A stretch of DNA of 64,000 nt from Stigmatella ashevillena (lineage in GTDB: Bacteria > Myxococcota > Myxococcia > Myxococcales > Myxococcaceae): positions 8,426,425 through 8,490,424 of the forward strand of contig NZ_JAQNDM010000002.1 in NCBI RefSeq assembly GCF_028368975.1. Reading direction: 5' to 3'. Below, piece after piece: positions 1 to 64,000 of the stretch (its first letter is position 1; every line of letters begins with the position of its first letter). The notes under the pieces are model-generated. The model was not told the DNA's origin. It saw nothing but the letters and a program-made list of their open reading frames with translations, and ran no database searches. Position numbers and translations under genes: made by a program.

Positions 1-693
1 CACATGGTGGGGGCCGCGGGTGGCCCCCCGGCGGTTCCCCTGGCCTTCGGAGATGAAGGCAGCCAAGGGGATGTGCTCGCCCGGGATGGCACCTTCACGG
101 CGCGCTTCCAGCCGTCGAAGCAAGGCTTTGCGATGTTCTCTGGCACGCTGCGCGTCGAGTTCCAAGTCCGGTCGAGAGGCCAGGAGGGGCGTGCGTTCTT
201 CGACATCCTCTATACGCCCATTCCGCCCGCCCAGTTGACGGGCAAGGTGCGCGAGGTGGTGGAGCAAGGGTCTCTTCAGCTCTATCTGGGCATTCACGTG
301 CGCAAGGCGGGCCGCTACGTGCTGACGGGGCGTGTGGATGATGAGGGGGGCGTGCCCTTTGGGCATGTGTCCTTCAATGAAGAGCTGGCCGCGGGGACGC
401 ACGAGGTGAAGTTCACGCTGTTCGGCAAGCTGCTCATCGACGAGGCGCCCAGCTTTCCCTTGAGGCTGCGCGATGTGGATGGGTTCCTCTTGAAGGAAGA
501 GGGAGATCCCGATCGCGAGTTGATGGCGGCCCTGCGAGGGCCTGTCCACGCCACGCGAGAGTACCCGCCCACGGTCTTCTCTCCGGATGAGTGGCAATCG
601 GAGGAGCGCACCCGCTACCTCGACGAGTTCACCCGGGATGTGAACGAGGCCCAGGAGCAACTCGGCTCTGTCTCGGGGCCCGGCGCACCGTAG
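1..693 (+). CDS. Hypothetical protein, 5' end outside the window
   Basis: The frame is open from the first base and ends at TAG 691-693, so the gene is probably cut by the window edge. The ATG at 4 has no visible ribosome binding site. About 230 residues are visible. The sequence alternates short hydrophobic and polar stretches, as expected of a beta-sandwich, and ends in an acidic, glutamine-rich tail. I see no catalytic motif and no membrane segment. It converges on the next gene with only 10 bases between the two stop codons. The sequence supports a real gene by its codon bias; the function is unknown. A secreted or periplasmic beta-domain protein is only a guess. Confidence 0.6.
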   Translation, partial: HMVGAAGGPPAVPLAFGDEGSQGDVLARDGTFTARFQPSKQGFAMFSGTLRVEFQVRSRGQEGRAFFDILYTPIPPAQLTGKVREVVEQGSLQLYLGIHVRKAGRYVLTGRVDDEGGVPFGHVSFNEELAAGTHEVKFTLFGKLLIDEAPSFPLRLRDVDGFLLKEEGDPDRELMAALRGPVHATREYPPTVFSPDEWQSEERTRYLDEFTRDVNEAQEQLGSVSGPGAP

Positions 694-703
694 GCGCGCG
701 GGG

Positions 704-2341
704 TCAGCCTTCTGCGCCGTCCGGCGTGTCCTCGGCAGAGGGTGCGAAGGTGGAGGGGGTGGGGGCCATGCCCCCGAGCAGGGCGGCGGTGAGGGCAGGC
801 TCCCCAGGGGCCAGGCCTCCCGCGAACAGGCCCGCTCCGCGCCCTTGAGACTCGGCCAGGGCCTCGGCGGGCGTCACGTTCGCCGAGGAGATGGCCTCGA
901 TGAGCTCGTCATTGCCCAGTACCGCCACGGCCCGGGCCGCGCTCGCGGCGTAGAGCGTGCTCAGCGTTTCGGCCGGAGTCTCCGCGGGGAGGCTGTAGCC
1001 AAGGAATATCTGGCTTTGAGCGTGGAGGGCGGGGACCACCGTCTCCCAGGCAAAGGCACCCACCGTGCCTCCCACGAGCAGGATGCGCAGCACCTCCGCG
1101 CGCAGCGAAGCGTCCGCGCCCAGGAACTCCTCCATGCGCTCGGGGTCCGTGAGGAGGTGCGTCCAGGCGGCGCCGAGCCCCTCCACCTCTCCTTGAAAGA
1201 GCAGGGGGGCCAGGGGGCCCAGCAGGCTGGCGGTATCATCCCCGAGCTGCGCGAGCTGGGAGGCGTAGAGCTGGGTGAGCGCCGCCGCCACCTCGCCCAG
1301 GGCGTGCGGTGCCAGTCCCAGCCCGGGAATGCCAAGCACCTCGCCGCTCAGCGCGCCCAGCGGGAGCCGCTCTCCGGTGCGCAGCCCTTCCACGGTCTGG
1401 CAGGCGCTCTGGGTAATCATGCGCGCCACCGCCGAGCCCACCGGCCCGCCCAGCGCCATGCCCAGGTGGCCCATGGCGGTGGCCAGGAACCCGAGCGCCA
1501 CGCTGTCGCTCACCCCGGAGGGCTGGGATTGCCGGGCCAGGGCTTCCTCGGTGAACGCGGGCAGGTTCTGGAAGAAGCACTGGTGCTGCAAGGCCGCCAG
1601 CACCAGGAACTGGGCCACCTGCTGGGGCGCGCTCTCGGCGAGACATGGCTCTTCCAACTCGCGCAGCCCCTCCGCGGCGGCGCTCGCGAGCGCCCGCCGG
1701 TGCTCTTTCACGGGGCTGTCTTCCTGGGCCGTCTGGAGGATCTCGTCCGCCAAGGCGTGCACGAGCTGCGCGGCTTGATCCGGGCGCAGCACGTGGGGAA
1801 TCAGAACCGCGAGCGCCTGGGCATCCACGGGCCGAGACAGCGAGGCCAGTTCGGGGAAGCGGGGCACCAAGGCCTCGGGAAACCGCGCAATGGGAGCGAC
1901 TTGCCCGGGCTCGAAGGCTTGCAGTGAGAGCTGGGCCTCGTGGGCGGCCATGCTGGTGAGGTTGCCCCTATATAAGGAGAGCAGCTCCAGCAGGAACGTG
2001 GGCCGCACCAGGAAGAAGGAGGCGTTGGCCAGACGCTGCGCGGGTGACAACCGGGGGTCACCGAAGAGCTGCTGGCCCATGGGGTCCGAGAACAGGGCCT
2101 CCCACTGGGCCTCATCCTGCTGGCTTGCCTCGGGGTCGTTGGGGTGGCGCGCGCGGGCCAGATTGACCGCGAGCCCTCTCTGGAACTCGCGCTCTTGAAA
2201 GGACGGGGCGTCCGCCTGGAGGAGCGCCTGCGTGAGCAGGGCCTCGGTGGTGGGCTGCCGTGGCAGCTCCGCGGCTGCAAGCAGCAGTCGGCCCAGGATC
2301 GCTGCGCCACGGGGAGGGCTTGTGTCCGGGGGCGTCTGCAT
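704..2341 (-). CDS. Unknown 545-residue alpha-helical protein
   Basis: The protein is rich in Ala, Leu, Gln and Glu and reads as almost entirely helical. It has two glycine-rich hydrophobic stretches, near residues 280-310 and 425-445, that could insert into or lie against a membrane. No signal peptide is visible: the N-terminus is MQTPPDTSPPRGAA. Its ATG shares one base with the stop of the upstream gene (TGATG at 2339-2343), so the two are translationally coupled and probably act together. The C-terminal 40 residues are low-complexity (Ala, Pro, Gly). I do not recognise a family. The effector-like composition of both partners suggests an exported pair, but this is inference. Confidence 0.7.
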   Translation of the reverse strand: MQTPPDTSPPRGAAILGRLLLAAAELPRQPTTEALLTQALLQADAPSFQEREFQRGLAVNLARARHPNDPEASQQDEAQWEALFSDPMGQQLFGDPRLSPAQRLANASFFLVRPTFLLELLSLYRGNLTSMAAHEAQLSLQAFEPGQVAPIARFPEALVPRFPELASLSRPVDAQALAVLIPHVLRPDQAAQLVHALADEILQTAQEDSPVKEHRRALASAAAEGLRELEEPCLAESAPQQVAQFLVLAALQHQCFFQNLPAFTEEALARQSQPSGVSDSVALGFLATAMGHLGMALGGPVGSAVARMITQSACQTVEGLRTGERLPLGALSGEVLGIPGLGLAPHALGEVAAALTQLYASQLAQLGDDTASLLGPLAPLLFQGEVEGLGAAWTHLLTDPERMEEFLGADASLRAEVLRILLVGGTVGAFAWETVVPALHAQSQIFLGYSLPAETPAETLSTLYAASAARAVAVLGNDELIEAISSANVTPAEALAESQGRGAGLFAGGLAPGEPALTAALLGGMAPTPSTFAPSAEDTPDGAEG

Positions 2342-3516
2342 CAGGCCTGCATGACGGAGCGGACGAAGTCCGCGAGGCGCGGCTCACCGATCTGCTGGAG
2401 CAGGGCCTGGGTGGCCTCGGGGTGGGCCGAGGCGGTCAGAGCGGCAGCGCGCTGGAAGGGGGGCGCCTCGCCTGGGCCGGGGGTCTGGCCTTGCTCATAG
2501 AGCGCCATGGCCAGTTGCGTCTGTTGCCCTGCGGTCCCTCGGGAAGACACTTGGCGGGCCGCCTCCATCGGGTCCTTGCCCTCGGCCAGCGCTCCGGTGG
2601 GGCTGAGCAGGCCCGCGAACTCCTCGGCGGAGAGCGGGAGCACCTCATCGGTCGAGGCCAGGGGGGCGTCCGCGGCCTGCCGTGCGCCGGGCAGGTCATC
2701 CAGGGAAGGCATGAAGGCATCCGCGGTCGCTTCGTCCGCCGAGGGCTCCGTGTGGGTGGGCACATCGTCGAACGAGGGCATGAACCCATCCCCCGTCGTG
2801 GCAGCGGAATCCGAGGGGTTGAAGGTGCTGGCGAGCTCGGAGAGGATCTCGTCGCGAGCGGTCCCCTCGGGCATGTCGAGCACGAGGTCGGCATCGCTGC
2901 GCGACAAGGAGAGGGCGCGGGTCAGCCCTGGGTTCGCTTGCTCCCAGGCTGCGGCATCCGGGAACGGGGTCTCCGGCGCCGAGGGGTCGGTGACGCGGCC
3001 ATCGGCGTGCTGCACCACCGAGCGGCCTGGCGCATCCCCTTCGGAGGTGTACAGCAGCACGGAGTCTTCCTCGCCCGCCAGTTGGGCGGACTTTTCGAGG
3101 TCGGCCGGGGCCGTCAGCCCGGGAGCCGACGCATTCCCCCGTGAGGGCTCCAGCGAAGCCTGCGCGGCCGACGAGCGAGAACCCGGCATGCCCCAGGAGT
3201 GGCTTCCGGGAGGAGGCGGAATGTTCGTCCCGAGCAGGTGCTGGTAGCGGGGCAGGGCCGCCTGGAAGTCGCTCAAGCCCGCGTACCCTCGCAACATGTC
3301 CGCGTTCCGGGGCTGGCCCGCGAGGCCCGGCGCATGTGCGGACAGGGGCGAGCGCTCCACCTCCTGGGCGGACTGGAAGTCACTCTGGCCCGAGAAGCCC
3401 CGCTGCACGGGGGCCACGGGCGCGGGCGGTGCCTGCCGGATGGGGGCGAGCGCCTCATAGCGGGTCGCCCACGCCGTGGAAGAGATACCGGAGAGAATTC
3501 TGCGGATGGAGCTCAT
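2341..3516 (-). CDS. Unknown low-complexity protein with SDFQ and FMPS-DD repeats
   Basis: The start at 3516 (MSSIRRILSG) is chosen because a GAGGTG element lies six bases upstream; an alternative start at 3534 has none. The 391-residue protein has no signal peptide and a long, probably disordered Pro/Ala/Ser region. Two degenerate repeats can be seen: GFSGQSDFQ and GYAGLSDFQ near the N-terminus, and FMPSFDDVP and FMPSLDDLP in the middle. The C-terminal 60 residues look helical. The stop overlaps the start of the next gene. The N-terminus resembles in style those of the genes at 25,922, 33,859 and 38,758. That may point to signal-peptide-independent export, but I can assign no function. Confidence 0.65.
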   Translation of the reverse strand: MSSIRRILSGISSTAWATRYEALAPIRQAPPAPVAPVQRGFSGQSDFQSAQEVERSPLSAHAPGLAGQPRNADMLRGYAGLSDFQAALPRYQHLLGTNIPPPPGSHSWGMPGSRSSAAQASLEPSRGNASAPGLTAPADLEKSAQLAGEEDSVLLYTSEGDAPGRSVVQHADGRVTDPSAPETPFPDAAAWEQANPGLTRALSLSRSDADLVLDMPEGTARDEILSELASTFNPSDSAATTGDGFMPSFDDVPTHTEPSADEATADAFMPSLDDLPGARQAADAPLASTDEVLPLSAEEFAGLLSPTGALAEGKDPMEAARQVSSRGTAGQQTQLAMALYEQGQTPGPGEAPPFQRAAALTASAHPEATQALLQQIGEPRLADFVRSVMQA

Positions 3517-3792
3517 CAGGGCACCTCGCGGCACGGAGGACGGGCAGCATCCTCATTGTCGCTCGGACCCGGTGGAAGTTGCTACCCCGGAGGACTGCTC
3601 GAACCCTCCTTCGCTGCCAGCCCGGGGCCGTGAGGGGGCCGTGCCTGTGGGATGGACGCTTGCCCCTCGCCCTGGCCTCCAGCCCGTGGGGTTGACGGCA
3701 AGCACTGTGCTGGAGGTGAGGGGGGCCTACTGTGCCTTGCGCTTGGGCTATCCCCCCTGTAGCTCCTCATGGCGTCAACCAGGGAGAGACCC

Positions 3793-3945
3793 GTGGAGAT
3801 GATGATCGGCGTGGTGGTGATGGTGCTCCTGGTCGTGGTGCTGGGGCCCGGCCTGTGGAGCTCGAGCTTGAGCCTGCGCAAGGAAGCGGACGCGCGGCGC
3901 AAGCGCGAGGATGAGAGCACCAAGCAGGGCGAGGAGAAGCCGTGA
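3793..3945 (+). CDS. Small single-pass membrane protein
   Basis: This is a 50-codon frame. A purine-rich AGGGAGA at 3781-3787 lies five bases before GTG 3793, which makes that the better start; an in-frame ATG at 3799 would give 48 residues. Residues 3-20 are a strongly hydrophobic Val/Leu/Met segment. A highly charged cytoplasmic-type tail rich in Lys, Arg, Glu and Asp follows. It is followed directly by a perfect 13-bp hairpin, as expected of a real transcription unit. There is no family assignment; it could be a small membrane regulator or an accessory subunit. Confidence 0.5.
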   Translation: MEMMIGVVVMVLLVVVLGPGLWSSSLSLRKEADARRKREDESTKQGEEKP

Positions 3946-3949
3946 ATGA

Positions 3950-3983
3950 ACCGGGTGAAGCCCCTTGCGAGGCTTCACCCGGT
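3950..3983. terminator. Perfect 13-bp hairpin, probable bidirectional terminator
   Basis: Arms ACCGGGTGAAGCC (3950-3962) and GGCTTCACCCGGT (3971-3983) are exact inverted repeats around an 8-base loop. The hairpin sits between the stop of the small membrane protein gene and the end of the convergent hydrolase gene. No long T-run follows, which is common in very GC-rich genomes. Confidence 0.7.
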
Positions 3984-4027
3984 CCGAGGAGCAGTCCCAA
4001 GAGCTCCGCTTGCAAGGTGGGCCGTGG

Positions 4028-5728
4028 CTACCAGCTCACCGAATCGATGTAGACGGTTCCCGACCAGGCGCCGTTGGTGAAGATCTCGAGCCCCAGCTCG
4101 GCGAAAGGCGATACCGCATTGGCGGGCACCTGGAGGGTGAGGGTGTTCCAACTGCCCGCCGTCATGGGCCCGGTGCTCACCCACGCGCCGGTGTACTTCC
4201 ACTTGCCCCCCGGGCCCTGAATGACGAAGGGCTGCAACCCGCTGACGCGGCTGTTGGGGGGAAACCAGACCCGGAACGAGAGCGTCTTGCCCGCGGGCAC
4301 GGAGACATTGCTCACGGACACCTTGACGAGCCCTCCTGTGCCCGTGGACACCAGTTGCGCCGCCAGCGCGTGCGTGCCCGCCCAGGCCTGCTCGGTGGAG
4401 GACGACACGCCCTTGAGCATCTCGCCCCACATGACCCAGTTCTGGAGGCCATCCTCGAAGTGGAACGGCGCCGTATCCGTGGGCGGCGGCCCGGTCTCGG
4501 GATCATCGCTCGGCAGGGGCAGTCCACCTGCCCGCAGGAAGGCGCCGGCCCGGCTCTTCATGAAGAGCTGCCCATCCGGGTAGAAGTCGTTCGTGTAGGA
4601 ACTCTGTCGGCCTTCTCCCCGGCCGAAGAGCAGGGCGATGACGCCGCTGCTGGCGAACTTCTCCAGGTGGGCGGTGTCACCGGAGCCGAAGAAATACTCG
4701 GCCCGGTTGTCCTGGTAGCCCGCGCGCGGCGCGTCGCCGGTGTTGTCCACGTTGAGATGGTTCGAGTTGCCGAGGGGGATCTGCCACAGCACCCAGCGCT
4801 TCTGGGACGCCACGTTCCACAGGCGCAGCCACTCCGCGTAGCGGTTGAAGCTCTTCGAGGTGATGGGCGCCGTGTCGCTGGGATCCCACCACCGGTCCTG
4901 GGCGGAGGTGCGCTCGTAGAACGCCGCGTCGCGATCCAGCGGATCCGCCACCAGCACATCCCACGTCGCTCCCGTGGCATTGGGTGCCAGGCCCAGGGGC
5001 TTGAGGAACGTGTGGACCTTGGCCACCTCGGGCTCCAGCGGCTCCGTCAGGGAGAAGTGCGCGATGTCCTTGCCGCTCGCCCAGGCCGAGATGTGGAGGC
5101 CCAAGAGGGCGTTGCTGGCCCCCACCGCCTTGCGCAGTTGGAGGAAGGCGAGTCCCCATCCGGCCACCGTGTCGGGCAGCCCCGCCAGCTCGGGCAGGCC
5201 CGTGGCCGCCACCGCCGCGTAGGCATTGGGATTGTCCTGGGATTGATGCTCCATCAAGGCGAAGCCATCCGCCTCCATCAGGATGAGCACGGGCTTGCCG
5301 AAGTCCTTGGCCCGCTGCATGAGGAGCTTGAAGTCCTCGAAGTAGCTCTTCATGGTCGCGGTGTTCTGCGCCTTGACCAGGAACTGGGCCTCTCCGCCGC
5401 CGGGCTCACCGTTCAACTGGTAGTACTGGATGGCGGGCAGATAGCCCTGGAGATCGCACTCCTTCATGTATTGAAGGCCCCAGGAGCCGTCGTGTTGCCC
5501 GTAGCCGAAGTTGTTGGCCCAGCCTTTGACGAAGTAGCGGTAGCGCACGTTCCAGGGCACGCCGCTGTCCTTCATCCACGTCTTCCCCGTCTCCTCGAAG
5601 AGCCCCACCATCAGCTTCGCGGGGAGCCCCGGGGGAATGCTCCCTGCCGCGGGTTCCACCGCGGCCCATCCTGGCTGCCAGGCCAGTCCAACCCCCACCA
5701 TCGCCGCCCACACCCATGCTCGTCTCAT
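4028..5728 (-). CDS. Secreted glycoside hydrolase-like protein with C-terminal carbohydrate-binding domain
   Basis: The 566-residue protein starts with a Sec signal peptide (RR, a hydrophobic core, then GWAAVEPAA). The central 50-400 region is rich in aromatic residues, with segments such as LILMEADG and LWQIPLGN that fit a beta/alpha-barrel hydrolase. After a Pro/Thr linker near residue 415, the last 150 residues (from FHFEDGLQNW) read as a beta-sandwich carbohydrate-binding module, in the style of CBM families that begin with an FEdG-W strand. The protein is probably exported to attack an external polysaccharide, as in the predatory or saprophytic lifestyle of myxobacteria. The exact family and substrate cannot be read by eye. 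It stands alone, with a 3' terminator hairpin. Confidence 0.65.
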   Translation of the reverse strand: MRRAWVWAAMVGVGLAWQPGWAAVEPAAGSIPPGLPAKLMVGLFEETGKTWMKDSGVPWNVRYRYFVKGWANNFGYGQHDGSWGLQYMKECDLQGYLPAIQYYQLNGEPGGGEAQFLVKAQNTATMKSYFEDFKLLMQRAKDFGKPVLILMEADGFALMEHQSQDNPNAYAAVAATGLPELAGLPDTVAGWGLAFLQLRKAVGASNALLGLHISAWASGKDIAHFSLTEPLEPEVAKVHTFLKPLGLAPNATGATWDVLVADPLDRDAAFYERTSAQDRWWDPSDTAPITSKSFNRYAEWLRLWNVASQKRWVLWQIPLGNSNHLNVDNTGDAPRAGYQDNRAEYFFGSGDTAHLEKFASSGVIALLFGRGEGRQSSYTNDFYPDGQLFMKSRAGAFLRAGGLPLPSDDPETGPPPTDTAPFHFEDGLQNWVMWGEMLKGVSSSTEQAWAGTHALAAQLVSTGTGGLVKVSVSNVSVPAGKTLSFRVWFPPNSRVSGLQPFVIQGPGGKWKYTGAWVSTGPMTAGSWNTLTLQVPANAVSPFAELGLEIFTNGAWSGTVYIDSVSW

Positions 5729-5884
5729 GACGTCGAAGGTAGGAACGGCTCATCCGGTTTCATTCCCTGGACTTTGGGCCTGCCTTGAGTGCGGCGGGGC
5801 GGACGGCTCTGACTTCAGGGTGGCTTCTCACCCCGGTTCCGACTCCAGGCAGGGGCAGGCAGGGCAAGCCCAGCCCTGGGTCCA

Positions 5885-6382
5885 CTAGCGCGGCATCTTC
5901 ACCCGTCGGCGGCGCACGGTGTCGGCTCCTCCCAGCGAGGTGAGCACGCTGGCCAGCAGTTGCTTCGCTTGCTTCACCGCGCGCGGGCCGTGCTCTTGCG
6001 TGAAGCGCTGCTCGAGTCCCGCGCGCACGGCCCGGCCGTGCTCGACGGCGGCCAGTCCTCGCGCCGAGAGGCGGATTCGGCGCACGCGCGCGTCGCCGGA
6101 GGCGACCTCCTCGACGAAGCCCTGCTTTTCCAGCTCGGCGATGGTCTTCGACGTGGCCTGCTGGGTCACCTCCATCAGCGCCGCGAGCTCGCCGATGGAC
6201 CGGGCGTCCTCCAGCAGGTGCTGAAAGACGAAACCGTGCGCATGGCGCAGCCCCTGGAAGCCCGCGGCGTGCATCTGCTCGAGCACCAGCTCGTTCACGC
6301 GCATTCCCACGAAGAGGGCCAGATGGCCCAGGTCCAGTGCATCCAGGGAAACGGAGGAGGGGTCAGGGGCTCGCCGTGGCAT
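5885..6382 (-). CDS. MarR-family transcriptional regulator
   Basis: The start at 6382 (MPRRAPDPSS) is preferred over an in-frame ATG at 6436. The shorter form leaves the palindromic operator region in non-coding DNA. The 165-residue protein shows the MarR winged-helix pattern: IGELAALMEVTQQATSK is the recognition region, followed by a wing with the hallmark charged segment SGDARVRRIRLSARG. It is divergent from a SnoaL-like gene with nested inverted repeats between them. This arrangement is typical of a MarR protein repressing itself and its neighbour. The ligand is unknown. Confidence 0.88.
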   Translation of the reverse strand: MPRRAPDPSSVSLDALDLGHLALFVGMRVNELVLEQMHAAGFQGLRHAHGFVFQHLLEDARSIGELAALMEVTQQATSKTIAELEKQGFVEEVASGDARVRRIRLSARGLAAVEHGRAVRAGLEQRFTQEHGPRAVKQAKQLLASVLTSLGGADTVRRRRVKMPR

Positions 6383-6400
6383 CCGCTGGGTCTTGCATCC

Positions 6401-6430
6401 ACAACCCAGGTTGTGCAACTGTGGTTGCAC
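6401..6430. promoter_or_regulatory. Nested inverted repeats, probable MarR operator
   Basis: Two overlapping inverted repeats fill the short divergent intergenic region. One is ACAACC/GGTTGT (6401-6406 and 6409-6414). The other is GTGCAAC/GTTGCAC (6413-6419 and 6424-6430, 4-base spacer). Both share a GTTG/CAAC core. Their position between the MarR start at 6382 and the divergent start at 6459 fits dimer binding that would block both promoters. Confidence 0.65.
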
Positions 6431-6458
6431 ATTCAAGTTGCGTATTCAGGAGGACGCC

Positions 6459-6857
6459 ATGTCCATGACCAATCTCGAGGTGGTTCAGAGCTATCTCCAG
6501 GCCCTGGAGCAGGGAGCGACGGGGGAGGCCCTCGCCCGGTTCTTTCACCCTGAGGTCTCTCAACGGGAGTTTCCCAACCGGCTCACCCCGTCCGGGGCAA
6601 CGCGAGACATGCAGGCGCTGCTCGATGCCGCGAAACGAGGTCAAAAGGTGATGACCTCACAGCGCTACAAGGTCCTTCAGGCGGTGGCGCAAGGAGATCA
6701 GGTGGCCCTGGAGGTCGACTGGAGCGGCACGCTCGCCGTCCCCTTGGGCTCGTTGCCTGCGGGAGGAACGATGCGCGCCTGGATCGGCATGTTCGTGACC
6801 GTTCGTGACGGACGCATCCTCTCTCAGCGCAACTACGACTGCTTCGAACCGTTCTGA
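6459..6857 (+). CDS. SnoaL-like / nuclear transport factor 2-fold protein
   Basis: The start is fixed by a perfect AGGAGG (6448-6453) five bases before ATG. The 132-residue protein has the length and layout of the SnoaL-like polyketide cyclase/NTF2 superfamily: an N-terminal helix (VVQSYLQALEQG), the FFHPEVSQREFPN segment, and a C-terminal strand pattern ending in VRDGRILSQRNYDCFEPF. Members bind or isomerise small hydrophobic molecules, but many have no known reaction. Its divergence from the MarR gene suggests control by that repressor. Confidence 0.8.
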   Translation: MSMTNLEVVQSYLQALEQGATGEALARFFHPEVSQREFPNRLTPSGATRDMQALLDAAKRGQKVMTSQRYKVLQAVAQGDQVALEVDWSGTLAVPLGSLPAGGTMRAWIGMFVTVRDGRILSQRNYDCFEPF

Positions 6858-6925
6858 CCTCGGACGCTGTGCTCATCTTTCCCACCCCGCCCTACTTTGA
6901 TCAGGGCGCTTGGGTGGGGCTGCGA

Positions 6926-6954
6926 TTGACACGCTGTCGCATGACTTAGACGAT
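6926..6954 (+). promoter_or_regulatory. Candidate promoter of fibro-slime lipoprotein copy 1
   Basis: A perfect TTGACA (6926-6931) is followed after 17 bases by GACGAT (6949-6954), a weak -10 match. The ATG at 6961 lies only seven bases further on and has no Shine-Dalgarno sequence, so any transcript would be leaderless or nearly so. The same bases recur upstream of copy 2 (39,941-39,969), so the element is part of the duplicated unit. Confidence 0.4.
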
Positions 6955-6960
6955 GCCCTC

Positions 6961-8709
6961 ATGTCCGACGCACAATGTTCATCGAGCCTCTCGCGATTTG
7001 CAGCGCTCACAGTTCTTCTCGCCCTTGCCGCTTGTGGCGGCGGCAACCCGGACGATCCCAAGCCGGATGGAGGGGGCCCGGGAGACACTCCCGACGCTTC
7101 GACGGATGGGGGCCGCGATGGGGGGCCGGTCAACCCCACGGACTGTGGGAACGGCATCCTCCAGGCGGGAGAGACGTGCGACGACGGCAACGCGAAGGAT
7201 GGGGACGGGTGCTCGTCGGCCTGCTCGGCCGAGTCGGGGTGGATCTGCCGGACGCCGGGCCAGCCCTGTGTGCTGAACGTGTGCGGAGACGGAGTCCGAG
7301 GACCGAAGGAGAGCTGCGACGACTTCAACACCCGCTCGGGCGATGGATGCAGCGCCACGTGTGCGGTGGAGGCGGGATGGAACTGCCCCAGCGGCGGTGG
7401 CAACTGCCAGGCGGCCAAGTGCGGCGACAACATCGTGGCTGGAGATGAGGATTGCGAGGACGGGAACGCCACTGCGGGAGACGGGTGCAGCGCCACGTGC
7501 CGACTGGAGGACGGGTTCAAGTGCCCGACGCCAGGCCAGGCCTGCGCGCGCACCACGTGCGGGGACACGAAGGTGGAGGGGACGGAGCAGTGCGACGATG
7601 GGAACAACGACATGGGGGATGGGTGCTCGCCGTTGTGCAAGCGGGAGCCCGTGTGCAGCAATGGCAATTGCACGGCCATCTGCGGTGACAACCTCATCCT
7701 GCCAGGCAGCTCGGAGGAGTGTGATGACGGCAACGTGCGGGACAACGATGGGTGCTCGTCCACCTGCAAGCTGGAGCCTGGCTTCCAGTGCAAGCAGATC
7801 GAGAGCGAGCCCCCGTCCGAGGTGAAGATCCCGGTGGTCTATCGGGACTTCATCGGCAACGACCAGACTCATGCCCAGAAGCACATCGATTTCGAGAACG
7901 CGACGGGAAGTGGTGAGCTGGGACTTGTCAAAGATGTGCTGGGAGCGAATCAGAAGCCGGACTATGCGAAGGAGGGCCAGTCGAGCTCCAGCACGCACGG
8001 CAAGGCCGCCTTCGACCAGTGGTACACCGATTCGGCGAAGAGCAAGACCATCGTCGAGACACTCACCTTGGTGCAGGAGAAGGATGGCCAGGGCAAGCCG
8101 ACGGGCAACTACGTGTACTCCAACAGCAACTTCTTCCCGCTGGACAACAAGGGCTGGGTGGCGACGGGGGACGAGCCTCGGCGCACCGGTAACCACAACT
8201 TCAGCTTCACCAGCGAGAACCGGTACTGGTTCGAGTACAAAGGGACGGAGAAGCTCACGTTCACTGGCGACGATGACGTGTGGGTGTTCGTCAACAAGCG
8301 TCTCGCATTGGATCTCGGGGGAGTTCACTCGGAGCAGAGTGGAACGGTGGATCTCACGCCGACCTCTGCCGCCACGAAGTACAACCTGAGGAAGGGTGGC
8401 GTCTACGAGGCGGTGGTGTTCCAGGCGGAGCGCCACACCACGCAGTCCAACTACAAGCTCACCCTGGGCAACTTCACCACCCGGCGGACGGAGTGCACGA
8501 GCAGCTGCGGCGATAGCGTGGTGCAGCCGCCGGAGGAGTGTGACACGGGGACGAACCCGGGAGGCTACGGGCAGTGCGCCCCTGGGTGCATCTATGGACC
8601 GCGGTGTGGGGATGGAATCGTGCAGGAGGCGTTCGGGGAGAGCTGCGACGACGGGAACGACGACAACGACGACCTGTGCAGCAACACCTGCAAGCCGCGC
8701 ATCGGCTGA
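6961..8709 (+). CDS. Cysteine-rich fibro-slime lipoprotein, copy 1
   Basis: The 582-residue protein starts with a lipoprotein signal peptide ending in the lipobox LAAC followed by GGG. A Gly/Asp/Pro linker comes next. Then come about six cysteine-rich repeats of the myxobacterial DUF4215 type (pattern CGdG-gEeCDDGN-DGCSs-C), roughly residues 60-280. A fibro-slime-type domain covers roughly residues 285-505, including YRDFIGND, FTGDDDVWVFVNKRLALDLGG and a PA14-like beta core. Two more cysteine repeats close the protein. It is probably anchored on the cell surface and disulphide-bonded, with a role in adhesion or extracellular matrix. A near-identical paralogue lies at 39,976. ATG 6961 is chosen because it opens directly into the signal peptide. 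Confidence 0.88.
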   Translation: MSDAQCSSSLSRFAALTVLLALAACGGGNPDDPKPDGGGPGDTPDASTDGGRDGGPVNPTDCGNGILQAGETCDDGNAKDGDGCSSACSAESGWICRTPGQPCVLNVCGDGVRGPKESCDDFNTRSGDGCSATCAVEAGWNCPSGGGNCQAAKCGDNIVAGDEDCEDGNATAGDGCSATCRLEDGFKCPTPGQACARTTCGDTKVEGTEQCDDGNNDMGDGCSPLCKREPVCSNGNCTAICGDNLILPGSSEECDDGNVRDNDGCSSTCKLEPGFQCKQIESEPPSEVKIPVVYRDFIGNDQTHAQKHIDFENATGSGELGLVKDVLGANQKPDYAKEGQSSSSTHGKAAFDQWYTDSAKSKTIVETLTLVQEKDGQGKPTGNYVYSNSNFFPLDNKGWVATGDEPRRTGNHNFSFTSENRYWFEYKGTEKLTFTGDDDVWVFVNKRLALDLGGVHSEQSGTVDLTPTSAATKYNLRKGGVYEAVVFQAERHTTQSNYKLTLGNFTTRRTECTSSCGDSVVQPPEECDTGTNPGGYGQCAPGCIYGPRCGDGIVQEAFGESCDDGNDDNDDLCSNTCKPRIG

Positions 8710-8721
8710 TGGACGTTGAGG

Positions 8722-8749
8722 GGGGGGCCGCGCACGCGCGCGGCTCCCC
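8722..8749 (+). terminator. GC-rich terminator hairpin after fibro-slime copy 1
   Basis: A 12-bp stem with one G-T pair, built on GCCGCGC (8727-8733) and GCGCGGC (8738-8744) around a 4-base loop, lies 13 bases after the stop codon. The same hairpin, slightly expanded, follows copy 2. Confidence 0.65.
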
Positions 8750-8900
8750 GCTCCCTTGGCGGGGAAGCAACCTTGGCCAGGGTGTGCGCGGGGGGGATGC
8801 ATCCAGCTTCCGGGCCCCCCTGGGCCAAATCCATTGAAGACAGGGTAGATTGGGATTTATCCGCCGTTCTGCCTCGTCCTCCTTCCTGGCCCAATCGCGC

Positions 8901-10730
8901 ATGAAGCTCAGCCTTGCAGCCCGGGTGACCGCAGCCTTCTTGCTGGTGGTGTTCGTGCTGACGTTTGGCAGCGTGGCGATGGTGGCCATGTCGCTGCGCA
9001 AGAGCCTCGAAGAGGGGCTCGCCCGGAACATGGAGCAGGACATCGTTAGCTGGCATGGGCTCCTGGAGCAGGAGGGGCGGGTGCTCGCGGCGTCGGCCCG
9101 CGGGGTCGCCAACGGGCCCGTCCTCCGCTCGGTGCTCGCGGGAGATGCGGAATCCGCCACGCTCCAGGGCCTCGCCGACGAGCAGCGCTCGCTGGTGGGC
9201 GTGGACCTGCTGCTGCTCGTGGATCCGTCCGGGAAGGTGAAGGCGGGCAGCCTCACGGGCTCGATGCCCACGGTGCCTCCCGTGGAGGAGTTGCGCGAGC
9301 GCACCGGGTTGCTCCTGAGCGAGGACGTTCCCTATTGGAGCGTGAGCATGCCCGTGGAGGCCCGAGGGCGCGTTCTGGGCTTCCTCATCCTGGGCGTCCG
9401 CCTGGACGAGGGCCCCGTGCGCAGGTTCCAGGCGCAACGCGGCACGGAGATGATGTTGCTGATGGGGCGGAGCGTGAGCGCCCGGGGCCTGCACTCGGTG
9501 AAGCCCCAGGACGTGCTTCCGGTGCTGCCCACCTCGGGGAACTTCCGCCGCTTCCTGGTGCTGCGGGGGGTGCGTGTCCTGGCGGCCCAGGTGGAGGTGG
9601 GCGAGGGGTTGCGGCTGGTGCTCGTGCGCAGCGCGGAGGAGGACTATGTCCGCTTCCATTCCACCCAGATGGGGCTCATCGGGCTGGGGGCCGCGTGTGC
9701 GCTCATCGCCGGCGCGGTGGCGTTTCTCATTGCCCGGCGGGTGACGGAGCCGCTGCGGCAGCTCACCGCCGCCGCGGCGCGCGTGGTGGCGGAAGGGGAC
9801 TTCCGGGGGACGCTGGAGGTGAACTCACGGGATGAGATTGGGGAGTTGGCCACCTCGTTCCGGCAGATGATGCACCAGTTGCGGGATGTGCTGCTGGCGC
9901 TGCGCGCGGCCTCCACGCAGTTGGAAGCCGCCGCGACGCAGCTCTCCCTGGAGGCCTCGGAGCAGAACCGCACGGCCACGCGGCAGGTGGCCGCCCTCTA
10001 CGAGACCCAGGTGACGGCGCAAGAGCTCCAGCGCAGCTCCCAGGCGGCGGCCCTGCGGGCCCAGACGATCCTCCAGGTCGCCGAGCAGGCGGACTCTCTG
10101 GGGAGCGCGGGCGAGCTCTCCGTGGAGAGCAGCGTGGGCGGGCTCACGCACATCCGGGAGCAGGTGGATCAGATCGCCCGCACCAGCCAGGAGCTCCAGC
10201 AGCGCACGGCTCAGATTGGCGGAATCACGCAGACGGTGAAGGACCTGGCGGACCAGTCCAACATGTTGGCGCTCAATGCCGCCATCGAGGCGGTGCGCAG
10301 CGGCGAGCACGGCAAGGGCTTCGGCGTGGTGGCCCGGGAAATCCGCTCCCTGGCGGACCAGTCCGCCGAGGCCACGGGACGGGTGCAGGAGATCCTCACC
10401 GACATCAGCCGGGCGATTGCCGCCACCGTCCATACCAGCGAGAGCGGGGCACGCGAGGTGGAGGGCGGGTTGGCCCAGGTGCGCGCCACGGGAGACAGCC
10501 TGCGTGCGCTGGCCTCCCTCATTCATGACAATGGGCTCGCGGTGAGGGAGATCGCCGAGACAGTGAGCCAGCAGGATGCCGGCATCGCGCAGATCTTCGA
10601 GGCGTTGAGGGATCTCTCGATGCTCTCCCAGGAGACCGTGACGCGCCTGACGGCCACGGAGCAGGCCGCCTCGAAGCTCTCCCTGGCCTCACGGGAGGTG
10701 GGCTCCATCGTGGGCCAGTACAAGCTGTGA
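8901..10730 (+). CDS. Methyl-accepting chemotaxis protein
   Basis: The start at 8901 ([15 protein letters not shown]) places the first membrane helix at residues 8-30. A periplasmic sensor region of about 220 residues (Cache-like in length and pattern) follows. The second membrane helix is near residues 257-277 and leads into a HAMP domain ([21 protein letters not shown]). The cytoplasmic part carries the conserved chemoreceptor hairpin: residues from about 455 read [10 protein letters not shown] then [14 protein letters not shown]. This region docks CheA and CheW. No adjacent che genes are present, so it must signal to a cluster elsewhere. A real stimulus cannot be read from the sequence. 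The 609-residue length is normal for the family. Confidence 0.92.
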
Positions 10731-10758
10731 GGTGTGGCGGGCGCGGTTCCCGGCGCGT

Positions 10759-12258
10759 TTACCGAGGTTGTCCTTCGCGTCCGTTGCCCCCTCCCTCGGT
10801 CACCCACCCCGAGAGGGCGGGGCCCGTGGGGGCTGCCAGCTCGTAAGCCTGGAGGCCCAGGAAGACGGTGCTGTCATTGCCCGCATCCCAGTTGAGCCTG
10901 GCGCCCAGGAACAGCCGGCCCTGGTGGAGCGCGGGGGGCGTCACGAACGGCGCCTGACCCTGAAGCTTGCAGGCCGCCAGCTCCTGGCCCTCCTGGGAGA
11001 ACTCGTGCAGGTAGGAGTCGAAGTACGAATCCTCGCCCTGGCACCCGAACTCGCAGTCCTCCGGGACGGGCCGATCCACCAGCAGGAGCGTGCCCCGGGC
11101 GGTGAGCAGGGGCGCGGAAGGCGAGCCCCCCACGGGCAGCGTCCACCGGAGCGCGCCATCCGTCGCATCCACGCCATAGAAGAACTGGCCGCTCACGTGG
11201 GGCTCCGTGGGGCATGAGGGCCCCGTGCACCGGCCGTCCGCGAGGGCCAGCAGGTCCTTGCCACCGAGCGCCACGTTGCCGTGCGGGTAAGGACCGAAGG
11301 GAAGCTCTCCCTCGGAGCGGTAATGGGGGATACCGACCACCGCCAGCACGGCCCGGAAGGCCCCCGTGTCGGCATCCGCGAGCTCCTCGCTCGAGAGCAG
11401 CAGCGTTCCGCCGTTCACGGCGAGGGGCTCACGGTGCCCCGCCCGCGTTGCCTTCCACCGGGGCGTCCCATCCGCCGTATAGGAGAGCACGTCGGTCTGC
11501 TCACGGCCCCAGTCAAAGGTGGACGTGTAGAGGTGGCCCTGCGCATCGGCGATGGGCTGGGAGAGGCGCTGGGGGGTGTTCACCTGCCAGGAGACTTCGC
11601 CCGTGGCCGCGTCCAGGGCGATCAGCGCGTTGCACGTCGCGCTTGTGCCATAGGCGTGCACGGCGACCACGAGGTTGGACTGGGCAAGGACGGGGGCGGA
11701 GACCCAGGCCCAACTGCACCCCGCCGCGAGCAGGGGCGAGAGGGGAGCCGTCCACAGGACGCTGCCATCCACCGCCGACAGTGCCGAGACGCGGGGCGTG
11801 GCCCGATCGAACGTCCCATAGAGACGCCCGCCGGAGATGAGATCCACGTGCACGTACTCCGTCCCCGAAAGGGTCCGCCGGTACCGTGTGGCGCCGTCCC
11901 GGGTGAACGAGAGGACCTCGCAAATGCGTTGCTCGAGGGGGCCGTCCTCCGACACGTCCCAGAAGCGGGGACACTCCGTGGCGTAGAGGTTTCCCTCGGC
12001 GTCCATCGTGCCGGTGAACTCGAGCGCGCGCTCCTCGCGAGGCACGTAGGACCAAGCGAGCTTGGCTGTTCCCTCGGCGCCTGAGCAGGACGAGAGGGAT
12101 TGGCTGTCCGGCTCCTCTTCGGGCGCCAGCAGACTCCCCGGCGCTTCGGAGGGGGGAAGGGACGGAGTGCCACTTTCCGTCAGCGGAGAGCCCGCATCTT
12201 CTGGAGCGCAGCCCGCCAGCACACAGAGTCCCGCCACCACGCTCCACGTCCAACCCAT
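10759..12258 (-). CDS. Lipoprotein with PQQ-like beta-propeller repeats
   Basis: The start at 12,258 has GGAGG a few bases upstream and gives a lipoprotein signal with lipobox LAGC. The mature 480-residue part contains repeated blocks such as LIALDAATGEVSWQVNT, SALDGSVLW-type strands and YGVDATDGALRWTLPVGG. These are the signature of PQQ/quinoprotein-like eight-bladed propellers. I do not see an enzyme active site, so a structural or binding role at the outer membrane is likelier than dehydrogenase activity. It ends 28 bases from the convergent chemoreceptor gene. Confidence 0.82.
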   Translation of the reverse strand: MGWTWSVVAGLCVLAGCAPEDAGSPLTESGTPSLPPSEAPGSLLAPEEEPDSQSLSSCSGAEGTAKLAWSYVPREERALEFTGTMDAEGNLYATECPRFWDVSEDGPLEQRICEVLSFTRDGATRYRRTLSGTEYVHVDLISGGRLYGTFDRATPRVSALSAVDGSVLWTAPLSPLLAAGCSWAWVSAPVLAQSNLVVAVHAYGTSATCNALIALDAATGEVSWQVNTPQRLSQPIADAQGHLYTSTFDWGREQTDVLSYTADGTPRWKATRAGHREPLAVNGGTLLLSSEELADADTGAFRAVLAVVGIPHYRSEGELPFGPYPHGNVALGGKDLLALADGRCTGPSCPTEPHVSGQFFYGVDATDGALRWTLPVGGSPSAPLLTARGTLLLVDRPVPEDCEFGCQGEDSYFDSYLHEFSQEGQELAACKLQGQAPFVTPPALHQGRLFLGARLNWDAGNDSTVFLGLQAYELAAPTGPALSGWVTEGGGNGREGQPR

Positions 12259-12364
12259 GACACGCCTCCCGCCCTTCAAGGTGATGCGGGAGGCTGGTCA
12301 CTCGATTATTCCCGCGCAACGCTCATGGGACGGAGCGAGCGCTTCGCTGACCGGCTGGTGGTGC

Positions 12365-13126
12365 TCAGCCCGGCTCGCCGCCGTCGATGGCGTACGCCGC
12401 CCCGGTGACTCCCGCAGCGGCCTCCGAGGCCAGGAAGAGGCACACGGCGGCCACTTCCTGGGGCAGGATGATCCGGCCCATGGCGTTCATCGCCGCGAGC
12501 GCCTCGCGCGCCTGCTCCTGGGTACGCCCGGTGGCCTGGGTGATGCTGCCCACGGCGGAGGAGAACATGTCCGTCTCCACCCAGCCCGGGTTCACCTGAT
12601 TCACCGTCACGCCCTTGCGCGCGTACTCCACCGCCAGCGCCCGCGTCATGCCGAGCAGGGCGTGCTTCGAGGCGCAGTAGGCGGAGGTGTAACGGGCCCC
12701 GCGTGTCGCCGTGATGGAGCCGATGCTGATGACGCGTCCTCCGCCTGCCGCCACCATCGCGGGAATCAGCTCGCGGCAGAAGATGAAGGGCGCCGTCACG
12801 TTCACCGCCATGACGCGGTTCAAATCCTCCGTGCGTGTCTTCGTCAGGGGGGCCGACAGGGTGATGCCCGCGTTGTTCACCAGCACCCGGGGCGCTCCGG
12901 CCTGGAGCACCGTGCGGCAGGCCTCCAGCACGGCGGCTTCGTTCGCCACGTCCACCGCCAGCGGGCGCAGGGCTTCGCCCGCCTCCTTGCGCAGTTCCTC
13001 CAGGGCCTCCGCCGAGCGGGCCAGTGCCCACACGTCATAGCCCTCGCGGATGAAGGCCAGCGCCACTTCCCGGCCAATGCCCCGGCTGGCACCCGTCACC
13101 ACAGCTGTCTTCTTGGGAGTCGTCAT
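12365..13126 (-). CDS. SDR-family NAD(P)-dependent oxidoreductase (FabG-like)
   Basis: This is a classical short-chain dehydrogenase of 253 residues. The cofactor motif TGASRGIG is at residues 11-18, NNAG at 84-87, and the catalytic Ser137, Tyr150 and Lys154 lie in the SIGS and YCASK segments. The C-terminal TGAAYAIDGGEPG is also typical. Such enzymes interconvert alcohols and ketones; 3-oxoacyl-ACP reductase activity is one possibility. It is divergent from glutaryl-CoA dehydrogenase with a 122-base gap, so a role in acyl or amino-acid degradation is plausible but unproven. Confidence 0.9.
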   Translation of the reverse strand: MTTPKKTAVVTGASRGIGREVALAFIREGYDVWALARSAEALEELRKEAGEALRPLAVDVANEAAVLEACRTVLQAGAPRVLVNNAGITLSAPLTKTRTEDLNRVMAVNVTAPFIFCRELIPAMVAAGGGRVISIGSITATRGARYTSAYCASKHALLGMTRALAVEYARKGVTVNQVNPGWVETDMFSSAVGSITQATGRTQEQAREALAAMNAMGRIILPQEVAAVCLFLASEAAAGVTGAAYAIDGGEPG

Positions 13127-13248
13127 GGGGAGAGAAGATAGCCAGACCGGCCCGGTGTCAGGGGGCTTGCGTGGTGCGCGGGCGTGGTTTGACTGCCCTG
13201 GGGGCGGGGGTTACAAGCCCGCGCATCCCGCCCACCCGAGGACATCCC

Positions 13249-14430
13249 ATGCCGCGCGCGGAGATCACCGATCTGCTCCTGCTCGAGGAGTTGCTGACGG
13301 ACGAAGAGAAGGCGGCCCGCGATACCGTGGCCCGCTTCGTGGACAAGGAGGTGCTGCCCATCATCGGCCACCACTTCCGCGAGGGGACGTTTCCCGCCCA
13401 CCTCATTCCAGGCCTCGCGGAGATGGGCGTGCTGGGCGCCAACCTCCAGGGCTACGGCTGCGCGGGGATGAACACCGTCAGCTATGGCCTCATCCTCCAG
13501 GAACTGGAGCGGGGGGACTCTGGGCTGCGCTCCTTCGCCTCGGTGCAGGGCTCGCTGTGCATGTTTCCCATCCATGCCTATGGCAGCGATGAGCAGAAAG
13601 AGCGGTTCCTTCCGGGCATGGCCCAGGGGCGCCTCATCGGTTGCTTTGGCCTTACCGAGCCGGACTTCGGGTCCAACCCGGGAGGCATGCGGACCCGGGC
13701 GGTGAAGGACGGGGACACATGGGTGCTCACCGGCGCGAAGGCGTGGATCACCAATGGCGCCATCGCGGATGTGGCGGTGGTGTGGGCCAAGACGGAGGAG
13801 GGGGGCGCCGAGTCCATTCGCGGCTTCCTGGTGGAGAAGGGGATGCCGGGGTTCACGGCGCGGGAGATTCCCGGCAAGTTCTCGCTGCGCGCCTCGGTGA
13901 CGAGCGAGCTGTCCTTCCAGGAGGTGCGGGTGCCTGGGCGCAATGTGCTGCCGAAGGTGACGGGCCTGCGAGGGCCGCTGTCCTGTCTCAACAATGCGCG
14001 CCTGGGAATCGCTTTCGCGGTGACTGGGGCCGCCATCGCCTGTTTCGAGGGGGCCCGCGAGTACGCGCTGTCCCGCAAGCAGTTCGATGGCAAGTCCATT
14101 GCCGGCTACCAGCTCACCCAGGAGAAGCTGGCGGACATGCTGCAAGAGATCGTCAAGGCGCAGCTCCTGGCCTTGCGGTTGGCGCGGCTCAAGGATGAGG
14201 GCAAGGCGACGCCCGTGATGGTGAGCCTGGCCAAGCGCAACAACGTGAAGGCCGCGCTGGAGATTGCCCGCTCCGCGCGCGGAGTGTACGGCGCCAACGG
14301 CGTCACCGACGCGTACCCGCCGGTTCGTCACATGCTCAACCTGGAGAGCGTCTTCACCTACGAAGGCACCCATGAGGTGCACACGCTGGTGCTGGGCAAG
14401 GCCATCACCGGCATCGATGCCTTCAACTGA
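13249..14430 (+). CDS. gcdH: Glutaryl-CoA dehydrogenase
   Basis: GAGGA lies five bases before ATG 13,249. The 393-residue flavoprotein matches the glutaryl-CoA branch of acyl-CoA dehydrogenases along its length: SVQGSLCMFPIHAYGS, GCFGLTEPDFGS, GKFSLRAS, CLNNARLGIA, RNNVKAAL and the catalytic Glu372 in YEGTHEVH. The Arg in GLRSFASVQ corresponds to the glutarate-binding arginine of the human enzyme. It oxidises and decarboxylates glutaryl-CoA to crotonyl-CoA in lysine, tryptophan and benzoate breakdown, using FAD and an electron-transfer flavoprotein. No other gene of the pathway is adjacent. Confidence 0.93.
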   Translation: MPRAEITDLLLLEELLTDEEKAARDTVARFVDKEVLPIIGHHFREGTFPAHLIPGLAEMGVLGANLQGYGCAGMNTVSYGLILQELERGDSGLRSFASVQGSLCMFPIHAYGSDEQKERFLPGMAQGRLIGCFGLTEPDFGSNPGGMRTRAVKDGDTWVLTGAKAWITNGAIADVAVVWAKTEEGGAESIRGFLVEKGMPGFTAREIPGKFSLRASVTSELSFQEVRVPGRNVLPKVTGLRGPLSCLNNARLGIAFAVTGAAIACFEGAREYALSRKQFDGKSIAGYQLTQEKLADMLQEIVKAQLLALRLARLKDEGKATPVMVSLAKRNNVKAALEIARSARGVYGANGVTDAYPPVRHMLNLESVFTYEGTHEVHTLVLGKAITGIDAFN

Positions 14431-14441
14431 CCCCGGCCTTG

Positions 14442-14467
14442 GGGCCCCTCCTGGGAAAGAGGGGCCC
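14442..14467. terminator. 9-bp hairpin between convergent genes
   Basis: GGGCCCCTC (14442-14450) and GAGGGGCCC (14459-14467) pair exactly around an 8-base loop. It lies between the ends of gcdH and the convergent DUF2058 gene and can serve both. Confidence 0.65.
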
Positions 14468-14494
14468 GAACCTGGCCGGGGAGAAGCGGGGCGG

Positions 14495-15298
14495 CTACGG
14501 GGCTTGCGGCTCCGGGGTGCCTGAGCCCGGGGCGGCGTTTTCCTCGCCGGTGGGCGCGGCGCTCTCGGTCTCGGCAGCGCCCTCGTCGGCCTCGGGCTCG
14601 TCCGGAATCTCCGGCGCGGTGCCCGCGGCCTCCGCGGCCTGCTGGGTCTTGACGTCCTCGTCGCTCATGAAGCCGATGGGGCTTTCCTTGCGGTTGAGGA
14701 AGCGCACGGCCTTCTTCGAGAGCGTGAACATCTGCTCCGCCGTGGCGGCTGGCACCAGCGAGTGTTCAATCTGCGCCGGTTCGGGGCGCTCCACCACCGC
14801 GAGCACGCCATCCTCCAACTGCTTCGCCTGGGTGGGGCTCAGCTCCAGCCGGCGCAGCTTGCCCTTGCGCGTCATGAAGTAGAACGTCGTCTCCCCGGCC
14901 TCGTTGGCCACCTGGGCGCCCTGCACCAGCTCCCTCAGGGCCTTGTCCAGCTCGGCCTGCTTCTTCGACTCGATGCGCTGGTATGCCTTGGAGCCGGGCA
15001 TCGGGGGCAGTTTGGGGATGGGCCGCTCGGCGGCGGCGGGCGCAGGGCGTCCCGGAGGGGGACGGCTCGCTTCTCGCCGGGGCGGGCGCTCGTCCTTTCG
15101 CGGGGGCCGCTCGTCCCGGCGGGGAGGCCGCTCGTCCCTTCGCGCGGGCCGCTCGTCCCGGCGAGGCGCCCCACCCTCAGGGCGCTGCGACTGGACAGGG
15201 GGCGGGCGGCGAGGGGCCGGGGCGCTTGTCTCTGCTTTTTTGGCCTGATCCTCGGATACGAGGCCTGCTTTCATGAGTTTGTCGCGCAGGTTCTGCAT
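14495..15298 (-). CDS. DUF2058 (YaiL-like) protein with Arg-rich repeats
   Basis: The N-terminus (LRDKLMKAGLVSEDQAKKAE) and the core (VANEAGETTFYFMTRKGKLRRLELSP, then LEDGVLAVV) match the DUF2058 family, to which E. coli YaiL belongs and which is described as nucleic-acid-associated. Between them, residues 30-90 carry tandem RRDERPP-type repeats, a very basic disordered linker not seen in the short enterobacterial members. The last 60 residues are acidic and Ala/Pro-rich. RNA or DNA binding is a reasonable inference from the charge pattern; the biochemical role of the family is unclear. Confidence 0.75.
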   Translation of the reverse strand: MQNLRDKLMKAGLVSEDQAKKAETSAPAPRRPPPVQSQRPEGGAPRRDERPARRDERPPRRDERPPRKDERPPRREASRPPPGRPAPAAAERPIPKLPPMPGSKAYQRIESKKQAELDKALRELVQGAQVANEAGETTFYFMTRKGKLRRLELSPTQAKQLEDGVLAVVERPEPAQIEHSLVPAATAEQMFTLSKKAVRFLNRKESPIGFMSDEDVKTQQAAEAAGTAPEIPDEPEADEGAAETESAAPTGEENAAPGSGTPEPQAP

Positions 15299-15396
15299 GG
15301 GTCCGGCGTTCTATCCCTTGCACAGCCGGGCGCAAGGGGCGCTTGCCGCGTCTGTATGCGCCACGTAACTTGCGCCGTCCGCCCGCCGGAGGAGCC

Positions 15397-16410
15397 GTGA
15401 GCCGTTTCAAGAGGTCCGTACTCGTCGCCGCCCTGGCGCTTTCTGCCTGTTCAGACCCTGTCGATAAGGCAGCCAAGGCGCGCATCTTCTCGGCCGAGGA
15501 CCCTCCGAAGGTGGTGGCCTCGGCCGCCGAGAAGCTTCCTCCGGAGGATGTGGCCGACAACCCACAGGTGGCCCGGCGCATCCTCGGCATGGACGCCGCG
15601 GAAGTCACCGAGCGCCTCGGCCCCTATACCTACAAGGCCACCCTCACCTACGAGTGGACCACGGGCGATGCGCCCCCGGTGAAGGTTTCCGAGACGCGCA
15701 CCCTCCAGGCAGGCCCGGGCGGCGTCAGCGGCGACTTTCATGGTGTGCTGGAGAACAGCCGGGACCAGGGCCTGGAGGTGATGCGCGTGGGGGGCAAGGT
15801 CTACGCCCGCAACCGCTACGGCACCTTCCGCCAGCGCCTGCGCGACCGGGGCATGGCCGAGCGCACCCGCACGGAGCTGACCGGCGCCATCCGGGATGTG
15901 GACAGCCTCTTTCAAGGCCGCCTGCAGCTCACCCCCCAGGGGACGGTGACCTACGAGGGCCGGACCGCGTGGCGCTATGACGTGAAGCTGGGAGAGGCCG
16001 GGGAGGCCCCGCCCGTGGGCAACCTGCCCTCGGTGCTGGACCCCAAGGGGGGCCGGGACGAGACCACCCGCCGCCGGCTCGCCTTCTTCGAGCACCGCGT
16101 CCCTCAGTCCCTGGTGGGCGAGGTCCTGGTGGACTCCGAGACCTCCGTGGTCCTCAAGGTCCGGTTGAACGGCCACCTGGTGGTGCCTCCGGGCAAGGCG
16201 GCGGAGGGCGCGGAGCTGCGGATGTCGCTGAACTCCGACCTGACCGGGATTGGCCAGGACCCCCAGCTCAAGCCGCCCGAGAACTTCCTGCCCGATGCCG
16301 ACAAGCCCCAGGGCATTGCTGATGCCTTGGACCGCTTCGGAATCCCGCGCAACAAGGCGGATGCGGGGACCGCGGGCCCCGTGGACCCCCCGGAGCCTGC
16401 GGACGAGTAG
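15397..16410 (+). CDS. Hypothetical lipoprotein
   Basis: GTG 15,397 is preceded by GGAGGAG and opens a lipoprotein signal peptide with lipobox LSAC. The 337-residue product is otherwise beta-rich and mixed in charge. It contains segments such as YTYKATLTYEW, VGGKVYARNRYGTFRQR and GRTAWRYDVKLGE. These look like strands of a half-barrel, LolA- or LppX-like fold, but I cannot confirm a family. A Pro/Asp/Glu tail ends the protein. Probably periplasmic-facing and attached to the inner or outer membrane. Confidence 0.72.
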   Translation: MSRFKRSVLVAALALSACSDPVDKAAKARIFSAEDPPKVVASAAEKLPPEDVADNPQVARRILGMDAAEVTERLGPYTYKATLTYEWTTGDAPPVKVSETRTLQAGPGGVSGDFHGVLENSRDQGLEVMRVGGKVYARNRYGTFRQRLRDRGMAERTRTELTGAIRDVDSLFQGRLQLTPQGTVTYEGRTAWRYDVKLGEAGEAPPVGNLPSVLDPKGGRDETTRRRLAFFEHRVPQSLVGEVLVDSETSVVLKVRLNGHLVVPPGKAAEGAELRMSLNSDLTGIGQDPQLKPPENFLPDADKPQGIADALDRFGIPRNKADAGTAGPVDPPEPADE

Positions 16411-16545
16411 GGGGCGGGGCCAGGGAGGCTCCCTGCTTGCTCTGACGGCCGTGTCCTTCTGGGCCCGGCGACACGGGGGCGCACGCGTGTAAGTCCCCGG
16501 AAAGAGTGTGTTTCCCGTGGCCTCGGCCTTGCTGAGGCCAGGGGC

Positions 16546-17076
16546 ATGCGCCGTGTGTGGGTGGTCCTGGTGTTCTGCTTGGGAGGGCTGGCGGGGCCTG
16601 CGTGGGCGGGCCATGCCCAGAGCCTGTCCATCACGTTTTCCCCCGTGGGGGGCTTCCTGCTGACGCAAGCCGCGGAGGGAAAGGCGGCGGGCTACAGCGT
16701 GGAGGTGGGCTGGTCCTACCGCCGGACGCACGCCCTCGTGGAGGTCGGCGGACACGTGGCTTCCAGCTGGGTGCTCACCACGGCCACCCCCGTGAGTGTT
16801 CGTTTTACACCACTCCGGGAGGCGCGCCTCAGGCCCTCTTTGGGCCTGGGGGCCAGCTTCCTGATTCCCCATGTGCGGGCCGTCTCCCGGCAGGAGGGCC
16901 ATCCGGGGCTGCTGGTGGGGCTGGAATTGAGCGCGGGGCTAGAATTGGGCCTCGCAGAGGGTTGGTTTCTTTCCTCGGAAGCCTATTATCAGAACTTCTC
17001 GGCCCAACCGGAGCCGCTCTCGGGCGAGCGCCAGGGGATGTCTTCGGTGTTCCTGGGGATGGGGTTTCGCCTGTAG
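16546..17076 (+). CDS. Small outer-membrane beta-barrel-like protein
   Basis: The 176-residue protein has a Sec signal peptide (residues 1-24, cleavage near WAGHA). Its mature part alternates hydrophobic and polar residues and ends in FLGMGFRL, an aromatic-plus-terminal-hydrophobic pattern used by barrel proteins for outer-membrane insertion. The short size suggests an eight-stranded barrel. No neighbour clarifies its role. Confidence 0.6.
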   Translation: MRRVWVVLVFCLGGLAGPAWAGHAQSLSITFSPVGGFLLTQAAEGKAAGYSVEVGWSYRRTHALVEVGGHVASSWVLTTATPVSVRFTPLREARLRPSLGLGASFLIPHVRAVSRQEGHPGLLVGLELSAGLELGLAEGWFLSSEAYYQNFSAQPEPLSGERQGMSSVFLGMGFRL

Positions 17077-17225
17077 CGCGCCGCCCGGAGCGCTACATCC
17101 GGGCAGCAAGATGTTGGAAGAAAATTTGACCCACCTCTTGCGTCTTCTAGAATCCCCACCGGTTGCGGCCCAGACGCGTCTGACATGCTCACATGTTCAG
17201 CGGCTGCCACTTCAAGGGAGCACAG

Positions 17226-17570
17226 ATGGAGCGCAAGGTCGGTAGTAGCACGGTCACGACGAAGGAGGTCAAAACGGCGCTGGAGAAGGCGCGCACGCTG
17301 ACATCCGAAGAGGAGAAGGTGCTGCGGATGCGCCATGGCGCTGGCGCTCCCAGTTCGCGCGCTCCGCTCCCTCGCGCCGCGGGCAACAACGAAGAGCTGG
17401 CTGACGAGCTGCTCGTCATCGAGATGCAGCTCATGAAGGCGCTGCGCGCGCGCACGGGCCAGACGAAGACGGGCAGCAAGAGCACCGCGAAGGCTGCGGC
17501 GCCGGCAAAGGAGCCGGTCAAGAACGCGGCGAAGGAGAAGATCGTCCGCGCGCTGCGCAAGAAGAAGTAG
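17226..17570 (+). CDS. Small basic protein with a sigma-region-4-like helix
   Basis: GGAG five bases before ATG 17,226 fixes the start. The 114-residue protein contains LTSEEEKVLRMRHGAG, which strongly resembles the first helix of sigma-70 region 4 (LtprEEkVLRmRfG). The helix-turn-helix that should follow is absent. The C-terminal 45 residues are Lys/Ala-rich, like histone-type tails. It could bind RNA polymerase or DNA; this is inference. The gene ends 18 bases from a convergent peptidase gene. Confidence 0.6.
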   Translation: MERKVGSSTVTTKEVKTALEKARTLTSEEEKVLRMRHGAGAPSSRAPLPRAAGNNEELADELLVIEMQLMKALRARTGQTKTGSKSTAKAAAPAKEPVKNAAKEKIVRALRKKK

Positions 17571-17588
17571 GCCGCCGCGCGGCCACCC

Positions 17589-19109
17589 CTAGTGGTTGAG
17601 GATGGCCACGAGGCGGGCACCCGCCTCGGGCAGCGCCAGCGGCGTGCCTGAAATCTCCGTGGAGAGCGTCTCCGCGTCATCGGTCCCGCCCCTGGCGAAC
17701 AGCCCCTTGAGCCACTCCGCGGCGGAAGGGTTGCGCCAGAAGTCCTCGTTGAAGCGCTCCTGGAGCCAGGCGGTGAGCCGCGTCTCCAGAGCCCAGGCGC
17801 GCAGGTACCGTGCCGAGTAGAGCTGGGGGTCGACGTCGAAGAGGAAGTAGCCCGGGTGGGGCTCGACGAAGAGCGCCCGCCGCTGGCCGGCCGCGTATTG
17901 CTCGGCCCGCTCCTCCGAGGGCCCGTGGGTGAAGAGGGACAGTTCGTAGGGCAGCTTCGCGCAGTGCCGCCTCAGCACCGTCAAGGCCTGGAAGGCGGCG
18001 AGCCGGACGACATCCTTCGCCACGGGGGTGGGCAGCTGCAGGTAGCGCTTGAGCCACTCGGGAGAGAGCAGGAGGCGCTCGGTGAGGGCCGCGAAGCCCT
18101 CTGTGACGGAGGCATCCCCCAAGCGGCGCAGCTCCAAGGGCAGCGCTTCGCCGGCGTGGGCCCGGTGCTGGGCGTGGCCGGACTCGTGGAGCAGGTCTCC
18201 CAGCGCGTCCATGCCTCCCCGCGGCTGGAGCACCAGCCGGATTTCGTCGGGCACGCGCACCGTGGCAACGAAGGGGCGGCGCGCCTTGCCGGGCCTGGGC
18301 TCGTCATCGATGCGGATGCGTCCCCGGGCGGTGGGGGGAAAGTTCCAGTCATTCAGCCAGCGCATCACCGCGGGAATCAGGCTCTCGCGCAGGAAGAAGG
18401 TGTCCATCCAGGGGGCCTGGAGCGCGGCCTGCAAGTCATGCCGCCGGGCGTCCCCTCCGGGCAGCGAGCGCAGGGTGGGCTCGATTTTGTGCAGCACGTA
18501 GCCGAGGACGTCGCGGTAGGCATCCTCCGTGGCCCGCAGGGTGTCGTTCGCCGCTTCGACGAGCTTGCCCAGGGCGATGCCAGACACATCCTCCCTCAAG
18601 GTGGGATAGTCCTTGGCCCCGAGCAGCTCGGCGGTCCGCAGGGCTGCCTCCCGCCGCGCGCCGTACCGCCCCTTCTCCTTCCAGAGGAAGTTGCCCACCG
18701 CCCGCTCCAGCAGGGCTCGCCGTCCACGGTTCGGCTCGTGGGGAATCTGGGCGAGCGCCTCGCCGAAGGAGAGGGCCTGGTCGTCCACGGCCATGTGGGC
18801 CTTGGCCTCCAGCGCCGCCACCGCCTCCACGTCCTGCGCGGCGAGGCCCTCTTCGACTTGCCCGGCAATCAGCTCCCTCAGCAGCTGAAGGCGGCGCACT
18901 CCGAGCGGATCATTCTTGGCGCGGGCCTTTTCCAGCGCCTCGGTGGCGGCGGCGAAGCTCTCCGCCGAGGACAGCTCTGGGAAGGAGGCATGGAGGGCAG
19001 CGACGGGCAGCTCTGGGGAGAGGCCTGCGCCGTGGCGGTAATGGAGGTTGGCCAACTCGGCGAGAAAGTCGTCCAACCTCGCACGCACGGAGTGCACGGG
19101 ACGGTCCAT
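17589..19109 (-). CDS. M3-like zinc metallopeptidase
   Basis: The start at 19,109 (MDRPVHSVRA) is chosen because codon use and family-like sequence begin there; the frame stays open further upstream but without similarity to a protein. The 506-residue product is helical and carries HESGH, the HExxH zinc motif, followed about 25-30 residues later by SVTEGFA, where a glutamate can provide the third ligand. This layout is that of the M3/M32 metallopeptidase clan. No signal peptide is visible, so it probably degrades peptides in the cytoplasm. Divergent from the ECF sigma gene. Confidence 0.75.
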   Translation of the reverse strand: MDRPVHSVRARLDDFLAELANLHYRHGAGLSPELPVAALHASFPELSSAESFAAATEALEKARAKNDPLGVRRLQLLRELIAGQVEEGLAAQDVEAVAALEAKAHMAVDDQALSFGEALAQIPHEPNRGRRALLERAVGNFLWKEKGRYGARREAALRTAELLGAKDYPTLREDVSGIALGKLVEAANDTLRATEDAYRDVLGYVLHKIEPTLRSLPGGDARRHDLQAALQAPWMDTFFLRESLIPAVMRWLNDWNFPPTARGRIRIDDEPRPGKARRPFVATVRVPDEIRLVLQPRGGMDALGDLLHESGHAQHRAHAGEALPLELRRLGDASVTEGFAALTERLLLSPEWLKRYLQLPTPVAKDVVRLAAFQALTVLRRHCAKLPYELSLFTHGPSEERAEQYAAGQRRALFVEPHPGYFLFDVDPQLYSARYLRAWALETRLTAWLQERFNEDFWRNPSAAEWLKGLFARGGTDDAETLSTEISGTPLALPEAGARLVAILNH

Positions 19110-19158
19110 AGGCGGTCCGGACGCTAACAGGAAGCACGCCTCCGGGGTGGACGGGAGC

Positions 19159-19217
19159 GGGAATCGTCCTTCGGGCGGCGCACCAGGAATAGTTCCCCCC
19201 CGCGGCGTACCAGGAAT
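19159..19217 (+). promoter_or_regulatory. Triple GGAAT motif upstream of the ECF sigma gene
   Basis: GGAAT occurs three times within 60 bases. Two occurrences lie in an imperfect direct repeat, GGCGCACCAGGAAT (19177-19190) and GGCGTACCAGGAAT (19204-19217), spaced by 27 bases. GGAA-type -35 boxes are the usual recognition element of ECF sigma factors, so these may be autoregulatory promoters. No convincing -10 was singled out. Confidence 0.45.
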
Positions 19218-19256
19218 GAGGACGCCACCCCAGGTACCCGCGAAGAGGAGAAGACC

Positions 19257-19940
19257 ATGCAAGCAAGGGAGCCCGTGGAATCCCTTTCGCGATGGGTCTT
19301 CTCTGTGCCAAGTAGCTTCCCTGTGGAGTTCCCGTTCCGATCCGCCAGCTCCCGTTCCCGGCAGCGGGCTCGGGAGCCTGAAGCTCCTGGAGGCCCCCGG
19401 GCCCCCGCTCCGGCGGCTGGCGACGCGGCGGAGTTTCAGCGGGTGCTCGCCAGCTGCGAGGCGAAGCTGGAGGAGCGGGCCCGCTTCCTGTGCCGGGGCA
19501 GAAACCCCTCGGATGCGCGGGACCTCTTGCAGGACACCTATGAGCGGGCCTTCCGGGCCTTTCACACGTACGACCGGAATGCGCCCCCCATGCCGTGGCT
19601 GGCGTCCATCCTCGTCCGGCGGTTTCTCGACATGTGCCGGCACGACAAGCGCCATCCCGAGCAGGAGTTCACCGAGGCCGAGGACCAGGCGAGCCAGGAG
19701 GCCGAGCCTTCCGAGCCCTGGGGGGGCTACACGCTGGACGATGTGTGGCGCGCCGTGGACCTGTTGCCCGAGGAGTTCCGGGACGTGGTGCGGTTGAAGG
19801 ACATGGAAGGCCTCTCGTACGCGCAGATCGGCAAGCGCCTGGGCCTCGCCCCCATGACGGTGGGGACCCGGATCTTCCGGGCGCGCAAGAAGCTGAAGGA
19901 CATTCTCCTGAAGCAGGCCGGCACGGGAGGCGAGCAATGA
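19257..19940 (+). CDS. ECF-type RNA polymerase sigma factor
   Basis: AGAGGAG six bases before ATG marks the start. The 227-residue protein begins with an unusual 55-residue Arg/Pro-rich extension. Region 2 follows (DARDLLQDTYERAFRAFHTY, then PWLASILVRRFLDMCR), and region 4 ends the protein (LPEEFRDVVRLKDMEGLSYAQIGKRLG and the recognition helix PMTVGTRIFRARKKL). There is no region 1.1 or 3, as expected for extracytoplasmic function sigma factors. Its stop codon overlaps the start of the anti-sigma/CHAT gene by four bases (ATGA), which points to stoichiometric coupled synthesis. Confidence 0.93.
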   Translation: MQAREPVESLSRWVFSVPSSFPVEFPFRSASSRSRQRAREPEAPGGPRAPAPAAGDAAEFQRVLASCEAKLEERARFLCRGRNPSDARDLLQDTYERAFRAFHTYDRNAPPMPWLASILVRRFLDMCRHDKRHPEQEFTEAEDQASQEAEPSEPWGGYTLDDVWRAVDLLPEEFRDVVRLKDMEGLSYAQIGKRLGLAPMTVGTRIFRARKKLKDILLKQAGTGGEQ

Positions 19941-22870
19941 CACCTTCCTGCGAGCAGCTGGCCGCCTTCGTGGATGGCGAGCTTTCCCCCCCGGAGGCAG
20001 AGGCCTTCCAGGCGCACCTGACGGGCTGTGAGGCCTGTCAGGCGGGCCTGATGGATCAGGTGCAAGCCAGCGTCGCGGTGCACGCCGCCGGAGAGACGTC
20101 CCGGAAGGGCACCCGGACGCCCTTCCAGCCTGCCTGGGCGCGGCGGAGGACCCGCGTCCTCGCGTTCGCCACGGGGGCTGTGGCCGTGCTCCTGCTCGGC
20201 GTCCTGGCGGTGCGCACGGCGGGGGCTCCCCCGAAGGATCCCCTGTTGCTGGCCCAGGCGGAGACGCGGCCTTTGGAGGGGTGGCTCAGCTACCCGGGCG
20301 CGGAGCGATACCGTCCCCTGGCCACGATGCGGAGCGGTTCGGCGAGTGCCGCGGCGTTGGATCACCGGATCCTCGCGGAACTGGAAGATCGCGGAGATTT
20401 CCACGGCGTGGCGACGGCGTACCTGCGCGCCGGGGAGTTCGAGCGCGCCGAGCAGTTCCTGGACCGTGTGCCCCGCTCGCCGGAAGTGGACAGTGACCGC
20501 GCGCTGGCGGCGTTGGGGCGGGGAGAGCACGAGCGCGCGTTGGTGCTGCTGGAGCACGCGCTGGCGTCGGCACCGGAGAGCCTGCGGGCTCACTGGAACC
20601 GGGGCGTCGTGCTGCGTGCGATGTCCTTGGAACTGGCCGCGTCGGTCGAGTTCCAGCGTGTCGCGGACAAGGCCGAGCCGGGCTGGAGCGAGGAGGCAAA
20701 GCAGCTCGCGGGCGGGCTTCGCACCACCGCGGAAGCACGCCAGAAGTCGTGGCAGGCCCTGACAGAGGCGGGGCAGGCGCTTGCGTTCCAGGGGACGCCC
20801 CTGCCCGCCGCCATGGTGCACCGCAACCCGGGAAGGGTGCGGCTGTACCTGTACCATGCGCTCCGGACTGCGACGTCGCAGGAGCAGGTGCTCGCGCTGC
20901 TGCCGCTGGCCCAGTCGCTGGACCAGGTGTCCAGAACGCGCACGGCGTCCAGCGCCGTCCAGCACGTGGCCCAGGCGAACTTCACGCGGCGCGCTCCCCT
21001 GGCGGAGACGTACCGCGCGCTGTTGCCGGATCCAGGGGCGCTGCCGCCTCCCGAGGCGGAGGCATACCTGGAACGGCTCCGTCGCTCGGGGGAGCACGAC
21101 CTGCTCCTGGGAGCCATTCTGCTGCTCGGTGCCGAGCGGCAGCACCTCGCCGAAGTGGAGCGGCTCGTTCAGGGGACGCAGGACGTCCTCTGGTACCGGG
21201 GGCCCCTGGTGAAGGCCCAGGCGTCGGAGGAGATGGCGCGGGGCGCGGGGCTCGCGGCCGAGCAGCGGCTCCGGGAGGCCGTGGAGGAGTACCGGCGGGC
21301 GGGCCTGGACTACCGGAGCATCGCGCTTCAAGAGGAACTCAGCACCCTCTACAACAAGTTGGATCGCCGCCGGGAGGCCATGGAGGTGGCGCGCGCGGCG
21401 CTCGAAGCCGCCCGCAGGACCGACGACTGGTTCCATGAGGACCTGCTCGTGTTCGACCTGGTGACCAGCGCCAGGCTGAGCCATGAGTCCGCGCTGGCCC
21501 GTGCCTACCTGGATGAGTACCTGCAACGCTCCCCTGAAGACTGCACGCGGCGCGCGGAGTACCACTATTTCCGGGCCCTGTTGGCCGTGGAGGCGCTGGA
21601 TGCCACGGGGGCGCGGCGCGAAGTCTCCCAGGCCCAGGCGTGCCCCGCAGCCCCGACGTTGTTCGAGATCGCCGTCTACGGGGACTTGCTCCGGTTCGGC
21701 GCGACCGAGGCCGAACGGGCGCGGGCCGAAGACCGGATCCGCCTCCTCCGTCAGGATTCCTCTCTCGAGCCGGACCAGCGCCTGCTGTTGGAGCACCTCG
21801 CGGGCCGCATCCTCATCGAGCGAGATCGCCCCTCGGGGCAACGGATCCTGCGAGAGGTCATCGCCGGGGCGGAGAAGCTGAGGGCGACCCACATCGAGGC
21901 GCGCAAGGCCTGGTCGCACAGCTACCAGGCCCTGGTCCGGGACGCGGGCAAGGCCGGGGAGTTCGACGCGGCCATCGCCCTGCTCTCCGCCGAACTCGAG
22001 CGGGACGCGCCGCCGGCATGCCTGCTGGCCGTGGCCGGACAGGACGAGCGGGTCCTCTTCATGGCACGAGGCCCCCGGGGCGACTCGCGGGGAGCGTACC
22101 TGGAGGGGCTCACCCGCTCCCTGCACGAGACGGTTCCCCCCGTCCCCGCGGCGCTGCTGGCCGTGCTCGAGGGCTGTGACACGGTGCAGGTGCTCGCGGA
22201 GCCCCTGCTTCAGGGGCGGCCCGGCCTGTTGGGACCGGACCGGGCCTGGAGCTACCTGGCCCCCAAGGTCCGGGGACCGCATGCCCCAGCGGCGGGGACC
22301 TCGTTCAAACACGTGGTGGTGTCGGACGTGGAACCTCCCGCCGCGTTGGGCCTGCCGCGCCTGCTGCCCTGGAGCCGCCCACCGGAACTGGGAGAGGTCC
22401 ACCTGCGGGGCCCCTCCGCGACCCCGGAGGCCGTGCTGGCCGAGCTCACCGATGCCACCCAGGTGGAGTTCCATGCGCATGGCCTGAGCCGCCTGGGATT
22501 CTCCGATGCGTCGTTTCTCGCGCTCTCTCCGGGAGCCGATGGCCGCTACGCCCTGACGGCGGCGGACCTTCAAGGCCGCTCCCTCCGAGGCGCCCCCTTG
22601 GTGTTGTTGGCGGCGTGCGAGGCCAACGTGGGGGCGCTGCGCTACCACGATGTGTGGAGCCTGCCCGCGGCCTTCATCCAGGCGGGGGCGAGCTCGGTGG
22701 TGGCCCCTTCTTCCCTGGTGCCGGACGCCGAGGTGGGCGCCTTCTTCCAGGAACTGCTCGAGCGCGTCGACCGGGGGGCCACCGCCGCGCGGGCCTTGCG
22801 CGACACCCGGGTGGCATGGCTCCAGAAGAAGCCCACGCGATGGGTGGAGGACCTGGTGGTGTTCGAATAA
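19937..22870 (+). CDS. Zinc-finger anti-sigma factor fused to TPR and CHAT protease domains
   Basis: GGGAGG six bases before ATG 19,937 and the ATGA overlap fix the start. Residues 1-40 form a zinc-binding anti-sigma domain (Cys5, His27, Cys31, Cys34). One membrane helix spans residues 74-92. A long helical region of TPR-like pairs follows, roughly residues 130-640. The C-terminal 250 residues form a CHAT caspase-like domain with His848 in FHAHG and Cys894 in LLAACEAN, spaced as in the catalytic dyad. The predicted topology puts the sigma-binding domain inside the cell and the TPR-CHAT part in the periplasm. A peptidase on the sensor side of an anti-sigma factor suggests signal-triggered proteolysis. 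Whether it cleaves itself or another target is unknown. Confidence 0.88.
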   Translation: MTPSCEQLAAFVDGELSPPEAEAFQAHLTGCEACQAGLMDQVQASVAVHAAGETSRKGTRTPFQPAWARRRTRVLAFATGAVAVLLLGVLAVRTAGAPPKDPLLLAQAETRPLEGWLSYPGAERYRPLATMRSGSASAAALDHRILAELEDRGDFHGVATAYLRAGEFERAEQFLDRVPRSPEVDSDRALAALGRGEHERALVLLEHALASAPESLRAHWNRGVVLRAMSLELAASVEFQRVADKAEPGWSEEAKQLAGGLRTTAEARQKSWQALTEAGQALAFQGTPLPAAMVHRNPGRVRLYLYHALRTATSQEQVLALLPLAQSLDQVSRTRTASSAVQHVAQANFTRRAPLAETYRALLPDPGALPPPEAEAYLERLRRSGEHDLLLGAILLLGAERQHLAEVERLVQGTQDVLWYRGPLVKAQASEEMARGAGLAAEQRLREAVEEYRRAGLDYRSIALQEELSTLYNKLDRRREAMEVARAALEAARRTDDWFHEDLLVFDLVTSARLSHESALARAYLDEYLQRSPEDCTRRAEYHYFRALLAVEALDATGARREVSQAQACPAAPTLFEIAVYGDLLRFGATEAERARAEDRIRLLRQDSSLEPDQRLLLEHLAGRILIERDRPSGQRILREVIAGAEKLRATHIEARKAWSHSYQALVRDAGKAGEFDAAIALLSAELERDAPPACLLAVAGQDERVLFMARGPRGDSRGAYLEGLTRSLHETVPPVPAALLAVLEGCDTVQVLAEPLLQGRPGLLGPDRAWSYLAPKVRGPHAPAAGTSFKHVVVSDVEPPAALGLPRLLPWSRPPELGEVHLRGPSATPEAVLAELTDATQVEFHAHGLSRLGFSDASFLALSPGADGRYALTAADLQGRSLRGAPLVLLAACEANVGALRYHDVWSLPAAFIQAGASSVVAPSSLVPDAEVGAFFQELLERVDRGATAARALRDTRVAWLQKKPTRWVEDLVVFE

Positions 22871-22941
22871 CCTCGGAATAAGCCAAGCCCTGGGCGTAGA
22901 GGAGGGGAATGGTCACCCTGAACACCTTGTGGAGGTATGGA

Positions 22942-23457
22942 ATGAAGCGTGAACTCCTCCTGACGCTGCTCGCGGCGGGGACTGCAACGAGTGCCCTGGC
23001 CAAGGAGCCTCCCCGTGTCGTGGCCACCCCCCAGGCCACCACCCCTCACCAGGCCACGGTTCCCACGCAGGTGGCGGTTCCCAAGGCCATCCTGGCGACC
23101 CCCGTGGCCGAACCGACCTACTTCGATGTCGTGGGCTCCGATGACAAGGGGACCCGGGTGGCGACCTACCGGTACTTCCGGCGCACCCGGGAGATCTCCG
23201 TGCTGAAGCCCTCGCGGCAAATCGAGGACGTGGCGGCCTTCAGCAAGTTCAGCAGTCCGGGCGATTACGTGATCGCCGTGGCCCCCGAGAAGAAGCCGAA
23301 GCCCAATCCGCCCAACCCTGGCGAGGAGTTCCGGACCTCGTGGACGGTCCCCCGGGCGGAGCTTCAGGAAGCCATGGCGAAGATCCAAAGCAAGGTGCCG
23401 GCGGCGAAGAATTTCCTCGTCGGACAGTTTGTCGAGGACGCCCCCCTCGCGAAGTAA
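22942..23457 (+). CDS. Exported hypothetical protein downstream of the anti-sigma/CHAT gene
   Basis: GGAGG precedes ATG 22,942. The 171-residue product has a Sec signal peptide (cleavage near SALAKEP). A Thr/Ala/Val/Pro-rich linker comes next, then about 100 residues of mixed alpha/beta character with the segment VATYRYFRRTREISVLKPSRQ split by charged residues. It lies 71 bases after the CHAT gene on the same strand and would share its periplasmic compartment, so it could be a partner or substrate. No family recognised. Confidence 0.6.
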   Translation: MKRELLLTLLAAGTATSALAKEPPRVVATPQATTPHQATVPTQVAVPKAILATPVAEPTYFDVVGSDDKGTRVATYRYFRRTREISVLKPSRQIEDVAAFSKFSSPGDYVIAVAPEKKPKPNPPNPGEEFRTSWTVPRAELQEAMAKIQSKVPAAKNFLVGQFVEDAPLAK

Positions 23458-23478
23458 CGGCGGGCGGTGTGCCGGGGA

Positions 23479-24348
23479 TTACGCAAAGACGATGGTCTTG
23501 TTGCCATCGACGATGATGCGATCCTCGGCGTGCCAGCGCACGGCGCGTGCCAGCACCTGGCGCTCCAGGTCCCTCCCGAGGTGGCGCAGCTCGGACACCG
23601 CGTGGCGGTGGGACACCCGGGCGGTGTCCTGCTCGATGATGGGGCCCTGGTCCAGCTCGGACGTCACGTAGTGCGCCGTGGCGCCAATCAGCTTCACCCC
23701 CCGCTCATAGGCCTGCTTGTACGGATCCGCGCCGATGAAGGCCGGCAGGAAGGAGTGGTGGATGTTGATGATGCGCTGGGGGTAGTGCGAGACGAACCCC
23801 GTCGAGAGGATGCGCATGTAGCGCGCGAGCACGACGAAGTCCGCCTGGCCTTCCATCAGCGCCAGCATGCGGGCCTCTGACTCCGCGTGGGTGGCCGCTT
23901 CGACCGGGACGTGCTCGAAGCGCACCCCGAAGCGCTCCACCGCCTCCCGGAGGTCCGGGTGGTTGGAGATGACCAGGGGGATGTCCACCCGGAGCTCCCC
24001 GCGCTGCCAGCGCCAGAGCAGATCCATCAGTGCATGGTCATGCTTCGAGACGAGGACGCCCATGCGGGGCTTGTCGGCGGCGAAGCTCAGCCGCCAGTCC
24101 ATTTCGAAGCGCTGGCCCACCACGTCTCCGAACGACTGTTTCAGCGTGGCCCGGGACACGTCCAGGTGGGGCGTCTGGAACTCGAGGCGCATGAAGAAGC
24201 GGCCCCCGGTCGGATCGGTGGAGTATTGATCCAGCTCGGTGACGTTGGCGCCGTGGTGGTACAGGAACGTGGTGACTGCCGAGACGATGCCGGGGCGGTC
24301 GGGGCAGGTGATGAGCAAACGGGCCGTCGTCTCGAATTGGGTGGTCAT
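23479..24348 (-). CDS. purU: Formyltetrahydrofolate deformylase
   Basis: The 289-residue enzyme has an N-terminal ACT domain (LLITCPDRPGIVSAVTTFL) and a formyltransferase-fold catalytic domain. The catalytic Asn and His are in INIHHSFLPAF and the Asp is in LDQGPII. It hydrolyses 10-formyl-THF to formate and THF, supplying formate for purine synthesis and balancing one-carbon pools. The ACT domain is the usual site of glycine/methionine control. An in-frame upstream ATG at 24,393 has a GGGGAAG element before it and would add 15 residues, so the start is uncertain. Confidence 0.92.
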   Translation of the reverse strand: MTTQFETTARLLITCPDRPGIVSAVTTFLYHHGANVTELDQYSTDPTGGRFFMRLEFQTPHLDVSRATLKQSFGDVVGQRFEMDWRLSFAADKPRMGVLVSKHDHALMDLLWRWQRGELRVDIPLVISNHPDLREAVERFGVRFEHVPVEAATHAESEARMLALMEGQADFVVLARYMRILSTGFVSHYPQRIINIHHSFLPAFIGADPYKQAYERGVKLIGATAHYVTSELDQGPIIEQDTARVSHRHAVSELRHLGRDLERQVLARAVRWHAEDRIIVDGNKTIVFA

Positions 24349-24475
24349 GAGCGCCAGGTGGTGAAGGCCAGCGGTACGGGAAGTTGTCATCATAACGGCT
24401 TCCCCGGCGTGCCGAAGCCGTTCTCTTGGACTGGCACGGAGGCGGCGATAATGACGCCTGGACAGGGGGCACCCC

Positions 24476-25885
24476 ATGGCAGGCAGGAAGGTCGAGGAGA
24501 GCCGACTCAAACAGCTCAATGCGCACGCATCGAAGGGCGGTGAGTACGTTCTCTATTGGATGCAGCAGAGCGCCCGGGCGGAGCACAACCCCGCCCTGGA
24601 GCACGCGGTTCAGCAGGCCAACGCGGCGAAGCTCCCGTTGCTGGTGGGCTATGGGCTCATGGATGACTATCCCGAGGCCAATGTTCGCCACTACCGCTTT
24701 CTGCTGGAGGGGCTCCAGGACTGCCAGCAGGCGCTGGCACAGCGGAAGATCCCCTTCGTGCTCCAGCGGGGCCGGCCGGACGAGGTGGCGCTGAAGCTCT
24801 CGCAGCACGCGGCGCTCGTGGTCTGTGACCGGGGCTACTTGCGTCCCCAGAAGCAGTGGCGCCAGACGCTGGCCGCGAAGGCCTCCTGCCCGGTGGTGCA
24901 GGTGGAGGCGGACGTGGTGGTGCCGGTGGAGACCGCCTCGGGCAAGGCGGAGTACGCGGCGCGCACCCTCCGGCCGAAGATTCATCGGCTCTGGGAGGAG
25001 TACCTGGTGAAGCCTGCGTCCACGCCCCTCAAGGTGGATTCCCTGAAGCTGGGCGTGAAGGGGCTGGACCTGGACGATGTCGGCGCGGTGCTGGAGCGGC
25101 TGGCGTTGGACCGCTCGGTGCCCCCGGTGCACCACCTCTTCCGGGGGGGCACACGCGAGGCGAAGCAGGTGCTGCGCGGGTTTCTCACCCAGCATCTGCC
25201 CGTGTACCAGGAGAACCGTTCTCACCCCGAGACGGACCACGTCTCGCACATGAGCAAGTATCTCCACTTCGGACAGATCAGCCCGGTGGTGGTGGCGCTC
25301 GCGGCCCAGGAGGCCCGGGTCTTGCGGCCTCAGCGGGACACCTTCCTGGAGGAGCTCATCGTCCGGCGGGAGCTGGCGCAGAACTTCGCCGAGTACACGC
25401 CCCAGTACGATGACTACGCGTGCCTCCCGGCGTGGGCGCGCAAGACGCTGGCGGCCCATGCGGGCGACGCGCGCCCCGTCCAATACACGCAAGCGCAGCT
25501 CGAGCAGGCGCGCACGCAGGATCCCTACTGGAACGCCGCCATGCGGGAGATGCGGTACACGGGCTACATGCACAACGCCATGCGCATGTACTGGGGAAAG
25601 AAGCTCCTGGAGTGGGGCCGCACCCCCGAGGAGGCGTACCGGACGGCGCTGGCGCTCAACAACAGGTACTTCCTAGACGGGCGCGACGCGAACTCCTTCA
25701 CCAACATTGGTTGGGTCTTCGGCCTGCACGACCGCCCTTGGGGACGGCGAGCGATCTACGGCACCGTGCGCTCCATGTCCTCGAAGGGGCTCGAGCGAAA
25801 AGCAGACATGGAGGCCTACCTCGCGAAGGTCGACACGCTCGTGGCGGAAGCGAAGGCCGCGGGGGTGCGCTTCGAGGATGAGTGA
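24476..25885 (+). CDS. Class II deoxyribodipyrimidine photolyase
   Basis: The 469-residue protein matches class II CPD photolyases. The N-terminal half shows the Rossmann-type antenna domain (YVLYWMQQSARAEHNPAL, then LPLLVGYGL). The C-terminal FAD domain includes HMSKYLHFGQISP, RRELAQNF, WNAAMREMRYTGYMHNAMRM and WVFGLHDRPWG. It uses light to split cyclobutane pyrimidine dimers. The initial ATG is preceded by a G-rich element. It is divergent from purU and stands alone. Confidence 0.93.
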   Translation: MAGRKVEESRLKQLNAHASKGGEYVLYWMQQSARAEHNPALEHAVQQANAAKLPLLVGYGLMDDYPEANVRHYRFLLEGLQDCQQALAQRKIPFVLQRGRPDEVALKLSQHAALVVCDRGYLRPQKQWRQTLAAKASCPVVQVEADVVVPVETASGKAEYAARTLRPKIHRLWEEYLVKPASTPLKVDSLKLGVKGLDLDDVGAVLERLALDRSVPPVHHLFRGGTREAKQVLRGFLTQHLPVYQENRSHPETDHVSHMSKYLHFGQISPVVVALAAQEARVLRPQRDTFLEELIVRRELAQNFAEYTPQYDDYACLPAWARKTLAAHAGDARPVQYTQAQLEQARTQDPYWNAAMREMRYTGYMHNAMRMYWGKKLLEWGRTPEEAYRTALALNNRYFLDGRDANSFTNIGWVFGLHDRPWGRRAIYGTVRSMSSKGLERKADMEAYLAKVDTLVAEAKAAGVRFEDE

Positions 25886-25921
25886 CATCCTGGCGCGGTC
25901 CCCGCGTCAACGCCCTGTGCC

Positions 25922-26968
25922 TCAGAAGGGCAGCATGCCGGCGATGTCCTTCACCACCTCGGGCGCGGCTTCGGTCTCCTGCAGCGCGCCCGTGTAAGCG
26001 CCCAGCGCCATGGAGAGCGGGTTGGGCTTGCCAGACATCAGGGACCCGATAACGCCCTCGGCGGCCCCCTTCCAGGTGTTGACCATTCCCCCCAGCCCGC
26101 CCTTGATGGCCCCCAGCGCTCCACCCTCCGACTCACCGATTCCGGTCAGGACATTGCTGACCCCGGGGATGAACCACAGGTTCTTGCCCGCTTCGCCAGC
26201 GAACCACTGGAAGTTGTCCTTGTTGCTTCCGTCCTTCTTGACGTGGGTGTCAGAGGTGGTCGGGAGCCGATGGTCCGTGCCCAGGGAGTCGTACCCCTTC
26301 TCCGCGAAATCCTTGAGCATGCCGGCCTCTGTTCCATGCCGGGCATCTCCATCCTTGGTGATGCCCTCGATGTTGCCGTCGCCCTGTCCTCCCTGCACCT
26401 TGCCCGTCCGCTCCCCTCCGTCGGAGATCTTGGAGCTGTCGATGTACTCCAGCACCTTGGCCATTCTGTAGACGGCATCGGGATTCTGACCGGAATCCTT
26501 CAGGTCGAGCTTGGGGTCGACGCCGGTCTGCTTGCAGAGCTGCTCGAACTTGATGTCCTTCTGGCGGCCCAGCTTGGACAGCGCGGGGGTGTCGTTGACG
26601 ATGTCCGCCGCAGAGCGGTTATCCCCCTCGGGCCTCGTGTCATCGGGGCCCGGGATCTGGGTCCCATCCTCCGCCAGCTTGGGCTGCGCCTTGGGGGCGG
26701 GCTCGGGGGCCTGGGCGACAGCTCCCCCCAAGGCGGCCTGTGCCCCGCCTGCGGCGAGGCCGATGCGGTGTGCCGGGATGCTCTGGGCATCGAACGTATC
26801 CACCGGGCCGCGACGAAGTCCGGCCAGGGGGCTGCTCGGCTGGGCCACGCGAGCGAGCTCAGGGGTTGGTGGCAGGGCCAAACGATGGGTGGCGGCAGGA
26901 GCGAAAGAGGCAGAGGCCAGCCGGTTCGCAGCGGCAGGAGAGGAACTCAGCGTGTTGAGCTTGTACAT
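25922..26968 (-). CDS. Effector-like hypothetical protein
   Basis: The 348-residue protein has no signal peptide. Residues 1-100 are rich in Ser, Ala and Pro and look disordered. The middle is polar and Gly/Asp/Lys-rich (for example QGGQGDGNIEGITKDGD). The C-terminal 90 residues contain a glycine-rich amphipathic stretch (GIGESEGGALGAIKGGLGG). The architecture, a disordered N-terminus followed by a compact domain, recurs in three other genes of this window. It adjoins the accessory region and may be a secreted effector, but I recognise no domain. Confidence 0.55.
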   Translation of the reverse strand: MYKLNTLSSSPAAANRLASASFAPAATHRLALPPTPELARVAQPSSPLAGLRRGPVDTFDAQSIPAHRIGLAAGGAQAALGGAVAQAPEPAPKAQPKLAEDGTQIPGPDDTRPEGDNRSAADIVNDTPALSKLGRQKDIKFEQLCKQTGVDPKLDLKDSGQNPDAVYRMAKVLEYIDSSKISDGGERTGKVQGGQGDGNIEGITKDGDARHGTEAGMLKDFAEKGYDSLGTDHRLPTTSDTHVKKDGSNKDNFQWFAGEAGKNLWFIPGVSNVLTGIGESEGGALGAIKGGLGGMVNTWKGAAEGVIGSLMSGKPNPLSMALGAYTGALQETEAAPEVVKDIAGMLPF

Positions 26969-27161
26969 GTGTGTTCACCCAGTTCATGAATGCGGAGGAG
27001 CGCTGCTACGAATCAGCCCGCCGGACACGTCATCCAGCGAAGGAGTTCGTCGGTCTTGCCGAAGGGTGATTGCAGCTCGCATGCCACAATGTGGGTGGCG
27101 GAAGTCGTTGATTTCTCAAGGGGAGCACGGCGCCGTGGAGGCCGCGGCGAGTTCTCCAGCG

Positions 27162-27203
27162 GTGACTGGAGTCACAGGTTGGTGACTCGGGTCACCAGTC
27201 AAC
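27162..27203. repeat. Cluster of short inverted repeats beside the IS remnant
   Basis: GTGACT/AGTCAC (27162-27167 and 27170-27175) is followed by GGTGAC/GTCACC around TCGG, flanked by GGTTG and CAACC. The GTGAC core appears four times in alternating orientation. It lies just past the C-terminal end of the transposase remnant and could be an element end or a degraded terminator. Confidence 0.35.
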
Positions 27204-27959
27204 CGGGGGCAATGCCCCAAGGCAGGAACAGCGCCGTGGTGGCTGTCTTGGGCTGGTGCGTGAAGAGGAACTGCCGGGTGGGGAAGCGGAGGGACGGCGA
27301 CCTGGACGTTCTGGCCTGGTGTCGTTACCCACAGGCGAGCTCCTCGACGACACCACATCGAGGAAGTGACCGGCAATCACTCGAATCGGGTGGAGTCGGC
27401 GTACCACAGCTCCAGGTGCGCCTGGGGCTCGCTGACGACCCTCTGCAGCAGGCGCAGGCGTCGAGCGGCGCGTTCTTTTCTCTTCCGGATTGGCCAGGTG
27501 CCGAATAGTGCGCTTGGCACGGCGCCAGACGAAACCATGGCAGCGCAACAGCTCGCCTATCTAGCGTGTGCTGAGGCTCACTCCCGTGCGTTGCCAGAGG
27601 TAGGTGGCCAGCCGTGCTCGCGTCCAGCGGGAAAAAGCGAAGTCCAAGTCCCGAGGCTCGCATTCTACAACCTCCATCAGCAGCTTGAGGTAGGCCGCTG
27701 TGACACGAGGTGGGCGTCCAGGTCGAGCCGCATCGGCCAGCCCGTTGAGGCCCTGTAGGCGCCATCGATTTCGGCACCTGTAGACGCTTCGGGCACTGAC
27801 TCCCAGCGCCTGAGCAATGCTCTGGGCGCTCTGACCCTCTGCACTCCACAAGAGGATGGTGGCTCGCAGCGCCATGCCTTCCTGGCCTTGGCGCAGAGCT
27901 TTTCGCAGGCTGCGTCGGTGACCTGGGCTCAGTTCGATGCTCTGGGACTTCGAGTCCAC
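27204..27959 (-). pseudogene. IS630-family transposase remnant, several frameshifts
   Basis: Reading on the minus strand from 27,959, the first 130 codons give a typical IS630 N-terminal helix-turn-helix region (LRATILLWSAEGQSAQSIAQ, then GVSARSVYRCRNRW). The match then jumps frames: WRRAKRTIRHLANPEEK, then VSEPQAHLELWYADSTRFE containing a DDE-type aspartate, then MWCRRGARLWVTTPGQN, then FLFTHQPKT. At least three frame changes separate these blocks, and the C-terminal catalytic part is missing or unrecognisable. The element is inactive but marks past mobile DNA at the edge of the accessory region. Confidence 0.75.
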
Positions 27960-28029
27960 CAGGGCTCCTCCTCAAGAGCGCTGCTGCGGGGCTATCCCCT
28001 GACAGAACTTAATTCCACTGGCTTAGGCG

Positions 28030-28410
28030 CCGTGTTCGCGTGGGCGGGGTGCGGCGCTGGCGGGGAGAGGGCAGACGTCCAGGCCGTGGGCGCGTTGCCG
28101 CGAGCGCTCAGCGCCAGTGACGGCATCCACCTTTCCGCCGACACCAATCATTCGCTCGCCGTGCGGCCTGGTGGCACCGTTTGGGCCTGGGGTTGGAACG
28201 GGAACGGTCAACTGGGTGATGACACCATCACCCACCGTCTTCAGCCCGTACCGGTCCTCGGGCTCACGGAGGTCGTCGCGGTGTCAGCTGGAAGCGCCCA
28301 CTCGCTCGTGCTTCTCTTCGACGGGACCGTCCGGGCCTGGGGCGGCAACGAGAGTGGCCAGTTGGGCGATGGCACCACCCTCCATCGTCTCCAGTCCGCG
28401 CCCCATGCTT
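28030..28410 (+). pseudogene. RCC1-repeat protein fragment
   Basis: Two adjacent RCC1-type blades are readable: TNHSLAVRPGGTVWAWGWN then GQLGDD, and SAHSLVLLFDGTVRAWGGN then GQLGDG. RCC1 proteins need about seven blades, and there is neither a start with signal peptide nor a natural end here. The sequence is cut upstream by the IS remnant and downstream changes abruptly to unrelated DNA near 28,410. It is a gene fragment. Confidence 0.7.
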
Positions 28411-28832
28411 TCCCTGCAAGTCCACCTGATCCTTCAACTTCTCTGCCTTTTCCTTCAAGTCCAGGCTCACGCTCTGCTCCTTCTTCGAGGGGAGCGGCTG
28501 CTTGCTCACTTCATCCGCCTCGGAGGGCGGCGAGGACTTACCGACCAACTGGGGACGGATGAGACGCCTTGTTCGTCGACGCTGGCTCCCACGTGCGAAG
28601 GAGCAGCATTCCTGGCCTGAGCAGCGATTCGACGTCAGAACCCAAGGCAAGAGCCGGATGCGGTAGTTCCGCCTGTCCGGATCTGTGCAGGGGGCGGGCC
28701 GAGAGGCCCGTCCCTACCGCGACTTAATAGATAGTGTGATTGCGTCGCCCCCATACTTTGCAGCAAAATATGAGTGGCTGAAGCACACCACTCGGTCAGG
28801 CGGCGTGTGCGTTCGAATCAGGAGGGGAGAAC
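28411..28832. other. Non-coding debris between the RCC1 fragment and the toxin operon
   Basis: No intact gene. On the minus strand about 28,400-28,560 reads as a charged helical fragment (LDLKEKAEKLKDQVDLQGK), perhaps part of another broken gene. A small hairpin (GCGGGCC/GGCCCGT, 28694-28711, loop GAGA) follows. Next is an AT-rich pocket at 28,730-28,790, which could hold the promoter of the operon that begins at 28,833. Confidence 0.5.
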
Positions 28833-29423
28833 ATGTCAGGACGCTTGGACTTCGAGTTGGGCTTTGGCCGTTCAGCGAAAAGGCCCATCCTCGCGCCTGC
28901 CACGATGCGGCTGCTGTTAAGAGGCGACTCAGCGATCGACTGGTGTCGGAACGGCAGGTGCTGGCCGAGCGAGCGACGCAACAACGCGACCAGCGACATT
29001 TATTTTGAGCAGTTTGACGATTTCCATCCCGACCGCCTGTACGCGCACCTGACCTTGTTCCAGGCCTTAAGTGAAACTCGCACGGGGCCGTCAATGCCGC
29101 AGAACGGGCTGCTGAATCAACGGCTAGGCCAAGCAGCAGCGTCGGCGGTTGTTGTCGCGCCGACCTTGGCCGGCGGCGTCGATGCGCTGGTACACAGCAT
29201 CTTTGAGCCGCATAGTGTCACCCGAGACGACGAGCCGGAATTGCAGGCCTGCGCTGAATTCCACCTTGACGAACCGGCGGCGCAAGCGATGCATGAAGCC
29301 GACATGACGCCGCTGCTGAGCCATCGCAATGCCGCGACCGTGCTGCGCCTGCAGTCGGTGGCCAGACCGGCTCGCGCACTGTCAGGCTTGACCGGCAGCG
29401 GTGCTGGGGGCGCACTCGCATGA
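28833..29423 (+). CDS. Frame-damaged type VI sheath (TssB)-like fragment
   Basis: GGAGGGGAGA (28821-28830) precedes the ATG. Residues 1-29 (MSGRLDFELGFGRSAKRP, then MRLL) and residues 55-75 (YFEQFDDFHPDRLYAHL) resemble the N-terminal half of TssB-like sheath fusions. Residues 30-55 do not fit. In the next frame the same DNA reads LSDRLVSERQVLAERATQ, the expected family sequence. Two compensating frameshifts near 28,927 and 29,005 therefore garble the middle while keeping the frame open. The C-terminal 120 residues show a weak sheath-like segment (GVDALVHSIFEPHSV) and then stop early. It is probably a relic of a larger T6SS-related gene. Base composition is lower in GC than the flanks. Confidence 0.45.
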   Translation: MSGRLDFELGFGRSAKRPILAPATMRLLLRGDSAIDWCRNGRCWPSERRNNATSDIYFEQFDDFHPDRLYAHLTLFQALSETRTGPSMPQNGLLNQRLGQAAASAVVVAPTLAGGVDALVHSIFEPHSVTRDDEPELQACAEFHLDEPAAQAMHEADMTPLLSHRNAATVLRLQSVARPARALSGLTGSGAGGALA

Positions 29424-29812
29424 GTTTGAAGATCTCGCGCGAGCAGATGCAGGCGATGGTACAGAACAGCGAGGCGATGTTCTTGACCGCGTTGGAGCGG
29501 CTGGTTCGCAGCGAGCATGCCGCGGTGGTGGCCGACCTTCCGGCTGAGCTGCTGCAAAAGATGTTGCGGCAGGCCTGCGTGGTGGCCAAACACTACGGCA
29601 TGGCCGACCCGCCCGACATCGCTGGGTTCGTGATGCTGATGTTCGAGTTTGGCCCTCAGTTTCATGAGCACCCGGCGATTCATGCTGTGCTCACCGAGAC
29701 GACGCGGCCCGCTCATCAGCGGCTGCAGGCCGTCGCTAGGAACACGGCCGAGCCGGTGTGGCGCGCGGTTGAAGCGACGCTGCACAAGCAGCGCTGGTTC
29801 GAAGGGGACTGA
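29420..29812 (+). CDS. Conserved small protein preceding the toxin, possible adaptor
   Basis: The start overlaps the previous stop by ATGA, and the stop is six bases before the toxin start. The 130-residue protein is helical (ISREQMQAMVQNSEAMFLTAL; LLQKMLRQACVVAKHYGM; DIAGFVMLMFEFGPQFHEHP). It has no signal peptide or catalytic motif. Its tight placement between a sheath-like gene and a nuclease toxin suggests an effector-loading adaptor or chaperone. I know no biochemical role for it. Confidence 0.65.
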   Translation: MSLKISREQMQAMVQNSEAMFLTALERLVRSEHAAVVADLPAELLQKMLRQACVVAKHYGMADPPDIAGFVMLMFEFGPQFHEHPAIHAVLTETTRPAHQRLQAVARNTAEPVWRAVEATLHKQRWFEGD

Positions 29813-29817
29813 ACTTC

Positions 29818-30690
29818 ATGGGAGCCAGTCTCAACAGCCCGCAGGTCAAACAACAGCTCGATGAAATTCAGGCCGATGCCAAGGCGGCGAGCCGTGAGTT
29901 GCAACTCGACATCGCGCAAGCGGCGCTCGATGCCGCCGGCCTGGTCGACCCGACACCGATTAGCGATGCCGCAGGCGCGGTGCTCAGCGCCGCCCGCGGC
30001 GACTGGTTCGGCGCCGGCATGTCGCTGGTCTCGATGATTCCCTATGCCGGAGATGCAATCGGCAAGACGGCCAAGGGCGCCAAGCTGATCGCCAAGATGG
30101 CCAAGCTGAAGGAGCGCATCGCCGACAACCTCGTGCGAGGCAAGCAGGTCGTCACCAATGCGCTGAAGCGAGACGCTGCCTCGATACGCGCGAAAAAAGC
30201 TCTGGACAAATCGGAGCGCATCGAGGATGGCTTGGTCAACGGCTGCCCAGTCGGTGGCAACCGGTTTGGCACCCAATCACCGCGCAATGGGTGGGCCGGC
30301 GAGCGCGGCGACAGTAAATGGAATCCCGCCACATCCGGCATGGACGCGGATCGTCTGAAATCGATTGAATCGGTGACTGGAGGCAAGCCCATCTCGTTCA
30401 AGGAGGGCTACCCGGACTTTTCCGACTACACTCACCAACTGACTGATGCGGCTGGCAACAAGCTGCCGGCGCGGGTGGAGATTCCGATGAAGGGCGACAA
30501 CGGCGTCGACTTCCCGGCCGCGCGACAGGCGATGGCCGAGCGTCTCGGCGTGGACAAGTTCACTGAACCGCGCGGCTACACTTGGCATCACCATCCGGAC
30601 GGCGTGACGATGGAGTTGATCCCCTCGCCCTTGCACAACAATGTGCCGCATAGCGGCGGTGCTGCACTGGCGCGCGACCCGGGCTATTGA
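29818..30690 (+). CDS. Polymorphic toxin with C-terminal WHH (HNH/Endo VII) nuclease
   Basis: The 290-residue protein starts with a helical region (residues 1-40). A pretoxin-like hydrophobic segment follows (DPTPISDAAGAVLSAARGDW then GAGMSLVSMIPYAGDAIGK, about residues 42-80). The C-terminal 120 residues form the nuclease: YTWHHHPDG with Trp256 and His257-259, then MELIPSPLHNNVPHSGG. This is the signature of the WHH branch of the HNH/ENDO VII superfamily, which cuts nucleic acids with a metal ion. There is no signal peptide, so export would need a dedicated system such as type VI. The cognate immunity gene follows 16 bases later. Confidence 0.88.
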   Translation: MGASLNSPQVKQQLDEIQADAKAASRELQLDIAQAALDAAGLVDPTPISDAAGAVLSAARGDWFGAGMSLVSMIPYAGDAIGKTAKGAKLIAKMAKLKERIADNLVRGKQVVTNALKRDAASIRAKKALDKSERIEDGLVNGCPVGGNRFGTQSPRNGWAGERGDSKWNPATSGMDADRLKSIESVTGGKPISFKEGYPDFSDYTHQLTDAAGNKLPARVEIPMKGDNGVDFPAARQAMAERLGVDKFTEPRGYTWHHHPDGVTMELIPSPLHNNVPHSGGAALARDPGY

Positions 30691-30706
30691 ACACAGGAGC
30701 TTCTCA

Positions 30707-31183
30707 ATGGGTACACAGATTTTTGATGACCTAGGGCCTTTGGCTGCTTCGGCGCTCGATGACGCCGAGCAGCAACTCGGTGTGCGCCTGCCGACCGACT
30801 ATCGCGCTTTCATGCTGCAACACAACGGTGGCCGCCCGGAGCCGGACCGCTTCGACATCAGATGGCAAGCGAGCCAAGCCGCTGCTGCGGCTGGCAAGAG
30901 TTCACTGTTGTCCTGGTTTTTTTCTATTTATGAGGAGCGGGAGGAGAACCTTCTGGTTGCTAACCGCGTCGATTTTCGCGGCCGCTTGCCATCCGGCACC
31001 GTCGCGATCGGACGCGACCCGGGCGGCAATCTGCTATTGCTGCGCACCACTGGTTTGCGGGTCGGTGAGGTGCTTTACTGGCTGCGCGAAATGGAAGCCG
31101 AAGAAGGTACAACACCGACCGAGGAAAACGTCGGCTTTGTCGCCGACAGCTTCAATGACTTTCTTTCCAACCGTCTGCACTGA
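30707..31183 (+). CDS. SMI1/KNR4 (SUKH) family immunity protein
   Basis: CAGGAG (30694-30699) fixes ATG 30,707. The 158-residue protein carries the SUKH pattern: ALDDAEQQLGVRLPTDYRAF, then NGGRPEPDRFDI, a central IGRDPGGNLLLLR strand and a C-terminal FVADSFNDFL helix. SUKH proteins neutralise partner nuclease toxins by direct binding. The position right after a WHH nuclease fits this role exactly. Its end overlaps the next gene by 29 bases. Confidence 0.9.
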   Translation: MGTQIFDDLGPLAASALDDAEQQLGVRLPTDYRAFMLQHNGGRPEPDRFDIRWQASQAAAAAGKSSLLSWFFSIYEEREENLLVANRVDFRGRLPSGTVAIGRDPGGNLLLLRTTGLRVGEVLYWLREMEAEEGTTPTEENVGFVADSFNDFLSNRLH

Positions 31184-31955
31184 AGCTGACGTCGAGCGAA
31201 GCACCTGGATCGAGCGCTGGCCGCCGCAGGTGCAGGCGCTGTCGTTTCGGCAACAAGGCATCGAGTTGACGCGGGAGCAACTGCATGCGCTGGCGCGCCG
31301 CAACGGCATCGCAGCCAGCTTGTTCGATGCGGTGGGGACTGCGCCGTTGACGGTATTACAGGCTCAACTGGACCGCCTGCTGCAACAGTTTCCTGCCGGC
31401 GCCTTCGTGCGCCTCGGTTCGCGCAGCCCCAAGGACACCGAGCGCTTTGTGCTCAGCGGCGGGCGCGCCGACAGCGGCGCCGAGGTGATCGCTTTGCTGA
31501 GCGCGGGTTCAATCCGGATGTTCGTCGACTATAGGCGCTGCATGCAGAACCAATGGACGCCCTCGATCTTTCTGCGAGAATGGCAGCCGATGTCGTCGGC
31601 GCAGGAATGGCGCTGCTTCGTGTACGAACGCCAGTTATTGGGCATTACACAATACTGGCATGCGCAGGCGCTGGATAGCGACGCTTGCGCGCAGTTGCAA
31701 CGCACCGGCATCGCATCGCTGATGCAGTTGGCCGCGCAATTGCTGCAGCGACTGCCGCTGCCTTCCTTTGTCTTCGACGCCTGCTTGCTCTTGCCTAGCC
31801 CTCTGGCGGCGCGCGCGGTGCTGATCGAAATCAACCCCTTCGGTGTGACGACCGACGCAGGCCTGTTCGACGCTTGCGATGAGCGTCTGGACCGCACACT
31901 TCGCTGGCGCAGCGAGGTCGGCGTGCAGCAAAGGCCGCTTGCCGACTGTTGTTAG
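31155..31955 (+). CDS. CDC123/D123-like ATP-grasp family protein
   Basis: The start ATG 31,155 lies inside the end of the immunity gene in another frame. The 266-residue protein has D123 hallmarks: GAFVRLGSRSPKDTE, TPSIFLREWQPMSSAQEWRCF, LLGITQYW, and the metal-binding tail LIEINPFGVTTDAGLFD. Eukaryotic CDC123 assembles the eIF2 translation factor with an ATP-grasp-like fold. Bacterial relatives have been proposed to modify peptides or nucleic acids in conflict systems. Here it is the last gene of a toxin-immunity operon. It could be a second immunity factor, a toxin modifier or an independent effector. The family call is firm, the role is not. Confidence 0.8.
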   Translation: MTFFPTVCTEADVERSTWIERWPPQVQALSFRQQGIELTREQLHALARRNGIAASLFDAVGTAPLTVLQAQLDRLLQQFPAGAFVRLGSRSPKDTERFVLSGGRADSGAEVIALLSAGSIRMFVDYRRCMQNQWTPSIFLREWQPMSSAQEWRCFVYERQLLGITQYWHAQALDSDACAQLQRTGIASLMQLAAQLLQRLPLPSFVFDACLLLPSPLAARAVLIEINPFGVTTDAGLFDACDERLDRTLRWRSEVGVQQRPLADCC

Positions 31956-32008
31956 TCGGCAAGCGGTGTGCAATCGAGCAGTTGACTGTATCCGCTGCAC
32001 GAGCTCCG

Positions 32009-32027
32009 TCTTCCGAGAGGCGGAAGA
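32009..32027 (+). terminator. Possible terminator after the toxin operon
   Basis: TCTTCCG (32009-32015) pairs with CGGAAGA (32021-32027) around a 5-base loop, about 55 bases after the D123 stop. It is short and lacks a T-run, so support is moderate. Confidence 0.4.
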
Positions 32028-32060
32028 GCTGAGCAAGCTGAGAGGGTGAATGGAACACTC

Positions 32061-32285
32061 TCAGCGCGGCGACGATTGCTCTTCGGCCGGAGGAGCCTGC
32101 GGCTTGAGGACAATGATGTCGCCCACCCCGGTGTCGAACTCGGCGGCCACCATGCGAGCGCGTGTGGGGCCCAATACTTGGGAGTCAGTTCCAGATAACG
32201 CTCGCGAGGCCAGACGGTCTGTCCGCGAGATAGCGTTCGGGCTCAAGCGCACGAACTGGCGCGAGGGCGACAATATGTCATACAT
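32061..32285 (-). CDS. Possible small hypothetical protein
   Basis: A 74-residue frame divergent from the GFA gene, starting MYDILSPSRQFVRLSPN. Codon third positions are mostly G or C, as in real genes of this genome, and there is no overlap with another gene. No ribosome binding site or motif is evident. It could equally be a remnant, and fills an otherwise empty interval. Confidence 0.3.
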   Translation of the reverse strand: MYDILSPSRQFVRLSPNAISRTDRLASRALSGTDSQVLGPTRARMVAAEFDTGVGDIIVLKPQAPPAEEQSSPR

Positions 32286-32303
32286 ACCCGCCGAGGAGGG
32301 ACC

Positions 32304-32753
32304 GTGGCCGACCCCGTGGCAAGCCGTACTCCCATGCTTTCTGGACGGTGCCTCTGTGGCGCCGTTCATTACGAGGTGGCGGACGCGTTTCTTTACGCCG
32401 CCAACTGCCATTGCTCGAGCTGCCGCCGGGCGACAGGCTCCGCCTTCAAGCCCTTCGCCGGCATTGAACGCCAGAAGCTGCGCGTCACCCAGGGCGCGGA
32501 CGGCTTGCTCCTCTATGGAGGCGAAGAGGCTCACGATGCTCATTGCAGGCGCTGCGGCTCGCTCCTCTATTCGGTCGTGCGAGACGGGGCGTATGTCCAC
32601 GTCACCCTGGGCACACTGACGGACGGTCCCACCCTCCGCCCCACCGAGCACATCTTTGTCGGTTCGAAGGCCCCCTGGTTCACGATCACGGATCATCTGC
32701 CGCAATATGCGGAGCACGCTGTCGGCGCTCCCCTGAATGCACCGGCTGGGTAG
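32304..32753 (+). CDS. GFA/CENP-V family protein
   Basis: GTG 32,304 is preceded by GAGGAGGG. The 149-residue protein shows the zinc-binding cysteines of the glutathione-dependent formaldehyde-activating (Gfa/CENP-V) fold: CLCGAVHYEV, CHCSSCRRATGS and CRRCGSLLY. Gfa helps formaldehyde react with glutathione, but many family members have no assigned substrate. It is followed 10 bases later by the exporter gene, so the two may form an operon. Confidence 0.87.
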   Translation: MADPVASRTPMLSGRCLCGAVHYEVADAFLYAANCHCSSCRRATGSAFKPFAGIERQKLRVTQGADGLLLYGGEEAHDAHCRRCGSLLYSVVRDGAYVHVTLGTLTDGPTLRPTEHIFVGSKAPWFTITDHLPQYAEHAVGAPLNAPAG

Positions 32754-32763
32754 GATGGCGCGC

Positions 32764-33651
32764 ATGAGTGATGCACCGCCGGTCCGTTCTTCCTGGACCC
32801 TTCCTCCCATCCCTGCGGTCCTCCTTGCCGTCGTGAGCGTGCAGGGCGGTGCCGCCTTCGCGAAGGAGCTGTTCCCGCGGCTGGGGCAGGCGGGCACGGC
32901 CGGCATGCGGATTGGGTTGTCCGCGCTCTTGCTGTTCGCGGTGTTCCGTCCACCGCTCGCTCGGTTCACGCGCGTGCAGTGGAGAGCGGTCATCCCATAT
33001 GGGGTGGTGCTCGGCGCGATGAACCTGAGCTTCTACCTGGCGCTTGGGCGCATCCCCCTGGGACTGGCCGTCACGTTGGAGTTCGTGGGGCCCCTGGCAC
33101 TTGCGGTGTCCGGGTCTCGGCGCGCCTCGGACTTCCTGTGGGTGGTGCTCGCGGCGGCTGGCATCGTCCTCATCACCCCGTGGCGGGGGGGCGTCGGCGC
33201 GATCGATCCCCTGGGGGTTTTGATGGCGCTCTTCGCGGGGGCCTGCTGGGCGGCCTACATCGTGCTCGGCGGGCGCGTGTCCAAGGTCCTCCCCGGAGGG
33301 CAGAGCGTCGCGACGGGAATGCTGTTCGCGTCCTTGGCGGTCCTGCCCTTTTCATTCGCGGAGGGCCTCGCGGAACGTTTGACACCTTCGTTGTTGGCTG
33401 CGGCCCTGGCCGTCGCGCTCCTCTCCGGTGCGGTGCCGTTCACATTGGAGATGATGGCGCTGCGTGTGCTGTCGAGCCGCACGTTCGGCATCCTGATGAG
33501 TCTGGAGCCCGCCGTTGCCGCCCTCTCAGGCCTGGTGTTCCTGCATGAGCAGCTCACCGGGATGCAGTGGCTCGCGCTGGGATTCGTGAGTGCTGCGTCC
33601 GCGGGGGCTGCTCTGACCGCGCGCCGTGTGCCTCCGCTTGTGGAGGCCTGA
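32764..33651 (+). CDS. EamA/DMT-family exporter, RhtA-like
   Basis: The 295-residue membrane protein has about ten hydrophobic helices in two EamA halves. It follows E. coli RhtA closely (SVQGGAAFAKELFP, GMNLSFYLALGRIPLG, VTLEFVGPLA, PFTLEMMALRVLSSRTFG, LMSLEPAVAALSG). RhtA exports threonine and homoserine, and similar efflux of amino acids or small metabolites is likely. ATG 32,764 is used, with an AGGA element eight bases upstream; an ATG at 32,755 is too close to it. Confidence 0.88.
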   Translation: MSDAPPVRSSWTLPPIPAVLLAVVSVQGGAAFAKELFPRLGQAGTAGMRIGLSALLLFAVFRPPLARFTRVQWRAVIPYGVVLGAMNLSFYLALGRIPLGLAVTLEFVGPLALAVSGSRRASDFLWVVLAAAGIVLITPWRGGVGAIDPLGVLMALFAGACWAAYIVLGGRVSKVLPGGQSVATGMLFASLAVLPFSFAEGLAERLTPSLLAAALAVALLSGAVPFTLEMMALRVLSSRTFGILMSLEPAVAALSGLVFLHEQLTGMQWLALGFVSAASAGAALTARRVPPLVEA

Positions 33652-33674
33652 CGGGAGCCCTGTCGAGTTCATGC

Positions 33675-33696
33675 CCTGGTGACTTGGGACACCAGG
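33675..33696 (+). terminator. Hairpin after the exporter gene
   Basis: CCTGGTG (33675-33681) and CACCAGG (33690-33696) are exact inverted repeats with an 8-base loop, 24 bases after the stop codon of the exporter. Confidence 0.55.
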
Positions 33697-33858
33697 TGAT
33701 GAATGCCGTCATCGATCCGCGTGCTGCTGAAGCGTGGTGGGGGAGGGGAGCGCTCGTCGCAAGTGACTGATTTTCCGAGAGGCGGTGGGGCCAGGGCGTT
33801 GGCACGCGTCCTGCTGTAGGTCCAGGTATGCCGCGCAACGGCGCCTACGGAGTCTGAA

Positions 33859-34920
33859 ATGTCCATCTCGGCCCTCAACCGCTCTTCTGTCTCCACGCCT
33901 CTTTCGAGCACCTCCCACCTCGAGCCGGTCTCCGCTTCGGCTCAGAGTGTGGAGAGCACCCCGGCGTTGCAGCCTCAGAACGGTCTGTGGCAGCGGCTCA
34001 TGACCGACTGCTTCGAGCAGGGGCCGGGCAAGCTGGGCGGCGCCTTGGGCTCCCTGGATGCGGCGGGTGCCTCGGGTGGCTTCGAGAAGACGATGGATCA
34101 GATGTCGCAGGCGCTGGGCGAGCTCTCTCAGTTGCTGGAGGCCATGGGGGCGCAGATGCAGGGGGGCCAGGGCGGCGTTCCCAGCGTTCCCGGCGCTCCG
34201 GCGGCTCCGGCCGACGCGGTGGGCGCTGTGGGCGGGGCGGGAGGGGCGGCCTCGGCGCCCCAGGTCCAGGACTTGGCTTCTGCCCCGAGCGGCTCGACGG
34301 ACTTCACCCATTCCAGTGACGCAGGCCCCGGGTTTGGCGCGCCCTCCGCGGGGTCCACGGATCCCGTGAATCCGAGTGAGCCGTGGCTGGCCAAGAACAA
34401 CGTCGGCTCGCCCTACAACAGCAACATGCAGCTCATCGACCCGAGCGAGAAGAGCCAGTTCAAGTTCACCAACACGTTCACCAACAACACGAACCAGCCG
34501 CAGACCATCACCCTCTGGAACAAGACGGGCGAGAACGGCGGCCCGAACGATGGGCAGAACTTCGACAAGAGCACGCCGAAGACGTTCACGTTGCAGCCCG
34601 GCCAGTCGCAGACCGTGGCGTTCGACAACAACACCAGTGTCGCGTGGTGCGCGTCGAAGGACGGCACGGCGAAGCCGGGCGCGAACTCCGGTCAAACGTG
34701 GGGCGAAGCGACGTTCGGAAACGCCGGCACAGGCTGGAGCGGCTACGACACCAGCCAGATCAGCCCTGCGGGCCACAATGGCAACATGTCCATCACGAAC
34801 GACGCCACGGGCGTCCGCGTGACGGAGGCCAACGCTTGGCAGACGGAAGCGGACGACCCCGCGGGCCACGATATTGGCGTCCCCGCTGGCCCGATGAATC
34901 TGACCACGACCTTCAGCTGA
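33859..34920 (+). CDS. Effector-like protein: disordered N-terminus plus beta-rich C-terminal domain
   Basis: The 353-residue protein has no signal peptide. Residues 1-170 are Ser/Ala/Gly/Gln-rich. They include an amphipathic helix (TMDQMSQALGELSQLLEAMG) and a Gly/Pro/Ala linker, reminiscent of harpin-type exported proteins. From about residue 175 a beta-rich domain follows with many Asn and Thr: FTNTFTNNTNQPQTITLWN, GQSQTVAFDNN, WGEATFGN, GWSGYDTSQISPAG. The latter pattern loosely recalls thaumatin-like domains, but there are no disulphide cysteines. Codon use is normal for the host. The function is unknown; secretion and extracellular binding are inferences. Confidence 0.6.
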   Translation: MSISALNRSSVSTPLSSTSHLEPVSASAQSVESTPALQPQNGLWQRLMTDCFEQGPGKLGGALGSLDAAGASGGFEKTMDQMSQALGELSQLLEAMGAQMQGGQGGVPSVPGAPAAPADAVGAVGGAGGAASAPQVQDLASAPSGSTDFTHSSDAGPGFGAPSAGSTDPVNPSEPWLAKNNVGSPYNSNMQLIDPSEKSQFKFTNTFTNNTNQPQTITLWNKTGENGGPNDGQNFDKSTPKTFTLQPGQSQTVAFDNNTSVAWCASKDGTAKPGANSGQTWGEATFGNAGTGWSGYDTSQISPAGHNGNMSITNDATGVRVTEANAWQTEADDPAGHDIGVPAGPMNLTTTFS

Positions 34921-34941
34921 CAATCTCCCTCTTGCCGGCCT

Positions 34942-35586
34942 TCACGTGTCAAAGCGGTAAGGGGTCTCGCCGACGGAGGGCCGCAGGGCGAACTGCTGAC
35001 AGAAAAGGTTTAGATGAGAGTAGGAGGCAGTCGGCAAAACGTTCCGAAACTCTAAATGAGTCACGAGGCAGAAGAGCGTGACCTCCAGATAGCTCAGGTC
35101 CCGCTGCGTCGGGAGTGCGGCGAGCGCGGCCTGTGCGTTCTCTTCCAGCCACGACATCATGTTGACCAGCCCCGCCCTCATTTTTGCATGGTGAGCATTT
35201 CTGTCGCTGGCGTCGGACAGCTTCGACATGATCAGCGTCACTTCCGTCGCCATGGCCTGAAGAATCAGTTCCTGTGCATTGGCAAGCAACGGTTCGTCGA
35301 GGTCCTCCGGCCATATCACGTGAGGTCTCAGGCTTGACCGCCGCCACAGCGCGCGACAGACATTGAGGGCACCGAACCAGACCCCCTGGGGGGTCTGCAA
35401 GACCGGGATTCTGAGCGCTGGGTTGCCGCCGTAGTCATCCGGGTCCGAGGACATGAGATCGTGCACGACCCGGAGAGAGCAGCGGATGCGCATCTCCGCA
35501 GCGAATATCCGCGTGACGCGCGTAAAGTGTGAGCTTGAGCGGCCGACAAGGGTGGGGGTGGCGGATTCTTCGAGCGCATCTGGCAT
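34942..35586 (-). CDS. Glutathione S-transferase-like protein
   Basis: The 214-residue protein has the length and two-part layout of GSTs. An N-terminal thioredoxin-like half contains NPALRIPVLQTPQG, with the cis-proline segment, and a helical C-terminal half contains YLEVTLFCLVTHLEFRNVL. The usual N-terminal Ser/Tyr/Cys active-site motif is hard to place, so activity is uncertain. It is divergent from the MarR-GNAT gene with only 70 bases between them, suggesting shared control. Confidence 0.7.
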   Translation of the reverse strand: MPDALEESATPTLVGRSSSHFTRVTRIFAAEMRIRCSLRVVHDLMSSDPDDYGGNPALRIPVLQTPQGVWFGALNVCRALWRRSSLRPHVIWPEDLDEPLLANAQELILQAMATEVTLIMSKLSDASDRNAHHAKMRAGLVNMMSWLEENAQAALAALPTQRDLSYLEVTLFCLVTHLEFRNVLPTASYSHLNLFCQQFALRPSVGETPYRFDT

Positions 35587-35639
35587 GTTTTCCTCCGGCC
35601 TCTCGGGGCTTGCTGGCAGCGTGACATGCTTCTATTTCG

Positions 35640-35653
35640 CTGACTAGAGTCAG
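35640..35653. promoter_or_regulatory. 14-bp palindrome upstream of the MarR-GNAT gene
   Basis: CTGACT-AG-AGTCAG (35640-35653) is a perfect inverted repeat ending three bases before ATG 35,657, in the short divergent intergenic region. It is a likely operator of the MarR half of the adjacent protein. Confidence 0.55.
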
Positions 35654-35656
35654 AGA

Positions 35657-36553
35657 ATGACCTCGCACACGGCGATCCTGCGCCGTTTCAACCGCACCTA
35701 CACCCAGCGAATTGGTGCGCTGGAGGAGTCGTTCCTCGGGCTCGGCTGGCCGCTGGGCGCCTCCCGGCTGGTGTTCGAGATCGGCAGCTCGACAGGGGGC
35801 GGCCCGACGGTACGGGACTTACGGGAACGGCTCGGTCTCGACTCGGGCTACCTCAGCCGGCTGTTGCGCAGGCTCGAGGACGCTGGGGTGGTCAAAGTTC
35901 TTCCTGATCCCGGTGACCGGCGCCGCCGGGTGGCCACGTTGACCGCCCGGGGCCGTCGAGTCTGGCAGAAGCTGGAGGAGCGCTCCGAATCCCTCGCGCA
36001 AGGCCTGATCGCGCCGCTGACCGGTCGGCAGCGGGAGCGGCTGGCCGAGGCGCTCGCCACCGCCGACCTGCTGGTGCGGGCGGCGACCGTGCACCTGCGA
36101 GAGGTCGGCCCGGGAGACCCGCTCGCCATCGAAGCCGTGGGCCGCTACTTCGCCGAGCTGAATGCGCGCTTCCCGGGCGGCTTCGACCCGGGAGACGCGG
36201 CCACCACCGACGCCGCGTCCATGGGCGCCGGGGCCGGGGTCTTCGTGGTCGCCACGAGCGATGGGCAGCCGGTGGCGTGTGGCGGGGTGCAGCAGATCGG
36301 AGACGGGATCGGCGAGATCAAGCGGATGTGGGTGCATCCCGAGTGGCGCGGAGCTGGGCTCGGGTCGCGGATGTTGCGCCACCTCGAGGACGAGGCCGCC
36401 CGGCTCGGACACACCCGGATCTGTCTCGACACCCACGACACCCTGACCGAGGCGATCGCGATGTACGAGCGGGCAGGCTATCTCCCCGTCGAGCGCTACA
36501 ATGACAACCCGTACGCCCGGCGCTGGTTCGCCAAGGACCTGCCTGGCGCCTGA
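35657..36553 (+). CDS. MarR-type regulator fused to GNAT acetyltransferase
   Basis: The 298-residue protein combines two domains. Residues 1-145 form a MarR winged helix: VRDLRERLGLDSGYLSRLLRRL, then the wing DPGDRRRRVATLTARG. Residues 150-298 form a GNAT N-acetyltransferase fold with the acetyl-CoA loop WRGAGLGSRML and the conserved ARLGHTRICLDT and YERAGYLPVERYN segments. Such fusions are known in actinobacteria and proteobacteria and may sense or acetylate a small molecule. The palindrome just upstream suggests autoregulation. Confidence 0.9.
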   Translation: MTSHTAILRRFNRTYTQRIGALEESFLGLGWPLGASRLVFEIGSSTGGGPTVRDLRERLGLDSGYLSRLLRRLEDAGVVKVLPDPGDRRRRVATLTARGRRVWQKLEERSESLAQGLIAPLTGRQRERLAEALATADLLVRAATVHLREVGPGDPLAIEAVGRYFAELNARFPGGFDPGDAATTDAASMGAGAGVFVVATSDGQPVACGGVQQIGDGIGEIKRMWVHPEWRGAGLGSRMLRHLEDEAARLGHTRICLDTHDTLTEAIAMYERAGYLPVERYNDNPYARRWFAKDLPGA

Positions 36554-36585
36554 GTGGATCAGGGCGCGGCAGGGCAGCTCTGGGC

Positions 36586-36999
36586 TTAGAGGACTCCCGC
36601 CAAGCGCCCCATCATCCAGCCCAGGAGCAGCAACTGCGGCAGGAAGAACGAGACGCGGATGACCACCTGCCAGGGGGAGGTTCCGGTGAGGTGCACGGTG
36701 CTCTGGCAGATTCGGAACGCCAGGTATGCGCCGGACAGAGGGTCGGTGAGCTCCCACTTGTCTGTCAGTCCCGCGATGAGGATGACCGCTGCGAACAGGG
36801 GCAAGTTCTCCAGGCAGTTCGCATGTGCGTGCGCCAGCCGCTGAAAGAACTCCGGATCCTGCGAGGGCTGATTGCGGCCCCAGGCGTTGGCCCGGCGCCG
36901 CCCCCCCAGCACCATCGCCGAGCGGTACAGCACCAATCCCAAGACCAACAGCAGGGTCCACGCGGTGAATCCCAGCAAGCTCCACAACGATGTGCTCAT
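36586..36999 (-). CDS. MAPEG-family membrane protein
   Basis: The 137-residue protein has four hydrophobic helices and the MAPEG pattern (RANAWGRNQPSQDPEFFQRL, then AHANCLENLPLFAAV). It is related to membrane glutathione transferases and eicosanoid enzymes. The ATG lies in the last of three 14-bp repeats. The only good ribosome binding site, AAGGAG, lies upstream of the first repeat, so translation may proceed by reinitiation. Confidence 0.88.
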   Translation of the reverse strand: MSTSLWSLLGFTAWTLLLVLGLVLYRSAMVLGGRRRANAWGRNQPSQDPEFFQRLAHAHANCLENLPLFAAVILIAGLTDKWELTDPLSGAYLAFRICQSTVHLTGTSPWQVVIRVSFFLPQLLLLGWMMGRLAGVL

Positions 37000-37031
37000 T
37001 TGGATGTGCTCATTTGGATGTGCTCATTTGG
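36991..37031 (-). repeat. Three 14-bp tandem repeats forming stacked MSTSK mini-ORFs
   Basis: The unit TGTGCTCATTTGGA (plus strand) is repeated three times, the last copy missing its final match. On the minus strand each copy supplies ATGAGCACA. The two upstream copies read ATG AGC ACA TCC AAA TGA, five codons whose stop overlaps the next ATG. The third copy starts the MAPEG gene. Confidence 0.85.
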
Positions 37032-37090
37032 CTCCTTGGGGGGCGCACCCGGAGGCCACCGCCCGCAGCAGCGGGGCCCCCTCCGATACG

Positions 37091-37867
37091 TTACTGCTTC
37101 CGGGGGCCGACCAGGCCGAACGTTGCTCCCTGGGGGTCATCGGCGACGATGATGAATCCGCCGCCGGGGATCTCCGCCGGGCCGTAATGGATCGTCGCGC
37201 CCTTGCTGGCGGCGGTTTTCGTGGCAGCGTCGATGTCATCGACCCCGAAGTAGAAGGTCCACCTTGGCGGCGGGCCTTCCGGTGTTCGGGCCGTCACGGC
37301 GCCCACCATTTGTCCGTTCTGTGTGAAGAACTGGTAGTCGCCCATGTCGCCCATCGGCATCGCGTCGCCCTTGGCCCAGCCGAAGCGGCCATTGTAGAAG
37401 GCGAGGGCGGCTGCCGGATCGCTGGTGGCGAGCTCGTTCCATTGGCAATGGCCTGATTTCGAGGCGTGGAACGAGGTGCTCGTGCCGTCGACCGCGCCCC
37501 GCATCACGTAGAACAACACACCTTGGGGATCTGCGACCATGGAGAAGCGGCCGACGCCGGGGACGTCGGTCGGTGGCAGATGCCGGGCTCCCCCTGCGGC
37601 GACAATGCCGGAGACGGCCTCATCGACGTCGTCCACCGCGACATAGCCCAACCAGGTGGGGCGCATCCCGGCGGAGGCAGCCTCCGCGGGAATGGTCATC
37701 GAACCGGCCACTTCGGTCTCACCGGTTCCGAAGAGCATGTAGCCCCGCGTTGTCCCCCCGGCGTCGCGAGAGCGCCAGCCCAGCACCGCGCCGTAGAAAT
37801 CAGCAGCGGCGTTGGCGTCGGACGTCATCAACTCGTACCAAATGAAGTCGCCGCGCTGATTCGCCAT
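37091..37867 (-). CDS. VOC-family protein with two glyoxalase-type domains
   Basis: GAGGA lies upstream of ATG 37,867. The 258-residue protein contains two tandem vicinal-oxygen-chelate modules: GDFIWYELMTSDANAAADFY to about residue 120, and GHCQWNELATSDPAAALAFY to about residue 255. Each has the beta-alpha-beta-beta-beta layout. Members bind a metal and act on small molecules or sequester antibiotics; the substrate is unknown. It follows the DUF1428 gene by 11 bases on the same strand. Confidence 0.88.
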   Translation of the reverse strand: MANQRGDFIWYELMTSDANAAADFYGAVLGWRSRDAGGTTRGYMLFGTGETEVAGSMTIPAEAASAGMRPTWLGYVAVDDVDEAVSGIVAAGGARHLPPTDVPGVGRFSMVADPQGVLFYVMRGAVDGTSTSFHASKSGHCQWNELATSDPAAALAFYNGRFGWAKGDAMPMGDMGDYQFFTQNGQMVGAVTARTPEGPPPRWTFYFGVDDIDAATKTAASKGATIHYGPAEIPGGGFIIVADDPQGATFGLVGPRKQ

Positions 37868-37878
37868 GTGCGTGGTCC

Positions 37879-38232
37879 TCAAACGTCAAGGATGGGAACG
37901 AAGCCGCCAAAGATCATCCGCTTGCCGTCGAAAGGCATCTGAGAGCCCATCGCCTTCATGCGTGGGTCGTTGTGCATGCGCTCGTTTGCGGCGTCGCGCG
38001 CCTCTTTGGACGGATACTCAAACCAGCTGAACACCACGACTTCACCCTCTTCGGCTTTCACGGCCCGCCGGAAGTCGGTGAGCTTGCCTTCGGGCACGTC
38101 GTCGCCCCAGCACTCGACCATGCGCGTGACGCCGAACTCCTTGAACAGCGTCGCCGCTTCGGCGGCGTGCTGCCGGTACTTCTCCTTGTTGGCCGCAGGC
38201 ACGGCGGCCACGAAACCTTCCACATATTTCAT
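37879..38232 (-). CDS. DUF1428 family protein
   Basis: The start MKYVEGFVAAVP at 38,232 has GGAG upstream. The 117-residue protein matches DUF1428 (GVTRMVECWGDDVPEGKLTDF, then VVVFSWFEYPSKEARDAANE and DGKRMIFGGF), a ferredoxin-like fold resembling ABM/YbaA proteins. No reaction is established. It forms an operon with the VOC gene and is divergent from a MarR gene, so all three probably respond to one chemical signal. Confidence 0.88.
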   Translation of the reverse strand: MKYVEGFVAAVPAANKEKYRQHAAEAATLFKEFGVTRMVECWGDDVPEGKLTDFRRAVKAEEGEVVVFSWFEYPSKEARDAANERMHNDPRMKAMGSQMPFDGKRMIFGGFVPILDV

Positions 38233-38260
38233 GGGTGCTCTCCGTTGGATGGACGGTGGA

Positions 38261-38289
38261 TTGACACAATGGGTTGATATCAACATAAT
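38261..38289 (+). promoter_or_regulatory. Strong promoter with palindromic operator for the MarR gene
   Basis: TTGACA (38261-38266), a 17-base spacer and CATAAT (38284-38289) form a near-consensus sigma-70-type promoter. The spacer contains the perfect 12-bp palindrome GTTGATATCAAC (38273-38284). The predicted start of transcription falls at or next to ATG 38,297, giving a leaderless message. A MarR dimer on the palindrome would block RNA polymerase and also cover the divergent DUF1428 promoter region. Confidence 0.75.
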
Positions 38290-38296
38290 TGAAGGC

Positions 38297-38737
38297 ATGT
38301 CAAGAATAGTGCCCTTCGAGACCACGTTGGAGGTGCGCGATGCGTGTCTGTGCCTGCACGTCCAGCGCGCCGCGCGGGCGCTCGCGAGGCGGTTCGACGA
38401 GGCGCTGCGGCCCGTGGGGCTGACCCATGGTCAGTTCTCGCTGTTGATGTCTCTCAACCAGCCACAGCCTCCAGCCCTCGGGGCGGTCGCGCGGCTGCTG
38501 GCGATGGATCGCACGACGTTGACCGCCGCGTTGAAGCTGCTCGAGCGCGACGGCCTGGTCTCAAGCCGGGCGGATCCCAGCGACCGCCGGAGCCGTTGGG
38601 TGACGCTGACAGGGAAGGGCTTGGAAGTGCTGGCCGCCGCCGTGCCGATCTGGCGGGAGACCCACGCCGCCGTCGAAGCCGGGCTGTCGGAGCCCGGTCC
38701 CGATGTGCTCAGGGCCGGGCTGCTCGCCCTGACCTGA
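38297..38737 (+). CDS. MarR-family transcriptional regulator
   Basis: The 146-residue protein has the MarR winged helix: LGAVARLLAMDRTTLTAALKL is the recognition region and DPSDRRSRWVTLTGKG the wing. It is divergent from the DUF1428-VOC operon, and the promoter spacer holds a palindrome. The ATG has no proper Shine-Dalgarno element, consistent with leaderless translation. Confidence 0.9.
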   Translation: MSRIVPFETTLEVRDACLCLHVQRAARALARRFDEALRPVGLTHGQFSLLMSLNQPQPPALGAVARLLAMDRTTLTAALKLLERDGLVSSRADPSDRRSRWVTLTGKGLEVLAAAVPIWRETHAAVEAGLSEPGPDVLRAGLLALT

Positions 38738-38757
38738 CGGCAGCGCAGGCCTGGGTC

Positions 38758-39684
38758 CTACTGTGCCTGGGGCTGGGGGATCTCGATGTGGTACGCGGGG
38801 TCTCCGTCGGCGGGCCCCAGGAACTTGGAGACCTCGGGGTGCGCCCGGATGGCCTCCTGGAAGGCTTCGCGCTTGTCGGCCGGAATCGAGCTGGGGGCGA
38901 TATCGACGACGTTGAGCTGCGACGGGTTCGCCAGGTGACGTGACACGTTGGAGGGCCCCAACTCGTTGATCTTGTCCACCATGGCCTGGAGCGTCTGCTC
39001 CTTCGTCTGCCCCGCGTCCACGGAGGCCGCGTAGGCGTCGATGACCTGGTCGCCGAACTTGCTGTAGAGGTCCTTCTGCGACGCGATGCCCTTGGCTTGG
39101 AGGTTGTCGTACATGGCGCGCGCCTGATCCTCGGGCGCCCGCGCCGTGCTGGAGATCGTCGCCGAATTGACCCCGGCCGTGTTCATGATCTCTCCCAGCA
39201 CCTTCTGCGAATGGGCGCTGACGGCGTCGGCGTTGGCTTTCGGGCCATAGGTCAGGTTGGCCGTCTGCGTCGCCACCTCGGGCCTGGCCTGGGGGATCGG
39301 CGCCGACTTCTCGAAGGCCGACAGCGGCCCCATGGGCGTGGCCTGGGTCAAATTCGCCGCGAAATCCGGCGCGGTCAGCGTGGGGACCTCCGCCACGGGC
39401 GTGGGGTCCAGCATGTTCGCCGAGAACTGGGGCGCCGTCAGCGAGGGCATCCCCGCGGTGGACGCCGCGGCAGTGAAGCTGCTGACGTTGAAGTTGGTCT
39501 GTGCGGTAATCGCCGCCTTTTCCACTGCGGCCGCCTCAGCGGCCTTCTTGCTTGCCTCGGCGGCGGCATCCGCCTGCTTGCTCTCCGTAGTCTGTGACGC
39601 TTGCGACGACTTCGACGCGTTGTCACTCGCGGACGACGAGGTTCCTCTGCTGGAACTTGAACCACCGACAGAATCGATACCCAC
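38758..39684 (-). CDS. M15-peptidase-like protein with Ser/Ala-rich N-terminus
   Basis: The 308-residue protein starts with about 60 residues of Ser, Ala, Lys and Gln without a signal peptide. A Pro/Thr/Ala-rich linker with two repeats (TAPQFSANMLDPTPVAEVP and TAPDFAANLTQATP) follows. The C-terminal 160 residues contain ISSTARAPEDQARAMYDNL, SNVSRH, a VVDIAPSS segment and DPAYHIEIPQ. The ordered His, Asp and His-x-Glu fit the zinc ligands and base of M15 (VanY-like) peptidases that cut peptidoglycan cross-links or stem peptides. A wall-cutting effector exported without a Sec signal is my preferred reading; the family match is tentative. Confidence 0.6.
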   Translation of the reverse strand: MGIDSVGGSSSSRGTSSSASDNASKSSQASQTTESKQADAAAEASKKAAEAAAVEKAAITAQTNFNVSSFTAAASTAGMPSLTAPQFSANMLDPTPVAEVPTLTAPDFAANLTQATPMGPLSAFEKSAPIPQARPEVATQTANLTYGPKANADAVSAHSQKVLGEIMNTAGVNSATISSTARAPEDQARAMYDNLQAKGIASQKDLYSKFGDQVIDAYAASVDAGQTKEQTLQAMVDKINELGPSNVSRHLANPSQLNVVDIAPSSIPADKREAFQEAIRAHPEVSKFLGPADGDPAYHIEIPQPQAQ

Positions 39685-39842
39685 CTAGGCCTCCTTGGCT
39701 GCGCACATGTGCGAATTTTGAGGACAAACTATTATGGGGGCGGTCGTCACCCCGCCCGAAAAGTCCTGCCTGACACTGAGTTATCGCGAGAACCGAGCGG
39801 CGGACCCGGCGCATCCGTCAGAAAAGAGGCTTCCGCCTGTCT

Positions 39843-39866
39843 GGGACCCTTTCTCGTGGGTCTTTT
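39843..39866 (+). terminator. Small hairpin with T-run upstream of fibro-slime copy 2
   Basis: GACCC (39845-39849) pairs with GGGTC (39858-39862), followed by TTTT. On the plus strand this looks like an intrinsic terminator or attenuator 110 bases before the gene. The stem is only five strong pairs, so support is weak. Confidence 0.3.
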
Positions 39867-39975
39867 CGCGTCAGCCCTCCTTGGGGGTCGCGTGCCACCA
39901 GGGCAGGGGGCCACCCATCTCGGGGGGGTGGGGGCTGCGATTGACACGCTGTCGCATGACTTAGACGATGCCCTC

Positions 39976-41730
39976 ATGTCCGACGCACAGCGTTCATCGA
40001 GCCTCTCGCGATTCGCAGCTCTTTCCTTTCTTCTTGTCCTTGTTGCCTGCGGTGGCGGCAACCCGGACGATCCCAAGCCGGATGGAGGAGGCCCTGGGGG
40101 CGGCAATCCCGACGCTTCGACGGATGGGGGCCGCGACGGAGGAGGTCCGGTCGACCCCACCGACTGTGGGAACGGAATTCTCCAGGCAGGAGAGACGTGT
40201 GACGACGGCAACACCAAGGATGAGGACGGGTGCTCGTCGGCCTGCTCGGCCGAGTCGGGGTGGATCTGCCGGACGCCGGGCCAGCCCTGTGTGCTGAACG
40301 TGTGCGGAGACGGAGTCCGAGGCCCGAAGGAGACGTGCGACGACTTCAACACCCGTTCAGGGGATGGATGCAGCGCCACGTGCGTGGTGGAGGCGGGATG
40401 GAACTGCCCCAGCGGCGGCGGCAACTGCCAGGCGGCCAAGTGCGGCGACAACATCGTGGCCGGAGATGAGGATTGCGAGGACGGGAACGCGGCGGCGGGA
40501 GATGGGTGCAGCGCGACGTGCCGACTGGAGGACGGGTTCAAGTGCCCGACGCCAGGCCAGGCCTGCGCGCGCACCACGTGCGGAGACAAGAAGGTGGAGG
40601 GGACGGAGCAGTGCGACGATGGGAACAACGACATGGGGGATGGGTGCTCGCCGTTGTGCAAGCGGGAGCCCGTGTGCAGCAATGGCAATTGCACGGCCAT
40701 CTGCGGTGACAACCTCATCCTGCCAGGCAGCTCGGAGGAATGTGATGACGGCAACGTGCGGGACAACGATGGGTGCTCGTCCACCTGCAAGCTGGAGCCC
40801 GGCTTCCAGTGCAAGCAGATCGAGAGCGAGCCCCCGTCCGAGGTGAAGATCCCGGTGGTCTACCGGGACTTCATCGGCAACGACCAGACTCATGCCCAGA
40901 AGCACATCGATTTCGAGAACGCGACGGGAAGTGGTGAGCTGGGACTCGTCAAAGATGTGCTGGGAGCGAATCAGAAGCCGGACTATGCGAAGGAGGGCCA
41001 GTCGAGCTCCAGCACGCACGGCAAGGCCGCCTTCGACCAGTGGTACACCGATTCGGCGAAGAGCAAGACCATCGTCGAGACGCTCCCCTTGGTGCAGGAG
41101 AAGGATGGCCAGGGCAAGCCGACGGGCAACTACGTGTACTCCAACAGCAACTTCTTCCCGCTGGACAACAAGGGCTGGGTGGCGACGGGGGACGAGCCCC
41201 GGCGCACCGGTAACCACAACTTCAGCTTCACCAGCGAGAACCGGTACTGGTTCGAGTACAAAGGGACGGAGAAGCTCACGTTCACTGGCGACGATGACGT
41301 GTGGGTGTTCGTCAACAAGCGTCTCGCATTGGATCTCGGGGGCGTTCACTCGGAGCAGAGTGGAACGGTGGATCTCACGCCGGCCTCTGCCGCCACGAAG
41401 TACAACCTGAGGAAGGGTGGCGTCTACGAGGCGGTGGTGTTCCAGGCGGAGCGTCACACCACGCAGTCCAACTACAAGCTCACCCTGGGCAACTTCACCA
41501 CCCGGCGGACGGAGTGCACGAGCAGCTGCGGTGATGGGGTGGTCCAGCCCCCCGAGGAGTGCGATGTGGGGACGAACCCGGGAGGCTACGGGCAGTGCGC
41601 CCCTGGGTGCATCTATGGACCGCGGTGTGGCGACGGCATCGTGCAGGAGGCGTTTGGCGAGAGCTGTGACGACGGCAACGATGACAACGACGACCTGTGC
41701 AGCAACACCTGCAAGCCGCGCATCGGCTGA
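39976..41730 (+). CDS. Cysteine-rich fibro-slime lipoprotein, copy 2
   Basis: The 584-residue product repeats the architecture of the protein at 6,961: a lipoprotein signal (here LVAC followed by GGG), DUF4215 cysteine-rich repeats, a fibro-slime-type central domain and two C-terminal cysteine repeats. It has two extra linker residues. The signal peptide has changed hydrophobic residues (SFLLVLVAC against TVLLALAAC), while the central domain is almost identical. It presumably has the same surface location. Two copies could allow dosage increase or antigenic variation through recombination. Confidence 0.88.
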   Translation: MSDAQRSSSLSRFAALSFLLVLVACGGGNPDDPKPDGGGPGGGNPDASTDGGRDGGGPVDPTDCGNGILQAGETCDDGNTKDEDGCSSACSAESGWICRTPGQPCVLNVCGDGVRGPKETCDDFNTRSGDGCSATCVVEAGWNCPSGGGNCQAAKCGDNIVAGDEDCEDGNAAAGDGCSATCRLEDGFKCPTPGQACARTTCGDKKVEGTEQCDDGNNDMGDGCSPLCKREPVCSNGNCTAICGDNLILPGSSEECDDGNVRDNDGCSSTCKLEPGFQCKQIESEPPSEVKIPVVYRDFIGNDQTHAQKHIDFENATGSGELGLVKDVLGANQKPDYAKEGQSSSSTHGKAAFDQWYTDSAKSKTIVETLPLVQEKDGQGKPTGNYVYSNSNFFPLDNKGWVATGDEPRRTGNHNFSFTSENRYWFEYKGTEKLTFTGDDDVWVFVNKRLALDLGGVHSEQSGTVDLTPASAATKYNLRKGGVYEAVVFQAERHTTQSNYKLTLGNFTTRRTECTSSCGDGVVQPPEECDVGTNPGGYGQCAPGCIYGPRCGDGIVQEAFGESCDDGNDDNDDLCSNTCKPRIG

Positions 41731-41741
41731 TGACCGTTGAA

Positions 41742-41771
41742 GGGGGGCCGCGCACGCGCGCGCGGCTCCCC
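41742..41771 (+). terminator. GC-rich terminator hairpin after fibro-slime copy 2
   Basis: GCCGCGC (41747-41753) and GCGCGGC (41760-41766) with flanking G/C pairs. The loop is two bases longer than in copy 1, from an extra CG unit. Confidence 0.6.
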
Positions 41772-41825
41772 GCGCCCCTGACCTTGGCGGCGGTGGCAAG
41801 GTGTCGTTCCCCGTGAGGAGCACCC

Positions 41826-42800
41826 GTGAAGCGCAGGACTTTCCATGCCGAGGGCGTGCTGGTGGGCCGTCCCGTGGTGGAGGCCGTGGCCACCCAGCTC
41901 GACGTTGAGGCTGCTCAAGCGCTCCAACTGGTGGAGGCCGGAGCGGTCTACGTCGGGGGCCGCCGTTGCCGGGAGGCAGGTCTCCGGCTGCGCGCCGGTC
42001 AGGTGGTGGCGGTGGTCCTGGAAGAGGGAGGACGGAGTTCGCTGGAGGCCCTCGCGGCGCCCCCTTCCTTGGACATCTTGTTCGAGGACGAGGCACTGAT
42101 CGCGGTGGACAAGCCCGTGGGCATCACCGCGCAGCCCACGGAAGGCAGGACTGGGGGCAGTCTGGTGGACCTCGTGAGCGAGCGGCTCGGCCGGCCCGCG
42201 GGATTGGTGCACCGGTTGGACCGGGAGACCTCGGGCGTCACCGTCTTCGGGAAGACGTCCCAGGCCACGACGGCGCTGGCGGCGGAGTTCCGAGAGGGCA
42301 GGGCGCACAAGCGTTATGTGGCGGTCACGGGGCCAGGATTGCCTGCGTCGGGCACCGTGGATCTGCCGCTGTCCAGGGACCCTTCGCGTCCAGGACGCTG
42401 GCGCGCGAGCCGGACCGCCAATGGCATCATCGCGCTCACCGATTTCCGCACGCTGTACGCGGGAGCGGACTTCTGCCTCGTCGAACTGCTGCCTCAGACG
42501 GGCCGCACGCACCAGCTCCGGGCGCACCTCACGGCCCTGGGGGCGCCGATTCTCGGTGACTCGCGTTATGGCGGCGCCGCCACCGCGGGCGGATTTCCCG
42601 CAGGCCGCTGTCTCCTGCATGCGCAGGGGTTGGAGCTGGCGCATCCGCTCACCGGAGATCCCTTGCGGATGGAAGCGCCCCTTCCCGCGGATCTGCGGTG
42701 CTTTTTCACGGCGGCGGGCATCCCGCCCCTGGAGGGGCCCCTGCCCGTGCTCAGGCCGCGCACAGAAAGTCCACGCCCTCCTCCCAGCCCCGGGCAGTGA
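41826..42800 (+). CDS. RluA-family pseudouridine synthase with S4 domain
   Basis: The 324-residue enzyme has an N-terminal S4-like RNA-binding segment (LQLVEAGAVYVGGRR). The catalytic domain carries VDKPVGITAQP and the active-site Asp132 in HRLDRETSG, with the later motifs LLPQTGRTHQLRAHL and GDSRYGG. It converts specific uridines in rRNA or tRNA to pseudouridine. The precise target cannot be told from the sequence. Its last 50 bases overlap the end of the convergent glycosyltransferase gene. Confidence 0.92.
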   Translation: MKRRTFHAEGVLVGRPVVEAVATQLDVEAAQALQLVEAGAVYVGGRRCREAGLRLRAGQVVAVVLEEGGRSSLEALAAPPSLDILFEDEALIAVDKPVGITAQPTEGRTGGSLVDLVSERLGRPAGLVHRLDRETSGVTVFGKTSQATTALAAEFREGRAHKRYVAVTGPGLPASGTVDLPLSRDPSRPGRWRASRTANGIIALTDFRTLYAGADFCLVELLPQTGRTHQLRAHLTALGAPILGDSRYGGAATAGGFPAGRCLLHAQGLELAHPLTGDPLRMEAPLPADLRCFFTAAGIPPLEGPLPVLRPRTESPRPPPSPGQ

Positions 42801-43764
42801 GCTCCGCGCGCAGCTCCTCGCGCGCCCAGCGCACCCCGACACAGACGAGCAGGAGCCCTCGTCCTGGAGGGCCCAGGGCCTCCGCGGACACCACCGGGAT
42901 GCCTTGGATGCGGGTGCCCACCTTGCGCGGGTGGACCTCGATGTACCGCTCCACGGGGATGCCCTCGTCCTGGAGAAACCGGCTGAGGGTCAGCCCGCTG
43001 GGGCCTGCTCCCCACAGGGTGCAGGGTCGGCCATCCGCGAGCGGGCCTCGGGCCAGATAGTGCGCCTTGAGCCAGAGAAACCGCCGCTTCTCGTATCGCG
43101 CGTCCGTCCGGGTGAGCCGCTGGGCGCTGTCACGCCAGCGCAGGAGGACTTCCGGCAGGCTCCTCAACCCATACCCCGCGTGGAGCAGCTTGAGCCACAA
43201 GGCATAGTCTTCTGGGAAATCCCCGTCCTCCCAGCCCCCCATTGCCAGGAGGGCGTCCCGTCTCAGGCACACGGATGGGTGGCACAGGGGGCTCTCGATG
43301 AAGCGGGCCCGGTGGAGGGCCTCGGGGGTGGTGAGGCTGTTGAGCCAGGCCGCGTAGGACTGGAGCGAGGGGCTGACCGGCTGGTCCTCCCGGAACAGCT
43401 CGATGCCCGTGCCCACGCCCGCAAGGCTTGGGTCGGCCTCCAGGGCGTCCACGCTGGCCTCCAGGCGCCGTGGCAGCGCCTCATCATCGGCGTCCATGCG
43501 GGCCACATAGGGGGAATCCGCGTGGGAAAGCGCGAGCTGGAGCGCGGCCACCAGCCCTCGGCCGCCCCCGTCCAGGAGGGCCACCCTGCGGTCCTGGGTC
43601 ACCAGGCGCTGGAGAACCCCGTGCGTCCCATCCGTGGAGCCATCCTCCACCACGAGCACCCGAATCGCCTGGAAGGTTCCTTGCAGCAGGCTTTCCACCG
43701 CCCGTGTCACCGTGGTCTCGGCGTTGCGGGCGGGAAGGAGGACGGTGACGACCGGGGCGGGCAT
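42751..43764 (-). CDS. Family 2 glycosyltransferase
   Basis: The start at 43,764 (MPAPVVTVLLPARNAETTV) begins the GT2 domain directly; the frame stays open far upstream but only as a shadow of the TPR gene. The 337-residue protein shows VVEDGSTDGTHGVL, the DxD-type metal site RMDADDEALPRRL and the acceptor-side segment DFPEDYALWLKLL. The C-terminal 90 residues form a Rossmann-like segment (LWGAGPSGLTLSRFL), as in GT2 proteins that carry a second nucleotide-binding-type domain. It probably builds a surface polysaccharide. Confidence 0.88.
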   Translation of the reverse strand: MPAPVVTVLLPARNAETTVTRAVESLLQGTFQAIRVLVVEDGSTDGTHGVLQRLVTQDRRVALLDGGGRGLVAALQLALSHADSPYVARMDADDEALPRRLEASVDALEADPSLAGVGTGIELFREDQPVSPSLQSYAAWLNSLTTPEALHRARFIESPLCHPSVCLRRDALLAMGGWEDGDFPEDYALWLKLLHAGYGLRSLPEVLLRWRDSAQRLTRTDARYEKRRFLWLKAHYLARGPLADGRPCTLWGAGPSGLTLSRFLQDEGIPVERYIEVHPRKVGTRIQGIPVVSAEALGPPGRGLLLVCVGVRWAREELRAELTARGWEEGVDFLCAA

Positions 43765-43782
43765 CGTGTGTAGACTGCCCCA

Positions 43783-46700
43783 GTGATGGGTGGCGTGAGA
43801 AACGGGAAGAGCGCTGAAGGGCCCGGGGATTCCGGTGCTCGACAGGAGACGCTCGCCGTGGACGCACGCGTCCCCGAGGGCGACAGCGCCGTGCACGGCA
43901 AGGTGGAGCGGCACCTTCAGGTGGTCGCGAGGCTGCTGCGCGAGCACCATGCCCCCAAGGCCTTTGGCGAGTTGGTGCGTGCCTGCCGCATCCTGCCCAT
44001 GACCCCGCAGCTGGCCGCGGCGCTCGTGACCGTGTCCCTCCAGGCGGGAACCGAGGCCGCCGCCATCACGCTGCTTTCCGCTTCCCTGGAGCAGGTGGAG
44101 GGACGGGTTCAGCGGGCGGTGCGCGGGCAGCTCGCCCGGGTGCTGCGCCGGGTCGAGCAGCTTCCCCGCGCCATCGAAGCGTTGGAGGTGCTGTTGTCCG
44201 TGTTCCCCGATGACCACCGCTCGCGGCGGGTCCTCCAGGAATTGTTGCAGCGCACCGGCAGGTGGGAGGCCCTCGTGGCTTCGCTGGAGAGCGAGGCCCA
44301 TGAGGCGTTTGTCCGGGGCGAGTTCTATCGCGCCGCGCGCGCCACCCGGTGGCGTGCCCGCGTGCAGGCCGAGCAGCTGCGCAATCTGGCGCGCGCCGCG
44401 GAGAGCTACGGGAAGGCCGCCAATTACCTGGAGCAGATGGAGGATGCGGTGGGGGCCCTGTCCGTGCGGCTGGATGGGCTCCGGGTGCTGCACGCCGCGG
44501 GGGCCTCCGAGGCCGTGCTCACCGCGGCCTCCTCGGTGTGTCTGTCCGCCGGCTCCCGGCTGAACCGGGGGGCCGAGGTCCGGCAGGTGCTGGAAGAGCT
44601 GCGGCTCATTCCCGCGCGGGTCGAACTTCCTCCAGAGAAGGTTCTTCCGGTGGACCCCTCCGCGGAAGGTGCGTCTCTGACGGAGGTGGTGGAGCTTCCC
44701 GAGGTCCCTCCCGCGCAGCCGGTTCCAGCCGCGGTGTCTCCGTCCACGCCCACCGTGCTCGAGATGCCCGCGGTCGTCGAGCCCGAGCCCCGCGCGGAGC
44801 CGGAGCCTCCGGTGGGGAACCGCGAGGATCCCGCCTTCCAGCAGCGGCTGGAGACACAGCTCATCGCCCGGCAAGCCTGGCCCGAGCTGGCGCAGTTCTA
44901 CTTGGCCCGCGCCGAGCAGGCGAAGGAGCCCTCGGTCCGGGCCGAGGCACTGACCCGGCTCGCGGAGGTGATGGAGACCGAGTTGGAGGATCCGGCGGGC
45001 GCCGCGCGCATGTACCAGGAGATCGTCACGCTGACGGGTGACCGCGTCGCGCTGAAGGAGCAAGTGCGGTTGCTGGCCAAGCGGGGAGATCCCGCGCTGG
45101 TCCAACGTGCGCTCAACGAGGCGGTGCAGGGTGCACGCTCCTCCCGGGCCCGGGCGAATGCCTACCTCACTCGCGCCGAGCGCGAACTCGAAACCGGGGA
45201 TTGGCTCAAGGCGAAGTCGGACTTCGAGACGGCGGAGGCGCTCACGCCCGGACTGCTCCTGGTGCTCGCGGGGCTCGTGCGGTGTGTCCCCGATCAGGAC
45301 AGGCCTTCCATCGCCGCCCGTCTGCGCGCCTCGCTGACCGTGGCCCCCCGCCGCTCTCCCGACCGGCTCGAGGCGTTGCGCGTGCTCGCCACCGTGGCCG
45401 AAGGGTCCCTCGGGGATCCCCGGCTGGCACAGTGGGCCTGGTCGGAGGTGCTGGCCGAGGAACCCGGAGACACCCATGCGCGGGAGCAGCTCACGGGCCT
45501 CGCCCGGCTGCTCGGAGACAAGAACTCCCTGGGCCAGCTCTTGCGAGAACAGTTGGCGCGGGAGCCCCGCGGTCCCGCGGCGCGGCTGGCCCGCCTGGAG
45601 CTGGTCTCCGTGCTGGAGAACGCGGGCGACACCCAGGAGGCCCTCACCGAACTGCGGCAGGCCGTGCGCTTCGAGCCCGGACACAAGGAGGCGTGGCTGC
45701 TGCTGGCGGACCGCCTCACCGCGTGCGGGCAGATTGGCGAGGCGGCCTGGGCGCTGGAGCATGCCGCGACCGCCATGGAGGATGAGGAGGAACGCCAGCG
45801 CACCTGGGCCCGGCTGGCTCGGTTCTGCCAGGAGGTCCTCAAGGATTCCGCCCGCGCGGAGGTCTACGCCCGGCGCGCGGAGAACCTGCGCCGCTCCAGG
45901 GAAGAGCCCGACGCTCCCCTCGTTCCCGAGGCCCCCCGGAGCGCTCGCATCCGGCGGGAGCGGGAGATGAGCGTCCCGCGCACCGTGATTTTCATCCCAC
46001 CCCCCGGAGTTGTGGAGCTGACCCCCTCCGGGCAGGCACTGCCCCTCAAGCCTCCTTCCGAGAGCCACGAGCCGGCCCCGGTGCCACCGGATACCTCCAG
46101 CTCGCCCACCATCGAGTTCGCCGCGGTGGCGCCTCCCGGTACGAAGATGCCGTTTTCCGAGGAGGAGCCGACGGCCACCGAGGCCCCTGAAGGCTTCGTT
46201 CCACCCGCCGAGCCGGTGCCCGCGGAGTCCGCTCCGCTGGAAGCCACGCCCCTGGATGCCGAGAGCGTCCTGGATGCCGAGAGCGCCCTGAACGAATTGC
46301 TTGGGGACTCCTCGCCCAATACCAGCACCTCCTTGACCGCCTGGTCCTGGCGGAAGCCTCGGCCCCCCCCCGCCGAGCAGAAGAGAACCCAATCCCGGAA
46401 GGCTCCCTCCTTTCCGGAGGAGAAGACCTCCCTCCGGGAGCCCACCTCCGCTGGAAAGCCCGCTCCGTCCCGTCCTCCCGAGACCGCGACCGTCCGGACC
46501 GTGGTGCCCCCGCCCCAGGTGGCCGTTCCCCCGCCGCAAGAGAAGGCGGCGGCCCCTGCTGAGCGCTCCGCCTTGGCCCCCATTCCTTCCTCCAAGGGGG
46601 GAACGTCCAAGCGGCCTGCCCTGGAGGTGTCGGAGGTCCGGTCTGCCACGGGGACCCAGGGGGCGCCCGGCGCCCGGCGCCCTGTGCCGGATGACTCTCC

Positions 46701-47805
46701 CTTTGCGAAGGTCTCTCCCCGGGAGCCCGAAGGGGGCGCCGCCCCGGTGGAGCCCAGTGGGCCCGTGCAGAACACGGCGTTCATCTCCTGGGAGGCGCCT
46801 CCGGGAAAGATGGAGCCGGTGCGCCGGATTGCCCGCTCTCGGGGGGGGACGTCCTCAGGGCCTGCGAAGGGGGGGCCTTCTCCCGCCGCCGGAGCCGAGC
46901 CTGCCGTGTTCCAGCAGGTGCGTGAACGGCCCCTGGACGAGAAGCTCTATCTCCAGGTCGCGGAGTACTTCGAGGCGCGGGGAGATGGAGAGCGCGCCGC
47001 GCTGATGCGGGAGATCGCCGATGCGATCGAAGGACGGGAAGGCCCCGCGCCGCGAGCCCTCCGTCAGCCCTTGTCGGCGGAGGAGCGCTCGGGCCTGAGA
47101 CATCCCTTGCTGCGCACGCCCCCGGGAGAGCTGCTCTCGTGCGTGGGCCTGGCGCTCTGCCGTCTGTTTCCCGCATACGGCCGGGCCGCGGGCACGCAGG
47201 ATCCGCTGCGCCCGGAGCGGGGGCCGGGGGCTCCCCTGGCCATCGAAGCCCTCAGGGCCACGGAGCGTCTGCTGGGCATCGAGGCGCCCGAAGTGGCCCT
47301 CTCCGAGGACAATGGGCCGCCGTTCTCGTTGATCTACACGAGCGCTCCCCGGCTCCTCGTCGGAAAGCAGGCGGTGCGGCAGGTGTTGTCGGCCTCCGAG
47401 CTGCGCTTCTATGCGGGGCGCGCGCTGATGTGCCTCGGGCCGGAGCTGCTGGCCTTGCGCAGCCTCAAGAAGGATCAGGTCCTGCGGGGTCTGGCCCTCC
47501 TGGCCACGGTTCTGAAGGACAGCCAGGTCTCTGGGCCCGAGGCCCGCGCAGTGCGAGAGGCCCTGAAGCCCCCTCAACTGGCCCGGGCGGCGGCGCTGTT
47601 CGACTCCGCCACGCGGCAGTTCGATGTGTCCGCGCTCGCGGATGCGGCGCGGGACTCGGCCAACCGGGCCGGACTGGTGGCCTGTGGGAGCGTGGGGCCC
47701 GCGCTCGCCTCCTTGAGGATGAAGCGGGCCCTGGAGCGCGAGGTGGTGGAGCTGGTGCGCTTTGCCGCCTCGGAACGCTACTTCCAGTTGCGCGCTTCCC
47801 GGTGA
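43783..47805 (+). CDS. 1,340-residue TPR protein with Pro-rich linker
   Basis: It starts at GTG 43,783 or ATG 43,786 and is divergent from the glycosyltransferase gene with 18 bases between them. Residues 30-700 are helical and TPR-like, with recurring pairs such as LAQFYLARAEQAKEPSVRA and ALTELRQAVRFEPGHKEAW. A long Pro/Ala/Glu region follows (about 700-1030). The C-terminal 300 residues form a separate helical domain (ERPLDEKLYLQVAEYFEARG, then LIYTSAPRLLVGKQ and ELRFYAGRAL). No signal peptide. A large cytoplasmic scaffold or motility-type assembly protein is plausible, but I cannot name it. Confidence 0.78.
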   Translation: MMGGVRNGKSAEGPGDSGARQETLAVDARVPEGDSAVHGKVERHLQVVARLLREHHAPKAFGELVRACRILPMTPQLAAALVTVSLQAGTEAAAITLLSASLEQVEGRVQRAVRGQLARVLRRVEQLPRAIEALEVLLSVFPDDHRSRRVLQELLQRTGRWEALVASLESEAHEAFVRGEFYRAARATRWRARVQAEQLRNLARAAESYGKAANYLEQMEDAVGALSVRLDGLRVLHAAGASEAVLTAASSVCLSAGSRLNRGAEVRQVLEELRLIPARVELPPEKVLPVDPSAEGASLTEVVELPEVPPAQPVPAAVSPSTPTVLEMPAVVEPEPRAEPEPPVGNREDPAFQQRLETQLIARQAWPELAQFYLARAEQAKEPSVRAEALTRLAEVMETELEDPAGAARMYQEIVTLTGDRVALKEQVRLLAKRGDPALVQRALNEAVQGARSSRARANAYLTRAERELETGDWLKAKSDFETAEALTPGLLLVLAGLVRCVPDQDRPSIAARLRASLTVAPRRSPDRLEALRVLATVAEGSLGDPRLAQWAWSEVLAEEPGDTHAREQLTGLARLLGDKNSLGQLLREQLAREPRGPAARLARLELVSVLENAGDTQEALTELRQAVRFEPGHKEAWLLLADRLTACGQIGEAAWALEHAATAMEDEEERQRTWARLARFCQEVLKDSARAEVYARRAENLRRSREEPDAPLVPEAPRSARIRREREMSVPRTVIFIPPPGVVELTPSGQALPLKPPSESHEPAPVPPDTSSSPTIEFAAVAPPGTKMPFSEEEPTATEAPEGFVPPAEPVPAESAPLEATPLDAESVLDAESALNELLGDSSPNTSTSLTAWSWRKPRPPPAEQKRTQSRKAPSFPEEKTSLREPTSAGKPAPSRPPETATVRTVVPPPQVAVPPPQEKAAAPAERSALAPIPSSKGGTSKRPALEVSEVRSATGTQGAPGARRPVPDDSPFAKVSPREPEGGAAPVEPSGPVQNTAFISWEAPPGKMEPVRRIARSRGGTSSGPAKGGPSPAAGAEPAVFQQVRERPLDEKLYLQVAEYFEARGDGERAALMREIADAIEGREGPAPRALRQPLSAEERSGLRHPLLRTPPGELLSCVGLALCRLFPAYGRAAGTQDPLRPERGPGAPLAIEALRATERLLGIEAPEVALSEDNGPPFSLIYTSAPRLLVGKQAVRQVLSASELRFYAGRALMCLGPELLALRSLKKDQVLRGLALLATVLKDSQVSGPEARAVREALKPPQLARAAALFDSATRQFDVSALADAARDSANRAGLVACGSVGPALASLRMKRALEREVVELVRFAASERYFQLRASR

Positions 47806-47814
47806 GGGCCAGGC

Positions 47815-48678
47815 TCAGCCCACCTGCATCCGGATGGACAGGGACAGCAGGCGTCCACGTCCATCGCCCTTGCCGAAGTCGTGCCGGTAGGCGAAGTCGA
47901 TGCCGCCTCCCTCCTGTGTCATGAAGCCGAGCCCGACGCCGAGCTGGGAGGTGCGGCGGAAGGTGTCGTAGGAGTAGCCCAAGCGCACGGGAATCGACTG
48001 CCCCAGCAGGTACTCCGCGCCCCCACTGTAGGTGAAAATGTTCTTCTCCTCGGTCTCGAAGTCCGCGCGCACGTCCGCCCCCAGCGTGAACAGCCCCGTA
48101 AAGAAGCCCAGGTGCGCTGAATAGTAGCGGGAGAGCATCGGCGTATCGGTGCCGAGGAGGTTGTGGGCGGAGAAGCCCAGCGTGTACGCGCCGCCCAGGC
48201 GCACCAGCAGGCCCGCGTCCACCGAGGTGTCGTTGGCTTTCAGGGGATCGAATCCCCCCTTGAGCCGCAGGTAATGCAGGGACGAGCCGATCATCAGCCC
48301 CGAGGACAGGGGCAATGCCAGCGCCAGCGTGGTGAAGTGGGCCGTGGCCCGGCCGGCGCCATTTCTGAGCGAGAGGATGTGGTAGTCGATGCCTGCGGCC
48401 ACGGGGCTCGTCTTGGCGTCCATCAAGGACACCCCGGCGAAGGCGTCCTTGTCCGAGGTGTCCCAAGCCCCGTGAAGTTCAATGCGGTACATCTTGAAGA
48501 GGGCGATGGCGGCGGGGTTGCCCAGGATGGACTCGGTGCCGAGCCCGTGGGCCAGGGTCGCTCCGCCCATGGCGTAGCCGCGCGCGGAGGAGATATCCCG
48601 CAGGTCGTCGAATTCAGCCTGGGCGTGGGCGGCGGCGGAGACACACAGGGCAAGCAGAAGCGGCAGGCGGCTCAACAT
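47815..48678 (-). CDS. PorV/UPF0164-like outer-membrane beta-barrel protein
   Basis: The 287-residue protein has a Sec signal peptide (cleavage after AHAQA). The mature N-terminus (ISSARGYAMGGATLAHGLG, then ILGNPAAIALF) matches the PorV/PorQ/UPF0164 type of FadL-like barrels. Alternating strands run to the terminal LLSLSIRMQVG. It converges on the TPR gene with 9 bases between the stops. Transport or anchoring at the outer membrane is likely. Confidence 0.78.
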   Translation of the reverse strand: MLSRLPLLLALCVSAAAHAQAEFDDLRDISSARGYAMGGATLAHGLGTESILGNPAAIALFKMYRIELHGAWDTSDKDAFAGVSLMDAKTSPVAAGIDYHILSLRNGAGRATAHFTTLALALPLSSGLMIGSSLHYLRLKGGFDPLKANDTSVDAGLLVRLGGAYTLGFSAHNLLGTDTPMLSRYYSAHLGFFTGLFTLGADVRADFETEEKNIFTYSGGAEYLLGQSIPVRLGYSYDTFRRTSQLGVGLGFMTQEGGGIDFAYRHDFGKGDGRGRLLSLSIRMQVG

Positions 48679-48790
48679 GAGGCACCCATCCTAACCGCCT
48701 TGATGCCATGGGGTGCCATCACTAGATTCGGCCCCCCCCGATGTTCTCGCAGGAGACAAGGTGGGCTACCTCGAAGCGCGTGGAGACGTC

Positions 48791-49543
48791 ATGAAGCGGA
48801 TGGTCGCTCTGGTCGGAGGGCTCGTCGCGTTCGCCGCGGGGGCCTATGTGCTGCCCGGTGGCTCCATCATGCGCCGGACGGTGAGCGCGCGCGATGATGC
48901 GGCCGTCTCCAACCTCCGGGCGGAGGGCTCGTATGTCTTTTTCGGGCCCGCCGTGAAGGAGGCGGGCTCGGCGCTGGGCGTGTCCACGGAGCGCTCCGAG
49001 CTGGCCGCGGATGGGCTCGTGCTCTTGAAGCCCCCGGAGCGGTGCCGCTTCGAGCTGGGCGGGCAGGACAGCAACCGCCTGGCCGTGGTGCAGGTCGGCG
49101 ACCGTCGGCGCCAGGAGGGCCCGGAGCTCGCCGTGCTGTCCGCCGCCATGAGCCAGCTCTGCCCGCTGCTCACGGCGCGCTCCGGCTCCGATGGCGATGC
49201 CCGCGCGCAGTTGGAGCAGCACCTCCAGGAGCTGGGCATCGCCACGCGCACCACGTCGTTGGCGCGCTTTGGCGGCGAGGTGGCGTACGTGCTGGGGGAT
49301 CCGGGGGAGACCAAGCCCCAGTTCTGGGTCTACAAGGACAACTTCCGCCCCGCCCGGGTGCGTTGGTCGGACAAGGCCGGGACGGCGTGGGACGTGCGCT
49401 TCATCGACTATGCATCGGCGGCAACTGGAGGCGCGCTGCCCCGGAGCATCGAGGTGTGGCGGGGCGGCCAGCGGGTCATGCGGTTTACCGCCATCCGGTC
49501 CGATGCGCGGACCGTTCTCGCCGAGAAACTCTTCACTCCTTAG
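48791..49543 (+). CDS. Exported hypothetical protein
   Basis: GGAG precedes ATG 48,791. The 250-residue product begins with a membrane anchor or signal peptide (MKRMVALVGGLVAFAAGAYV). A mixed alpha/beta region follows with GEVAYVLGDPGETKPQFWVY and ARVRWSDKAGTAWDVRFIDY, resembling the strand-rich half-barrels of outer-membrane lipoprotein carriers. No lipobox. Function unknown; probably periplasmic. Confidence 0.65.
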   Translation: MKRMVALVGGLVAFAAGAYVLPGGSIMRRTVSARDDAAVSNLRAEGSYVFFGPAVKEAGSALGVSTERSELAADGLVLLKPPERCRFELGGQDSNRLAVVQVGDRRRQEGPELAVLSAAMSQLCPLLTARSGSDGDARAQLEQHLQELGIATRTTSLARFGGEVAYVLGDPGETKPQFWVYKDNFRPARVRWSDKAGTAWDVRFIDYASAATGGALPRSIEVWRGGQRVMRFTAIRSDARTVLAEKLFTP

Positions 49544-49620
49544 GTTTCAGTGCTGGCCCCGGGGAGGGGGGTGTGGCTTCGATGTAGCTCCCGCAGGCTG
49601 CCGGCCCCTATCCTGAGGGC

Positions 49621-52116
49621 ATGTTTGATTGCGAGCGGACGCAGCTCTGGATGAGGACTTTGGGCGAGCGGGAGGCGGATCCAGACCGGGCGGCGCGGGA
49701 ACACGTGCGTGAGCACCTGCGCCGCTCGCGCGAGCGGGCGGAACTGGCCGCCGAGCAGATCCAGAAGGCCTATCCGAGCTTCGGGTGGGTGCAGCGGCAC
49801 AACCGCTTCGAGGTGTTGTGGGAGCGGGTGGATCTCCTGCTGGGGCCGGCGTATCCCTTCACCGCCGCCGAGGCTTTCGTCCTGGGCAGCGCGCTGCTCG
49901 TGCAGGAGCTGGGGGCCGGGCTCGCGGGCATGCCCAGCGGAGAGGCCGGGCTGCGCGAGACACAGGAGTGGAAGGATGCCCTGGCCGCACGGATCCACCA
50001 GGAGACGGACAGGGCGCCCACGCCCGCCGAGCTGAAGAATCCAGCGGAGGAATACATCCTGCTCTCCATGGAGGATGCGCTCCAACTGCTGGCGTTGAAG
50101 CGCTCCCGGCAACTGGCGCTGTTCTCCTGGAAGGGGCCGCGAGGCGAGGTGCTGCACCTTCTGGAGGATGAAGGGCTGCGGCGGCACTACGGGGAGTTGG
50201 TGGGCGAGCTGGCCCAGAGCCAGGCGTGGGAGGTGTCCGAAGTGGGCCGGGTGTTCTCGGAGCGCAAGCTCGCGGCGCCACCCTCCGCACCCGCGGACTG
50301 GACGGTGGATGCGCTGAAGGTGGCCGCGGTGCTGCGGGCCGCGCGCACCCTGTTGATCGAAGAGCGGCGCCGCAGGCTGAGCCGTCCCACGCTCGTCGAG
50401 GACCGCCTGCTCTTCACCACGGCCGAGCCCTTCTCGCGCGGTGAAGCCGAGGTCTTCTGGACCTGCTTCGAGGCGCTGCGCGCGATCGACCGCGAGCTGC
50501 GAGACGTGGACGCCTTGCTCTTGTCCCAGGGGCGGCCTCGCTTGAGGGCTCGGGGCGTGGTGGATGTGGACGACGCGGCCCGGATGTCCCTCCACCTGAA
50601 GACGGAGGATTGGACACCGGTGGATGCGCGGGTGCACGTCTCGGACATGCCGGGACTGCTCGCGCAGATCGGCGGCGCGGCGCTGTACCGCAAGGATCCG
50701 TCGGTGCCGCTGCGAGAGCTCATCCAGAATGCCGCGGATGCCGTCCGGGCCCGGCGGGTGCTGGCGAACCTGGCGCAGGACTGGGGAACGGTCACCGTCC
50801 GGGTAGGGCGGGACGCCCATGGCCGGTGGATCGAAGTCTGCGACACGGGCCTGGGCATGAGCGAGCGGGTGCTGACCCGGCATCTGCTCGATGTGGGCAG
50901 GAGCTACTGGATGACCGAGGAGATGCGCCGGGATTATCCAGGGCTGGCGGCCAGCGGCTTCCACCCCACGGGGCGGTTCGGGGTGGGTTTCTTCTCCGTG
51001 TTCATGTGGGGAGAGCGGCTGCGGGTGACGTCGCGGCCCTTCCAGGCAGAGCGCACCCACATCTTGGAGGTCGACAATGGCCTGGGCGCGCACCCCATCC
51101 TGCGTCCCGCGCAGCCGGGCGAGCAGCTTCCGGAGGGAGGCAGCCGGATCCGGGTCTGGCTGGCGCGCGAGCAGGATTGGGAGCAGATGCTCCTGGACCG
51201 GAGCGACCAGTGGGACCATTGGTCAGAGGCCGAGGAGCGCATCGCCTTCAGCGAACTGCTGGGCCGTGTCTGCCCCACGCTGGATGTGACGCTGCAATTG
51301 GAGGAGCGGCCTGGTCAGGCGGTGACGATCATCAAGGCCAACGACTGGCTGACGCTGGAGTCCACCCGGTTCTTGCGCCGCATTGGCAACACCACGCGGG
51401 GGGTCAACACCGCGTTGATGGAGTTTCTGGCCCCCATGGTCCGCCCGGTGCTGGCGGAGAACGGCCAATGTGTCGGACGCATCTGCATTGCCTCGGGCTC
51501 GATGCAGCGGTGGGCAGGCCTGTCGGTGCTCACGGCGGGTGGGATGCGGGCCCGGTACTCGCGCGAGTTCACCGGGGCGCTGCTGGCCACCACCGATGTG
51601 TCGACACGCGATGACGCGGAGCCGCTCGCGATGCGGGAGGACCTGGCCCGATGGGCCTCGGAGCAGGCCCGGCTGTGGGAGAAGTACCAGCTCAACTTCG
51701 AAGGGTACGAGCTCCACAAGCGGCTCGACATCGGGCTGGCGGTGCTCTCGTGTGGCGGAGAGCCGGGCGAGCTGCCCGTGGGGTACCGCGCCGGGACGGC
51801 GCTGACCCTGGGCACGCTCCAGGAGTTCGTGGGGGACCGGGACGAGGTGACGCTGGTGGATGGCTCGGAGCGGGCCATGCGCAAGTTCTCCGAGCTCGTG
51901 GTCATCCCATGCCATGAGGCGGGGCACACCGCCGCGGGCCGGCTGCTCGCCCATCTCCCCGAGCTGATCGGGGTCTATCTGTCGAAGGCCTGGGGGGTGT
52001 CGATCCAGGAAGTCGTCGAGAACGTCCAGATCTCCGAGAAGGAGTGGAGCTCCACGGATGGGCGCAAGCGCAGGACGTGGGTGTTCCAGCGGCCACAGAC
52101 CCCGCGGTTTCACTGA
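49621..52116 (+). CDS. Hsp90-like GHKL ATPase with C-terminal HEAGH motif
   Basis: The 831-residue protein has a helical N-terminal 340 residues of unknown fold, possibly a degenerate HD-type domain. A GHKL ATPase domain with full Hsp90 motifs follows: Asn370 in ELIQNAADAV, Asp408 in DTGLGM, and the glycine-rich GRFGVGFFSVF from Gly451. A middle domain like that of Hsp90 comes next. Near the C-terminus PCHEAGHTAAGRLL (His765, Glu766, His769) is a textbook HExxH zinc-peptidase motif. The ATPase part is clear. Whether the HEAGH is a working peptidase is open. No chaperone or defence partner lies alongside; priA follows. Confidence 0.82.
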   Translation: MFDCERTQLWMRTLGEREADPDRAAREHVREHLRRSRERAELAAEQIQKAYPSFGWVQRHNRFEVLWERVDLLLGPAYPFTAAEAFVLGSALLVQELGAGLAGMPSGEAGLRETQEWKDALAARIHQETDRAPTPAELKNPAEEYILLSMEDALQLLALKRSRQLALFSWKGPRGEVLHLLEDEGLRRHYGELVGELAQSQAWEVSEVGRVFSERKLAAPPSAPADWTVDALKVAAVLRAARTLLIEERRRRLSRPTLVEDRLLFTTAEPFSRGEAEVFWTCFEALRAIDRELRDVDALLLSQGRPRLRARGVVDVDDAARMSLHLKTEDWTPVDARVHVSDMPGLLAQIGGAALYRKDPSVPLRELIQNAADAVRARRVLANLAQDWGTVTVRVGRDAHGRWIEVCDTGLGMSERVLTRHLLDVGRSYWMTEEMRRDYPGLAASGFHPTGRFGVGFFSVFMWGERLRVTSRPFQAERTHILEVDNGLGAHPILRPAQPGEQLPEGGSRIRVWLAREQDWEQMLLDRSDQWDHWSEAEERIAFSELLGRVCPTLDVTLQLEERPGQAVTIIKANDWLTLESTRFLRRIGNTTRGVNTALMEFLAPMVRPVLAENGQCVGRICIASGSMQRWAGLSVLTAGGMRARYSREFTGALLATTDVSTRDDAEPLAMREDLARWASEQARLWEKYQLNFEGYELHKRLDIGLAVLSCGGEPGELPVGYRAGTALTLGTLQEFVGDRDEVTLVDGSERAMRKFSELVVIPCHEAGHTAAGRLLAHLPELIGVYLSKAWGVSIQEVVENVQISEKEWSSTDGRKRRTWVFQRPQTPRFH

Positions 52117-52199
52117 GAGACACTTCGCCGGGTCCGCGGCAGAGGCCTCGGTGGTGGGAGGGGAAGCAGGGGGCCCTTTTCCTCCGCCGGGAAGTGGTC

Positions 52200-54476
52200 G
52201 TGTCGGAGCACGCCGCTACAGTGTTCCTCGTGAACGCGTCTGCTGCCCTTGCGTCCGTTGCCGTCGGCCGCCCTGTCCGGGGTGAGTTCACCTATGTCGT
52301 CCCGGACATCCTCTCGGGGAGGCTGGTCCCCGGGCAGCGGGTGCTGGTGCCGTTCGGGCGTGGAACGGCCCTGGGCTTCTTCCTGGGGCCTGCCTCGCCG
52401 CCCGCCGAGGAGGGCGTCAAGCTCAAGCCCATCCAGCGCGTCTTGGAGGAGTCGCCCTCCCTTCCGCCGGATCTCATCGCCCTGCTGCGGTTCGCCGCCG
52501 AGCACTACCGCTATCCCCTGGGAGAGGTGATCCGCAGCGCGCTGCCCCCGGGGCTCTCCAAGGCGGAGGATGAGAAGGAGGCCCGGCCGGACGTGCAGCA
52601 GTTCGCGGTGGCCCAGGTGGCCGAGCCCCCCGCGGAGCTGCGCCGGGCGCCGGCCCAGTCCGCCGCGCTCGCCTACCTGCTGGCGGTGGGAGGCCGGGCG
52701 CCTCTGGAGGAAGTGGCCCACGCGATTCCCGGTGCCCGGGAGACGCTGAAGAAGCTGGCCTCGCGCGGGCTGGTGCGCATCGAGGAGCAAGTGCTCCAGC
52801 CAGGCGTGCGCGAGGGGTTGGAGCAGGGGCGCCCCGCGTTGCTGACCCCCGAGCAGGGCGTCGCGGTGAAGTCGCTCCAGGCCTCGCTGGAGGCGGGAGG
52901 CTTCCAGACGGTGCTCTTGCACGGCGTCACCGGCAGCGGGAAGACGGAGGTGTACCTGCGCGCGGTGGAGCACGCGCTCTCCCAGGGCAAGGGCAGCCTC
53001 GTCCTGGTGCCGGAGATCGCCCTCACCCCCCAACTGGTGGGGCGCTTCCGCAGCCGCTTCGGCGCGGAGGTGGCGGTGCTGCACTCGGGGCTGAAGGACC
53101 GGGAGCGGCTCTTTCACTGGCAGGCGCTGCGCAAGGGCACCGTGCGCATCGCCGTGGGGGTGCGCTCGGCCATCTGGGCCCCGGTGGAGAACCTGGGCCT
53201 GGTGGTGGTGGACGAGGAGCATGATCCGTCCTTCAAGCAGGAGGACAAGCTTCGCTACAACGCGCGGGACATGGCGGTGGTGCGGGGCAAGCAGGCCGGC
53301 GCGCTGGTGGTGCTCGGCTCGGCCACTCCATCGCTGGAGTCCCTGGAGAACGTGCGCCGCGGCCGGTATGGCGTGCTCGAGATGAAGCGCCGGGTGGACG
53401 ACCGGCCCATGCCGGGCATCGAACTGGTGGACCTGCGCATCGAGCGGCCTCGAGATGGAGGCCCCATCCAGGAGGAGGCCCCCATCCTCTCGCCGCCGCT
53501 GCTGGACGCGATGCAGGAGACGCTCGAGCGCGGGCAGCAGACCATTCTCTTCCTCAACCGCCGCGGGCACAGCACCTTCCTGCTGTGCGAGGTGTGTGGG
53601 CTGACGCTCAAGTGCTCGGACTGCGATGTGTGCCTCACCCTGCACCGTTCCTCCTCGCGGGTGGTGTGCCACTACTGCGGGCTGAGCAGTCCCGTGCCAG
53701 AGCACTGCCGTGAGTGCACGGGGCCGCTGCTCAAGCTGGGCATTGGCACCGAGCGCGTGGAGGCGGAGGTCGCCGAGCGCCTGCCCCATGCTCGCGTGGC
53801 ACGGCTGGACCGCGATTCGGCCACCAGCGCCGAGCGCGTCACGGAGTTGCTGGCTGCCTTTGCCCGGCGCGAAATCGACGTGCTGGTGGGCACGCAGATG
53901 GTGGCCAAGGGTCACGACTTTCCCGGAGTAACCCTGGTCTGCGTGGTGATGGCGGACACCTCCCTGGCCATTCCGGATTTCCGGGCCGCCGAGCGCACCT
54001 TCCATCTGCTCACCCAGGTGGCGGGCCGGGCCGGGCGGGGCAAGGACCCGGGCCGGGTGCTGGTGCAGACGTACAACCCGGAGTCCGAGCCCGTGAAGCG
54101 CGTGCTCGTCCACGACTTTGACGGTTTTGCCCAGCAGGAGCTGGAGTGGCGCCGGGCGTTGGCATACCCACCGTTCACCCGGCTGGTGGCCATCCGGCTG
54201 GAAGGGGAGCACCCAGAGCAGACCGCCCGGGTGGCCCGGATGTTGGGGGATTTCCTGTCCCGGCGCATGCCACCGGCCTCGGCCGGGGTGCGCATGCTGG
54301 GGCCCGCGCTGGCCCCCATTGCCCGGGTCCGGGGTCGCACGCGGTGGCAGATGCTCCTCAAGGCGCCGACACATGCGGCGCTCGCCCCACTGCTTACCCG
54401 GCTGGAGGTGAAGCTGGAAGAGGTTCCTGCCGGGGTCAAGGTGACAATCGACGTCGACCCGGGAGCCATGCTGTAG
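52200..54476 (+). CDS. priA: Primosomal protein N' (replication restart helicase PriA)
   Basis: GTG 52,200 (VSEHAATVFLVNAS) is used because GGGAAG lies five bases upstream; later GTG codons are possible. The 758-residue protein has the PriA DNA-binding N-terminus (GRPVRGEFTYVVPD, then GQRVLVPFGRGTALGFF). The Walker A motif GVTGSGKTEVY begins at residue 242 and the DEEH box at residue 338. The zinc-binding cysteines follow (CEVCGLTLKCSDCDVC, CHYCG, HCREC), then helicase motifs (VLVGTQMVAKGHDFP). It reloads DnaB at stalled or broken forks. Confidence 0.95.
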   Translation: MSEHAATVFLVNASAALASVAVGRPVRGEFTYVVPDILSGRLVPGQRVLVPFGRGTALGFFLGPASPPAEEGVKLKPIQRVLEESPSLPPDLIALLRFAAEHYRYPLGEVIRSALPPGLSKAEDEKEARPDVQQFAVAQVAEPPAELRRAPAQSAALAYLLAVGGRAPLEEVAHAIPGARETLKKLASRGLVRIEEQVLQPGVREGLEQGRPALLTPEQGVAVKSLQASLEAGGFQTVLLHGVTGSGKTEVYLRAVEHALSQGKGSLVLVPEIALTPQLVGRFRSRFGAEVAVLHSGLKDRERLFHWQALRKGTVRIAVGVRSAIWAPVENLGLVVVDEEHDPSFKQEDKLRYNARDMAVVRGKQAGALVVLGSATPSLESLENVRRGRYGVLEMKRRVDDRPMPGIELVDLRIERPRDGGPIQEEAPILSPPLLDAMQETLERGQQTILFLNRRGHSTFLLCEVCGLTLKCSDCDVCLTLHRSSSRVVCHYCGLSSPVPEHCRECTGPLLKLGIGTERVEAEVAERLPHARVARLDRDSATSAERVTELLAAFARREIDVLVGTQMVAKGHDFPGVTLVCVVMADTSLAIPDFRAAERTFHLLTQVAGRAGRGKDPGRVLVQTYNPESEPVKRVLVHDFDGFAQQELEWRRALAYPPFTRLVAIRLEGEHPEQTARVARMLGDFLSRRMPPASAGVRMLGPALAPIARVRGRTRWQMLLKAPTHAALAPLLTRLEVKLEEVPAGVKVTIDVDPGAML

Positions 54477-59281
<4,805 letters not shown>

Positions 59282-59282
<1 letters not shown>

Positions 59283-59755
59283 TGCCCGCGCCCATGCCAC
59301 CCGAGCCCAAGCTGTTCTCGCTGCAAGCGCTTCCGAGCCAGCCCGAGGTGCTCATCGAGTCTCCGCGCTGGTCGATGGTGAAGCGGCGGGTGGACGGGAG
59401 CGTCGACTTCGTCTCGCCCCTTCCATGCCCCTACAACTATGGCTGCATTCCCAGCCTGCTCTCGGACGATGGAGACCCCTTGGATGCCGTGGTCCTGGGC
59501 CCCCGCCTGACCCGGGGACAGCGGCTGCTTGTCCGCAGGGTCGGCGTGGTGGACTTCCTCGATGCAGGCCGAGGAGACCCCAAGGTCATCTGCTGCGCCG
59601 GACCGTTCGGACCGAGGGACCGGGCAGGCCTGGAGCTGTTTTTCAGTACCTACGCCCACTTCAAGAGGGCCCTCCATCGCACGCGGGGTCAGCTGGCCGA
59701 CACCCGCTTCCGAGGGTGGCTCCTGGAACCGGCCAAGGATGCACGGGGGATGTGA
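59282..59755 (+). CDS. Inorganic pyrophosphatase-like protein
   Basis: The ATG shares one base with the stop of the giant upstream gene. The 157-residue protein has the family I pyrophosphatase metal site DDGDPLDAVVLG and a later Asp-Gly-x-Asp-Lys-type segment (FLDAGRGDPKV). PYNYGCIP also fits. The usual N-terminal catalytic Glu/Lys/Arg positions are altered (IESPRWSMVKRR), so it may be a divergent paralogue, not the housekeeping enzyme. The coupling to the coiled-coil gene is unusual. Confidence 0.78.
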
Positions 59756-59798
59756 GGCGTGGGTTGCCCGTCCGCTCCAGGAGGGTTAGAAAATCCCC

Positions 59799-60320
59799 AT
59801 GGTCCGCGAGATCCTGATCTGGCCCCACCCCGTTCTGAAGCAGAAAGCCCGGCCTGTCGCCAAGGTGGACGATGCCGTCCGAGCCCTGGTGAAGGACATG
59901 TTCGAGACGATGTATGCCGCCGACGGCGTGGGCCTCGCGGCACCGCAGGTCGGCGTTCTTCAGCGCATCATCGTTCTGGACACCACGCCCCGGCAGCCGG
60001 ACTCCAAGCCCCTGGCGATGATCAACCCGGAGATCGTCGGAATGGAGGGCTCGACGACCTACACGGAAGGGTGTCTGTCCATCCCCGGTGAGGCCGAGGA
60101 TGTGGACCGCGCCGCCACCGTCACCGTGAAGTTCCTGGACGTGGACGGGCAGGAGCAGACGCTCACCTGTGATGACCTCTTGGCCATCGCGGTGCAGCAC
60201 GAGACGGACCACCTGGATGGCACCGTCTTCGTGGACCACGTCTCCTCGCTCAAGCGGGAAATCATCCGCAAGCGGATGAAGCGCCTCAAGACCGAGCGCG
60301 AGACGCGCCCGTCGGCCTGA
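59799..60320 (+). CDS. def: Peptide deformylase
   Basis: The 173-residue enzyme has the three diagnostic motifs: GVGLAAPQ, EGCLSIP (metal ligand Cys92) and QHETDHLDG (His134, Glu135, His138). It removes the formyl group from new polypeptides using a metal ion. CCAGGAGGG lies 12 bases upstream of ATG. The gene is not next to fmt here, unlike in many bacteria. Its last 35 bases overlap the end of convergent nth. Confidence 0.96.
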   Translation: MVREILIWPHPVLKQKARPVAKVDDAVRALVKDMFETMYAADGVGLAAPQVGVLQRIIVLDTTPRQPDSKPLAMINPEIVGMEGSTTYTEGCLSIPGEAEDVDRAATVTVKFLDVDGQEQTLTCDDLLAIAVQHETDHLDGTVFVDHVSSLKREIIRKRMKRLKTERETRPSA

Positions 60321-60978
60321 CCTTCGCCTTTTCCACCCCGAGCTTCGGGCACAGTCCGGCCACGGCGCAGCGCTCGCATTCAGGTGAGCGCGCGAAGCAC
60401 GTGCGCCGACCGTGCCAGACGAGCAGTTGGTGGCCCATCATCCACCGCTCGGAGGGGAGCAAGGCCTGGAGATCCTCCTCGACCTTGTCCGGGTGGTGAT
60501 GCCGGGTGAAGCCCAGCCGGTTCGCCAGCCGGTTCACATGGGTGTCCACCGGAAACGCCGTGTCTCCTCCCAGGTGGATGCACACCACCCCCGCCGTCTT
60601 GTGGCCCACGCCCGGCAGTCTCTCCAGCGCCTCCCGGGAGCGCGGCACTTCCGCGCCGTGCTCGAGCACCAGCGCCTTGGCCGCCGCGACGATGTTCTTC
60701 GCCTTGGCCCGGTACAGTCCGCACGTCTGGATGTACGGCTCGACGTCCTGGGGCTGGGCCTCGGCGTAGGCTCGCGCGTCGGGGAACCGCTGGAAGAGGG
60801 CGGGGGTCACGAGGTTCACCCGCTTGTCCGTGCATTGGGCGGACAGGATGACGGCCACCAGCAGCTCCAGGGGCGTGCGGTGGTCCAGCTCGATGCGTGC
60901 GTCCGGCATCTCCTTTTCCAACAGGTCCAGCACCTTCACCGCGCGCTGCCGCCTCGCCTCTGTCGATTCACGTCCCAC
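60286..60978 (-). CDS. nth: Endonuclease III
   Basis: The 230-residue DNA glycosylase/AP lyase has the helix-hairpin-helix LPGVGHKTAGV, the catalytic Asp in FPVDTHVNRL and the four-cysteine iron-sulphur cluster loop CFARSPECERCAVAGLCP. It removes oxidised pyrimidines in base excision repair. It converges on def with a 35-base overlap of coding ends. The basic C-terminal tail is slightly longer than in E. coli. Confidence 0.95.
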   Translation of the reverse strand: MGRESTEARRQRAVKVLDLLEKEMPDARIELDHRTPLELLVAVILSAQCTDKRVNLVTPALFQRFPDARAYAEAQPQDVEPYIQTCGLYRAKAKNIVAAAKALVLEHGAEVPRSREALERLPGVGHKTAGVVCIHLGGDTAFPVDTHVNRLANRLGFTRHHHPDKVEEDLQALLPSERWMMGHQLLVWHGRRTCFARSPECERCAVAGLCPKLGVEKAKVRPTGASRARS

Positions 60979-61048
60979 GGGGCCTTGTATGGCATAACCG
61001 CCCCCGTCTCAGAAGAGGGTTCCCACCCATCAGGTAGGTAGGAAAATC

Positions 61049-62074
61049 ATGAAACCCATCGACTTTCGCTCTGACACCGTGACCCGGCCGACGGCCGGCA
61101 TGCGTCGCGCCATGCTGGAGGCCGACGTGGGGGATGACGTCTACGGAGAGGACCCCACGGTCAACTGGCTCGAGGAACGGGTGGCCGGGCGCCTGGGGCT
61201 GGAGGCGGCCCTCTTCGTCCCCTCGGGAACCCAGTCGAATCAGATCGCCATGGGGTTGCACTGCCGTCCGGGAGACGAGGTCATCACCGAGGCGGGCAGC
61301 CACATCCTCCAATACGAGGGGGGCGCGCTGTCCGCGCTCTGGGGGGTTCAGCCCCAGCCGCTGCCCGGTGAGAACGGCCTGTTGTCTGCCGAGCAGGTGG
61401 CGGAGGCGGTTCGCGCGGAGAACATCCACGCGCCGCGCTCGCGGCTGCTGTCGCTGGAGAACACCCATAACCGCAGTGGCGGGACGGTGTGGCCCCTGGA
61501 GCGCTTTCGCGAGGTGGTGGCGGCGGGGCGGCGGGCGGGCCTGGCCGTGCACCTGGACGGGGCACGCTTGTTCAACGCACAGGTGGCCACGGGCACCCCC
61601 GCGGCGGACTGGGCGAAGCTGACGGACACCACCTCGGTGTGTTTTTCCAAGGGGCTGGGGGCTCCGGTGGGCTCGGCCCTGGTGGGCTCGGCGGCGCTGA
61701 TTCAGGAAGGCCGGCGGCTGCGCAAGCGGCTGGGGGGTGGCATGCGGCAGGCAGGCATGCTCGCCGCCGCGGCCCTGTACGCGCTGGAGCACCATGTGGA
61801 GCGCCTCGCGGAGGACCATGCCCACACGCGCCGTTTGGCATTGGGGCTGGCGGAGATGCCGGGGGTGAAGGTGAACCTGGCCCGGGTGGAGACCAACATC
61901 CTGTTGGTGGAGTTCACCCGGCCCTCCCAGGAGATGGTCCCGCGGTTGGCGGCGCAAGGGCTTCTCGTCAATGCCACGGGGCCTCACTCGGTGCGGCTGG
62001 TGTGCCACCTGGATGTGTCAGCATCCGACATCGACGAGGCGCTCTCCCGCTTCCGGCGGACCGTGGAATCGTGA
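61049..62074 (+). CDS. ltaE: Low-specificity L-threonine aldolase
   Basis: The 341-residue PLP enzyme starts [19 protein letters not shown], typical of threonine aldolases. PLP would be bound at Lys201 in [13 protein letters not shown]. It also shows [10 protein letters not shown] and [10 protein letters not shown]. It splits threonine or allo-threonine to glycine and acetaldehyde. AGGTAGG precedes the ATG. Confidence 0.93.
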
Positions 62075-62106
62075 TGCTGGGGGGGCCGTGGTAGGCTGAG
62101 CAGGCC

Positions 62107-63072
62107 TTGTCCCGCCTTGCCGCCATCGCCCTGGTTGCGCTGTCCGCCTGCGCCACGCCGCGCGCGGACAAGGTCAGCTTCGAAGAGGCTTTTGGTTCCC
62201 CTTCGGCATCCCCTCCGGCCGAGGAGGCCCTGCCTGCCCCCGTGCGCCGGCCCAAGCGGGTGCTCGCGGCGCCCGGCGTGGAGCTGCCGTCCGCGCGGAA
62301 GTCCCTGGAGCTGGAGGCCGCACTGGCCTTCTTCGTCGATCAGGCCCGGGCGTACCGCCGGGTGGTGGAGCGCGGCAGTCCGATGACGTCCTCCCAGGTG
62401 CAGAACTGGGAGCAGATCAACGGCGCCCTCGATGCGTTCCTCGAACGTCCCGCGGCCAAGACGTCCTCGTTGGATGTCGTCCGGGCGCGGGTGACGTTGG
62501 AGTCGGAGCTGGAAGAGGACGCACGCACCTATGGAGACATTCCTCCGGAGCTCGCCGAGGCGGTGATGAGCCGGGTCTCGCTGCTCGCGGTTCGCATGAC
62601 GGAGGTGCGTGGGCTGGTGGTGAAGTCGTCGCGTCAAGCGCCGCGCCTCTCCTGGCCCCTGGAGCCCGTCTCCGTGACGAGTCACTTCGGCGAGCGGGTC
62701 CACCCCATCAAGGGGGAAGTCCGGGACCACCTGGGGGTGGATCTCGCGGCGCGGCGGGGACAGGCCATCGCCGCGGCGGCGCCGGGGGTGGTGCTGCGCG
62801 CGGGCTGGAATGGCGCCCACGGCTATTCGGTGGAGGTGCAGCACGCCGAGCGCGTCCTCACCCGCTACAGCCACCTGTCCCGCGTCCTCGTAGAGACCGG
62901 CGAGATTCTGGAGCGCGGCGACGTGCTGGGGCTCGCGGGGGACACGGGGCTGGCCACCGGGGTGCATCTGCACTTCGAGCTGTGGGAGGACGGCCAGCCG
63001 ATCGATCCGCTCGATGGGATGGGCTCACCCCAGGAAGCCGTGGCCGGAGGGGCCTCCCTGTCACAGCGGTAG
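62107..63072 (+). CDS. M23-family peptidoglycan endopeptidase lipoprotein
   Basis: TTG 62,107 opens a lipoprotein signal with lipobox LSAC. A helical region covers roughly residues 70-170. The C-terminal LytM/M23 domain carries zinc ligands His208 and Asp212 (DHLGVDLAA) and the catalytic HLHFE (His287, His289). The domain is apparently complete, so it could cleave cross-bridge or stem peptides, or activate amidases as EnvC/NlpD proteins do. It is anchored in the envelope. Confidence 0.9.
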   Translation: MSRLAAIALVALSACATPRADKVSFEEAFGSPSASPPAEEALPAPVRRPKRVLAAPGVELPSARKSLELEAALAFFVDQARAYRRVVERGSPMTSSQVQNWEQINGALDAFLERPAAKTSSLDVVRARVTLESELEEDARTYGDIPPELAEAVMSRVSLLAVRMTEVRGLVVKSSRQAPRLSWPLEPVSVTSHFGERVHPIKGEVRDHLGVDLAARRGQAIAAAAPGVVLRAGWNGAHGYSVEVQHAERVLTRYSHLSRVLVETGEILERGDVLGLAGDTGLATGVHLHFELWEDGQPIDPLDGMGSPQEAVAGGASLSQR

Positions 63073-63109
63073 GAGGGGGGGCTGGGGGTGGCTGCCCTGG
63101 AAGCACGAA

Positions 63110-63135
63110 GGGCGCCGTCCGGCAGGACGACGCCC
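63110..63135. terminator. Hairpin between the M23 and HU genes
   Basis: GGGCGCCGTCC (63110-63120) pairs with GGACGACGCCC (63125-63135) with one mismatch around a GGCA loop. It lies at the ends of the convergent M23 and HU genes and can serve both. Confidence 0.6.
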
Positions 63136-63159
63136 CTGAACTGATAGGACCTCTTGGGT

Positions 63160-63429
63160 CTACAGGGAGTTCTTCAGTTCCTTGGCCGGGCGAAAGCCGA
63201 TGGTCTTCGAGGCCTTCAGCTTCATCATCTCGTTGGTCTGCGGGTTGCGAATCTTCCGCGCCTTGCGCGAGCGGACGGACCAGGTCCCGAAGCCGGGGTA
63301 GCTGAAGCGCGCATCCCGCTTCACCGCCTTGCCAATGTTGCTGAAGACGATGTCGAGGATCTCCGCCGCCGACTTCTTCGTCAGCCGCGACTGCGCTGCT
63401 ACCACCTCCACGAGCTCTGCCTTGGTCAT
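63160..63429 (-). CDS. HU-family DNA-binding protein
   Basis: The 89-residue protein is a complete HU/IHF-type histone-like protein. It has the N-terminal helices MTKAELVEVVAAQSRLTKKS and the arm signature ARFSYPGFGTWSVRSRKAR, with a RNPQTNE turn. The C-terminus is KTIGFRPAKELKNSL. It bends and compacts DNA as a dimer. GGAGGGG just before the ATG supports the start. The 300-base region upstream is unusually AT-rich. Confidence 0.95.
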   Translation of the reverse strand: MTKAELVEVVAAQSRLTKKSAAEILDIVFSNIGKAVKRDARFSYPGFGTWSVRSRKARKIRNPQTNEMMKLKASKTIGFRPAKELKNSL

Positions 63430-63479
63430 TCGCCCCTCCGTCCGGGGTTGTCTGGCGTTGAATCGAAAACCCGTGGCGG

Positions 63480-63508
63480 TGGTAACAAATCGCTCTTTTC
63501 CCTGTCAA
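63480..63508 (-). promoter_or_regulatory. Candidate promoter of the HU gene
   Basis: On the minus strand TTGACA (63508-63503) is followed after 17 bases by TTACCA (63485-63480), giving a leader of roughly 45 bases. The -35 is perfect, the -10 weak. Confidence 0.4.
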
Positions 63509-63643
63509 TGATGGAGCGTCTCCCAGCCCGGAAAATCGGTCCCCGAGAAATGTTGACGGATGAAACACACGGCATACAGAGGGAATGCGCGTGAAAGACG
63601 TTCCACGCTCTTACTCAGTCCGGTTTGGCAATTGAGAGGGATT

Positions 63644-63683
63644 GTGATCGATTGGAGAGGAATTCCTTTGTTGTTTCGATCAC
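63644..63683. promoter_or_regulatory. Nested palindromes upstream of the partial lipoprotein gene
   Basis: GTGATCGA (63644-63651) and TCGATCAC (63676-63683) are exact inverted repeats 24 bases apart, and the 10-bp palindrome AGGAATTCCT (63658-63667) lies between them. The site is 55 bases before ATG 63,738 and 215 bases upstream of the HU start. It may bind a dimeric or tetrameric regulator, or fold into a cruciform. Confidence 0.45.
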
Positions 63684-63737
63684 TTCCGTGGCCGGTCTGA
63701 TCGCACAGGCCCTGTGAGGGATAGAGTGGCCCACCCC

Positions 63738-64000
63738 ATGCGCTCGCGCCTCCTGCCCCTCGCGCTGTTGTGGCTGAGCGCCTGCCGCGCACCCACCTCT
63801 GCCCCGCCCGCGCAGGCCCTCCCGGCCCCGGTGCAGGGCGTGTGGGTGAATAGCGCACAAACCACGCCAGGAGATGGCTCTCGGGAGCGGCCTTTCCGGA
63901 CGCTCGCCGAGGCGCTGGCCGTTCGGCCCTTGCCTACCGTGTACGTTGCGTCCGGCGTGTACGCGGGGCCTGTCCGGTTGCCCCCCGGGGGACACCTCGT
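63738..64000 (+). CDS. Lipoprotein with DUF1565/beta-helix start, 3' end outside the window
   Basis: The frame opens with MRSRLLPLALLWLSAC, a lipoprotein signal with lipobox LSAC. After an Ala/Pro linker comes TTPGDGSRERPFRTLAEAL, then TVYVASGVYAGPVRLP. That is the standard entry into DUF1565-type right-handed parallel beta-helix proteins. It is still open at the window end, so the domain is truncated here by the window and not by mutation. Likely a surface carbohydrate-binding or -modifying protein. Confidence 0.75.
   Translation, partial: MRSRLLPLALLWLSACRAPTSAPPAQALPAPVQGVWVNSAQTTPGDGSRERPFRTLAEALAVRPLPTVYVASGVYAGPVRLPPGGHL

Follow-up and report, generated by a model that had tools for sequence, protein, structure and literature searches.

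A DdvA-type transmembrane anti-sigma factor with a putative periplasmic TPR-CHAT protease domain in Stigmatella ashevillena

Introduction

DdvA of Myxococcus xanthus is the anti-sigma factor of the ECF sigma factor DdvS, and the DdvS/DdvA family was first studied in an antiviral gene cluster. The 2024 paper on the structure of DdvA reportedly describes dimers with a periplasmic TPR-CHAT part of the separase/craspase type, whose His-Cys active site is said to be incomplete and to face the dimer interface, and it is said to propose autoproteolysis in trans followed by the action of RseP. Steens 2024 reportedly provides a link to PCaspase systems. We found no studied member of the family besides DdvA in the literature.

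Several other systems tie a protease to an anti-sigma factor or share parts of the DdvA architecture. The TPR-CHAT protease Csx29 cuts Csx30 and thereby relieves inhibition of an ECF sigma factor (PMC10028731). This Craspase system (with Csx30 and CASP-sigma) resembles P0001, the protein analyzed here, in its TPR-CHAT fold, in a similar spacing of His and Cys, and in having a protease tied to an inhibitor of an ECF sigma factor. However, Csx29 works in the cytoplasm under RNA guidance, and the inhibitor that it cuts is a protein of its own, whereas P0001 joins a putative protease and an anti-sigma domain in one membrane chain. In CalpL/CalpT/CalpS, a protease likewise frees an ECF sigma factor from its anti-sigma factor, but it is a Lon protease activated by cA4, acting among separate, CRISPR-linked proteins. 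RseA/DegS/RseP and other ZAS systems share with P0001 a membrane anti-sigma factor for which two-step proteolysis is expected and differ in that the candidate site-1 protease of P0001 is part of the anti-sigma factor itself. Separase and HetF also combine helical repeats with a CHAT/C50-type protease domain but lack an anti-sigma domain and have other cellular roles.

Results

The window, a stretch of 64,000 nucleotides of the Stigmatella ashevillena genome, contains an ECF sigma factor gene followed by the gene for P0001 (Table 1; all coordinates are positions within the window). The ORF upstream of P0001 matches Pfam sigma-70 r2 and r4, in agreement with its earlier designation as an ECF sigma factor, and the start codon of the anti-sigma gene overlaps the sigma stop codon by 4 nt (ATGA, 19937–19940). 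The preliminary description began the sigma gene at ATG 19257, which probably needs to be corrected: in an alignment of eight orthologues, conservation of the reading frame begins only at GTG 19323, and a conserved promoter-like block, which would fall within the first 20 codons of the longer ORF, lies further upstream, so that GTG 19323 is the most likely start. A strict pattern derived from this block, TGGANNNCCTTN{18,20}TGCNAANTA, matched the 10.95-Mb genome once, at the window operon, and the reversed control gave 0 matches. The block is probably the ECF promoter of the sigma/anti-sigma operon, and its conservation upstream of the sigma gene points to autoregulation. The GTG codon lies just downstream of the −10-like element, a spacing that suggests a nearly leaderless transcript.

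Table 1. Features of the sigma/anti-sigma locus and its small secreted neighbor
Feature	Position	Strand	Basis or remark
Promoter-like block TGGAATCCCTTT-N18-TGCCAAGTA	19276..19314	+	Conserved among aligned orthologues
ECF sigma factor, 205 aa	19323..19940	+	Pfam sigma-70 r2/r4; probable GTG start by orthologue conservation
P0001, DdvA-type transmembrane anti-sigma factor with TPR-CHAT, 977 aa	19937..22870	+	Homology, fold match
zf-HC2/ZAS zinc-binding anti-sigma domain, residues 6–35	19952..20041	+	Pfam E 1.4e-9
Single transmembrane helix, residues 74–92	20156..20212	+	Hydropathy and family charge bias
Juxtamembrane segment, predicted periplasmic, residues 105–132	20249..20332	+	Conservation, model
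TPR/alpha-solenoid, residues 138–690	20348..22006	+	Pfam and model
Stretch between C536 and C569, co-varying Cys pair, probable disulfide	21542..21643	+	54 both, 0 single, 8 neither
CHAT domain and preceding beta-meander, residues 691–977	22007..22867	+	Pfam, model, structural match
Stretch between C695 and C747, invariant Cys pair, probable disulfide	22019..22177	+	62/62 sequences
Codon of predicted catalytic His848	22478..22480	+	Invariant
Codon of predicted catalytic Cys894	22616..22618	+	Invariant; sole conserved unpaired Cys on the predicted periplasmic side
Small secreted protein, 171 aa, Sec-type signal peptide	22942..23457	+	72 nt downstream of the anti-sigma gene

The codon bias of the P0001 gene is strongly coding, with a third-position GC of 0.88. 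Relatives of P0001 were gathered by a search across genomes, as a scan of genome contigs with P0001 returned only one; a tree was built from 73 relatives, and all conservation and cysteine counts refer to an alignment of 62 relatives. Whole-length relatives at 28–93% identity are found in many myxobacterial genomes, which argues that P0001 is not a chance ORF. An AlphaFold2 model computed with the 62 relatives (pLDDT 87.9, pTM 0.82) consists of an alpha-solenoid followed by a CHAT-like domain, and the long collinear conservation together with this high-confidence model rules out an artefact of chance or annotation.

According to sequence and model, a single chain encoded beside the sigma gene combines a zinc-finger domain of the anti-sigma type with one membrane helix and a TPR-CHAT part containing His848 and Cys894. 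Each of these elements had been recognized in the preliminary description and is found where it had been placed; its numbering is also exact, residue 848 being the His of FHAHG and residue 894 the Cys of LAACE. The predicted zinc ligands are C5, H27, C31, and C34 (CHCC), of which C5 lies just ahead of the Pfam match and is 87% conserved, and the other three are invariant. In the juxtamembrane segment, R111 and E114 are conserved at 95% and residues 111–130 are modeled confidently, and the segment is a candidate contact or cleavage site. Pfam detects TPRs weakly, at residues 138–240. The CHAT match (residues 821–966, E 6.2e-20) scores far above the cut-off and covers profile positions 123–271 of 289, and other CHAT proteins of the same genome match positions 2–289.

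His848, Gly849, and Cys894 are invariant in every sequence that covers them, down to 28% identity to P0001, and H846 is variable. In the model, His848 follows strand 842–846 and Cys894 follows strand 888–892, and the dyad is separated by 46 residues, compared with 43 in Csx29 (H615/C658, PMC10028731). At the level of sequence and predicted fold, nothing points to the lack of dyad geometry that had been named as grounds for rejecting the protease proposal.

P0001 has a single hydrophobic segment. Across the family, the residues ahead of the membrane helix carry a positive charge (in P0001, a net +5) that is much weaker in those behind it, a positive-inside bias by which the CHAT side should be periplasmic. 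The cysteines beyond the helix follow a strict pattern. Besides the invariant pair C695/C747, three pairs vary among the 62 relatives, and each is either complete or entirely missing: 279/304 (9 both, 0 single, 53 neither), 452/461 (57 both, 0 single, 5 neither), and 536/569 (Table 1). On the tree, these variable pairs were gained or lost at least five times, always both cysteines together. The only conserved cysteine after the membrane helix with no partner is C894. Co-varying pairs of this kind behave like disulfides, and an oxidizing periplasm, with C894 left as the free nucleophile, fits the pattern; to our knowledge, co-varying cysteine pairs have no earlier report in DdvA-type proteins. 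Because the other conserved cysteines are strictly paired and C894 is not, both a periplasmic TPR-CHAT part and a nucleophilic role for C894 gain support. The placement of the putative protease on the opposite side of the membrane from the sigma-binding domain, as proposed earlier, is supported by the positive-inside rule (N-terminus in) and by paired cysteines, which are typical of the periplasm; the prediction that the TPR-CHAT part is periplasmic and the N-terminus inside is a strong one.

A profile of the 62 relatives matches DdvA (PDB 8rot/8rw5, 991 aa) with an E-value of 1.1e-280 and also matches 8rlz, the N-terminal domain of DdvA. P0001 alone matches 8rot by phmmer at E 5.5e-112, collinearly from residues 4–977 to 5–991, with approximately 35% identity. 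Foldseek with the P0001 model ranks DdvA first and second, followed by Csx29/TPR-CHAT and separase, and VIA-align gives a Z-score of 42.5 over 863 residues (rmsd 3.9) to 8rot, compared with Z-scores of ~22 for Csx29 and 21 for separase. The DdvS/DdvA and window pairs have in common the zinc finger, the membrane helix, the TPR-CHAT part, the ECF partner, and the dyad residues. Homology and predicted fold make it well supported that P0001 belongs to the DdvA-type transmembrane anti-sigma factors, as a new branch.

At least one match to P0001 was detected in 73 of 117 genomes of the order (one to eight matches per genome). Full-length relatives lie nearly all in its own myxobacterial family; sampling across the phylum at E ≤ 1e-15 gave 66 genomes with a match, only one of which did not belong to that family. 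The window protein falls in a clade of 19 (SH-aLRT 100, stem length 0.79), two of whose members (L015 and L019) are truncated. A DdvA-like clade of seven rows (SH-aLRT 99) includes both full-length paralogues encoded by the same genome, which are 35% identical to P0001; one of them, L003, resembles DdvA most closely (1172 bits against 8rot) and lacks the cysteine pair 536/569. An ECF gene lies upstream of nearly all members with a zinc finger. A further set of relatives, class B, comprises approximately 15 proteins; the tree has 16 such rows, including one whose ORF is truncated at the end of its contig. With their short N-terminus and membrane helix, they are membrane-anchored TPR-CHAT proteins in which both dyad residues are kept, and the zinc finger and an adjacent ECF gene are missing. 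The switch between class A and class B requires four changes on the tree, of which at least two are forced. That class B arises from truncated contigs was considered and rejected, since most of the ORFs lie inside contigs, the short N-termini are in frame, and the membrane helix is present; L075 and L076, which reach into or near contig ends, were not relied on. Since zinc-finger-free sisters retain the dyad, self-cleavage of the anti-sigma factor cannot be its only job, which argues that the putative CHAT protease has one or more further substrates apart from the anti-sigma factor.

The neighbors of the window pair are of housekeeping type (an acyl-CoA dehydrogenase, a DUF2058 protein, a formyl transferase with an ACT domain, and a photolyase). 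Gene order around the pair is the same in one other genome (G074, locus L116), and the more distant orthologues at L117, L121, and L126 retain only the trio of sigma factor, anti-sigma factor, and small secreted protein. The paralogues in the same genome lie in CBASS-type loci with genes for an oligonucleotide cyclase, a SAVED-CHAT protein, a C25 peptidase, a TRIP13-like AAA protein, and an HNH-SAVED protein (L114). Relatives of both the C25 peptidase and SAVED-CHAT are found nearby in all 13 DdvA-clade loci, whereas none of 11 window-clade loci has a cyclase, SAVED-CHAT, or C25 gene within about 5–8 kb, and PADLOC gave no match for the window pair. On the strength of this difference, we regard the window clade as a separate, non-defence branch and infer that it acts outside the CBASS/CRISPR islands in which the DdvA branch acts; location in such an island is treated here as a trait of that branch and not as a defining mark of DdvA-type factors in general. 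In an alignment of the P0001 relatives with the SAVED-CHAT protein of L115, only the Cys motif aligned, and the match was not significant (Prob 0.6).

Every window-clade orthologue with enough flanking sequence is followed by a counterpart of the small secreted protein. Among these orthologues, the identity of the small protein falls to about 20%; that of the anti-sigma factor stays at or above 58%. We did not detect a Pfam family above the cut-off for the small protein, its model is poor (pLDDT 60.5), and Foldseek returned no match at E ≤ 0.001. The corresponding neighbor in the DdvA clade is different, and other clades have unrelated-looking small secreted proteins or lipoproteins at the same spot, with two of the groups related to each other by hhalign.

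Discussion

Because DdvA is a full-length relative with a cryo-EM structure, the architecture of P0001 was already known, and the contrast with usual anti-sigma factors cannot be kept as a new arrangement. The DdvA paper is also said to propose essentially the idea put forward in the preliminary description, which leaves little new in architecture or hypothesis. New here are the invariance of the dyad, the pairing of the cysteines, the predicted non-defence branch, the secreted-protein neighbor, and the dyad in zinc-finger-free sisters.

The reading that we prefer is as follows. At rest, the cytoplasmic zinc finger of the anti-sigma factor would hold its sigma partner captive at the membrane. 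A signal from the envelope, which the TPR solenoid, the neighboring small secreted protein, or both might pass on, would switch on the CHAT protease, which would make a periplasmic cut in the anti-sigma factor itself or in its dimer partner. A site-2 protease (M50, RseP-like) would then cut within the membrane and free the sigma factor, which would induce the operon that encodes it and, with it, the small secreted protein. The site-2 protease would still be required, because a cut on the periplasmic side alone cannot free the sigma factor; M50 proteases are present in this genome, as they are in all 14 control genomes. We give the whole proposal a probability of roughly 0.5. In its favor are the homology and structural match to DdvA, the comparable scheme of Csx29 (PMC10028731), the invariant dyad, the cysteine pairing, the charge bias, the M50 genes, and the promoter-like block; against it are the approximately 15 dyad-keeping relatives with no anti-sigma domain, the partial Pfam CHAT match, and the reportedly incomplete active site of DdvA. 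The earlier suggestion that the sensor carries its own protease is thus supported as regards topology, the invariant dyad, and the separase/TPR-CHAT fold; that cutting its own anti-sigma part is the purpose of the protease is weakened by those zinc-finger-free relatives.

The same relatives are a reason to consider that CHAT is an active periplasmic protease for another protein, such as the neighboring small secreted protein, with release of the sigma factor being allosteric or left to an ordinary site-1 protease. The dyad is kept where both the anti-sigma domain and the sigma gene are missing, a small secreted protein or lipoprotein gene lies just downstream in several such relatives and in many anti-sigma members, and both Csx29 (PMC10028731) and SAVED-CHAT (PMC11229360) act in trans. 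However, hhalign does not recognize the small proteins of different clades as one family, and the gene is missing at some loci, so that we consider this a possible but rather doubtful explanation. It is unlikely that CHAT is a pseudo-protease or ligand-binding sensor, reshaped by the signal while separate proteases do all of the cutting: reduction of the domain relative to the Pfam model would suit such a role, as would the reportedly incomplete active site of DdvA, but H848 and C894 are invariant down to 28% identity while the nearby H846 varies, and an unpaired periplasmic cysteine would have no evident use in a mere sensor.

Homology to DdvA and the CBASS-type surroundings of the paralogues in the same genome could also suggest that the window pair controls an antiviral island, as DdvA does. 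Against this are the 0 of 11 window-clade loci with a cyclase, SAVED-CHAT, or C25 gene, compared with C25 and SAVED-CHAT at 13 of 13 DdvA-clade loci, the housekeeping neighbors, and the strict promoter pattern, which matches the genome only at the pair's own operon, with remote targets still possible; we consider such control very improbable.

A broader reading, offered tentatively, is that a periplasmic, disulfide-stabilized TPR-CHAT protease module serves myxobacteria as a general sensor of the envelope, exchanged among different outputs and either fused to a zinc-finger anti-sigma domain, as in DdvA and P0001, or anchored alone. The neighboring secreted protein would then be a dedicated ligand, inhibitor, or substrate, and the window pair would belong to a non-antiviral pathway.

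The invariant dyad, the co-varying cysteine pairs, and the zinc-finger-free sisters provide directly testable predictions for the DdvA-type family, and the window branch would offer a case outside phage defense, with a signal and a target that may be less difficult to identify. If the preferred reading is true, the protease that opens an envelope-stress cascade would be built into the anti-sigma factor itself, and a relative of separase and caspase would be used in the periplasm.

Gene neighborhoods of the anti-sigma family

Both paralogues of the window's sigma/anti-sigma pair in its own genome, L114 and L115, are surrounded by genes for a cyclase, SAVED-CHAT, a C25 peptidase, and a TRIP13-like AAA protein, with an additional HNH-SAVED gene at L114. 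In DdvA-clade loci, a small-protein gene separates the anti-sigma gene from the C25 peptidase gene. No signal peptide is evident in this small protein (L114, L129, and L115), in which the motif EFLAFGV...VxFVxRGR is often duplicated, and the lipoproteins of other clades are weakly similar to it by profile. Many family members have a small secreted protein or lipoprotein gene immediately 3′, and these downstream sequences are not alike from clade to clade. A Pfam search of the 506-aa protein encoded beside the window operon returned nothing at E 0.001; its HESGHAQH sequence resembles a zinc-peptidase motif.

Features at family loci
Feature	Location	Remark
Window-pair paralogue L114	G000:C2:2859000-2875000	within CBASS-type locus
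Window-pair paralogue L115	G000:C2:6825000-6841000	within CBASS-type locus
DdvA-clade small protein	L114:7423-8118	anti-sigma-to-C25 interval
DdvA-clade small protein	L129:5308-6069	anti-sigma-to-C25 interval
DdvA-clade small protein	L115:11215-11691	anti-sigma-to-C25 interval
Small secreted protein gene	window 22942-23457	downstream of anti-sigma
Small secreted/lipoprotein genes	L122, L123, L124, L119, L133	3′ of main ORF
506-aa protein gene	window 17589-19109 (-)	divergent from operon
Very long ORF	L129 9968-15001	SAVED-CHAT match; divergent from DdvA-clade operon
Very long ORF	L144 12625-17664	SAVED-CHAT match; divergent from DdvA-clade operon

Domain architecture

Within the family's periplasmic portion, cysteines co-vary strictly as pairs (279/304, 452/461, 536/569, and 695/747 in P0001, the window anti-sigma factor; columns of A1, the alignment of 62 relatives). 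The membrane helix, TPR, and CHAT dyad occur without a zinc finger or adjoining ECF gene in the relatives at L039, L040, L048, L050, L055, L060, L061, L066, and L068-L074. The very long ORFs of L129 and L144, which match SAVED-CHAT, are probably further fusions of the same modules.
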